NCBI GenBank assembly: GCA_030625775.1
Contig: DAOUQC010000046.1
Location: 1 to 39,216, forward strand
Source: Verrucomicrobiota bacterium
GTDB lineage: Bacteria > Verrucomicrobiota > Verrucomicrobiia > Verrucomicrobiales > DEV007
Reading direction: 5' to 3'
Length of the DNA stretch: 39,216 nucleotides
Shown here one piece after another: positions 1-39,216 of this stretch; positions within the stretch are counted from its first letter, which is position 1; each line of letters begins with the position of its first letter. Position numbers and translations under genes: made by a program. The notes below the pieces were generated by a model. It was given only the letters and a program-made list of their open reading frames with translations, was not told the origin of the DNA and did no database searches.

Positions 1-175
1 CACCTTGATCAGTAGCCGCATGAGCAGAGGGCACTGGATTCATCATATCAGCCAGAGCCAGTCCCCCGAGCCCCATCCCGAATTTGTTCAGAAAGCCACG
101 ACGTGACAGTCCCCAGCTCGACTCCCTCCCAGTGCAAAGTAGCTTCTCCCCATTTTTAAACATCGGCATGTCCAT
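1..175 (-). CDS. DUF1501 family secreted protein, N-terminus only (cut by window start)
   Basis: The reverse complement from position 175 reads as an open frame of 58 codons running off the window edge. It begins MDMPMFKNGEK and contains a twin-arginine-like stretch (LSRRGFLNKFG), then a Gly/Ala/Leu-rich segment (MGLGGLALADMM) and an A-H-A-A cleavage-like site. This is the usual opening of DUF1501 proteins, which in Planctomycetota and Verrucomicrobiota sit directly after a DUF1549/DUF1553 cytochrome protein, as here. The ATG at 173-175 is preceded by three tandem GGAGATA units that provide several Shine-Dalgarno cores. A second in-frame ATG lies two codons downstream. The role of the family is not established; export by Tat is inferred from the signal. 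Confidence 0.8.
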   Translation of the reverse strand, partial: MDMPMFKNGEKLLCTGRESSWGLSRRGFLNKFGMGLGGLALADMMNPVPSAHAATDQG

Positions 176-180
176 AATCC

Positions 181-201
181 TATCTCCTATCTCCTATCTC
201 C
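181..201 (-). repeat. Tandem GGAGATA x3 acting as a multiple Shine-Dalgarno region
   Basis: Three perfect 7-bp units (GGAGATA on the minus strand) lie between the stop codon of the PSD1 gene (210-212) and the ATG of the DUF1501 gene (173-175), followed by a partial unit GGATT. Each unit has a GGAG core. The last full core ends about 8 nt before the ATG, a normal spacing, so the array probably serves as the ribosome binding site. Slippage would change the number of sites. Confidence 0.8.
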
Positions 202-209
202 TTCCCCAA

Positions 210-3200
210 TCATCTTTTTGTAATCGTTTCATCAAAATTCAACATCGCTTCACACAAAACAGTCGTGGCAGCAAAATCATCCAGCATCAGTTTTTGGTTT
301 GCTTTGCTGTCACCGATTTTCAGCAACTTCCCAGCATCATCCGGATGCCTGGCAAAATGTGCTTTCTGTTCATCGTAGAGTGCTTTCAATATTTCCACTT
401 CCCGTTCTTCCGGGGCCCGGCTGGCGCACTGGCGAAAGCCCTGCACTATTCTCGCGTTCACGTCAGTCCCGTTTTTTTCGATCAGATGCTCCGCAAACAC
501 CCGTGCCGCTTCCACATACTGGGGGCCGTTCATCAACACCAGGGCCTGCAACGGAGTTGATGTGCGCTCACGCCTCACCATGCAGACTTCACGCGCCGTC
601 GCATCAAAAGTGGACATCACCGGCGGTGGCGCTGTGCGTTTCAAAAATGTATACAGACTACGTCGATACAAACCATCCCCCTTGTCTGGAGTTTGCCGTT
701 TAAATGCCGCCGCCAGTTCGTATGGCTTCACCGATATACCTCCAACTTTATTCACCAGCAAACCACTCACCGCCAGAGCATTGTCCCTCACCTGCTCGGC
801 AGACAAACGATGCCGTGGCCCACGCGCGAGCAAAAGATTATCTGGATCTTCAGCGAATGATCTAGGGTCTTTCGGTGTCGAATCCTGACGGTAAACCGAT
901 GACAGAGCGATTTTTTTCATCATCGCTTTCACATCCCAACCCGAGTCCATGAAATCCCTCGCCATCCAATCCAGCAGCTCTGGATGGGTGGGCGGCACTC
1001 CCTGGGTTCCTAGATCTTCCGGAGTTGCCACAATTCCCCGCCCAAAAAACACCTGCCACAAACGGTTCACAGCTACCCGAGCTACCAGCGGATTGCGCTC
1101 ATCGATCATCCACTTGCCCAGGCCTAAACGACTTTTCGGCCAATTCTGGTCCATCGGAAACAAACTTTCAGGAGTCGCTGGATAAGCTTCTTCTCTGCGA
1201 TCCGTGTACTGTCCGCGATTCAGACGATAAGCCGCCCTCTGCCCCTTCATGTCACGCATCGTCATGATTTGTTTCACTTGGGTGATCAAAGCATTTTCCT
1301 CTTCACGAAGTTTTCTGGCATCCGCTTTCGCTTCTGCGAATGGCGTATCATGCCTGAGCAAATAGTGATCAAATGGCGCCTCGGAGGCCTTCGCGCCTCC
1401 CTCACCTGCCACCAGCGCCGCTTCCACTGGGGAAAGCTCACGTTCAAAAACCCGAAAGTCATCAATCATTCCTCCGGCGAAACCGATATCGCGAAACCGA
1501 CCTGCGAGCTTTAATCTATTCTTTCCTGCTCCGGAATCTCCCCATTCCTCACGATGATCAATATCACGTGTCAGTTTATCCTGAAGCACCTCCAGCTTGA
1601 CCGCCTGCCCATCCTGAAAAATTTTTACTCCTGATGCATGGCTGCTACCGTCATAAGTAACCGTCAAATGAGTCCATGCATTGAGTGGCAGTGCCCTGTC
1701 CACCTGCACACGCAAGGCATTGCCCGGCCAGAAATGAATCAATGAGAAAGTTGCTTTACCTTTATAAAGCATCAACTCATAACCACGGAAGGCCGAGTCC
1801 TCAGCAGCTCGTGAGCGATGAAAAATCACCTGACGTGATTTGAAAACCGAAGGTTTCAGCCACAGCGAGAAACTGAACTCATCGGTCCTCTGAAAAGCTC
1901 CGGTTTTTTCTTCTCCCACCACATAGGGGTCATCACCACTGAATTGCGGAGCCTTGCCATATTTACCCTCAACGATTTTTGCTCCCTTGACCTGTTTCCC
2001 ATCGTCAAAAGTCAATTTCACCACCGCTTTTGGAATCACCACTTTCAGCACTTCGGCCTGCCCCTGACCTCCTCCTGCTTTCCAAGTGGTAAAACGTTTT
2101 TTGGCAGCCACAGCGATAGTCCGGAGATTTTTCTCACTGTTGTCAATCTGCTTCAAAAGTGCTTTGTGTTTTGTTTCCTGGTCTCCAGCATAGAGCAACA
2201 GGGTCGGTGTCGGTGCCGTCTCGGTGAAGTGGGAATACAAGCCCGACTCATCGATATTATTAAAAAACGCGCTCATTTCGTAATACCCCTGCTGGGTCCA
2301 AGGATCGAATTTGTGATCGTGGCATTTCGCACAACCAATCGTAATTCCCAGAAAAGCCGTGCCATTGGTTTCGATCCGATCCGAGACATATTCGATGCGA
2401 AACTCCTCATTGATGCTGCCTCCCTCATTCGTCTGCCGGTTCAGGCGGTTGAATGTGGTCGCCAGTCGCTGATCCAAAGTCGGATTAGGCAAAAGATCTC
2501 CCGCCGTTTGCCACAGCACAAATTGATCATAAGGCAGGTTGTCATTAAAAGCCCGGATCACCCAGTCGCGCCAGGGCCAGACATGCATCAGCCGGTCCGC
2601 CTGATATCCAAAGGTGTCCGCATAACGGGCCGAATCGAGCCAGTCAGTGGCCATTCTTTCCCCGTAAGCATCAGAGGCCAGCAAGCGATCCACCACTTTG
2701 GTATAAGCTTTTGCTCCGGATTTATCCGCAAGGAAATCATCGATATCTTTCAGTGCAGGCGGCAAGCCGGTCAGATCAAAACTGACCCTTCTCAACCAGC
2801 GCTCGCGTGAGGCTTCAGGACTTGCCTGCAGTTTTTCTTTCTGCAAACGTGCCAGCACAAAAGCGTCAATTTCATTTCGCCCCCATGATGACTTGCCCTG
2901 CAATTGAGGCAAAGAAACCTCCTTCGGGATCTCAACAAAAGACCAGTGTTTTTTGTACTCCGCTCCCTCTGCAATCCAGCGCTTCAATATATTCTTTTCC
3001 TTAGCCGTAAGCGCACCCAACTTTGCCTCCGCTGGCGGCATCAACTCATCCGGATCGTCATGAAAGAGACGCACCAGGAACTCACTTTTTTTTATATCGC
3101 CGGGAACGATCGCCCCCATTTCAATCGCGACCTCACGAACGTCCAGACGCAAATCCGCTTCACGGTGTTCTTTGTCCGGCCCATGACAGTGAAAACACTT

Positions 3201-3353
3201 GTCCGACAAAATCGGCATCACCTCCTGGTTGAAATCCACCTTATCCTCATCGGCAGCACTCATCTGCCCTAGAGCTCCCACACTACAAACCGCCGCCACA
3301 GTGTATTTAAAAATTAAGCTCCTTCTCATCGTATTTTTTCTGCGCAACAGCAT
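210..3353 (-). CDS. PSD1 / DUF1549-DUF1553 protein with planctomycete cytochrome c motif and internal LamG
   Basis: Large secreted protein of about 1047 residues. After an N-terminal signal segment (RRSLIFKYTVAAVCSVGALG) comes the planctomycete cytochrome c region with a haem-type CFHCHGPD motif near residue 55. Next is DUF1549, containing a second CAKCHDHKFDP motif near residue 345. A concanavalin-like LamG domain follows at about 445-650, and DUF1553 forms the C-terminus (AVNRLWQVFFGRG onward). Proteins of this type are thought to be exported and to take part in polysaccharide breakdown or electron transfer, but no reaction is established. The ATG at 3353 follows a GGAAGA stretch; an ATG at 3329 is equally possible. 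Either start overlaps the end of the FecR-like gene, suggesting coupled translation. Third gene of the sigma-FecR-PSD1-DUF1501 operon. Confidence 0.92.
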   Translation of the reverse strand: MLLRRKNTMRRSLIFKYTVAAVCSVGALGQMSAADEDKVDFNQEVMPILSDKCFHCHGPDKEHREADLRLDVREVAIEMGAIVPGDIKKSEFLVRLFHDDPDELMPPAEAKLGALTAKEKNILKRWIAEGAEYKKHWSFVEIPKEVSLPQLQGKSSWGRNEIDAFVLARLQKEKLQASPEASRERWLRRVSFDLTGLPPALKDIDDFLADKSGAKAYTKVVDRLLASDAYGERMATDWLDSARYADTFGYQADRLMHVWPWRDWVIRAFNDNLPYDQFVLWQTAGDLLPNPTLDQRLATTFNRLNRQTNEGGSINEEFRIEYVSDRIETNGTAFLGITIGCAKCHDHKFDPWTQQGYYEMSAFFNNIDESGLYSHFTETAPTPTLLLYAGDQETKHKALLKQIDNSEKNLRTIAVAAKKRFTTWKAGGGQGQAEVLKVVIPKAVVKLTFDDGKQVKGAKIVEGKYGKAPQFSGDDPYVVGEEKTGAFQRTDEFSFSLWLKPSVFKSRQVIFHRSRAAEDSAFRGYELMLYKGKATFSLIHFWPGNALRVQVDRALPLNAWTHLTVTYDGSSHASGVKIFQDGQAVKLEVLQDKLTRDIDHREEWGDSGAGKNRLKLAGRFRDIGFAGGMIDDFRVFERELSPVEAALVAGEGGAKASEAPFDHYLLRHDTPFAEAKADARKLREEENALITQVKQIMTMRDMKGQRAAYRLNRGQYTDRREEAYPATPESLFPMDQNWPKSRLGLGKWMIDERNPLVARVAVNRLWQVFFGRGIVATPEDLGTQGVPPTHPELLDWMARDFMDSGWDVKAMMKKIALSSVYRQDSTPKDPRSFAEDPDNLLLARGPRHRLSAEQVRDNALAVSGLLVNKVGGISVKPYELAAAFKRQTPDKGDGLYRRSLYTFLKRTAPPPVMSTFDATAREVCMVRRERTSTPLQALVLMNGPQYVEAARVFAEHLIEKNGTDVNARIVQGFRQCASRAPEEREVEILKALYDEQKAHFARHPDDAGKLLKIGDSKANQKLMLDDFAATTVLCEAMLNFDETITKR

Positions 3354-4995
3354 CCGGTCTTCCAACCTGGAAAATTTCCTTCAACTCCTCAACACTCAAT
3401 GCTCGATCAAACAACATGAACTCGTCGATTCTTCCATTGAAGTTTCGCACATTCTTAGACCCGGTCGCTCCCGGAGGATTGTAATTACCCATCTCCATGG
3501 CGCCAAATTTCAGGGGCAAACGCTTGTCCAATTCGACGATACTTTCCCAGCTGACCTGACGCCCATCAATCAAATGACGCACCTCGAGTTTGTCCGGATC
3601 AAATACCGTCGCCAAAAACATCCAGCGTCCCAGGTCTTTAAACCCAATCTCCTTTTTCGAATAAAAATTGTGATCATCTCCCCGACCTCGAACTCCCAGA
3701 ATCATTTCTCCTGTTCGTTCCAACTGCCAGTGCGGGCTGCCCGTCTTCCAATCATCGGTCAGCAAAAGACTGACCCACAACCGATCCAATCCGTCGATCC
3801 TCACCCACGCGCCATAAGTCAATGCCTTGAACTCACCCGGCAGGATCAGGCGCACCCGGTCAGCCGGGCTCTTGAAATCCAAAGCTTTTTTTCCCGGCCA
3901 TCGCCCGCCTGTCCATTTAGCTCCGACAATCGCACCGTTCAATCCAGGTGCATCCCCCTGACCTTGATTGTGTAAAACCCGATCCCATGATCGCTCAGGT
4001 TCAAAAGTGTAATAAGCAACCAGACTCGGATCATTTTTTAATTCATTGGAAAATGCCTTCCATTTCTGAAAGCGGGATTCAGCGCGAGCTCCATCGACAT
4101 CATCCAGTAAAGAGGATTCTGGAAACAATGCCGGATCCATACCAATCAACGCTCCCGTCGCCGATCCCTTCAGACGCATCGCTTCGCCTGCAGCTAAACC
4201 CATGGTTGTTTTTGCATCACCACCCACCCCTCGCAATTCTACCTTGCCCTCAAAGACGTGAACCTCCGACGAACCATTTTTATCCACGGATATTCCAAAC
4301 TCAGTCCCCAAATCCACCAGATCGTATTCCGGAGTTTTTACGGTAAAACCGATTGCCTGTGGCGGCACATTACCGCGAACTTTTCCATAGTGACAAAAGG
4401 CCTCATTAGCTGACCGAATATCGAGGCTCGCCGGCCCTTCCAGTATCACCGTGGCACCACTGTAAAATTCGATCTGCACCGTGCCCGATGCAATCTGCAC
4501 CTCTCCCACAGGAATACGATCACCGAGGCGGTATTGAGTCGCTCCATCCGCCCACTCAAGTCCCGAAGCCCTCGTCAAAACCGCCACTCCGTCATCCTGC
4601 CCCCTGACTTCTGAATTGACTCCGTCTGTCTCCGCTACGCTCCGGCTCTGATCTCTGCCCCCTTCTTCCCTCACCAACATGGCCCCCAAAAACAAACTCG
4701 CCACCAAGGCAGCCGCCAGGGAAAGCCTCGCTTTCCAAGGCCAACGAAACATCTCTCCACTTTTAGAAAATTCCACTATCGCCGCCCCACCTTCCTCACT
4801 CTCAAACTCACCCGCATACTCATGCAAACTCGCCGACAATCCAAGCACCCGCACATAATGACGCCGCGCCGCTTCATCAGCTGCCAGCCACTGCTCCAGC
4901 TCAGCGTGCCGTGCCGCAGAAATAGATCCTTCCACCAACTCATCGCACAGCGCACTGAGCTTCAAAATATCTGCATCTGCCAGTTCTTCGCCCAT
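3307..4995 (-). CDS. FecR-like anti-sigma protein with C-terminal LamG domain
   Basis: 562 residues. The N-terminal ~85 residues form a helical anti-sigma-like cytoplasmic part (CDELVEGSISAARHAELEQW). One membrane segment follows at about 90-108 (LSLAAALVASLFLGAMLV), then a FecR domain at about 165-265 (FYSGATVILEGPASLDI ... DLVDLGTEFGISV). The C-terminal ~230 residues form a LamG/concanavalin-like domain. By family precedent it would hold the adjacent ECF sigma factor at the membrane and respond to a periplasmic cue, with the LamG domain as a possible carbohydrate sensor; that is inference. The ATG begins 1 nt after the sigma factor stop. A 33-bp repeat module lies in the linker just after the membrane segment (4616-4648). 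Confidence 0.88.
   Translation of the reverse strand: MGEELADADILKLSALCDELVEGSISAARHAELEQWLAADEAARRHYVRVLGLSASLHEYAGEFESEEGGAAIVEFSKSGEMFRWPWKARLSLAAALVASLFLGAMLVREEGGRDQSRSVAETDGVNSEVRGQDDGVAVLTRASGLEWADGATQYRLGDRIPVGEVQIASGTVQIEFYSGATVILEGPASLDIRSANEAFCHYGKVRGNVPPQAIGFTVKTPEYDLVDLGTEFGISVDKNGSSEVHVFEGKVELRGVGGDAKTTMGLAAGEAMRLKGSATGALIGMDPALFPESSLLDDVDGARAESRFQKWKAFSNELKNDPSLVAYYTFEPERSWDRVLHNQGQGDAPGLNGAIVGAKWTGGRWPGKKALDFKSPADRVRLILPGEFKALTYGAWVRIDGLDRLWVSLLLTDDWKTGSPHWQLERTGEMILGVRGRGDDHNFYSKKEIGFKDLGRWMFLATVFDPDKLEVRHLIDGRQVSWESIVELDKRLPLKFGAMEMGNYNPPGATGSKNVRNFNGRIDEFMLFDRALSVEELKEIFQVGRPDAVAQKKYDEKELNF
4616..4648 (-). repeat. 33-bp dispersed module, copy B, inside the FecR-like gene
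   Basis: On the minus strand this reads GAGCCGGAGCGTAGCGGAGA followed by CAGACGGAGTCAA. By hand count it matches copy A (5009-5041) at 28 of 33 positions without gaps. It encodes part of the periplasmic linker just after the membrane helix, in a different reading frame from copy A. TCAGA occurs at both edges, resembling a short direct repeat. Confidence 0.7.
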
Positions 4996-5049
4996 TCTAA
5001 CTTATAAGTTGACTCCGCCTATCTACGCTTTGCTCCGGCTCTAACTTAT
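4996..5049 (-). repeat. 33-bp module copy A (5009-5041) flanked by 10-bp direct repeats
   Basis: The minus-strand sequence ATAAGTTAGA occurs at 5040-5049 and again at 4996-5005, 44 bp apart. Between them lies GAGCCGGAGCAAAGCGTAGA followed by TAGGCGGAGTCAA, the same 33-bp module as copies B, C and D. The module encodes exactly eleven codons (EPEQSVDRRSQ) at the end of the sigma factor, and the stop codon TAG lies in the second direct repeat. The arrangement looks like an insertion with a target duplication at the sigma/FecR junction. Confidence 0.7.
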
Positions 5050-5572
5050 GAACCTCATTCGTCACACAATCCAACAACAACTGGCGAATCCGTCCCAGCG
5101 CCTTATACGCCGCCGGCCTGCTCCGCCCCGCTTGTGCCGCCGCACGCTCCACGCCGCTGCCACTTTCATAACGCGTCAATACCATGCGCCGATCCCGCTC
5201 ATTCAATTTTTTCAAACACGAACCCAGTGCTTCGTGCCGGTCACTCATCTCTTCCTCCATCGTTCCCACTGTTGCCACCACCGCTTCCATCACCTCCTCG
5301 TTGAACACCACCTTCGAGCGCGCAAACTTCTGTTGCGCTGCTTTCACCTTCCACCAGGCGATGCGATTCGCCCAAGCGACAAAATCCGTGCCCGATTCAA
5401 ATTCATCAAACTTTTCATAAATGGTCACCGAAGTTTCCTGAAGAATATCCTCTGCATCCGCACGATGGGGCACCAGGGTATAGATATAGGCAAAGATCTT
5501 GCGTTGATTGCGTGTCAGCAATCCAACCAGCTCCGCCCGGCTATCTTCGTGATGAGGGTGATCCAAATTCAT
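4997..5572 (-). CDS. ECF-type RNA polymerase sigma factor
   Basis: 191 residues. It has sigma-70 region 2 at about 20-85 (RKIFAYIYTLVPHRADAEDILQE spans the core-binding part, then FVAWANRIAWWKVK) and region 4 at about 115-165 (LKKLNERDRRMVLTRYESG followed by a helix-turn-helix). It belongs to the Rhodopirellula/Verrucomicrobium-type ECF sigma factors usually encoded before a FecR protein. It should direct transcription of its own operon and perhaps others when released by the FecR-like partner. The ATG at 5572 follows a 152-bp gap from the upstream gene. The last ~15 codons come from a repeat module with flanking direct repeats, so the C-terminus is probably recently acquired. Confidence 0.9.
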   Translation of the reverse strand: MNLDHPHHEDSRAELVGLLTRNQRKIFAYIYTLVPHRADAEDILQETSVTIYEKFDEFESGTDFVAWANRIAWWKVKAAQQKFARSKVVFNEEVMEAVVATVGTMEEEMSDRHEALGSCLKKLNERDRRMVLTRYESGSGVERAAAQAGRSRPAAYKALGRIRQLLLDCVTNEVHKLEPEQSVDRRSQLIS

Positions 5573-5649
5573 TAAAATCGTCCTGTCACCAATGTAATAA
5601 CAAGAATTGACCAGAATAGGACAATTATTTCAAAAAAACAATTCAGCTG

Positions 5650-5687
5650 ATACGTAGGATGGAGAGTCAATTCCTCCATCTTCGTAT
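5650..5687. repeat. Inverted repeat (long hairpin) between SUMF1-like gene and sigma operon
   Basis: The arms ATACGTAGGATGGAG (5650-5664) and CTCCATCTTCGTAT (5674-5687) pair almost fully around a 9-nt loop. It lies between the stop of the SUMF1-like gene (5725) and the sigma factor start (5572). No T tract follows on either strand, so it is more likely a REP-like or processing element than a classical terminator. Confidence 0.55.
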
Positions 5688-5724
5688 GACGCAGCAAGAG
5701 CCCCGCACTCGAGCTACATCCCCC

Positions 5725-6843
5725 TCACTCCACAGCCTTGCTGCTCCTCGGCACTCCCAGACAAACCCGAAAGCCATCACGGGAATCCGAATAAGTAACG
5801 CTCTTGATCCCCAATCGCACCGCACAACGGGCATTGCCGGGCACGTCGATGAAATTTCCTCCCCGGCAGACGGGACGTTTCACTAATCGGGTTTTGGCGT
5901 CTTCATAGTAGACTTCTTCATGCCCGCCCTTGGGGTCAAAGTGATCGAGAACAAACTCCCACACTCCCCCGCACATATCCGCCAGACCAAACCCGTTCCG
6001 CCCGCGTTCGCCATAGTGATCAACCGGTGAAACCATCGCATAACCATCACTCCACGGTAGCGTGCCCCCGGTCCAGACATGGTCTGTACCGGGCAAAAAA
6101 TCGATGGCCGAAATATTTAACCTCCCCTTGCCTTCATACATATTATCACCCCACCAGAAAGCAGCACTGTCAGTGCGCCCTCCACGACAGGCGTAAGCCC
6201 ATTCCGCTTCCGTCGGCAGTCGGTAGATCAAACCCTCGGGAAGCGTGCCTACTGCTTGCGCTTTTTTGGTGAGCCACGAGCAGAAAGCCTTCATGTCATT
6301 GTAACTCACACAGACCACCGGAAAATCATCCTGTTCGGGAACTCCATGATTGGGATCCCGCCAGCTTTTATCCTCCATCGACAGCCAGAGTATCTCGTCC
6401 TTCCTCGTCAGCGGCCCCCATCTTGGATTGAAGCACTGGGTTTTTCCCCCTGGTTTCTCCGCATCAGTCACATAGCCCGTTTCATCGGCAAATTTTCGGA
6501 ACTGTTGAACAGTAACTTCCGTGCGCCCCATCCAGAAACCCTCTTTCACCTTCATCGAACGCAGCTCTCCCTCGAAAGTTTCGCGCCTGCCTCCACCCGA
6601 GGAAAACGAAGCCCCACCCTCCTGACTGACCGCCCACTTTTTTTCCTCAGCAGTGCTGCCCATCATAAATTTTCCCGACGGGATGTAGACCAAAGCGATG
6701 GATAGTTTTTCATCCAGCTCAACCTGCTTCGTTGATCCTTCCACTGGATCTTCAGCCCAAGCCGCATTGGGCATTAGCCATAAAACAGACACCATCAGTA
6801 GCAGCGCCGACGTAAGTTTGAGGGATTGTTTTTTTTCACACAT
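5725..6843 (-). CDS. Secreted SUMF1 / formylglycine-generating-enzyme-like domain protein
   Basis: 372 residues with a signal peptide (SALLLMVSVLWLMPNAAWA, cleavage near 30). The rest is one SUMF1/FGE-sulfatase domain: FMMGSTAEE near 60, EVTVQQFRKFADETGYVTDA, YRLPTEAEWAYACRGG, and a C-terminal CRGGNFIDVPGNARCAVR ... DGFRVCL. True formylglycine-generating enzymes have two catalytic cysteines shortly after the RGGS-like motif. Here the first position appears to be Asp (about residue 333) and the segment is shortened, so sulfatase activation is doubtful. Many paralogues in this phylum have other or unknown roles. A terminator upstream (6924-6962) separates it from the oxidoreductase gene. Confidence 0.85.
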   Translation of the reverse strand: MCEKKQSLKLTSALLLMVSVLWLMPNAAWAEDPVEGSTKQVELDEKLSIALVYIPSGKFMMGSTAEEKKWAVSQEGGASFSSGGGRRETFEGELRSMKVKEGFWMGRTEVTVQQFRKFADETGYVTDAEKPGGKTQCFNPRWGPLTRKDEILWLSMEDKSWRDPNHGVPEQDDFPVVCVSYNDMKAFCSWLTKKAQAVGTLPEGLIYRLPTEAEWAYACRGGRTDSAAFWWGDNMYEGKGRLNISAIDFLPGTDHVWTGGTLPWSDGYAMVSPVDHYGERGRNGFGLADMCGGVWEFVLDHFDPKGGHEEVYYEDAKTRLVKRPVCRGGNFIDVPGNARCAVRLGIKSVTYSDSRDGFRVCLGVPRSSKAVE

Positions 6844-6923
6844 AGTTATCTCTGATTGTTTATTCCGATTGTCCGCCGCAGTGGAATAGCGTGGGTTGGA
6901 AAATTTAGGACATTTTATTCAAA

Positions 6924-6962
6924 CAAAAAAATACCGCTGACCTCCAGCAGGAGATCAGCGGT
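6924..6962 (-). terminator. Rho-independent terminator of the 6994-8331 oxidoreductase gene
   Basis: Reading the minus strand just after the stop of the Gfo/Idh/MocA gene, ACCGCTGATCTCC pairs with GGAGGTCAGCGGT around a short TGCT loop. A run of seven T (ATTTTTTTG) follows at once. The strong GC stem plus U tract is the textbook form. Confidence 0.85.
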
Positions 6963-6993
6963 AATATTGATTCATCAATGTTGCCGGATAACT

Positions 6994-8331
6994 TTACGAC
7001 AACTTCCAAGGTGCGCGGTATGGCAAGGCCATCAGCTTTTTCTGAGCCTCTTTATCGTCAATGATCATTTCCTTCGCCGGATCCCATTTCAGTTTCTTGC
7101 CCATCGCCTGTGCAACATAGGCGATGTGCCCAGGTGTGATCGAACGATGCGCTGTTTCAGCCGGCGCCACACATTCTTTACGGTTTTTGACTCCATCGAC
7201 AAAATTACGGTGATGGTTCGATGATTTATAAGCTTTTTTCGGTCCGGCGCTAAACCCTTTTTTCACCCACTCCGGATTGGAAGCTTCCAGTTTGCCGCGA
7301 TTCACATACACCCAACCATTCTCACCAATCCATTTCGTACCCATCGTATTCACCGATCCGATACTCGTCTCGATTCCACCTGCATAAGTACAACGCACTT
7401 CGTAATCCACCGGGGAATCATAAACCTTGGTCTCGGGATAAGTCCAACCCACGGCCTCCACCGTTTGCGGTCCGCTTTTATCCATGCCAATGCCCCAGTG
7501 ATTGATATCATTATGATGACCGATCCAGTCCATCAGTTGACCTCCGCCGTAAGCCAGGCTCCAGCGCCAATGCCAGTGGCTGCGCGCTTTCATATAGGGC
7601 AACATCGGACTCGGCCCCGTCCAGAAATCGTAATCCAGATGTTCTGGAGGAGTGTTATTCTTGGTATCTGCCAGAGGCTCATTGTGCCCCTTGGGCAAAC
7701 CCACTTCCACTCGTTTCACTTTACCAATCACTCCGTTGTGAATCAGCTCGACCGCCTGATGAAAATTCCCGGTTGATCGCTGCTGCGATCCAGTCTGGAA
7801 AATCGCCTTTTGTTTTGCGACTTCCTTATACAGCGCTTGTCCCTCGGCAAACAGATGTGTCACAGGTTTCTCGCAATAGACATCCTTGCCATTTTGCAAA
7901 GCCTCCAGCGCCGCAAGAGCATGCCAATGATCGGGTGTCGCCACTACGACCGCATCAATGTCATCACGCACGCATAACTCGCGGTAATCCGAGTAGGTAT
8001 CACAGCCTTTGTATGTGCTGCCTGTTTGTTTTGCGTAATGCTTTTCAACCGCCGCCTTCGCCGCATCCCGCCCCATCGGATTACCTACCCGTCCTTCATG
8101 TTTACCATAGTGCAGAGAGTCAACATCACAAACCGCCACGATCTGGGTGTCGGGCTGGTTCATCAAGCCGTTCATGTTGGCAAAACCTCGCCCACCTACT
8201 CCAACGACCCCAATCGTAATGCGTTCACTTGGTGCCGTTTTAGTTTCACCTCCAAAAATCGAGGAAGGCATAATGGCCGGAGCGGTCACTGCAGCTGCAG
8301 CGGTGGAAATAAATTGGCGACGAGTTTTCAT
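6994..8331 (-). CDS. Tat-exported Gfo/Idh/MocA family oxidoreductase
   Basis: 445 residues. The N-terminus MKTRRQFISTAAAAVTAPAI is a Tat-type signal. A Rossmann NAD(P)-binding domain follows (IGVVGVGGRGFANMNG near 40-55, then VVVATPDHWHALAAL and the family signature CEKPVTHL). The C-terminal half carries the family's alpha/beta substrate domain, including HWHWRWSLAYGGGQLMDWIGHH. These enzymes oxidise, reduce or isomerise sugar-like substrates; exported forms are abundant in Planctomycetota and Verrucomicrobiota and some act on glycosides through NAD chemistry. The substrate is unknown here. It is divergent from a second family member (8548) and a strong terminator follows it. Confidence 0.9.
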   Translation of the reverse strand: MKTRRQFISTAAAAVTAPAIMPSSIFGGETKTAPSERITIGVVGVGGRGFANMNGLMNQPDTQIVAVCDVDSLHYGKHEGRVGNPMGRDAAKAAVEKHYAKQTGSTYKGCDTYSDYRELCVRDDIDAVVVATPDHWHALAALEALQNGKDVYCEKPVTHLFAEGQALYKEVAKQKAIFQTGSQQRSTGNFHQAVELIHNGVIGKVKRVEVGLPKGHNEPLADTKNNTPPEHLDYDFWTGPSPMLPYMKARSHWHWRWSLAYGGGQLMDWIGHHNDINHWGIGMDKSGPQTVEAVGWTYPETKVYDSPVDYEVRCTYAGGIETSIGSVNTMGTKWIGENGWVYVNRGKLEASNPEWVKKGFSAGPKKAYKSSNHHRNFVDGVKNRKECVAPAETAHRSITPGHIAYVAQAMGKKLKWDPAKEMIIDDKEAQKKLMALPYRAPWKLS

Positions 8332-8547
8332 AACTAGTGGGGTATAAGGGATTCCAGAAAGCGTATTTTACGCACAGATACAAACTCAAGCACATTATGA
8401 CGCTAAGGACAAGTCACGCGACGCCGCCTATTGAAAGTCTCGACATTACAGGGATTATTTCCGAATAATTGAAAGCTCCCCGTGGCAAGCCACGGAGAAT
8501 GCACTCGTCAAGTATTCACCTTAATTCCCCCTATCCAGACCATTCCC
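8332..8547. promoter_or_regulatory. Divergent intergenic region with a GC hairpin
   Basis: These 216 bp separate the starts of the two divergent oxidoreductase genes and must hold both promoters, though no convincing -35/-10 pair was identified. A palindrome CCGTGGC-AA-GCCACGG lies at 8480-8495, flanked by pairing CT/AG bases, and resembles a REP-type hairpin. It falls in the leader of the plus-strand gene, about 50 nt before its ATG. Confidence 0.5.
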
Positions 8548-9912
8548 ATGAGCGACCCAATCAACCTTACCAGCCCGTCCGACTCCGCTCTGCCCCGCCG
8601 CCGCTTTCTCGAAGGCTCCACCGCGGCCCTGGCTGCAAGCGCGTTTCCTGCAGGCGCCTTTGCCGCTGCGGGGAATGAAGAACTCAAGATTGCTCTCATC
8701 GGTTGCGGTGGTCGCGGAACTGGAGCCGCCTCGCAGGCGCTTCAAGCCGAGGACAATGTCAAGCTGTGGGCCATGGCCGATGCCTTTGAGCCCAATCTCG
8801 AAAAAAGCCGTCAGGTTCTGGAAAAAGGCGGCAAGATCAGTCGTTCACCGGACGGACTGGTTCTCAGAGATAAAGTCGACGTGCCACCGGAAAGACGTTT
8901 TGTCGGCCTCGATGCCTATCGCCAGGTCATGTCCATGGATGACATTGACGTCGTCATCCTGACCACCCCTCCCGGATTCCGCCCGATTCATTTTGAAGCG
9001 GCAATCAAAGCGGGTAAACACGTTTTCATGGAAAAACCGGTCGCCGTGGACGGACCCGGGGTGCGCAAAGTTCTCGCTGCCGCAAAAGAAGCCAAAGCGA
9101 AAAATCTAAAGGTGGGCGTTGGTCTTAACCGTCGACACAGCCCCCTGCACAACGACGCGATGAAACGCATTCACGATGGCGGCATCGGCGATGTTCATTC
9201 CATCCGCCTTTACAACTGCCGATCCGGAGTGGGTAAGTACCACAAACGACTTCCATCGGAAACCGAATTGGAATACCAGGTCGGCAACTGGTACTACTTC
9301 ACCTGGTTGAGCGGCGATTTTATCGTCGAACAAAGTGTTCACGACTACGATCTCGCCCTGTGGATCATGAATGAAGAAACTCCGGTTTCCTGTCAGGGAG
9401 TTGGTGGTCGACTAGTGAGAACCGGAGCGGATTACGGTCACATCTATGACCATTTTTACGTCGAATACAAATACGCCAACGGTGCAAGAATTTACACCGA
9501 ACACCGTCACATGCCAAAATGCTGGGGGCAATTCGGCGCCGAAGCCGCAGGCTCGAAAGGACAGGCCGGCATTATCTCCAAACAACGCGCCTACATCCAA
9601 TTGAACGGCGAACTCGAACCATCGTGGCGTGAAAGGGAATCGGGGAACTCTTACCAGATCGAACATGATAATTTGTTCAAAGCGATCAGAAAAGACCTGC
9701 CGCACAACGAAGCACAACGTGGAGCCCACGCCAGCTTGCTCGCCATCATGGGACGCATGGCCGCTTACACTGGACAACAACTCACTTGGGATGATGCGCT
9801 CGCTTCTGAAATCAATATCGTAACCGATGCGGAAACCTGGGACGGCAAACCTACCATCCTGCCTGATGCCGACGGAAGATATCCTGTGGCCATGCCGGGA
9901 CGGAAATCTTAA
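8548..9912 (+). CDS. Tat-exported Gfo/Idh/MocA family oxidoreductase (second, divergent)
   Basis: 454 residues from the ATG at 8548, chosen because it places a Tat motif (LPRRRFLEGSTAALAASAF) at the N-terminus; the frame is open further upstream without a signal. The Rossmann domain shows IALIGCGGRGTGAASQAL near 50, then VVILTTPPGFRP and MEKPVAVDGPG. Extra residues in the Rossmann half (RDKVDVPPERRFVG) distinguish it from the 6994 gene. The C-terminal domain includes GDFIVEQSVHDYDLALW. Predicted to act on a sugar-type substrate outside the cytoplasm. A heptamer array begins directly after its TAA, and the sulfatase gene starts 56 bp later, so the two are probably co-transcribed. Confidence 0.9.
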   Translation: MSDPINLTSPSDSALPRRRFLEGSTAALAASAFPAGAFAAAGNEELKIALIGCGGRGTGAASQALQAEDNVKLWAMADAFEPNLEKSRQVLEKGGKISRSPDGLVLRDKVDVPPERRFVGLDAYRQVMSMDDIDVVILTTPPGFRPIHFEAAIKAGKHVFMEKPVAVDGPGVRKVLAAAKEAKAKNLKVGVGLNRRHSPLHNDAMKRIHDGGIGDVHSIRLYNCRSGVGKYHKRLPSETELEYQVGNWYYFTWLSGDFIVEQSVHDYDLALWIMNEETPVSCQGVGGRLVRTGADYGHIYDHFYVEYKYANGARIYTEHRHMPKCWGQFGAEAAGSKGQAGIISKQRAYIQLNGELEPSWRERESGNSYQIEHDNLFKAIRKDLPHNEAQRGAHASLLAIMGRMAAYTGQQLTWDDALASEINIVTDAETWDGKPTILPDADGRYPVAMPGRKS

Positions 9913-9961
9913 CTACCTCCTACCTCCTACCTCCTACCTCCTACCTCCTACCTCCTACCTC
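9913..9961 (+). repeat. Seven perfect CTACCTC heptamers between oxidoreductase and sulfatase genes
   Basis: The array begins at the first base after the oxidoreductase stop codon and ends 7 nt before the sulfatase ATG (9969). In the mRNA each unit contains ACCUCC, the core of the anti-Shine-Dalgarno end of 16S rRNA. On the opposite strand the unit is GGAGGTA, one base from the GGAGATA units at 181-201. No Shine-Dalgarno sequence is visible for the sulfatase start. Confidence 0.9.
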
Positions 9962-9968
9962 TTAACAA

Positions 9969-11669
9969 ATGATCAAACTCCTCCTCACCACTCTCTGCTG
10001 CCTGTACCTGACGGTTCTTTCCGGCAACGCTGCTCCCGATCGCCCCAACATTATCATCATGATGGCGGATGACATGGGTTTTTCTGATATCGGCTGTTAC
10101 GGCAGTGAGATCCAGACTCCCAACCTCGACCAACTCGCATCCGGCGGTTTGCGCTTCACTCAATTCTACAACACTGCCCGTTGCTGCCCGACCCGTGCCA
10201 GCCTGCTCACCGGACTCTATCCTCATCAGGCAGGCATCGGTCACATGATGAATGACAAGGGACTCGATGGTTACCGTGGTGATCTCAATCGAAATTGCGT
10301 CACCATCGCCGAAGTTTTAAAAACCGCCGGTTACGGCACATACATGAGCGGCAAATGGCATGTCACCAAACAAACCAACCCGGATGGCTCGAAAGACAAC
10401 TGGCCGCGGCAACGTGGCTTCGATCGCTTTTTCGGCACTATTCACGGTGCAGGAAGCTTCTTCGATCCCAACAGCCTGACTGTCGACAATACCCAGGTCA
10501 CTCCGAGTGAAGTCAGCGATGATTTTTACTACACCGAACAGATCGCCAGGATGACATCAAAATTCATCCGTGAGCACGTAGCGAAAAAACCGGATGAACC
10601 CTTCTTCATCTACAACGCATTCACCTCTCCTCACTGGCCGATGCATGCACGGGAAAAAGACATCGCCAAATACAAAGGACGTTATTCCAAAGGCTGGGAT
10701 ACCCTGCGCAAAGAACGACATCAGAAAATGATTGAGATGGGTATCGTCAACGATCAATGGGCCTTGAGCCCACGTGACCCGAAAGCACTGCAATGGGAGA
10801 ATCTCGATAACAAAGACAAAACGTGGTTCGAGCGGCGCATGGAAGTTTATGCCGCAATGATTGATAACATGGATCAGGGCATTGGCAAAATTGTCGCGAC
10901 GCTGAAGGAAACCAATCAGTTCGACAATACACTGATTCTTTTTCTCGCGGACAACGGCGGCTGCGCTGAAGAATACGGCAACCGCCGCAATAGCACCGCG
11001 ATACCGAAGGAAAAACTAGAGCCGATGAAAGCCGGTGAGTTGCAGACCAAGATGCAACCGGACAAAACCCGCGACGGCTGGAAGGTGCGCACCGGACACG
11101 GCGTCATGCCCGGACCCGCTGACACTTATATGTCCTACGGATTGGAATGGGCCAACAGCAGCAACACCCCCTTCCGCGAATACAAACACTGGGTTCACGA
11201 AGGAGGGATCTCAACTCCACTCATCGCCCATTGGCCAGCAAAAATTTCCCGCAACGGCGATCTGGATTCCACTCCCAGCCACCTGATCGACTTGATGGCT
11301 ACCTGTGTTGACATCAGCAAGGCAAATTATCCGAAGACATTCCACCAGAATCAAAACATCAAAGCCATGGAAGGCCGCAGCCTGCTCCCTGCCTTTGCTG
11401 GAAACGGTAACCGCATCCAACGCGAAGCCCTCTACTGGGAACACGAAGGCAACCGAGCCGTGCGAGCGGGAAACTGGAAACTCGTCGCCAAAGGAAGAAA
11501 GGGAGCATGGGAGCTTTATGATCTCAGCAGGGACCGAACCGAGCTGAAAAATCTCTCCAGTGCCAAACCTGAAAAGGTAAAACAAATGGCGGGAATGTGG
11601 GAAACCTATGCGAAGCGCGCCAATGTCATCCCCTGGCCAGCACAAAAAAAGAAAGCGAAAAAAAAATAA
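9969..11669 (+). CDS. Secreted sulfatase (S1 family arylsulfatase-type)
   Basis: 566 residues with a Sec signal peptide (LLLTTLCCLYLTVLSGNAA). Sulfatase core: metal-binding DD at 34-35 in MMADDMGFSDIGCYG and the C-x-P-x-R signature C72-C-P-T-R76, with C72 expected to become formylglycine. GKWHVT near 129, an IDNMDQGIGKIV segment and an LADNGGCAEE motif holding a further metal ligand are also visible. The Lys/Ala-rich end (AQKKKAKKK) is low complexity. It hydrolyses sulfate esters, probably from algal or host glycans, outside the cytoplasm. It follows an exported oxidoreductase in the same direction, consistent with a glycan-degradation pair. The substrate subfamily cannot be assigned by eye. 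Confidence 0.93.
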   Translation: MIKLLLTTLCCLYLTVLSGNAAPDRPNIIIMMADDMGFSDIGCYGSEIQTPNLDQLASGGLRFTQFYNTARCCPTRASLLTGLYPHQAGIGHMMNDKGLDGYRGDLNRNCVTIAEVLKTAGYGTYMSGKWHVTKQTNPDGSKDNWPRQRGFDRFFGTIHGAGSFFDPNSLTVDNTQVTPSEVSDDFYYTEQIARMTSKFIREHVAKKPDEPFFIYNAFTSPHWPMHAREKDIAKYKGRYSKGWDTLRKERHQKMIEMGIVNDQWALSPRDPKALQWENLDNKDKTWFERRMEVYAAMIDNMDQGIGKIVATLKETNQFDNTLILFLADNGGCAEEYGNRRNSTAIPKEKLEPMKAGELQTKMQPDKTRDGWKVRTGHGVMPGPADTYMSYGLEWANSSNTPFREYKHWVHEGGISTPLIAHWPAKISRNGDLDSTPSHLIDLMATCVDISKANYPKTFHQNQNIKAMEGRSLLPAFAGNGNRIQREALYWEHEGNRAVRAGNWKLVAKGRKGAWELYDLSRDRTELKNLSSAKPEKVKQMAGMWETYAKRANVIPWPAQKKKAKKK

Positions 11670-11696
11670 ACAGTATCTCGCTTACACTCCAGGAGA

Positions 11697-11798
11697 TGTA
11701 GGACAAATTTCCATATTTGTCTCTGCAAATTTACGCTTTCTCTCGACAGATATGGAACCGGAGTGCAAGGGCGATAGACGGAGTCAAATCTGTCCCAC
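11697..11798 (+). repeat. 102-bp dispersed element, copy C (33-bp core at 11755-11787)
   Basis: Located in the convergent gap between sulfatase and epimerase genes. It aligns without gaps to 37455-37556; hand count gives about 76 of 102 identities, with near-perfect ends and a variable middle. The ends are inverted: GTAGGACAAATTT at the left and GTGGGACAGATTT at the right on the opposite strand. ATTTCCATAT near the left is mirrored by ATATGGAA. The core GAACCGGAGTGCAAGGGCGA onward matches the module in copies A and B. Confidence 0.75.
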
Positions 11799-11814
11799 GA
11801 GCCCATTCCCAAGC

Positions 11815-12708
11815 TCATCTCATCACATCCTGAATCGCATCTTCCAACTCTTCATACCGCCAGGTAAAACCCTCAGATTTCAACACAACAGGATCCACCC
11901 GCTCACTGAACAGCAGCATTTCCGACATTCCACCAAGAATCAGTTTTAAAACCGGTGCCGGTGCCCAGGCAATCGCCGGTCTTTTTACTTGTCGAGCAAT
12001 CACCTTGGTGAATTCACTATTCCTGACTGGATTCGGAGAGCAGAAATTAACCGCACCCTGAATGTTTCCCTCTTCGATCACGTAAAGAAACATCTTCACC
12101 ACATCGTCAATATGTACCCAGGGCATCCACTGCTTCCCTGACCCCAGACGCCCACCAAGCCCCCCTCGAAATAAAATCCTTAGCATGGGAGCCGCTCCTC
12201 CCGCCTTCCCCAACACCATCCCGATCCGACCTCTCACCACACGGACCCCAAACTCTTCCGCCTCCGTTGCCGCTGACTCCCAGGCTAGCGAAACTTCTGC
12301 CAAAAACCCTGACCCAGAATCGCTGCTTTCCGACAAAATTTCATCGCCACGATCTCCATAAAATCCGGTGCCGGAAGCCGATACAAAAACCTGTGGTGGA
12401 TTCTCACAATGTCTCATTGCCTGCACCAAGCCTCGAGTCCCTTCTACACGACTTGAACGAATCTCCTTCTTTTTATCCGATGTCCAATAAGTCATCACGG
12501 GTTCACCGGCCAAATGAATCAGAGCATCCAATCCAGCCACATCTGTTTTTTCAGCTTCTTCAGGCAGGAATTGCCTCAGTTCGTTCACTCCCACTATGGA
12601 TGATCGAGGATTCCGCGTAAACGCCACCACCTCGTGACCACGTTTATCCAGCAAGGCGGCCAATGCCTTCCCCACCAAACCGCGTGCTCCGGTGATTCCT
12701 ATTTTCAC
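11815..12708 (-). CDS. TIGR01777-family NAD(P)-dependent epimerase/dehydratase-like protein
   Basis: 297 residues of the SDR fold. The N-terminal nucleotide-binding motif is GITGARGLVGKAL, followed by ALIHLAGEPV, FVSASGTGFYGDRGDE (the family's variant active-site Tyr region) and RIGMVLGKAGGAAPML. The DUF1731-type C-terminus includes PAIAWAPAPVLKLILGGMSEMLL. The family includes E. coli YfcH and plant/cyanobacterial SulA-like proteins; the substrate is unknown. The start is a GTG at 12708, since the first in-frame ATG lies beyond the glycine motif. It follows the CorC-type gene by 32 bp and probably shares its transcript. Confidence 0.85.
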   Translation of the reverse strand: MKIGITGARGLVGKALAALLDKRGHEVVAFTRNPRSSIVGVNELRQFLPEEAEKTDVAGLDALIHLAGEPVMTYWTSDKKKEIRSSRVEGTRGLVQAMRHCENPPQVFVSASGTGFYGDRGDEILSESSDSGSGFLAEVSLAWESAATEAEEFGVRVVRGRIGMVLGKAGGAAPMLRILFRGGLGGRLGSGKQWMPWVHIDDVVKMFLYVIEEGNIQGAVNFCSPNPVRNSEFTKVIARQVKRPAIAWAPAPVLKLILGGMSEMLLFSERVDPVVLKSEGFTWRYEELEDAIQDVMR

Positions 12709-12740
12709 TCGAGAATGAATGTTTCGTTTCCTGACGCCGC

Positions 12741-14180
12741 TCAGTCTTCCTCACTATCTCCGCCTTCAGCTTCACCCGTGTCCTCTTCGACAACTCGACA
12801 GAACCGAACCTCACGCACACTGCGTTCGTCCGCATCAGTGACAAGGGCTTCGTAATTTTCCACTCTCACCTTTTCACCTTTTTCAGGAAGGCGCCCCGCC
12901 ACATGGGTCACGTAGCCGCCGACCGTGCTCACATCGGGACTCTCCAGATCCAAATCCGCCTGCACGGCAAGCTCATGCAAGGGGTAGGTGCCGTGCACAA
13001 CAAATTCATTTTCATTCACTCGACGGAACTCCTGATCCTCTTCATCAAATTCATCCTGAATCTCACCCACCAGTTGCTCGACCACGTCATCAAGCATCAC
13101 CAGGCCCAGTGCTCCACCAAACTCATCGACAACCAGTGCCAGGTGGGCATGTTTTTCTAGAAATGTTTTCAGTAAAACATCCAGCTTCATCAACTCCGGG
13201 ACTGGGAAAATGTCCCGCTTGATCTTCATCAGGTCGGGAGAGCTCTCCCTGACTTGGCCGAGCAAATCCTTGATATGAATCAGCCCGATCGCATGATCGA
13301 GATGCCCTTCTTTTACCAGGGGGAATCGGGTGTGCTTGGTTTCGAGTGCAATATCCAGGTTTTCCTCAAAACCTTTTCCAACGTCCAGAGTCACCACCTC
13401 ATTGCGTGGTGTCATGATGTCCCGCACGTTCAAGTCATTCAAAGCCAGTGCATTGATCAAAATCTCACGTTCGGTGTCCGTTACATCATCCGCTTTTTCC
13501 GTCTCTTCGACCAGAATGCGCAATTCCTCAGCGCTATGCACCAACTCATGCGCCGGCACCACATCAATCTTGAATAGGCTTCTCATCAACCACTTCGCCG
13601 AAATATTCAGCAACCAGATCGGCAGCTTGAATGCCTTATAAAACCAAGCCAATGGCCGAACCACCCAAAGTGAAGTTGGGGCAGATTTTCGAATTGCCAA
13701 CGACTTCGGCATCTGCTCACCAACCACAACGTGCATAAAGGTGATGAAAGAAAAGGCCAGAAAAAATGACAACCCCTTGCCCCATACGTCACTCAATCCT
13801 AATTTGAAAATCAAGGGTTCCACAAGTTTGCCAACAAAAGGCTCACCGATCCACCCCAATGCCAGACTCGCCAAAGTGATGCCCAACTGACAGGCCGAAA
13901 GATAGGCATCCAGATTTTCGCTTTCTGTCATGTGACGAGCCAGCTTGGCGCCCTTTTCACCTTCATCGATCAGGGTGTCCAGCTGGCTTGATCTGACCTT
14001 CACAAGGGCAAACTCCGCAGCGACAAAAAAACCGTTCAATAACACAAAGAACAATACCAACAACAAGCGCCCGGATATGCCGCTCCACCCAAGCGTCCAC
14101 TCATGAGCCAACTCACTCTCGTGACCCGTCAAAGCTAGAATACCCGGTAAAGAACCCATCACATCCAACACAGCTGTCAT
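12741..14180 (-). CDS. HlyC/CorC (CNNM)-type membrane protein
   Basis: 479 residues. An N-terminal DUF21/CNNM membrane domain (about 35-215) contains the segments LLLVLFFVLLNGFFVAAEFALV and ITLASLALGWIGEPF and the EQMPKSLAI loop. A CBS pair follows at about 235-355 (VRDIMTPRNEVVTLDV, VDEFGGALGLVMLDDVVEQLVG). A CorC_HlyC transporter-associated domain lies at about 370-450, and the C-terminus is acidic. Proteins of this group are linked to magnesium/cobalt efflux or resistance; the older name haemolysin is misleading. The ATG at 14180 is used. It is preceded by the fmdB-like gene 106 bp upstream in the same orientation. Confidence 0.9.
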   Translation of the reverse strand: MTAVLDVMGSLPGILALTGHESELAHEWTLGWSGISGRLLLVLFFVLLNGFFVAAEFALVKVRSSQLDTLIDEGEKGAKLARHMTESENLDAYLSACQLGITLASLALGWIGEPFVGKLVEPLIFKLGLSDVWGKGLSFFLAFSFITFMHVVVGEQMPKSLAIRKSAPTSLWVVRPLAWFYKAFKLPIWLLNISAKWLMRSLFKIDVVPAHELVHSAEELRILVEETEKADDVTDTEREILINALALNDLNVRDIMTPRNEVVTLDVGKGFEENLDIALETKHTRFPLVKEGHLDHAIGLIHIKDLLGQVRESSPDLMKIKRDIFPVPELMKLDVLLKTFLEKHAHLALVVDEFGGALGLVMLDDVVEQLVGEIQDEFDEEDQEFRRVNENEFVVHGTYPLHELAVQADLDLESPDVSTVGGYVTHVAGRLPEKGEKVRVENYEALVTDADERSVREVRFCRVVEEDTGEAEGGDSEED

Positions 14181-14286
14181 AGCTCCACCTCCCGGTTAGA
14201 TACATGAATGCACAAGACTGCCGTCCACCTACTTCCAGGGTCAGCGTCATCGTTTGAATCAGGCATGGACTGTTCAAACAAAACAC

Positions 14287-14538
14287 TCATAATTTTTCGT
14301 AAACGCCCTTGTCCCGCCTTTTTAACACAGTGAACCCTGCACTTTTGGCGTCACTCACCGATAAAGGTTTGTTGATCTTGGGTGTATTGATCTGGGTAAT
14401 CAGTTTTTTGACCGGATTCCGGCAAAGCGGACATTTTTCCAAAGCGGGGCGACTGATAGGCCGTCTGAGCTCGAACCCCCGGGCACAGTTGCGGCAGCCC
14501 TTCTCAGGTTCAATGGCGATGTATTCGTAGATTGGCAT
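14287..14538 (-). CDS. FmdB-family small zinc-ribbon protein
   Basis: 83 residues from the ATG at 14538, chosen because MPIYEYIAIE is the family's standard N-terminus and GGAGAAG lies just upstream. Two cysteine pairs, CRNC near 15 and CPLC near 36, form the zinc ribbon (YEY ... C..C ... FE ... C..C). The family is described as putative regulatory proteins; the function is not established. It lies between rpsN and the CorC-type gene on the same strand. Confidence 0.9.
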   Translation of the reverse strand: MPIYEYIAIEPEKGCRNCARGFELRRPISRPALEKCPLCRNPVKKLITQINTPKINKPLSVSDAKSAGFTVLKRRDKGVYEKL

Positions 14539-14563
14539 GAATGCTTCTCCGAAAATCGCATTA

Positions 14564-14636
14564 CCAAGCCTGGCTTGGCAATACATTTTTTCGACTCAAT
14601 TGTGATCAACCGAGTCTAGGTGACTTGGAGCGTAAT
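14564..14636. repeat. Two palindromes in the gap between rpsN and the fmdB-like gene
   Basis: CCAAGCC-T-GGCTTGG lies at 14564-14578 with further pairing of ATT/AAT. A second dyad, GACTC-AA-TTG-TGAT-CAA-CC-GAGTC, occupies roughly 14594-14617. An imperfect third (CTTGGAGCGT with ACGCCAAG) follows it toward rpsN. None has a T tract in the direction of rpsN transcription, so their role as terminators is unproven. Confidence 0.5.
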
Positions 14637-14659
14637 GTCCACGCCAAGCTCCAGTCAAA

Positions 14660-14929
14660 CTACCAACTGGACTTCGTCACCCCAGGGATAAGCCCGTGGG
14701 AAGCCATTTCCCGAAAGGAAATACGTGACATTTTGAAACGACGAAGGTAACCATGACGGCGTCCTGTCACCTTACAGCGATTGGTCGTGCGAGTCGGACT
14801 AGCATCTCTCGGCAACATGGACAAACCCACATAATCACCTTTAGCTTTCAACTCCTCGCGAAGTTTAGCGTATTTCTTTACCGTGCGTCTTTTGCGCTCG
14901 TCTCGTTTAATCCAGCATTTTTTAGCCAT
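14660..14929 (-). CDS. rpsN: 30S ribosomal protein S14
   Basis: 89 residues from the ATG at 14929, giving the canonical start [17 protein letters not shown]. The conserved core [19 protein letters not shown] and the C-terminal [21 protein letters not shown]-type ending are complete. It is the longer, zinc-independent form, as no CxxC pair is present. S14 binds the 3' domain of 16S rRNA in the small-subunit head. Unusually for the protein, no other ribosomal genes are adjacent: fmdB and corC-like genes follow on the same strand. Separation from the main ribosomal operon occurs in several phyla for this paralogue type. Confidence 0.96.
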
Positions 14930-15076
14930 ATCCGCCGCATTTCTAAGCCATAACCCGAAGTATGCAAGTGGATTTTCCTTAAAATGGAAGGAAAAAGCAG
15001 ATAGCTCCCCCATCCAGATCACTTTAAACTCACTTTTTCGCTATTGATTCATTGCTCAAAAAAATGCACCTTTGCC

Positions 15077-15871
15077 ATGATGAACCCATTTCCTTTCCAT
15101 TTTCAACCACTGCCCTTTTTTTCCTCTCAAACGCGCAGAGCCACTCTCGCCTTACTTCTGCTGGCCTTCAGCCTGTGTTTATCCACTCCCACGACCACTT
15201 CTGCCGAAGAGAAAACTCCGGCCAACGGTGATGACTGGCTCACCTTTTACTACCGCAACCCGCGCCCCGACCAATTGATTCCCCAACTCAAGGCCTGGAG
15301 TTCGGAAGGCACATTGCAGGATCAAAATGCCCGGGCCCCTCTGCTCGGATTTCTCAGCCAGGTTTTTCGTCAAAATACAGATCAAATCGCAAGCTGGTAT
15401 CAGCAAACCAAGGATTTGCCTCCCAAGGATCAAGAACTCATCAACATGGCAATATGGATCTCCAACACCAAAGAAAGTAATCAGCTATTGGAAAAAGAGC
15501 TGCCCACGGCTTTTGCTGGGAAAACACCTCCCGACATCCTCACCCTCAAACTGGACTCTTCATCTGCCCTTGATCTATTGTGGGGCTATTATTTTGCCAC
15601 AGGTGACAGTAAAGCACTGCGCCGAATCGCTGCCATGTTCCGCTACGCAGATGCTCCGGAAAAAGTGGATGGTCTGCCTGAAGGAAGAAGCCCCTTATAC
15701 GTCATTTTGCCCAAAGCGGCAAAATGGTCGATTTCCAGTAATGCCCGGCAGCACCCGAAAGTTCTTGGAGATTACAAAAAAATGCTAGCCTCCGACCAAC
15801 TGAACGATACCGAGAAAAAATGGCTGGATGAGAGCCTTCAGGATGCCGAGGATACCTCAAAACAACCTTAG
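15077..15871 (+). CDS. Unrecognised secreted or lipid-anchored-type protein
   Basis: About 264 residues from the ATG at 15077 (an adjacent ATG at 15080 is equally possible; the frame is open from 15044). A hydrophobic segment (RRATLALLLLAFSLCLSTP) ends in a possible cleavage site before AEEKTPANGDDW. The remainder is soluble, largely helical and repetitive in character (DQLIPQLKAWSSEGTLQDQ, ISNTKESNQLLEKELP), resembling TPR-like or helical-repeat proteins, without an identifiable motif. It ends 9 bp before the end of aroE (convergent). I do not recognise the family; export is the only supported prediction. Confidence 0.7.
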   Translation: MMNPFPFHFQPLPFFSSQTRRATLALLLLAFSLCLSTPTTTSAEEKTPANGDDWLTFYYRNPRPDQLIPQLKAWSSEGTLQDQNARAPLLGFLSQVFRQNTDQIASWYQQTKDLPPKDQELINMAIWISNTKESNQLLEKELPTAFAGKTPPDILTLKLDSSSALDLLWGYYFATGDSKALRRIAAMFRYADAPEKVDGLPEGRSPLYVILPKAAKWSISSNARQHPKVLGDYKKMLASDQLNDTEKKWLDESLQDAEDTSKQP

Positions 15872-15880
15872 GCGGTCTAT

Positions 15881-16750
15881 TTAGGAAGAAAAAACTTTCT
15901 CCAACGACTCACGCATGATGGCTGCATCCGGTGTGCGACCAGTCCAGTATTCGATGCCGATCACTCCCTGGGCCACCAGCATTTCCAATCCGTCGATCAC
16001 TCGACACGCCCGCTCCCGGGCTTCCTTTACCAAACAGGTATCCGGAGGGTTGGGAATGACATCCGCCACCACCATGGACGGGCTCAGCGCTTCTATATCG
16101 AGATTCAAGCAGTCCTCCACATCCGGGTAAAGCCCGATCGAGGTCGCATTCACCACTATATCTGCATCCTCGGGCAGCCGGTATTTTTCATTCCACTGCA
16201 CAAAATCCACCTCCAGGTCTGCCTCGATCACTTCCATTACTCTCCCCTTCAGCAAACTCTGTAATTCCCTTCCCCGCTGCTCTCCACGATTCACCAGAAT
16301 AATCTTCTTCACTCCCGCAATAGCCATCTCCACAGTGATGGCCCGTGCTGCTCCCCCCGCTCCAAATAAAACCATCGTCTTGCCTTTCGGGTCTTCAATT
16401 TCACAAAAAGCCGAGACGAAGCCCTTTCCATCCGTATTCTCACCTATCAATCGCCCATTGCGATTGACGACACAATTCACCGCGCCCATTAATTCTGCAG
16501 ATTCACCCAGTCCATCAAGATAATCGATGACTGCCACCTTATGCGGGATGGTGCAATTGAAGCCCTGAAATCCAAACGCTCTGGCACCCGCTACCGCCTG
16601 CTCCAGATCTTCCGCTTTCACCTCCAGAGTCAGGTATCGCCAATCCAATCCCAACGCATCGAAGGCAGGTTCGATCATCGCCTGCGTGGGATTCTCAGCG
16701 ACAGGATCTCCAAAACAGCCCACCAATTCTTGTTTGAAATTCAATTCCAT
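15881..16750 (-). CDS. aroE: Shikimate dehydrogenase
   Basis: 289 residues from the ATG at 16750. It would reduce 3-dehydroshikimate to shikimate with NADPH in aromatic amino acid synthesis. Visible motifs: FNCTIPHK with catalytic Lys71, GENTDG with Asp107, the nucleotide loop FGAGGAARAI near 130, and VNATSIGL near 215. The substrate-binding segment normally read as SxSP (GxPIxHSxSP) appears as GDPVAENPTQ, so the two carboxylate-binding serines are replaced by Asn and Thr. The gene could therefore be a quinate/shikimate-type paralogue. It begins 16 bp after the dihydroorotase stop on the same strand, so the two are probably co-transcribed. Confidence 0.88.
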   Translation of the reverse strand: MELNFKQELVGCFGDPVAENPTQAMIEPAFDALGLDWRYLTLEVKAEDLEQAVAGARAFGFQGFNCTIPHKVAVIDYLDGLGESAELMGAVNCVVNRNGRLIGENTDGKGFVSAFCEIEDPKGKTMVLFGAGGAARAITVEMAIAGVKKIILVNRGEQRGRELQSLLKGRVMEVIEADLEVDFVQWNEKYRLPEDADIVVNATSIGLYPDVEDCLNLDIEALSPSMVVADVIPNPPDTCLVKEARERACRVIDGLEMLVAQGVIGIEYWTGRTPDAAIMRESLEKVFSS

Positions 16751-16766
16751 AAATCTTGACTCCCGT

Positions 16767-17867
16767 TCAGTGCCCAATCGACCAGGTCAGTTCCAGTTCC
16801 ATTCCAACAGGAAGGGGCACAACGGGTCCTTCTTCGCTCTGATAAACCCTGGCCACGGAAGGCTCTTTTGTGAGTGTGAAGGTATCACTCGAAGCAGCAA
16901 AACCATAAAAGCGAGGCCCGTTGCTGGAAAGGAAACGAACGAAAGCCTTTCTGCCTGAATCCGAAGCTAAATCCATTCCCGCTTCTTCAAAGGCCATGGC
17001 ATACAATTGTGGGGCACACCCTCCAGTGTAACAGCCAGCCGCACAGCCACACTCGGTGGCTTTGGTGGTATGCGGTGCGCTGTCAGTGCCGGCAAAAAAT
17101 TTGCTTTGCCCCGGCTCGGTGACAGCCCTTCGCAGGGCTGCACGGTCGCGCTCGAATTTCACCACCGGCAGGCAGTAGAGATGATACTTCAGCCCCTGGA
17201 TCAAATGCCCAATGGTGTAAAGCAAATGCTGGGGAGTGATAGTTGCACCGACATGATCAGGTGCTTGCGAGACAAATTCGACCGCTTCTGCCGTTGTTAT
17301 ATGCTCACAAACAATACGCAATCGTGGGTGGGCTTCCAAAATAGCAGGTAGGTCTTTGTTATAAAACTCCGACTCTGCCGTTTGTTTTTCATCAAAATAA
17401 TCTGCCCCGGATAGAGTGTGCTGTTCGCCATGAATACAAAGTACGATATTATGATCCTCCATGGCTTGGAAAACCTCTCCACCAATCCACTCCTCCATGG
17501 CAAGCCCATGTTCGGCGTTGGTGGTGCCATGCGGCGGATAATATTTGGCAGCGCGCAGCAAACCCGAGGCAGCCCCCTCGGCGATCATGGCGGCAGTGGT
17601 ATCACCGCTTAGATATAGCGGGACAATGAGCTCGTCAAAGGCATCGGCTCCGGCGGCCAGTAAATCAGCGCGGTAGGATTCGATCGACCAGGAGGTTTCA
17701 GTTTTTAAACCTGAGACATGGGCGATTGGCGGCCTTGTATTGGGCATCGCCAAAGCACCGGCACAGCCCATCGCCAAATGATCGGCAATGTACTGCTTCA
17801 CATTGACACCCTGTCGGAAGTGGGTGTGCAGGTCATACCATTTTGGTAAAGTGAAAGAATTGGCCAT
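16767..17867 (-). CDS. pyrC: Dihydroorotase (class II, PyrC type)
   Basis: 366 residues from the ATG at 17867; an upstream in-frame ATG at 17900 would add 11 residues. It catalyses reversible cyclisation of carbamoyl aspartate to dihydroorotate in pyrimidine synthesis. Metal and substrate motifs: WYDLHTHFRQG (HxH), AMPNTRPP, AAKYYPPHGTTNAEHG with the lysine expected to be carboxylated, CIHGE, CEHITT, and FAGTDSAPHTTKATECGCAAG with the catalytic Asp. The order and length fit the E. coli PyrC branch. It precedes aroE on the same strand. Confidence 0.92.
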   Translation of the reverse strand: MANSFTLPKWYDLHTHFRQGVNVKQYIADHLAMGCAGALAMPNTRPPIAHVSGLKTETSWSIESYRADLLAAGADAFDELIVPLYLSGDTTAAMIAEGAASGLLRAAKYYPPHGTTNAEHGLAMEEWIGGEVFQAMEDHNIVLCIHGEQHTLSGADYFDEKQTAESEFYNKDLPAILEAHPRLRIVCEHITTAEAVEFVSQAPDHVGATITPQHLLYTIGHLIQGLKYHLYCLPVVKFERDRAALRRAVTEPGQSKFFAGTDSAPHTTKATECGCAAGCYTGGCAPQLYAMAFEEAGMDLASDSGRKAFVRFLSSNGPRFYGFAASSDTFTLTKEPSVARVYQSEEGPVVPLPVGMELELTWSIGH

Positions 17868-18021
17868 AAAAAGCAAATGATGTCTTGGCGAAAGACTCAT
17901 GCCTTTAGCTTCTAATCAAGCCTATTTATTGCCGACCTCCCATCTCTTTCAGTTTTACTGAAAATTCCTGCAACTGATTGTCACTAGAAAAAACACGTCA
18001 GCACGTTTGTTCCAAGGAAGA

Positions 18022-18717
18022 TCAGCATTGCCCTCCCTCCCGCTTCCTTTCAAGGTGACGCTTCAGGGCTTTCAAGTAATCCATCTTAACACCTTTCATA
18101 ACCCGGGATTGATTGCTTTCATGAGCACGACGATAGATGAGCGGAGCTTCAAGAGTGTGGGATTGCAGCCCTGCCAATTCCGCCCGGCCACACCATTCGA
18201 GAAACTCGCCAGCTGTCAGACTTTCTTCCATCTCTCCAGTCAGCCCCCAGACGTCAGCCCTCCCCAGGAAGCTACTGACATTGACTGCCGGGCGGATCTT
18301 GGCAGGATCCACCTGGGAATTGATCAATGTGGAACGCAGGATTTCCTCATGAAATCCAATTTCGTGGGAAAAAATGATCGCCATATCAGGATTTTCAGCC
18401 AAATAATCCAGCTGCTTCTGCAACTTGTCGGGGTGCCAGAAATCATCACCATCGAGAAATGCAAAAAAATCACCGTCAGCATGCTGCATTCCATAATTCC
18501 TCGCTGCGCTTGCCCCTTTTTTCCCCTGCCGCAATATCGTGACGTTTGGAAGATACCTTTCAGCAATCCCTGCGCAAGGATCCGCGCGATCCTCATCAAC
18601 AATCACAATGGGATTGATCGAGTATTCCGGAGCCAGTCGCTGATCCAAAACGCTCTCAATGGCATCGACAAAATGCGCCTCCCGATTCCAGCCGGTTATG
18701 ATGACGGTGGTCTTCAT
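18022..18717 (-). CDS. Family 2 glycosyltransferase (cassette gene 1)
   Basis: 231 residues from the ATG at 18717. GT-A fold: VIITGWNREAHFVDAIESVL at the N-terminus, IVIVDEDRADP, GASAARNYGMQHADGD near 80, and the metal-binding FLDGDDFWHPDKL. The C-terminus is short, with no membrane segment, so it is likely soluble or peripheral. It transfers a sugar from a nucleotide sugar to an unknown acceptor. It starts 13 bp after the HprK-like gene and is the last gene of the minus-strand arm. A second GT2 (20260) has the same DGDD/DADD-type layout, so the cassette carries two. Confidence 0.88.
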   Translation of the reverse strand: MKTTVIITGWNREAHFVDAIESVLDQRLAPEYSINPIVIVDEDRADPCAGIAERYLPNVTILRQGKKGASAARNYGMQHADGDFFAFLDGDDFWHPDKLQKQLDYLAENPDMAIIFSHEIGFHEEILRSTLINSQVDPAKIRPAVNVSSFLGRADVWGLTGEMEESLTAGEFLEWCGRAELAGLQSHTLEAPLIYRRAHESNQSRVMKGVKMDYLKALKRHLERKREGGQC

Positions 18718-18730
18718 TGAGCTTATAAAA

Positions 18731-19789
18731 CTACAGATGCTCGACAAAATCACGCTTTAAAAATTCCCTGAGCTTTGTGATCAAGTCGACCGGATCCCGT
18801 CCAAGATGCAATTCATACGCCGGGCAGGCTTTTACAAACGAAGTGATCAGTTGAAAGCTCTTCTTGCCTCCCCCGAACAGGGCTGCCAGAGTGCTCGGGG
18901 CGATATACTTCCAGGTTTGCAGGGGTGATTGGCAGGGAACGATACGGGATTTATTCTCATTGGTGATTCGCGGCAGCAGCACGGCTTTTAGAAAAACTCC
19001 CGGACCGCCTGCTGAATTTTTCAGATCAAGCAGAAAACTGGCTTTACCATCGTCCGTCTGGGTATGCTCCCCACCAGCAACCAGGTCATTCAGTTCAGCA
19101 TTGTGGGAAGGTAACATTCTTGCACTCCGGTAGAGGCTATGCAGTTGAACCGGCCCCTCTTCCGGCATTTCGGCGATACAGTAGTCATCGCTGATGTAAT
19201 CAAAGTCGGCCTGATGACAAAGCAGCGACGTTGTTGATTTTCCCGATCCCGAAGGTCCGGCAAAAACAATCCCTTTGCCATCCAGCGCGACCGCCCCTCC
19301 ATGAATCATCTGGGCCCCTTTCCGCACCAACCAGAGATTCATCAAGGTTCGCATAGGAGAGAACAATTCCCACAAAGGAATGGACGCATTGTCTGCAATC
19401 CAGGCATAACCCTCTCCCTTCTTAAAATCAAAGGTAGCCACCATTCCTGTATGGGGAACCGTAATGGTTTGAATACTCTCATCACACAGATGATCCACTT
19501 TTGATCCCCGGAAGGAAGGGGCCTCCCCCTGGGCGAATGGAGGAGGAATGGGGTGACTGCACCCTTCCCAGAAATAGAGAGTCATTTCCGGCTCAAGCAC
19601 ATAACCAATGTCATCTACCAAACGAAGATGCTCGAAAGCTGGAGTGTAAGTTTTTTCCAAAGCTTCTGACGCAAAGATAAAACGAAGACAGCGCCCAGCC
19701 ACGATGAAGGTCGCCGCGATGACATTTGTTTTCGACGCTTCACTCTGATACTGCTCAGCCGATCTATCGAAGTATTCCCGTGGAGTCAT
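18731..19789 (-). CDS. HprK-like P-loop kinase (cassette gene 2)
   Basis: 352 residues from the ATG at 19789. A GTG at 19807 overlapping the PqqD stop is an alternative start. The C-terminal half is HPr-kinase-like: GAQMIHGGAVALDGKG, the Walker A loop GPSGSGKSTT at about 178-187, then DYISDDYC. The N-terminal ~150 residues lack the HprK N-domain and match only the pattern of HprK-related kinases found beside PqqD-like proteins. True HPr kinase controls carbon metabolism and sits with ptsH; neither is present. In paeninodin-type lasso clusters related kinases phosphorylate the precursor peptide, so a peptide or sugar substrate is a reasonable inference here. Confidence 0.82.
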   Translation of the reverse strand: MTPREYFDRSAEQYQSEASKTNVIAATFIVAGRCLRFIFASEALEKTYTPAFEHLRLVDDIGYVLEPEMTLYFWEGCSHPIPPPFAQGEAPSFRGSKVDHLCDESIQTITVPHTGMVATFDFKKGEGYAWIADNASIPLWELFSPMRTLMNLWLVRKGAQMIHGGAVALDGKGIVFAGPSGSGKSTTSLLCHQADFDYISDDYCIAEMPEEGPVQLHSLYRSARMLPSHNAELNDLVAGGEHTQTDDGKASFLLDLKNSAGGPGVFLKAVLLPRITNENKSRIVPCQSPLQTWKYIAPSTLAALFGGGKKSFQLITSFVKACPAYELHLGRDPVDLITKLREFLKRDFVEHL

Positions 19790-19803
19790 TGCTGACAGAA
19801 TAT

Positions 19804-20214
19804 TCACGCTTCCACATGAGGCCATCCCCCGGCATCGACTTCATGAATGGGGTCTGCCAATAGCAGATCGCGCATATCATCAAATCGTTCGAAAGTCGGT
19901 TTCTCAAAGGCCTGGGCAATGCTAAGGCTTTCTTCACCCGTCGGCTTACTTTCTATAACTTCAGCCTTTTCGACAAGCCCTTCCTCACCCAGGGATTCCA
20001 GAAATGTTTCAACCAAAACGACCGTTCCAGTATCACTCCCTTCAAATAGGGACGCAATATCTTCTGCTCCACCCACTGACGCAGCAAGAGCCTCCCAAAT
20101 CCGCGCGGCACTGTCTCGAAGACTGTAATACGCTCCCGTGTCGAAATGAATAGCAATCACTTCACCCTCAAGTGATTCATGGGTAATTTTTGAGCCAATC
20201 TTATAAGTAGCCAT
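19804..20214 (-). CDS. PqqD-like RiPP-recognition protein with C-terminal tail (cassette gene 3)
   Basis: 136 residues from the ATG at 20214. Residues 1-80 have the PqqD/RRE winged-helix pattern (MATYKIGSKITHESLEGEVI, then DTGAYYSLRDSAARIWEAL), which in RiPP systems binds leader peptides. After a linker rich in Glu/Ser comes a tail at 104-136 (EKPTFERFDDMRDLLLADP, then IHEVDAGGWPHVEA). From memory, similar DM-DLLL-DPIH-V-GWP endings occur on other PqqD-like proteins; this needs a search. No pqqC or pqqE gene is near, so PQQ synthesis is not implied. The next gene follows within 14 bp. Its start is 45 bp from that of the divergent glycosyltransferase. Confidence 0.82.
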   Translation of the reverse strand: MATYKIGSKITHESLEGEVIAIHFDTGAYYSLRDSAARIWEALAASVGGAEDIASLFEGSDTGTVVLVETFLESLGEEGLVEKAEVIESKPTGEESLSIAQAFEKPTFERFDDMRDLLLADPIHEVDAGGWPHVEA

Positions 20215-20259
20215 AAGCCTGTTGACCCTCACTCAGCTGGTCTATTGTGTCAAACACCC
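20215..20259. promoter_or_regulatory. Compact bidirectional promoter region of the cassette
   Basis: Only 45 bp separate the ATGs of the PqqD-like gene (minus) and the glycosyltransferase gene (plus). A TTGACA on the minus strand (20248-20253) and a TTGACC on the plus strand (20222-20227) face each other, and GTTGAC/GTCAAAC forms a small dyad. Neither has a convincing -10 at standard spacing. Promoters must overlap one another or the coding starts. Confidence 0.45.
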
Positions 20260-21009
20260 ATGAATCCGCTTACCATTTCTACCGTGATCCCAAACTTGAA
20301 TATGGGGAAATTCATTGCTTCCGCCCTTGAATCCATCGCCACACAATCCCGGCCTGTTGATGAGGTCATCGTGGTAGACAACCAATCGGCAGATAATTCA
20401 CTGGAAATCATCGAAACTTTTCGCCACCGCTTTCCCCGCTTTACGGTCCTTTCCCACGATGAGCGTAATCCTGCCGCAGTCAGGAATGTCGGCATCAGAG
20501 CTGCCCGCAGTGAGGCTATTGCTTTTCTTGATGCCGACGACCTCTGGCATCAAGAAAAAATGGCTATCCAGGCGACCCGCCTCGAATCCAATTCCCCTGT
20601 CGATGCCGTCGGCAGCCACATCTGCTTTTTTGACCAACAGCACCCGACCTTACCCTTACCCTTACCCTCGGAAAACGCACAAACCAAAACCTCAGTCGCA
20701 CCAAGCATCGAAAGTTTATTGATCCGCCGCTCCACACTTGAACAATTAGGATTTCTCAATGAAAAACTCCTCTACGGTGAAGACTGGGATCTCTATTTCC
20801 GGCTAAAAGACGAAAGCATTCCCTTTGTGATCCAAAAATATGTCTCGGTTTTTGCGCGGCGACACAGCGAGTCTATGATGGCAAACAAACACCCCCGCAT
20901 AGAGCAAGATGTGACCCGGGCCTTCATGCAGTCGATTTTGCGCCGACGCAAACTGGGACTGGGAGCCGAGGGATCAAAAGATTTCTCTGAATTTGAAGAA
21001 GCTATCTAA
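20260..21009 (+). CDS. Family 2 glycosyltransferase (cassette gene 4)
   Basis: 249 residues from the ATG at 20260. GT-A motifs: STVIPNLNMGKFIASALESI, VIVVDNQSADNS, NPAAVRNVGIRAARSEAIAF, the metal site FLDADDLWHQEKM near 95, and LLYGEDWDLYFRL near 170. No membrane helix. It contains a run of the hexamer CCTTAC (three units, 20648-20665) encoding LPLPLP in a surface-loop position. It is divergent from the PqqD-like gene, and the nucleotidyltransferase follows 43 bp after its stop. Likely glycosylates a cell-surface polymer or peptide; the acceptor is unknown. Confidence 0.88.
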   Translation: MNPLTISTVIPNLNMGKFIASALESIATQSRPVDEVIVVDNQSADNSLEIIETFRHRFPRFTVLSHDERNPAAVRNVGIRAARSEAIAFLDADDLWHQEKMAIQATRLESNSPVDAVGSHICFFDQQHPTLPLPLPSENAQTKTSVAPSIESLLIRRSTLEQLGFLNEKLLYGEDWDLYFRLKDESIPFVIQKYVSVFARRHSESMMANKHPRIEQDVTRAFMQSILRRRKLGLGAEGSKDFSEFEEAI

Positions 21010-21052
21010 GTCTGGAAACCTCGAACCATCGTGCCCTAGCAATTCAAATCAG

Positions 21053-22648
21053 ATGCCTCTCTCAAATTACTTCACCCCATCATCAACATGGCCTCGGGGC
21101 TGTTGGCCAGACAAAAGCCAACAACTCCTGCTCGCCGCTTGTTTGCTGGAAGATGACGATGCCAGTCTGACTGCATGGCAGACTTGGCAAGACAGCATTC
21201 CTCTGGATTTCGTCGATGGCACTTCCGCCCGGCTACTGCCTCTGCTGCATCGCCGGGTGAGCAGGATAGACAGTAAAGCCCCTGGGCTGAAAGATCTGGC
21301 CGGTGTGGTTCGCTACCACTGGGTTCATACTCAACTCATGATGCGGGATGCCTCTGCCATTTTGCGCCTGTTCAATGATGCCGGCATTGATACCATGTTG
21401 CTCAAAGGTGCCGCGCTCAATGCAAGCATCTACCCTTTAGGGCTTCGCCCGATGAAAGATATCGATATTGTCATCAGACCTGAGCAGACCGAAAAAGCCC
21501 TGTCGCTATTGAAAGACGAGGGATGGGAGCACGAATTCCCGCAACCCAAAAAAATGCGGGATTTATCCCATGCTTGTCACCTTACCAAAACAAGCAACCT
21601 CGATTTGCACTGGAATTTTTTCCATGGCAGCATCCTGACAAATGCACAAGTAAATGAGCTCTGGGATGCGAGCGAACCCATCCAGATTCTCGGCCAAACA
21701 AGCCGTGTCCTTTGCCCCTCGGATCAACTTCTTCACACCTGTGAACACGGGATGCGCTACGCCCCCTCACCTCCTTTCCGTTGGTTGGCCGATGCCCACC
21801 GGATAGTGACAAGCTTAAGCGAATCGATTGACTGGGATCGTTGCTGCCGACTTGGCATGGAACATGGCTTGCTCTATCCCCTGCTCAAAACCCTGCAGTA
21901 TCTGGAGCAAAACTTTCAAGTTATGCTACCGGAAAATACATGGAAAAAACTGACATCCTATCACATCCCGATGAGCAATCAGCTTGCTCATGAAACCCTT
22001 GCCAGGCGGACTCCCGGCCAGCACCCCTTCTGGCACGATTTGCCCGCTAATCTACTGAGCTATCGAAGATTAAAAAAGATAAATCCACACCTTTCCCTGA
22101 GTGAGTTTCTAAAAGTAATCAATTCCATCGATATGCCGATCAGGGATTTGTTGATGCTCCTCCTGAAGCAAAACACAGTCGCTCTGAAAAAGCAGATCGA
22201 ACAAAAAATCGAAGCCCTTGACCTCTACCTATCCGACGAACCCACTCGAACGATCTCAATGACGACCATTTCCCAAGAGCTGGTGGAAGGATTTCATTCA
22301 CGTGAGACCCATGAAGGGAAGACCTTCCGCTGGTCATTCCCCGATGCCACCCTCCGAATAAACCTACCTGTCGCCAATTACGAAACCACACTCCACATCC
22401 TGCCCAACCGCGATTGTCGCAATATTGACCTTAATTTGAAATTCAACCGCTCGAATCTGAATTGGAAAGCGATCAATGCAAACAGCGTCAGCTTCCGTAT
22501 CAAGAAAACCATGTTCGTTGACTACCACCAGCAACGAATGACACTGCAATGCGCCCCCTGGTTACTTCCTGATTCTGATCCACGGCAGCTCGGCCTGCCT
22601 CTGCTTCAGCTGAAATTCAGAAAGCTCAACGATCCCCTGCAGAATTGA
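21053..22648 (+). CDS. PF14907-type nucleotidyltransferase with C-terminal beta-rich module (cassette gene 5)
   Basis: 531 residues from the ATG at 21053. Residues ~100-330 match the uncharacterised nucleotidyltransferase family: MLLKGAALNASIYPLG, then MKDIDIVIRPEQTEKALSLL with its metal-binding DID motif, NLDLHWNFF and LLHTCEHG. Such proteins accompany HprK-like kinases and PqqD-like proteins in several peptide clusters. Residues ~400-531 form a separate module (VEGFHSRETHEGKTFRWSFP, then regular beta-strand periodicity) that looks like a carbohydrate-type beta-sandwich; I recall similar FRW-containing modules in surface-polysaccharide proteins but cannot confirm. The substrate is unknown. 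It ends convergently against the NtrC-like gene. Confidence 0.82.
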   Translation: MPLSNYFTPSSTWPRGCWPDKSQQLLLAACLLEDDDASLTAWQTWQDSIPLDFVDGTSARLLPLLHRRVSRIDSKAPGLKDLAGVVRYHWVHTQLMMRDASAILRLFNDAGIDTMLLKGAALNASIYPLGLRPMKDIDIVIRPEQTEKALSLLKDEGWEHEFPQPKKMRDLSHACHLTKTSNLDLHWNFFHGSILTNAQVNELWDASEPIQILGQTSRVLCPSDQLLHTCEHGMRYAPSPPFRWLADAHRIVTSLSESIDWDRCCRLGMEHGLLYPLLKTLQYLEQNFQVMLPENTWKKLTSYHIPMSNQLAHETLARRTPGQHPFWHDLPANLLSYRRLKKINPHLSLSEFLKVINSIDMPIRDLLMLLLKQNTVALKKQIEQKIEALDLYLSDEPTRTISMTTISQELVEGFHSRETHEGKTFRWSFPDATLRINLPVANYETTLHILPNRDCRNIDLNLKFNRSNLNWKAINANSVSFRIKKTMFVDYHQQRMTLQCAPWLLPDSDPRQLGLPLLQLKFRKLNDPLQN

Positions 22649-22685
22649 AGCCCACAGAGCTTGCCTATACCTCTCACACTTCCCC

Positions 22686-24119
22686 TCAGACCTTCTGCCC
22701 ATTTGCTGCATCCATCTCCTTCAACTTCCGCTGCAATGTCCTGCGGCTGATCCCCAACAAAAGGGCTGCCTCGGTGCGGTTCCCCCCGGTCCGATCCAGT
22801 GCCCGTCTAATGTAGTGCTGCTCCATGTTATCGAGGTTCAATTCGTCTTCACCCGCCAAAGCTGCAAGCTCGTCGAGAACCGCTCCTCCCCCGGTTTTAT
22901 CACTGCCAATCCCCAAGCGTTTAATACCTCCGGTCATCTCTTTCACAAACTGGGGCAAATGCCGCAGGGTGATTTTGGGGCCATTGCTCATCACCACCCC
23001 GTGTTCGATGGCTGTGCGCAGCTCACGCACATTGCCCGGCCAATCGTATTCTATCAAAGTCCTGAGCGCATCCGCGGTCAGCTCCCGATAGGGCTTTTTG
23101 TTCTCCTCGGCGAACTCTCGCAAAAAGGCCTCGCTTAACAAAACGATATCCTCCTTCCTGTCCCGCAAAGGCGGCATTACGATCCGGATCACATTCAAGC
23201 GGAAATAAAGATCATCCCGGAACTCACCCTGCTCAACCAAAGTCGCCAGATTCTTATTGGTCGCTGCGATCACCCGGACATCCACCTTGAGCACCTGATT
23301 ACCACCCACCCGCTGAATGGTTCGTTCACCCAAAGCCCGCAGTAGTTTCACCTGGGTACTGCTGTCGATCTCCCCTATTTCATCGAGAAACAGAGTGCCG
23401 CCGTCGGCCTCTTCAAAACGTCCCTTGCGCCTTTCCGTCGCACCAGTAAAGGCCCCTCGCTCATGGCCAAACAATTCACTCTCCAACAACTGGGGACTCA
23501 ATGCCGCACAATGCACAATCGTCAGCTTGGATTTAGGCCTACCGCTCAAGTTGTGAAGCGAATGAGCGATCAGCTCCTTACCCGTGCCACTTTCCCCCTC
23601 GATCAACACCGTCGCCTTTGTTGGGGCCACTTGCTGTATGGTTTCAAACACCGGATGCATCACCGGTGCGCTGCCGATGATATTTTCCATCGAAAATTTC
23701 TTTTCGACCTGGCGCTTCAGCGAGACATTTTCACTCTCAACCTTGCGGCTTCGGATCGCCCGTTTGATGACCAGTTCCAGCTCATCGATATTCAGGGGTT
23801 TGCTTACATAATCATAAGCCCCTCGTTTCATCGCCTCCACCGCTGTGTCGACAGAGCCGTAAGCCGTCATCATAATGCACACCGGGGGCTTTGGAATTTT
23901 CAAAGCCTCGGCAATCAGCTCCATGCCATCCTCCCCCCCCAGACGGAGGTCGGTCACCATCACTTCTACGGATTCACTGCGTAGAATTTCCAGTGCTTCA
24001 ACCTGATTGGCCGCCACATAAATATCGAACTCATCCTCAAAAGAACGACGCAATCCATCCCTGGTATTTTTCTCATCATCGACGATGAGCACAGTGGCCT
24101 CTTCAAAATCAATCATCAT
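22686..24119 (-). CDS. NtrC-family sigma-54-dependent response regulator
   Basis: 477 residues. A receiver domain lies at 1-120 with the phospho-acceptor Asp in VMVTDLRLGGEDG and a KPL switch lysine. The AAA+ sigma-54 activator domain spans about 148-380: Walker A GESGTGKE, the GAFTGA loop that contacts sigma-54, and Walker B GGTLFLDEIGE. A Fis-type helix-turn-helix ends the protein (GNRTEAALLLGISRRTLQRKL). It activates RpoN-dependent promoters on phosphorylation by the kinase encoded just upstream, whose TGA overlaps its ATG (ATGA). Target genes are unknown; no -24/-12 promoter was confidently seen in the window. Confidence 0.94.
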   Translation of the reverse strand: MMIDFEEATVLIVDDEKNTRDGLRRSFEDEFDIYVAANQVEALEILRSESVEVMVTDLRLGGEDGMELIAEALKIPKPPVCIMMTAYGSVDTAVEAMKRGAYDYVSKPLNIDELELVIKRAIRSRKVESENVSLKRQVEKKFSMENIIGSAPVMHPVFETIQQVAPTKATVLIEGESGTGKELIAHSLHNLSGRPKSKLTIVHCAALSPQLLESELFGHERGAFTGATERRKGRFEEADGGTLFLDEIGEIDSSTQVKLLRALGERTIQRVGGNQVLKVDVRVIAATNKNLATLVEQGEFRDDLYFRLNVIRIVMPPLRDRKEDIVLLSEAFLREFAEENKKPYRELTADALRTLIEYDWPGNVRELRTAIEHGVVMSNGPKITLRHLPQFVKEMTGGIKRLGIGSDKTGGGAVLDELAALAGEDELNLDNMEQHYIRRALDRTGGNRTEAALLLGISRRTLQRKLKEMDAANGQKV

Positions 24120-25348
24120 TTGCCTTTTTCATCCTCCACAATTTCCTCATCAATCCATTCAACCTCGATCACCTCTCCCTCGTCACCACCGCCATCACCT
24201 GGACCGGGCAACAGGCGCATGCGCTTGTCTATTCTCGGCAAGTAAATGGTCACCGCTGCTCCCTTTCCCTCCTCGCTATTAAATTCCACTTCACCACCGT
24301 GTTCACGGACAATACGGCGCACAATCAACAAACCTAGCCCGGAACCCGCTTTTTTTGTTGTGAAATAAGGCTCAAAAACCTTTCCTACCTTTTCTGCTGT
24401 GATCCCTGGGCCGGTATCGGCAATACGAATACTGACATTGTAATCATCCCGATCCACTTCGATTTCCAATTCACCGTCCGACCCAATCGCCTGGCAGGCA
24501 TTGCGAATCAAGTTGTACAGAACCTGTTTCATTTGATCCCTGTCCAATGGCAATTCAGGAACTTTTTCGTTCAGTCTCAGCTTCACTTCGATTCCACGAC
24601 CCTCAATCTCACTTGCCAGAAACTTCACCGCATGTCGCACCAGTTCATTTAAATCCACCAACTCTATCCTCGGTTGGGTCGGCCTCACCGCACTGAGAAA
24701 TTTTTCCACGATCAAATCCAGACGAGTGATTTCACTGCGGGCGACATCGAGCAGTTCATCCACTTCTTTGCGCAAGTCAGGATCCTCAACTTTCCTCAAT
24801 TTCCTCTGCACCAGTTGCAGATGAATGTTCAACGAATTCAATGGATTACCTATCTCATGAGCCACCCCCGCCGCCAACATCGTCAGGGCATTCATTTTCT
24901 CAGACTCAATTTCCTCCTCTCGCATTTGCCGGGATTGTGTCGTGTCGCGCAACAGCAATACAAAGCCTTCCAAATTGCCTTCTTTGTCATCCTTCAGAGG
25001 AGCTACGTAAAAATTGATATAACGATTCTCTGGATAAAACACCTCGAGATCCCGACTGACCACTCGGCCCGATTTGGTCAATTGCTCCCAATCCAGCCCC
25101 CGCACCTTTGAGACAATCGGTTGACCAATCGCATCCCGGCGATCAATGCCAAACAGTTCCCCTGCTGACAGATTCAAATAATGAATCAGCCCATCTTCAT
25201 CGGTGACGATCACGCCCTCCCGGAGCGCATCAAAAACCTTCTCCAGAAAGCCCATTTCCTGAACAATCCGCAAGACATGGCCCTGAAGTTCCTCGGGCCC
25301 CACACGATCTACATGATCGATAAATTTGTCGATAAATCGCGATTTCAT
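24116..25348 (-). CDS. PAS-containing NtrB-type sensor histidine kinase
   Basis: 410 residues, no membrane helix, so a cytoplasmic sensor. An N-terminal helix (FIDKFIDHVDRVGPEEL) precedes a PAS domain at about 35-145 (DALREGVIVTDEDGLIHYLN). The HisKA region has AAGVAHEIGNPLNSLNIH with the phosphorylated His. The HATPase domain has QVLYNLIRNACQAIG, IADTGPGI and GSGLGLLIVRRI. The C-terminal ~45 residues are acidic and Gly-rich. It phosphorylates the NtrC-like partner, with which it overlaps by 4 nt. Its ATG is only 15 nt from that of the divergent cutA gene. Confidence 0.93.
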   Translation of the reverse strand: MKSRFIDKFIDHVDRVGPEELQGHVLRIVQEMGFLEKVFDALREGVIVTDEDGLIHYLNLSAGELFGIDRRDAIGQPIVSKVRGLDWEQLTKSGRVVSRDLEVFYPENRYINFYVAPLKDDKEGNLEGFVLLLRDTTQSRQMREEEIESEKMNALTMLAAGVAHEIGNPLNSLNIHLQLVQRKLRKVEDPDLRKEVDELLDVARSEITRLDLIVEKFLSAVRPTQPRIELVDLNELVRHAVKFLASEIEGRGIEVKLRLNEKVPELPLDRDQMKQVLYNLIRNACQAIGSDGELEIEVDRDDYNVSIRIADTGPGITAEKVGKVFEPYFTTKKAGSGLGLLIVRRIVREHGGEVEFNSEEGKGAAVTIYLPRIDKRMRLLPGPGDGGGDEGEVIEVEWIDEEIVEDEKGK

Positions 25349-25363
25349 GTGCTATCTTTCCCC

Positions 25364-25690
25364 ATGGCTAAAGATCAATACCTCCTCATCCTGACCACTT
25401 TTCCTGATGCCGAGGCAGCGCGTCAAATTGGCACACTTTTGATAGAATTGCAAATCGCCGCCTGCGTCAACCTGTTACCCCCCTCCCAATCCATTTATCG
25501 TTGGAAAGGGGCGATCGAAAATAAAACCGAAGTGCCGGTTTTCATTAAGACAACAGCAAACAACTACCTGGAAATCGAAACGCGAATCCGTGAATCCCAT
25601 CCTGATGAAGTTCCTGAAATTATCGCTATTCCGATAGAGCGCGGTTCATCTGACTATCTGGCCTGGATCTCGGATGTAACCTTTGATTGA
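25364..25690 (+). CDS. cutA: CutA-like divalent cation tolerance protein
   Basis: 108 residues from the ATG at 25364; the frame is open upstream, but the CutA fold begins here (YLLILTTFPDAEAARQIG). Family landmarks: IAACVNLLP, SIYRWKGAIENKTEVPVFIKT and the C-terminal HPDEVPEIIAIPIERGSSDYLAWI. It forms trimers and has been linked to copper tolerance, though the physiological role is disputed. Divergent from the sensor kinase with almost no gap, so its promoter must lie within the kinase coding region. Confidence 0.94.
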   Translation: MAKDQYLLILTTFPDAEAARQIGTLLIELQIAACVNLLPPSQSIYRWKGAIENKTEVPVFIKTTANNYLEIETRIRESHPDEVPEIIAIPIERGSSDYLAWISDVTFD

Positions 25691-25750
25691 GGACCTATCA
25701 AGTGTTCCCGATTGAAAAAGTCTCATTGTGCCCTTATGGAGGGCAAAACT

Positions 25751-26506
25751 ATGAATGCAGATGACCAGCAGAATCTGTGGCAGGGCTTGCGGCCCTCAGC
25801 CCGTGAATCCTTACAGACTCGTGACTACGCAAAAGCGGATCTCGCCACGCGCCTTGCCACCAGCGGTGTCGAAGCCGCTGAACTTGCCACCCAACAGGCA
25901 GGGCCCAAAGCCGGACTCGAAGAAGTCTGGATCCCGGGCGTGGAAATTTTCCATCGCCCCGTTTACCAGCAGCGCCATCGCGGCTGGTTCGCCGAGTTTT
26001 CACGGGAAAAGGAAGGCCGCTTGAACGACATCGGCCTGTGGCCTCAACAGTGGGCCACGGCCACCATGTTTGCCAACACCGCCAAAGGCTTTCACATTCA
26101 CCCGCCCTCGATCCCCGAAGGCACTGCAGCCGCAGACTGGTTCCAGAAACTTTATGTCGACGAACCGCAATCCTACGATGCCCGCCCCTACGATCGCGAA
26201 CAGTGGGACGCAATGTTTTTTGTTCAGGGAACCATCGAGTTTTTTCTCGTTGAAGAACGCATCGGCATGCCACGCCGGGTGATGCGTTTCATCATCGAAG
26301 GCGACAACCGGCCGGGAGGCAGCAACATCGGCCTGGTCATTCCTTCCGGAGTCGCCCACGCCCTGCGCTGCGCCAGCTCCGAAAATGTGATCATGGTCTA
26401 TGGCACCAGCACTTCCTTTGAGCCCGCCTTCGAAGGCCGACTCGCCAGTGAGGTGGAAGAATGCCTGCTACCGGAAGACTGGAAGGCATATATTAATCAG
26501 GACTGA
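25751..26506 (+). CDS. Cupin protein of the RmlC (dTDP-sugar 3,5-epimerase) type
   Basis: 251 residues from the ATG at 25751; the frame opens at 25712 without a better start. The central part matches RmlC-like cupins: GVEIFHRPVYQQRHRGWFAE, AKGFHIHPPS with likely catalytic His, DAMFFVQGTIEFFLVEER, and IGLVIPSGVAHALRC near 210. It is longer at the N-terminus (~60 extra residues) than the usual ~180-residue RmlC and lacks rmlABD neighbours, so a rhamnose role is not supported. A related sugar epimerase or cupin is as far as the sequence allows. Confidence 0.75.
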   Translation: MNADDQQNLWQGLRPSARESLQTRDYAKADLATRLATSGVEAAELATQQAGPKAGLEEVWIPGVEIFHRPVYQQRHRGWFAEFSREKEGRLNDIGLWPQQWATATMFANTAKGFHIHPPSIPEGTAAADWFQKLYVDEPQSYDARPYDREQWDAMFFVQGTIEFFLVEERIGMPRRVMRFIIEGDNRPGGSNIGLVIPSGVAHALRCASSENVIMVYGTSTSFEPAFEGRLASEVEECLLPEDWKAYINQD

Positions 26507-26637
26507 AAACTTCGGTAAATTCCTGCATCCCGGATGCCTCCGTCGTTGCACCAGATCACGCCCTCACCTAAGCTCACTTTACTTTTATGGCTGATAAAAT
26601 CGCACATAGAAAAATTTCTCACAAAGAGGTGAGTGGC

Positions 26638-28491
26638 ATGTCCTCGAAAGAGTACAGGTCTCACGCCAAGAATATATACCTGCGTTTACTCAGCTACGTC
26701 AAACCTTACAAAGCACGCTTTGCAGCGGGGGTGTTTTTCGGAGTGGTTTCAGGGCTTTTTTATTCCGTCCTCTTCCTGGTGATTCGGGTGGTATTCGACT
26801 TGGTATTGAACCCTCATTCAGACAAAGTCATCCGCCCCTTCGAAGGATTTAAATTCAAGTTCGGACAAGACATCGCCTTCACCCCTCCGGCTTTCATCAC
26901 CGAACACGACTGGATATTTACCGCCTTTGTCTGTGGTCTGGTTCCTTTTTTGATGCTGATCAAGGGCCTGCTCACCTATTTGCATATGTACTGCATGCTA
27001 TGGATAGGAAACAGAGTGCTATTCAAGCTTCGGGACGAATCATTTGGCAACCTGGTCAACCAACCTCTCAGTTTTTACAGCCATGCCCGACAAGGCGAGT
27101 TGATGCAAACCGTCTTCAACCAGACCCGCATGGCCTCTTCAGCCGGAACCGACCTCGCTTCAGCAATGATTAAACACCCTGTTTCAGTGCTTACTATTCT
27201 CGGCATGCTTCTGGTTACGAATCCCATATACACTATCGGTGCCGTAGTGGTTTTCCCTCTTTGTCTGCTTCCGGTTATATATATCAGCAGGAAAGTCCGC
27301 AAGGCCGGCGGAAAAGAGGAAGAAGAAGCCGGCATGCTCATGGTTACGATGCAGGAAGCCTTTTCAGGCATCAAGGTGGTCAAGGCCTATGGCCGGGAGG
27401 ATTTTGAACGCACGCGTTTTAACAAAGCCAGCCAGCGAATGCTGGACTTCATCATGCGCTGGCGAAAAGCGATGGAAATTGTCGGCCCCCTGGTTGAGAC
27501 AGTCGCCTCACTCGGCATTGCCGTTGGTTTGGTCTACGCAAAAATGACAGGCATGCCGACCCAGGATTTCCTAATCCTGAACTTCATGCTGATGGCGATG
27601 TACCCGCACGCCAAAGCACTTTCGCGCATTCAGGTGCAGCTCCAGAAATGCATGGTTGCTACATCGAAAGTTTTCGAAATTATCGATATGAAACCCGATG
27701 TTGCCGACGCACCGGATGCCATCAAGTTAACAAAACCCGAAGGAGCACTGATCTTCAATGATGTATCCTTCGCCTATGTGCCCGGCACCCCTGCCGTGGA
27801 AAATATTTCACTTACCTTTGAGCCAGGAAAATTCTACGCTCTGGTTGGGAAAAGTGGTTCTGGAAAATCAACCATGCTCTCCCTGATGATGCGCTTCTAC
27901 GATCCCACTTCCGGCAACATCACTATGGGAGACTCCGACATACGCAAATTCACCCAAAGCTCTCTGCGGGATCAAATGGGCCTCGTATTGCAGGAAACCT
28001 TCCTGTTCCATGATTCGATCTTCAACAACATCCGCTATGGACGTCTCAACGCCACTAAAGAGGAAGTGATCGAAGCCGCTAAAATGGCCCATGCCCATGA
28101 TTTCATCTTGGAAAAGGAGCAAGGTTACGACACGGTTTGCGGTGACAAAGGTGCCCAGCTTTCTGGCGGCCAGCAACAACGGATTTCCATCGCCCGCTCC
28201 ATCCTTCGCAATGCCCCTATCCTGCTGCTGGATGAAGCCATGTCTTCACTTGATTCGGAATCAGAAAAAAAAGTGCAGGATGCCATCGACAAACTCGAAA
28301 AAGGGAAAACCGTCATCGCCATTGCCCACCGTCTCTCCACTATCCTCAATGCCGATCAAATTATCGTCATGGATCAAGGCCGGATCGAAGCTGTCGGCAA
28401 ACACAAAGAACTGCTGGATAGGTCAGCAATCTATCAACACCTCTACAATTTGCAATTTCACAATCATCAGGAAAAAAATACCCCCTCTTAG
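26638..28491 (+). CDS. ABC exporter, fused permease and ATPase (MsbA-like)
   Basis: 617 residues from the ATG at 26638, chosen because AGAGGTGA lies about 6-8 nt upstream; an ATG at 26587 adds 17 residues but has no ribosome site. Residues ~15-330 form the six-helix exporter membrane domain (ARFAAGVFFGVVSGLFYSVLFLVI and others). The C-terminal ATPase has Walker A GKSGSGKST, Q-loop VLQETFLFHD, signature LSGGQQQR, Walker B PILLLDEAMSS and H-loop AIAHRLST. One half-transporter per gene implies a homodimer. Substrates in the MsbA group are lipids, drugs or peptides. It lacks a C39 peptidase domain. It lies 4 kb from the PqqD/HprK cassette, too far to assign as its exporter. Confidence 0.93.
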   Translation: MSSKEYRSHAKNIYLRLLSYVKPYKARFAAGVFFGVVSGLFYSVLFLVIRVVFDLVLNPHSDKVIRPFEGFKFKFGQDIAFTPPAFITEHDWIFTAFVCGLVPFLMLIKGLLTYLHMYCMLWIGNRVLFKLRDESFGNLVNQPLSFYSHARQGELMQTVFNQTRMASSAGTDLASAMIKHPVSVLTILGMLLVTNPIYTIGAVVVFPLCLLPVIYISRKVRKAGGKEEEEAGMLMVTMQEAFSGIKVVKAYGREDFERTRFNKASQRMLDFIMRWRKAMEIVGPLVETVASLGIAVGLVYAKMTGMPTQDFLILNFMLMAMYPHAKALSRIQVQLQKCMVATSKVFEIIDMKPDVADAPDAIKLTKPEGALIFNDVSFAYVPGTPAVENISLTFEPGKFYALVGKSGSGKSTMLSLMMRFYDPTSGNITMGDSDIRKFTQSSLRDQMGLVLQETFLFHDSIFNNIRYGRLNATKEEVIEAAKMAHAHDFILEKEQGYDTVCGDKGAQLSGGQQQRISIARSILRNAPILLLDEAMSSLDSESEKKVQDAIDKLEKGKTVIAIAHRLSTILNADQIIVMDQGRIEAVGKHKELLDRSAIYQHLYNLQFHNHQEKNTPS

Positions 28492-28533
28492 CCTAGTTTG
28501 TGATATAATGCCGATCCGCACATTTCCGCCAAT

Positions 28534-28923
28534 ATGACCACCCTCACCAGCCCTGACCTTTCACCTTCCCGCCATGTCGATATTTTGGAGGGAACGGGCA
28601 TCTCTTTGTCCTCACGCTGGTCCTCCGGCGGTTATGAGAAAGAAATCGTCGATGCCGTCTGGGAACTCGCAGAAACCATCGACGGCAATGATTCCGCCTT
28701 ATGGCGTAAGGACGAATGTGGGGCCTGGATCAATAAATTGGAGTATGGCAAACGCCACTCTTCTTTTGGCTGGGAAATCTGTGATCTCAGCCTGGGACGC
28801 CGTCCCGGCACCCTGAGTGCGCTGCGCCCGATGCAATGGGAGAATTACGTCGACCACATCGCCGCCATCACCCAGAGCCGCGTCACCGCAGATGGACTGC
28901 GCAATGTCAGAAAACTGCTCTGA
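28534..28923 (+). CDS. Degenerate HNH-nuclease-like protein
   Basis: 129 residues. The middle part (KDECGAWINKLEYGKRHSSF, then GWEICDLSLGRRPGTLSALRPMQWEN) follows the layout of a small HNH-type family in which WEIDHI supplies the catalytic Asp-His, followed by a PVSKGG-type stretch and a LQPLHWRNN-type end. Here WEIDH reads WEICDL, so the first catalytic His is gone, and the later Asn/His positions are also altered. It is probably a non-nuclease derivative. The assignment rests on pattern memory. It starts 42 bp after the ABC exporter and 55 bp before the acyltransferase gene, so the three could be co-transcribed. Confidence 0.6.
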   Translation: MTTLTSPDLSPSRHVDILEGTGISLSSRWSSGGYEKEIVDAVWELAETIDGNDSALWRKDECGAWINKLEYGKRHSSFGWEICDLSLGRRPGTLSALRPMQWENYVDHIAAITQSRVTADGLRNVRKLL

Positions 28924-28978
28924 GCCCTCGACGCTCCACCTTGCAGCACTTCGTTCACTTACGTGTTAGGAATTTGAA

Positions 28979-30847
28979 ATGCAGAATTTTTTCCGCATCA
29001 TCCTATCTGCTTTTCTAAAGATTTTTTACAAAATCGATTCCTCCCACATGGATCGATTACCCAAAACCGGTGGTGTTTTGATGATCGCCAACCACGTCAG
29101 TTATATCGACTGGCTGATCCTCAGCCTTGCCTGCCCCCGCCCCATCCGTTTCATTTTGGACGAACGTTTTGAAAGGAAACCTCTGGTCGGCTGGTTCACC
29201 CGCCTGTTTTCCAGCCTGCCCGTCGATTCCCGCCGTACCCGCTCGGTGATCCGTAAAACCGTTGAAGCCATCAACAACGGGGACATCGTCTGCATCTTCC
29301 CCGAAGGCCAGCTCTCCCGCAGCGGTATCATGAACGAGCTGAAAAAAGGCTTCACCCTGATTGCTTCACAGGCAAAGGCCCCCATCCAGCCCGTCTACAT
29401 CGACTCTATGTGGGGCTCGAATTTTTCCTTCGAACGCAATCGTTTTTTCAAAAAACGGCCACTGCACCTGCGTTATCCCGTCACGGTAAACATTGGTGAG
29501 CTCATCCCCTATCAGGAAGCCACACCGCAACTAGCCCGCGAAGCCCTGCTCGCCCTCTCGGCAGAATCCCTCCACAACCGGGTCAAACAGATCGAAGCAG
29601 AAAACTGCTTCGCCGCCACCCTGATCCGAGCCTTAAAAAAACGCCCTGCGGCCACCTGCCTGATCGAACACGGCAAAAAAAACCATCCGCTTAAAAGAGA
29701 ACAAGTACTGGGACTGGCGATTGCCTTGGCTAGATATTGGAAAGAAAATCTCAGCAACGATAGCGATAAAATCGCCCTTTTCCTGCCCCCGGGAGCCGCT
29801 CCTCTCTATCTCAACCTTGGCCTCTTGATCGCTGGCAAAATGCCCGTCAACCTGCCCTTTCACCACCAAGCCAATCTGGATCAACTCTCCACCAAACTCG
29901 AAGAACACGGCATCACCACCATCCTCAGCTCGCGCGCATTTTTTCCCCAACTCGAAGCTTTATTAAAATCTAAAAGTCCCAGCTACCAGCTGCTCGACAT
30001 GCGCAGCGAGATCGATGCCGCGAGTGGTGTGCGTGTGATAATGGAACGCCTGCTCGCCCGATTCGAGCCAATGCGATCCACCCTACGTCGTCTGGAACTG
30101 AACGGCTCTGCTGACTCAAAAACTCAAAACCAAGCTGCTTTTGCTTTTGTCCCTCCTGCTCAATCAGCTTCCGCACCATCACTGCCCAAAACTGTTTTTT
30201 TATCGCCCACCAACATCCTCGCCCAGGTGCATCAGCTGCAATCGGTCAACTATTTGAGCCCACGCGAAAACATCTTCAGCGAATCACCGCTCAACAGCCC
30301 GGAGGGAGTGATGTTTTCACTCTTTCTTCCCGTATTCTCTCACACCACCGCAGCAATGCGTTCCTTCGGACGCCAAAGCCAGGGTGACTCGATTGAGACC
30401 ATCCTGCGTGAAAGCTCTACATCAACCATTCTCTTGTCTGCTAACCTGCCACAACAAATCCTCGACGAAGATGACTGGCACCCTGAAATAAAAGAGCAAC
30501 TTCACCAATTCCTCGACTTCAATCTGAGCCCGGATCCCTCCAGAGAAGATCTCAGCAAACACACCGGCATCCCTGTCCTGCAAGGATTCGCCTCGCCAAC
30601 ACTCGGCCGCATCATCGCGGTCAACATGGCCAATCCCCCCAAAGGTTCTGCCGCCAGCCTCGAGCAACATGGCAACAAAGCCGACTCAGTCGGACGCCTG
30701 TTACCCGGTCTCGCTATTCAAAGTGATGAGGACAACTTAAAGGTGCAAAGCCCCAGCCTCGCTGATCTCAAGTATTGGTATCCCTTGCCCGGGAGAAGCC
30801 ATATCGATGAAGAGGGTTTTGTTTTTCTTGAGCCTCAGCAAGATTAA
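28979..30847 (+). CDS. PlsC-type acyltransferase fused to a degenerate adenylate-forming domain
   Basis: 622 residues. Residues 1-200 are a lysophospholipid acyltransferase: NHVSYIDW carries the HxxxxD catalytic motif and IFPEGQLSRSG is motif III. Residues ~215-620 follow the layout of an acyl-CoA/ACP synthetase N-lobe, as in the bifunctional Aas protein. The ATP-binding loop normally read TSGTTGxPKG is replaced by PPAQSASAPSLPKTV (about 396-410), and the YxTGD motif and C-terminal lid are missing. The acyltransferase part is likely active on glycerolipids; the second domain has probably lost catalysis. AGGA lies near the ATG. Confidence 0.85.
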   Translation: MQNFFRIILSAFLKIFYKIDSSHMDRLPKTGGVLMIANHVSYIDWLILSLACPRPIRFILDERFERKPLVGWFTRLFSSLPVDSRRTRSVIRKTVEAINNGDIVCIFPEGQLSRSGIMNELKKGFTLIASQAKAPIQPVYIDSMWGSNFSFERNRFFKKRPLHLRYPVTVNIGELIPYQEATPQLAREALLALSAESLHNRVKQIEAENCFAATLIRALKKRPAATCLIEHGKKNHPLKREQVLGLAIALARYWKENLSNDSDKIALFLPPGAAPLYLNLGLLIAGKMPVNLPFHHQANLDQLSTKLEEHGITTILSSRAFFPQLEALLKSKSPSYQLLDMRSEIDAASGVRVIMERLLARFEPMRSTLRRLELNGSADSKTQNQAAFAFVPPAQSASAPSLPKTVFLSPTNILAQVHQLQSVNYLSPRENIFSESPLNSPEGVMFSLFLPVFSHTTAAMRSFGRQSQGDSIETILRESSTSTILLSANLPQQILDEDDWHPEIKEQLHQFLDFNLSPDPSREDLSKHTGIPVLQGFASPTLGRIIAVNMANPPKGSAASLEQHGNKADSVGRLLPGLAIQSDEDNLKVQSPSLADLKYWYPLPGRSHIDEEGFVFLEPQQD

Positions 30848-30910
30848 AAAAATCATCCAGGACCGCCCCCTTTGATGTCCCCGTTTCATGCCGTCGATGG
30901 AGGCAGCCAA

Positions 30911-31951
30911 TCAAAGCCTTGCCGCTCGTAGCACCTCTTTTCTCAAATCCCGCAATACCCGTAATTCACCCCAATCTGCTGAGCGCATTTGGCGCCCCCC
31001 ATTAGTGCGACGACTACCGAAAAACTCCCGCTTCTGTTCAAAAAAGCCATCCACATAACTTTGCCCTCCCAACACTGCCCCATCACTGAAATACCTCACC
31101 CGGCACCGCAAAGCTTCTGCTAGAGACAGCTTGCCTCCCACTGCCCAGACTTCCTCAATCTGTTCCTGAGTGAATCCCCCCTTCCAACGACCTGTGCCAT
31201 CGACAGTCTCACCACCTAAGCGCTCCTCTCCCATTCCAAACAACAGACAACGGTATTCCGCCACCACAGTCCTCCATGCAACCCCTTGTTTACTCATCAC
31301 AGCAAAGGTCAGGGCCTGACGCGCTCCTTTCACTCCCGCCACCGCTGCCGCATAACTGCACCAACGGTAATCTGCCGGATCCTTCACCAAGCCTGCCCGG
31401 ATTGGATTCAAATCAATATAAGCTGCCACTGTCCGCACCGCATCACCGCTCTCCAGCAGCACACTTTTGAAACGCCCCTCCCACAAAGCGCCACGACGCT
31501 GATGGGTATTGTTATACGCCATCGTCATCTTCATTTTCAGTTCCTTCATGAACTTCGACAGATCAAACATCCGGTCTTTCACCCGTTCCACGATTTCACT
31601 GATCCCATCTGAATGTCCATTCTCCCGATACATTTTCACCTCACCCAACAGCTGATGAGTGCTCCACTCACTACGCAATACCTTCAGCCGTTTGATGTAA
31701 TCCTCATCCTTCCACCCATTCAAAGCACCCTCCTTATCCGGCACCTCCAGAAGTAAATGAAAATGATTTCCCATAAAACACCACGCCAACACCCGCAAAC
31801 CACTGAATTTCAACTGCTTGAGCAAGATAATACGAAAGACCTCCTTGTCCTCACCCCCAAACAATAACTCCTGCCCCGCCACCCGACTCACCACATGGTA
31901 ATAATTCGTCTCCCCCGCAGGTCCCAATAGAAATTTGCGCGTTTTTCTCAT
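30911..31951 (-). CDS. REP-associated tyrosine transposase (RAYT, IS200/IS605-like Y1)
   Basis: 346 residues from the ATG at 31951; a GTG at 31972 is an alternative. The HUH motif is HFH at 63-65 in CFMGNHFHLLLEV and the probable nucleophile is Tyr146 in KMTMAYNNTHQRRG, followed by LWEGRFKSVLL and YIDLNPIRAGLVKDP. The C-terminal ~120 residues carry a helix-turn-helix-like segment (SLAEALRCRVRYFSDGAVLG) seen in one RAYT group. Such single-copy enzymes cut and join palindromic REP sequences. Two REP-like boxes lie on its 5' side, one only about 45 bp from the start. The gene appears intact. Confidence 0.9.
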   Translation of the reverse strand: MRKTRKFLLGPAGETNYYHVVSRVAGQELLFGGEDKEVFRIILLKQLKFSGLRVLAWCFMGNHFHLLLEVPDKEGALNGWKDEDYIKRLKVLRSEWSTHQLLGEVKMYRENGHSDGISEIVERVKDRMFDLSKFMKELKMKMTMAYNNTHQRRGALWEGRFKSVLLESGDAVRTVAAYIDLNPIRAGLVKDPADYRWCSYAAAVAGVKGARQALTFAVMSKQGVAWRTVVAEYRCLLFGMGEERLGGETVDGTGRWKGGFTQEQIEEVWAVGGKLSLAEALRCRVRYFSDGAVLGGQSYVDGFFEQKREFFGSRRTNGGRQMRSADWGELRVLRDLRKEVLRAARL

Positions 31952-31995
31952 GGCCAAATTTATATCATCCACATTCCAAAGGCAAGAACAAATTT

Positions 31996-32018
31996 TACTT
32001 GGGGTCTGTCCCCTTTTA
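31996..32018. repeat. REP-like box 1 with GGGGTCTGTCCCC core
   Basis: The 13-bp core GGGGTCTGTCCCC (32001-32013) folds as a short GGGG/CCCC hairpin. With its flanks it makes a 23-bp string that recurs identically at 33017-33039. It sits directly upstream of the RAYT start and at the broken end of the IS3-type stub, consistent with insertion by the RAYT. Confidence 0.75.
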
Positions 32019-32022
32019 CTAC

Positions 32023-32152
32023 TTGCCGGATCACGTCCTTCACGGACATCCCCGCCTCATGTTGTTTGAGGAAACCAATGATCTGTTCCTCGCTATGTCT
32101 TTTCCTTTTCATGTCGTCTTTCTGGGTTCTATTTCACCCAGTCAGACTAACA
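32023..32152 (-). pseudogene. IS3-family left end and OrfA stub
   Basis: On the minus strand an ATG at 32112 opens MKRKRHSEEQIIGFLKQHEA followed by GMSVKDVIRQ, the N-terminal helix region of IS3-group OrfA transposases. The similarity ends abruptly at about 32023, where the REP-like box begins. Upstream, TGTTAGTCTGACTGGGTGAA (starting at 32152) and a CTGGGT/ACCCAG hairpin look like the element's terminal repeat. Only about 130 bp survive, and OrfB is absent. Confidence 0.75.
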
Positions 32153-32159
32153 TTTCAAA

Positions 32160-32675
32160 TCCTCCAGTTTTTGGGGAGCGCGCCAATTACTCCCCCCAAG
32201 ACGACCTAGACCACCAGAGCGGCGATGACTGTGTCCGTCACAGTAAGTGCGCGCAAATCCATGAAGGTGGGAAGAAAGCTAGGCAAAAGACGATTACTTT
32301 GGGATTGCCCAATGTGATAGCCAGTCCGCTCAGAAAATCTGAGCCGGAAGTCGGTTGTGCCACAGAATCCGAGAGATGAAAATCACCGGCTTTCGACATA
32401 AGCATGCGAATCCCAAGCCAGATCAGATAAACGCCCCCAGCGAATTTCACGACGACGACGAACACCCCCAGAAATTCCGCTACAAAAGAGAGCCCGTAAA
32501 TCGCAGCCAGCAAAAAGAGCAAGCCTCCGAGCACGATTCCTCCCACTGCAGCGGCTACTGGCCTAAAGCCGCTAGCTAATGCACGCGCCACAGTTGCCAT
32601 GACTCCCGGGCCTGGGATGATAGCTAGCAGAAGCATGGCAAGTGCGAGAGCGATAGTGCTTGAAGGTGTCATCAA
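32160..32675 (-). pseudogene. Broken LysE-family exporter gene
   Basis: The first ~137 codons are a good LysE/RhtB exporter: LLLAIIPGPGVMATVARALA near 15-35, then membrane segments GGIVLGGLLFLLAAIYGL and FVVVVKFAGGVYLIWLGIRML and LAITLGNPKVIVFCLAF. A one-base shift near 32262 then leads to a stop at 32238. The neighbouring frame continues sensibly (PTFMDLRALTVTDTVIAALV) to an in-frame TAG at 32206-32208, and then into VVLGGVIGAL before meeting the IS3 end. Normal length is about 205 residues. Frameshift, nonsense codon and truncation together indicate a dead gene. Confidence 0.8.
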
Positions 32676-33101
32676 GTTTCTTGGTAGACGTTAACAGGTG
32701 TGGCAGCGCGGGGTCAATGTTACAGAGCGAAGCAAAAGGTTATCATTTGTCGCGCTTGCCACCGCCTTTATTGTTCTGCACGTTTTAAGGCATCTTTTGC
32801 TTCCTGGATTCCCTTGTCGGCGTCGAGTTTGTTTTCCTGATCCCTACGCTTTCTATCTTCAAGCATCTTCCCAACATCAATTCCTTCCAGCTTGAAGTCT
32901 TCTACCTTTTGCTGCGCTTGCGTGTGAACAAGAATCAAAGCATTAAATTTCCTGTCTGCCTCTTTCAGTGAGAGGGTGAATTGGCCGAGCTGGGATTCCT
33001 CAGTATACTTGGAGTATACTTGGGGTCTGTCCCCTTTTATTTACTTTTATGCCTTTCATTCTTTTATTTTAATGAAAGCACTCTATTGCTCAAGCTTCGG
33101 C
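32676..33101. other. Gene-free scar between LysE pseudogene and polyprenyl synthase gene
   Basis: 426 bp without an intact gene. On the minus strand 32768-33019 is an open stretch ending at TAA. It encodes a charged, helical C-terminal fragment (EESQLGQFTLSLKEADRKFN, later LEDRKRRDQENKLDADKG) typical of a coiled-coil tail. It runs back into the second REP-like box (33017-33039) without a start codon of its own, so it is best read as the end of a lost gene. The 11-bp sequence AGTATACTTGG is duplicated in tandem at 33002-33023, right at the box. Confidence 0.6.
33017..33039. repeat. REP-like box 2 with GGGGTCTGTCCCC core
   Basis: Identical 23-bp string to box 1, with the core at 33022-33034, in the same orientation about 1.0 kb away. 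It abuts the truncated coiled-coil fragment and a tandem 11-bp duplication. The two boxes bracket the IS3 stub and LysE pseudogene. Confidence 0.75.
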
Positions 33102-34004
33102 TCAAAAATCCCTTACCAAAAGGTAATCGGCGATCTCCCGCAAGCGCTGGCCACGGGCACCGAAAATATCCAAGGCTGCCATCGCTTTTCCTGTAAGCTT
33201 ACGGGCTTCTTTTTTTGAGCGTTCCAACCCCATCAGCGATGGGTAAGTTGCTTTATCAACCGCCTCGTCTTTGCCCGCGCTCTTGCCCAGCTTTTCCGAA
33301 GTTTGGGTGACATCCAAAATATCGTCAATCACTTGGAAAGCCAGGCCCAGTGACTGACCAAAAACTGTCAGTGCTTCCAGACGTTTTGTCGTTGCATTGG
33401 CACTCATGCCCCCATAGCGAATCGAAGTCGTCAGCAAAGCTGCCGTCTTGCCCATGTGAATGCGTTTCAACTGAGTCAGAGTCAAAGCCGTGCCCTTGCC
33501 CTCCCCTTCCAGATCCAAGACCTGGCCGGCAATCAACTTGCGACTGCCCGAAGTTTCCGCCAACTCGCGCACCAGCGTAGCCGTATTATACCTCGGCTGC
33601 GGGTTGGCATTAGCTACCATCTCAAAGGCAATCGTCAACAGCGCGTCCCCCGCCAGCACCGCAATGCCCTCACCGAATTTTTTGTGACTGGTCGGATTGC
33701 CTCGGCGAAAATCATCATCATCCATGCATGGCAAGTCATCATGGATCAGCGAATAGGTATGTAAACATTCCACCGCAGCCGCCAGCGGCAACGCATCTTC
33801 ATCTTCTCCACCACAGGCTTTGGCTGCAGCCAGACAAAGGATAGGGCGCAACCGTTTACCCCCCGCAAAGATGCTGTAGCGCATCGCCTGATGAATCGTG
33901 GCGGGACTCGCATTAGCTGCAGGCAGCAAACGTTTCAGCTCACGATCCACCAGCTTTCGATTCTCAGAAAGATAAGCCTTGAGGGGTTTTTCTGTTTGTT
34001 TCAT
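33102..34004 (-). CDS. ispA: Polyprenyl (farnesyl/geranylgeranyl) diphosphate synthase
   Basis: 300 residues. Trans-prenyltransferase of the IspA type: KRLRPIL substrate motif near 52, first Asp-rich motif LIHDDLPCMDDDDFRRG near 90-106, GDALLTIAFE, second Asp-rich motif FQVIDDILDVT near 225, and the C-terminal LREIADYLLVRDF. It condenses IPP with allylic diphosphates to make C15 or C20 chains for quinones, carotenoids or cell-wall carriers; chain length cannot be fixed by eye. It lies 14 bp after asd on the same strand. Confidence 0.92.
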   Translation of the reverse strand: MKQTEKPLKAYLSENRKLVDRELKRLLPAANASPATIHQAMRYSIFAGGKRLRPILCLAAAKACGGEDEDALPLAAAVECLHTYSLIHDDLPCMDDDDFRRGNPTSHKKFGEGIAVLAGDALLTIAFEMVANANPQPRYNTATLVRELAETSGSRKLIAGQVLDLEGEGKGTALTLTQLKRIHMGKTAALLTTSIRYGGMSANATTKRLEALTVFGQSLGLAFQVIDDILDVTQTSEKLGKSAGKDEAVDKATYPSLMGLERSKKEARKLTGKAMAALDIFGARGQRLREIADYLLVRDF

Positions 34005-34018
34005 TGCCTATCAAAAGC

Positions 34019-35020
34019 TTACAGCAACTCGGCAACTTGCACCGCATTCAAAGCCGCCCCTTTTCTCACCTGATCACCCACTACCCAGAAAGTCAGGCCA
34101 TTTTCAAATACCAGGTCTTCACGAATTCGTCCCACCAGGCAATCGTCACCATTGGTCGAGTCGAGCGGAGTCGGATAAAGTGCCGCCAAACGGTCATCCA
34201 CCAACTGAACCCCCGGAGCCGACTCAATCGCCTCCCGCGCAGCTTCAACCGAACAAGCATCATTAAATTCCGCTGTGATCGCCACTGCATGGGAACGATA
34301 AACCGGCACCCGCACACAAGTCACCGACGCCGTCAGGGTATCGCTGTGCAAAATCTTGCGCCCCTCGAAATGCATTTTCATTTCCTCCTTGGTGTAACCG
34401 TTGTCCTGAAAAACATCGACGTGCGGAATCACATTAAATGCGATCTGATGCGGATAGACATTTTTCTCAATCGGTGAACCCTCCACCAAAGCGGCCACCT
34501 GTTGCTCCAATTCCTGCATACCCGCCGCTCCACTCCCCGACACTGCCTGATAACTACTGGCGATGATATTTTTCACTCCTCCAAAAGCCTGGTGCAAAGG
34601 ATTCAAACCCACCAGTGAAATAATCGTCGTGCAGTTGGGGTTGGCGATAATACCTTCATGTTTAGCGGCATCTTCGGGATTGACTTCAGGTACCACCAAA
34701 GGCACTCCTTCGTCCATGCGGAAAGCCGAAGAATTATCAATCACCACTGCACCCGCTGCAACTGCATGCTCTCCAAACTCTTTTGAAATGCCCGAACCTG
34801 CGCTAAACAAAGCCACATCCACTCCCTCGAAGGAATCCGGCGTCAGTTCCTGAACTTGGATTTCACCATCTTTGAATGGCAACATTTTGCCTGCCGAACG
34901 GGCCGATGCCAATAATGTGATTTCCGATGCCGGAAAGTCGCGCTGCTCAAGGCACCTCAGCATCTCGGTTCCCACTGCTCCCGTGGCTCCAGCCACTGCT
35001 ACATGTAGTTTTTTACTCAT
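34019..35020 (-). CDS. asd: Aspartate-semialdehyde dehydrogenase
   Basis: 333 residues from the ATG at 35020, preceded by GAAGGGA at suitable spacing; the longer open frame to 35074 lacks support. It reduces aspartyl phosphate with NADPH for lysine, threonine, methionine and diaminopimelate synthesis. Visible: VAVAGATGAVGTEMLR nucleotide loop, VVIDNSSAFRMD, catalytic Cys130 in ANPNCTTI, AVSGSGAAGM, and the active-site His region RVPVYRSHAVAITAEF. It probably forms a transcript with the prenyl synthase downstream. Confidence 0.95.
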   Translation of the reverse strand: MSKKLHVAVAGATGAVGTEMLRCLEQRDFPASEITLLASARSAGKMLPFKDGEIQVQELTPDSFEGVDVALFSAGSGISKEFGEHAVAAGAVVIDNSSAFRMDEGVPLVVPEVNPEDAAKHEGIIANPNCTTIISLVGLNPLHQAFGGVKNIIASSYQAVSGSGAAGMQELEQQVAALVEGSPIEKNVYPHQIAFNVIPHVDVFQDNGYTKEEMKMHFEGRKILHSDTLTASVTCVRVPVYRSHAVAITAEFNDACSVEAAREAIESAPGVQLVDDRLAALYPTPLDSTNGDDCLVGRIREDLVFENGLTFWVVGDQVRKGAALNAVQVAELL

Positions 35021-35153
35021 TGATTTTCCCTTCAAAAAGGGGTGCCATTTTACCCCCGAACCCGCATTATGCAAACCTGGTTGTCAGAACCCTTACTTCT
35101 CCCTCCTTCACGAACTTCGTGCTCTTCATGGTAGAAATCTTTCTGTATTTGCT

Positions 35154-35588
35154 CTATATGCTCAAAGCCTCGGGCAGCCCCATCACATAATCCCGGATCT
35201 GATCTCTCACCTCCCGATAACAATCCAACTTCTGATCTTCATCATCCAACTCCTGCGCCATTTTCGGTGGATCATCAAAACCCGCAAATACTACCTTCGC
35301 ATCACCGGCAAAAAACGGGCAAGTTTCGTTCGCATGCCCGCACACAGTCACCACGTAATCAAATTTCACATCGGCAAATTCATCAACATTCTGTGAGTAA
35401 TGTCCTGAGATATCCACCCCCGCTTCCGCCATCGCCTTCACTGCATTGGGGTTCAAGCCATGTGTCTCGATCCCCGCCGAAAAAACGTCGATCACCTCTC
35501 CCTTCAAATGCCGGGCCCAGCCTTCAGCCATCTGGCTGCGGCAGGAATTTCCCGTACACAAAAACAAAACCTTTATCTTATCCTTCAT
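35154..35588 (-). CDS. arsC: Thioredoxin-coupled arsenate reductase (LMW phosphatase type)
   Basis: 144 residues. The P-loop VLFLCTGNSCRSQMAEGW has nucleophile Cys11 and the second family Cys16. The redox relay cysteines appear at 83 and 90 in VTVCGHANETCPFF, and FDDPPK carries the Asp acid. This set defines the thioredoxin-dependent ArsC type that reduces arsenate to arsenite. No arsR, acr3 or arsB gene is beside it, so the classic operon is absent. It lies upstream of asd on the same strand with a 133-bp gap. Confidence 0.93.
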   Translation of the reverse strand: MKDKIKVLFLCTGNSCRSQMAEGWARHLKGEVIDVFSAGIETHGLNPNAVKAMAEAGVDISGHYSQNVDEFADVKFDYVVTVCGHANETCPFFAGDAKVVFAGFDDPPKMAQELDDEDQKLDCYREVRDQIRDYVMGLPEALSI

Positions 35589-35629
35589 CGTGAGTCACCG
35601 CAGTTCTCCAACCCTCAGCCGATATTTTG

Positions 35630-35699
35630 AATGTAGAACGGAACATCATTCCGTTTTTCTTAGGGTATTCGGATAAACGGATTGGCAATCCGTTCTACC
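35630..35699. repeat. Paired palindromic REP-like element with inverted GTAGAACGGA ends
   Basis: The 70-bp element begins GTAGAACGGA and ends TCCGTTCTAC. Inside are two hairpins: AACGGAA-CATCA-TTCCGTT near the left and AACGGATT-GGC-AATCCGTT at the right. The middle TTTCTTAGGGTATTCGGATA is not palindromic. Two hairpins in inverted order make a REPIN-like layout. It lies between arsC and the secreted-protein gene. Confidence 0.75.
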
Positions 35700-35746
35700 T
35701 GCTGTGACCCAAGATCACCCCTATCTTTGCCTCCCATCTACTTGGC

Positions 35747-36442
35747 TCATTTAGCTGCTTTAACCAAAAAATCATCATAAAAAACGCCCTTACCCGGCGT
35801 TGCCATGCCCAGTGATGACTTGCTCGCATGTGCAATCCCTTCGGACTTCAGTTCCCCCACTTTCTTCCCATCGATTACTACCGTCATCACATCACCCTTC
35901 GTCTGGATCAACAGATCATGCCATTCACCCTTTTTCAGTTTCACCGGCAGCCTGACTGATTTGGTTTTAAGCAATTCTTTGGTTTTTTCATCCAAGCCTC
36001 CCGCTGACCTCTTCATCTCAAAAATCTCATTTTTGAAATTTCCCGTCTTTCCATCCGACAGAATAATCATCGCTGGGCTGACAATCGCACGACAAATATG
36101 TCCGGCATGGGATCCTTTGTATTTGTTGTCATCAAACTTGATATTGAAGCGCTTAGCCGTCAGCCCGGAAAATTTAAACTTCACCAAGACCTCCATATCC
36201 TGTCGACCTTCGAACTTGATCGTATCAACCGCCTGATGGTCCGAATCCGGCGAAGTGATGCCCGCAAACACCCCATCCTTCACCTCACTCGCGCTTTTGT
36301 AATGTTTCCACCTCTCACCAAATCCTTCGCTGGAAAAATCATCCTTAAAGATCAGCTCCTTATAATAGGACTCATCATCAGCCCGCACCCCGACGACCTG
36401 CAAAGCCAAAACACCAATCAAAACAATTAATTTCACCTTCAT
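35747..36442 (-). CDS. Secreted concanavalin/LamG-like protein, paralogue 1
   Basis: 231 residues with a signal peptide (VKLIVLIGVLALQVVGVRA). The mature part is one beta-rich domain: ELIFKDDFSSEGFGERWKHY, DMEVLVKFKF, RFNIKFDDNKYKGSHAGHI, GEWHDLLIQTKGDVMTVVID and YDDFLVKAA. This resembles LamG/DUF1080-type jelly-roll domains common in these phyla. It is clearly paralogous to the next gene upstream, matching it in nearly every block but lacking its N-terminal extra domain. The ligand is unknown. Spacing to the paralogue is about 36 bp. Confidence 0.75.
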   Translation of the reverse strand: MKVKLIVLIGVLALQVVGVRADDESYYKELIFKDDFSSEGFGERWKHYKSASEVKDGVFAGITSPDSDHQAVDTIKFEGRQDMEVLVKFKFSGLTAKRFNIKFDDNKYKGSHAGHICRAIVSPAMIILSDGKTGNFKNEIFEMKRSAGGLDEKTKELLKTKSVRLPVKLKKGEWHDLLIQTKGDVMTVVIDGKKVGELKSEGIAHASKSSLGMATPGKGVFYDDFLVKAAK

Positions 36443-36478
36443 AATATTTTTCTAATTACTGGCGTCCATTCGCAATTC

Positions 36479-37384
36479 TTACTTCTTCTCTTCCTCTTCG
36501 TCTTCTATCGCAGAATTCGAAGACGCCTTGATCACCAGATCATCATAATGCACATCGTTGACATTGGTCGTGAGGCTCACCAGGGACTTGGTCATATGCG
36601 CTACCCCCTCTGATTGAAATTCACCTACTTCCTTGCCGTCAATTTTCACCACCAGCTTGTCGTTTTTGGTGCGGATCAACAACTCATACCATTTCTCTCG
36701 ATCCAACTCCAATTCGAAACGAACCGTCTTGGTCTTGAGCAATTCTTCGGTCTCCTTATCCAGACCCTCTGGTGATTTCCGCTTCTCGTAGATTTCATTC
36801 TTAAAATTTCCTGTCTTCGCATCGGAGATCGACAGAGAAGTCGGACTGATACTGATACTCGAAATATGCCCCGCATGGGATTCCTTGTAGTCCTTGTCAT
36901 CAAACCACACATTAAAACGCTCCGCTTCTTCCCCCACAAAATTAAACTTCACCGCAACCTCCATATCCCGCCTGCCCTCAAAACGAACTGAATCACATCC
37001 GGCGTGAACCTTGATGTCGACCGTTTTGCCAATCATCACACCATCCTTCACCACACTCTCACTTTTGTAGTGACGCCACAGCTCGCCAAATTCTTCACCG
37101 GAAAAATCGTCTTCAAAAACCAGTTCCTTGTAATACAATTTTTCTTCATCCCCTTTACGTGCAGCATCCCATTCCAACAAAAAATCCTGGTCCACCTGCG
37201 ACAGTTTATCCACCGGCACTTCGAACACCCGGCTGTTGGCTCGAATTTTGAGCTTCCCTTCATTGAGATCCAGTAGCTCAGCCTTGATCTTTTTCCCTTC
37301 CAGATTCGTGAGCTCCCGAAAATCCCGAGCTCCAGCGACCTGAAGCGCCAATACCGTGACCAATGCGATTAGATATGCTTTCAT
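36479..37384 (-). CDS. Secreted protein with SHD1-like domain and LamG-like domain, paralogue 2
   Basis: 301 residues from the ATG at 37384, which gives a signal peptide (MKAYLIALVTVLALQVAGA). Residues ~20-75 look like an SHD1-type domain (RELTNLEGKKIKAELLDL, then VFEVPVDKLSQVDQDFLLEW). The rest is the same jelly-roll domain as the downstream gene (VFEDDFSGEEFGELWRHYKS, NVWFDDKDYKESHAGHI). The C-terminus is acidic (AIEDEEEEKK). The extra domain in only one of the pair suggests fusion or loss after duplication. Function unknown; likely periplasmic or surface. Confidence 0.78.
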   Translation of the reverse strand: MKAYLIALVTVLALQVAGARDFRELTNLEGKKIKAELLDLNEGKLKIRANSRVFEVPVDKLSQVDQDFLLEWDAARKGDEEKLYYKELVFEDDFSGEEFGELWRHYKSESVVKDGVMIGKTVDIKVHAGCDSVRFEGRRDMEVAVKFNFVGEEAERFNVWFDDKDYKESHAGHISSISISPTSLSISDAKTGNFKNEIYEKRKSPEGLDKETEELLKTKTVRFELELDREKWYELLIRTKNDKLVVKIDGKEVGEFQSEGVAHMTKSLVSLTTNVNDVHYDDLVIKASSNSAIEDEEEEKK

Positions 37385-37759
37385 AATGCATAACAATTCG
37401 CACAGCCTGAGCGATGGTGCAAATAACGGTCTGTGAGGTGAATGAGCCATTTAGTGTGGGGCAGATTTCCATATCGGCCTTGTGGAGCGCGCTCTTTCCC
37501 TCAACGGATATGGAACCGGAGTGCAACAGAGATAGACAGAGTCAAATCCGTCCTACTTGATGGCACAAATGACACCTCATTGACAACTCAATCCTCTTTC
37601 ACCTGACTCTCCCCAGCCCAGTATGTAGCAACACGCTTTCATTGGTCGCATCTCATCACCTTACAAAACGGCAAGCCTATCACAGACTTGTTTTGAGCTG
37701 GAGAGCCCCGTTCTCGTATTCTTTGCGCAAAACGGGTTCTGCGCCATATTCCCACTGCT
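37385..37759. other. Divergent intergenic region carrying repeat copy D
   Basis: 375 bp between the starts of the secreted-protein gene (minus) and the hydroxylase gene (plus). The 102-bp element occupies 37455-37556. A short dyad (CCCGTT/AACGGG) lies near 37709-37735. Promoters for both directions must be here, but I could not place a convincing -35/-10 pair. No small gene is evident. Confidence 0.5.
37455..37556 (+). repeat. 102-bp dispersed element, copy D (33-bp core at 37513-37545)
   Basis: Same length and orientation as copy C at 11697-11798, with about 76 of 102 identities by hand and no gaps. The outer ends are inverted (GTGGGGCAGATTT against GTAGGACGGATTT on the other strand), the ATTTCCATAT and ATATGGAA motifs mirror each other, and the central 20 bp have diverged. 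Its core GAACCGGAGTGCAACAGAGA onward is the same module found in the sigma and FecR genes. Confidence 0.75.
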
Positions 37760-38602
37760 ATGGAAACCATTCTCCATCAAATCAGCGAAAACAGCAGCTG
37801 GGTCAGCGTCGTGACCTTGCTCCTGCTTTTAATCTGGGAAGGTTACGCTCCGTTTTTCTCTTTCTTCCGCAAACAGATGAAAAAACGTGCGCATCACGCA
37901 CTGCGCAATTTTGCACTCACTATCATGAACGCCGTCATGACTTCCTTTGGGTTCATCTGGGTATGGCTCTGGGCAGCCGATTTCACCACTGCCAACCAAC
38001 TCGGACTCTTGAATCAATTTTTCCTCCCCGTTTGGGCAAAAGCATTGGCAGCCGTTCTGCTCTTCGATGCCTGGACCTATTGGTGGCACCGCTTCAGTCA
38101 CATCGTCCCTTTTCTCTGGCGCTTTCATCGAGTGCACCACAGTGACCCGCAAATGGACGTCACCACCTCGAACCGTTTCCATATCGGAGAGATCTTCATA
38201 TCCAACACCGTAAGGATTGCTCTCATCATACTGTTTGGAGCCGAATTCTGGCACATCGCCCTCTTTACTGCCCTGATGTTTCCCGTGGTGCAGTTTCAAC
38301 ACGCCAACATCGGACTGCCTCCCAAATTTGACCGCTTGCTACGCACCCTATTTGTCACTCCTCACATGCACAAGGTGCATCACTCACGTTATTACAAGGA
38401 AACCAATTCCAACTACACCTCCATGCTCTCTATTTGGGATCGTCTGTTCGGCTCGTTTCGTTTGAGTAAAGATCTGTCGAAAATCGAATTCGGTCTCAAC
38501 CATTTTGATGACGACAGCAAACAATCAGTGTTGGGAATGCTGGCCACTCCTGCAAGCAAAAACCGTACTTTACCCAAAGCCGAAAACCCCTCGAAATCAT
38601 GA
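37760..38602 (+). CDS. Fatty acid hydroxylase / sterol desaturase family membrane protein
   Basis: 280 residues with several membrane segments (VVTLLLLLIWEGYAPFFSFF, AVLLFDAWTYWW, ALIILFGAEFWHIALFTALM). The di-iron histidine boxes are present in order: HRFSH near 111, FHRVHHSD near 124 and THE region TPHMHKVHHSRY near 200. The family hydroxylates or desaturates lipids such as carotenoids, sterols or ornithine lipids in the membrane; the substrate is not readable. The ATG of the next gene overlaps its TGA. Confidence 0.9.
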   Translation: METILHQISENSSWVSVVTLLLLLIWEGYAPFFSFFRKQMKKRAHHALRNFALTIMNAVMTSFGFIWVWLWAADFTTANQLGLLNQFFLPVWAKALAAVLLFDAWTYWWHRFSHIVPFLWRFHRVHHSDPQMDVTTSNRFHIGEIFISNTVRIALIILFGAEFWHIALFTALMFPVVQFQHANIGLPPKFDRLLRTLFVTPHMHKVHHSRYYKETNSNYTSMLSIWDRLFGSFRLSKDLSKIEFGLNHFDDDSKQSVLGMLATPASKNRTLPKAENPSKS

Positions 38603-39216
38603 CCCGTTCGCTCCACTTGATTCTGCTTACGCTTCTCTTGGCCGGACACACCATTGCCCAAGACAACATCACTCTGGCTGTGGGTTACGGCGGACGGCGC
38701 ATGATCACTGTCGACGCTGGGAAAACCTGGACCCACGACATCGCCTGGGTCGAAAAAGGCGGTGACGACAACAACCTGCTGCGTGGTGTTTGCTACGGAG
38801 CCGGAAAATTTGTCGCTGTGGGCGGTTCGCAAATCGCACCCATCGTGGTTTCTAAAAACGGCGTGGATTGGAAAGAGCAAAAGCTCAAAGGCGGATGGCT
38901 CGGAGATGTCGCCTATGGCAACGAATGGTTTGTCACCGTGGGTGGTGGTGGATCCTACCTGCGCTCGAAAGATGGAGTCAAATGGAGTCCAAGAGAACGC
39001 AACCAGGAAAGCAAACCCGGTTACCCCCGCCATTACCGCAAGATTGCTTTTGGCAATGGCCTGTTCGTTGCAGTGGGTGACAAGGGACGACGTACTATTT
39101 CCACTGATGGTAAAACCTGGACCGATGATCAGCCGATCAATGAAAATTTGAAACGCCAGAATATCATTTTTGCCAATGGGCGTTTTGTCATCATCGGCTC
39201 CGGTGGATACCTCATC
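38599..39216 (+). CDS. Secreted beta-propeller/BNR-like repeat protein, N-terminal part (cut by window end)
   Basis: Open frame of 206 codons from the ATG at 38599 to the window end. The ATG overlaps the hydroxylase stop (ATGA), so the pair is translationally coupled. A signal peptide (SLHLILLTLLLAGHTIAQ) is followed by repeats of the form G-x-F-V-A-V-G, then S-x-D-G-x-x-W about 15-20 residues later: CYGAGKFVAVGG with SKNGVDWKE, AYGNEWFVTVGG with SKDGVKWSP, AFGNGLFVAVGD with STDGKTWTD, and FANGRFVIIG. This pattern suits a sialidase-like or BNR beta-propeller. Binding partner or activity unknown. Confidence 0.78.
   Translation, partial: MTRSLHLILLTLLLAGHTIAQDNITLAVGYGGRRMITVDAGKTWTHDIAWVEKGGDDNNLLRGVCYGAGKFVAVGGSQIAPIVVSKNGVDWKEQKLKGGWLGDVAYGNEWFVTVGGGGSYLRSKDGVKWSPRERNQESKPGYPRHYRKIAFGNGLFVAVGDKGRRTISTDGKTWTDDQPINENLKRQNIIFANGRFVIIGSGGYLI

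Follow-up and report, generated by a model that had tools for sequence, protein, structure and literature searches.

A widespread and apparently undescribed cassette in a Verrucomicrobiota bacterium combining a PqqD-like RRE with a leader-like tail, an HprK-like kinase, two GT2 glycosyltransferases and a PF14907 protein

RREs are a hallmark used in genome mining for RiPPs and are assumed to bind a separate precursor. The closest published gene set to the cassette described here is found in the LPP clusters (Popov et al. 2026, PMC13381572), whose core peptides are highly variable and whose NTP transferase showed no activity in the host used for testing. A relative of the HprK-like kinase phosphorylates peptide Ser, and in LPPs the phosphates are on core Ser3 (PMC13381572). 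Discrete lasso RREs bind leaders of the form [Y/W]xxPx[L/V/I/A/F/Y] (PMC13381572), and PsmN (pseudomycoidin) adds hexoses to phosphorylated Ser. Both LPP and paeninodin clusters also occur in capsule loci.

The window, i.e. the whole stretch of DNA analysed (39,216 nt of contig DAOUQC010000046.1 from a Verrucomicrobiota bacterium, DEV007), contains a divergent cassette of five genes, which an earlier note on this DNA had delineated and which is confirmed as real by open frames and Pfam matches. The minus-strand arm comprises the genes for GT2 glycosyltransferase A (18022..18753; likely ATG start at 18717; PF00535, E 6.7e-25), an HprK-like kinase (18731..19825; likely ATG start at 19789), and a PqqD-like RRE adaptor with a C-terminal tail (19804..20232; likely ATG start at 20214). 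The plus-strand arm comprises the genes for GT2 glycosyltransferase B (20245..21009; likely ATG start at 20260; PF00535, E 1.1e-25) and a PF14907 nucleotidyltransferase-like protein, NTP5 (20993..22648; likely ATG start at 21053; PF14907, 141 bits). The two PF00535 matches bear out the view that glycosyltransferases have been added to the set. The ATG starts at 20214 (PqqD) and 20260 (GT2-B) are better supported, as judged from the sequence and from a related locus (L008, see below), in which both GT2 proteins have counterparts. Measured from the ATG starts, the gaps are 13 and 14 bp in the minus arm, 43 bp in the plus arm, and 45 bp between the arms (20215..20259, unstranded). The shared promoter region previously placed here stands as a 45-bp gap, and since no sigma-70-like match was found inside it, the promoter itself is only presumptive. 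PADLOC gave no anti-phage defence match, and base composition (GC 50.2% vs. 50.9% for the window) was uninformative as to a horizontal origin. Elsewhere in the window, genes for a GFO/IDH/MocA oxidoreductase and then a sulfatase whose C-terminal domain is of the SGSH type (8482-11669) point to the use of sulfated polysaccharides, and an IS200-like (Y1_Tnp) transposase-type protein is encoded at 30911-31972. IS200-like proteins are often linked with REP elements.

A search of 75 genomes from the family found the kinase at E 0.001 in four, namely the window genome, G031, G026 and, weakly, G029. G031 carries the identical divergent five-gene set (L008; 50-65% identity to the window for the three proteins aligned), and G026 carries two divergent relatives (L009 and L010), each in a PqqD-HprK-GT2-NTP5 run. 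The flanks differ, with sugar epimerases in L008 and housekeeping genes in the window, and this difference and the patchy occurrence together suggest mobility. A first contig scan using the kinase alone as query gave no matches; a PqqD profile gave full-length matches in five further Verrucomicrobiota genomes of the 289 searched. When a collection of genomes representing 84,980 species was scanned with the pattern LLL[ALG]DPIH[ED], 256 stretches were obtained, 241 of which encode a relative of the tailed RRE; the best 80 are from Cyanobacteria, Nitrospirota, Chloroflexota, Acidobacteria, Planctomycetes, Proteobacteria, Bacteroidota, Bacillota, Actinomycetota, Verrucomicrobiota, and others. PqqD-HprK-GT2-NTP5 sets are present in other Verrucomicrobiota and in at least nine other phyla. 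Because the divergent order is the same in L008 and the sets recur in G026 and in other phyla, the gene set is not a product of chance. The earlier note had taken the five genes for one functional unit, which is supported by these loci, and had named a lack of co-occurrence in other genomes as grounds for abandoning that view; the homologues co-occur across phyla. One locus (L046:779-6344, in the 2.7-Mb genome G211) contains genes for HprK, tailed PqqD, two GT2 enzymes, and NTP5 in the same order as in the window. In one Chloroflexota group that has the tailed RRE, no HprK was detected, and in most cases neither NTP5 nor GT2 was. Five Chloroflexota loci (L071, L072, L079, L087, and L094) contain a tailed PqqD gene with neither HprK nor NTP5 detectable, and several of these genes adjoin genes for a different type of ABC transporter. 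A second system may thus be served by the tail.

Nearly all tailed RREs end in a variable linker followed by the consensus F/Y-xxPxLxKYTDMQDLLLLDPIHEVDExGWP. In the window protein, the peptide-binding RRE domain covers residues 8-90 (19963..20211, minus strand; Pfam 24-87) and adopts the winged-helix RRE fold, with a PF05402 (PqqD) score of 27.3 bits (cut-off, 23.4); its closest solved folds are those of TbiB1 and TfuB1, lasso RREs solved with leader peptides. The tail, FEKPTFERFDDMRDLLLADPIHEVDAGGWP (residues 109-138; 19819..19908, minus strand), includes the leader-like RRE-binding motif FxxPxF (residues 109-114; 19891..19908, minus strand) and the core LLLADPIHE (residues 123-131; 19840..19866, minus strand). 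It is conserved in 88 loci, and residues D119, L123, L124, D127, I129, and H130 are invariant in 59 sequences. The leader motif is present in 85 of the 88 tails although it lies outside the search pattern, the exact motif being absent from three Verrucomicrobiota tails. The mean top-residue frequency is 0.48 in the RRE, 0.19 in the linker, and 0.76 in the tail; among the scan hits, selection by the search pattern accounts for part of the LLLxDPIH conservation, and the tail still exceeds the RRE when the searched columns are removed (0.69 vs. 0.48). Judged by its sequence, the tail opens with a lasso-type leader motif of the kind bound by such RREs. AlphaFold2 (59 sequences) gave a confident RRE (pLDDT 90-97 over residues 11-90), a weak linker, a strand at 114-117 in a block of pLDDT 91, and a distal end of low confidence, suggesting that the leader-like motif would dock in cis on its own RRE and that the DPIH...GWP end would be left exposed; docking to a neighbouring molecule is equally possible.

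Searches of 388 Verrucomicrobiota genomes and of 30 carriers belonging to several phyla found no detached copy of the tail; the open frames that hold the tail hits are all 142 aa or longer. Small precursor genes sharing a leader, which the earlier note had suggested looking for, show no excess near tailed RREs (72 small motif-bearing candidates vs. 70, 70, and 77 for control motifs). Its statement that a separate precursor gene is absent agrees with this result, and what it missed is the precursor-like sequence fused to the PqqD-like C-terminus. A text search of open full texts for the string DPIHEVD found no paper. Two adjacent small ORFs with a repeated sequence (LESR..FAAAA.PHH) are located at L048:8559-9481, near tail-less PqqD, radical SAM-like, and HprK-like genes, and are possible separate precursors of another RRE system.

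Within 6.5 kb of the tailed RREs, genes for GT2, HprK, and NTP5 were found in 72, 71, and 60 of the 88 loci, respectively, and no B2-like or cyclase-like gene was found in any of them, whereas the 23 tail-less Verrucomicrobiota RRE loci contained GT2 in 1, HprK in 5, NTP5 in 10, B2-like genes in 7, and cyclase-like genes in 5. The Fisher p-values for tailed vs. tail-less loci (GT2, 4e-12; HprK, 2e-7; NTP5, 0.05; B2, 7e-6; and cyclase, 3e-4) are indicative only, since tail-less loci supplied the queries for B2 and cyclase, tailed loci supplied the profiles for kinase, GT2, and NTP5, and loci related by descent do not count as independent. About 25 loci, not including the window cassette, have a dedicated MsbA-type ABC exporter; the ABC transporter at 26587-28491 was rejected as such an exporter, as it scores like a generic MsbA (232 bits vs. 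roughly 520-870 for most dedicated ones).

The HprK-like kinase does not reach the cut-offs of Pfam or NCBIfam (Hpr_kinase_C, 16.5 bits; TIGR04355, 33.4 bits, and TIGR04352, 32.5 bits vs. 200) and is distant from classical HPr kinase (TIGR00679, 20.7 bits vs. 240). It keeps the catalytic motifs H175, the P-loop (G190..G193.G195 K196 S197), and D213-D214, all invariant in five relatives. In NTP5, residues R132, D136, D138, D184, and H186 (ATG numbering) are invariant or nearly so in 34 sequences, and the catalytic domain is similar to MenT1 and ANT(2''), with a weak similarity to the phosphosugar transferase FKRP. Its C-terminal β-sandwich (22250..22627, plus strand), as predicted by AlphaFold2, resembles the carbohydrate-binding modules CBM35, CBM36, and CBM61 in Foldseek with moderate confidence (E about 2e-3 to 5e-3). 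HprK and GT2 are fused in single genes in 14 loci. In two Bacteroidota loci (L084:14094-16691 and L089:7549-10068), HprK and two GT2 domains are combined in one protein, and the other 12 contain simpler fusions. These fusions are the strongest sign that the kinase and GT2 enzymes act together, and along with the predicted carbohydrate-module-like domain of NTP5 they support coupled phosphorylation and glycosylation.

With little more than even confidence, we propose that the cassette encodes a tailoring system in which the enzymes come together on a hub, an RRE adaptor that has a leader-like tail of its own. The F/YxxPxL segment of this tail would dock in the leader groove of its own RRE, and the docked RRE would display the conserved LLLxDPIHExDxxGWP end. 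The HprK-like kinase, providing phosphate, the GT2 enzymes, providing sugars, and the PF14907 enzyme, transferring a nucleotidyl, sugar or sugar-phosphate group, would assemble on this adaptor, and their putative joint product would be the phosphate-linked glycan. The acceptor would be the tail on display or else a molecule that the tail passes on, and in a share of the genomes the MsbA-type ABC exporter may export the product, for a presumed role at the cell surface. The product is probably a phosphate- and sugar-decorated molecule.

One specification, possible but rather doubtful, is a self-tethered, RiPP-like system in which precursor and recognition element form one protein and DPIHEVDxxGWP would be phosphorylated, glycosylated, and perhaps nucleotidylated. 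In favour of the tail as a substrate are the leader motif in cis and the missing separate precursor, as expected of a fused substrate. The tail contains no invariant Ser, Thr or Tyr, so no kinase acceptor can be named in it; a Thr/Ser at tail position -9 was rejected, being present in 73 of the 88 loci and replaced by Asp in the window. The same lack of an invariant hydroxyl residue favours the tail as a bait. In this sub-case of the proposed system, the tail would be a pseudosubstrate or docking peptide filling the groove of the RRE, and the kinase and glycosyltransferases that it recruits or gates would act on a separate acceptor such as a surface glycan, a lipid-linked sugar or a distant protein. 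This sub-case, against which the arguments for a fused substrate tell, is possible but rather doubtful. It would fit a distal peptide that is nearly invariant across phyla, most RiPP cores being variable. An invariant tail Asp occupies position 19 from the motif aromatic, where LPP precursors carry the phospho-accepting Ser3, as a mimic could, and this match is suggestive only.

It is improbable that the locus is an ordinary polysaccharide-modification cassette in which the HprK, PqqD, and PF14907 proteins are incidental neighbours. Such a cassette would agree with the epimerases in L008, with the GT4 enzymes, sulfotransferases, and methyltransferases in other loci, and with the capsule settings of LPP and paeninodin clusters, but not with the fixed co-occurrence in at least ten phyla, the HprK-GT2 fusions or a GT2 association that is specific to tailed RREs. 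An ordinary capsule locus had been considered in the earlier note; some loci do lie beside polysaccharide genes (L043/L127, with sugar-transferase-like and flippase-like neighbours, by reading only), and because many others lie away from such genes, this is not simply a capsule locus. A degenerate paeninodin-type lasso cluster that has lost its cyclase, protease, and precursor is very improbable, since none of the genes is damaged and all are conserved, the composition is found again in other phyla, and the genome lacks a PF13471 protease or SipW-type peptidase, even though the kinase and NTP5 are shared and the RRE scores best, if below the cut-off, against lasso PqqD models.

The proposed hub system has consequences for the search for RRE-dependent pathways. 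Widespread RREs bearing their own leader-like motif would have to be searched for by another logic and could account for some of the RRE clusters that appear to be without a precursor. HprK-like kinases and PF14907 enzymes, two groups with largely open roles, are now tied to glycosyltransferases via natural gene fusions, and one short peptide, DPIHEVDxxGWP, is named as a direct handle on function. If the tail is a self-tethered substrate, a conserved phosphoglycopeptide or carrier would be common to at least ten phyla.

The cassette shares with LPP clusters a discrete RRE (with PF05402 above the cut-off, the window RRE having an extra tail), an HprK-like kinase, and an NTP transferase, as well as a frequent location among glycosyltransferase or capsule genes and, in a share of relatives, an MsbA-like exporter. 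By analogy, it may work like LPP systems in combining these three components. It differs in having the leader-like motif on the RRE protein itself and GT2 genes within the set. It also lacks the SipW-like signal peptidase, the separate precursor, and the adjacent exporter, because of which it was not filed as LPP. The whole window genome, which is 96% complete, has no TIGR02228 match for the peptidase (SpI), no separate precursor with a YxxPxV leader was found near tailed RREs, whose tail is never detached, and no MsbA-like exporter adjoins the window cassette. Kinship with the paeninodin-type module, as asserted in the earlier note, is upheld by the PqqD-type RRE, HprK-like kinase, PF14907 enzyme, and F/YxxPxL motif shared with paeninodin/pseudomycoidin lasso clusters. 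Unlike those clusters, the cassette has a tail on the RRE and GT2 enzymes and no B2 protease, cyclase or precursor; the absence of lasso enzymes beside it was also rightly noted, there being no PF13471 match (B2 transglutaminase-like leader peptidase) in the window genome and PF00733 matches (Asn-synthase-like cyclase) solely on other contigs. The HPr-rel-A system (TIGR04352/TIGR04353) likewise pairs an HprK-related kinase with a PqqD-family protein, but the window kinase reaches 32.5 bits against a TIGR04352 cut-off of 200 and the PqqD-like protein of the window does not match TIGR04353. SynChlorMet (ScmC/ScmD) also combines HprK-like and PqqD-like proteins, whereas the window kinase scores 13.7 bits vs. 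125 and the cassette contains no radical SAM enzymes. The cassette is a real and widespread variant of these gene sets and is apparently undescribed.
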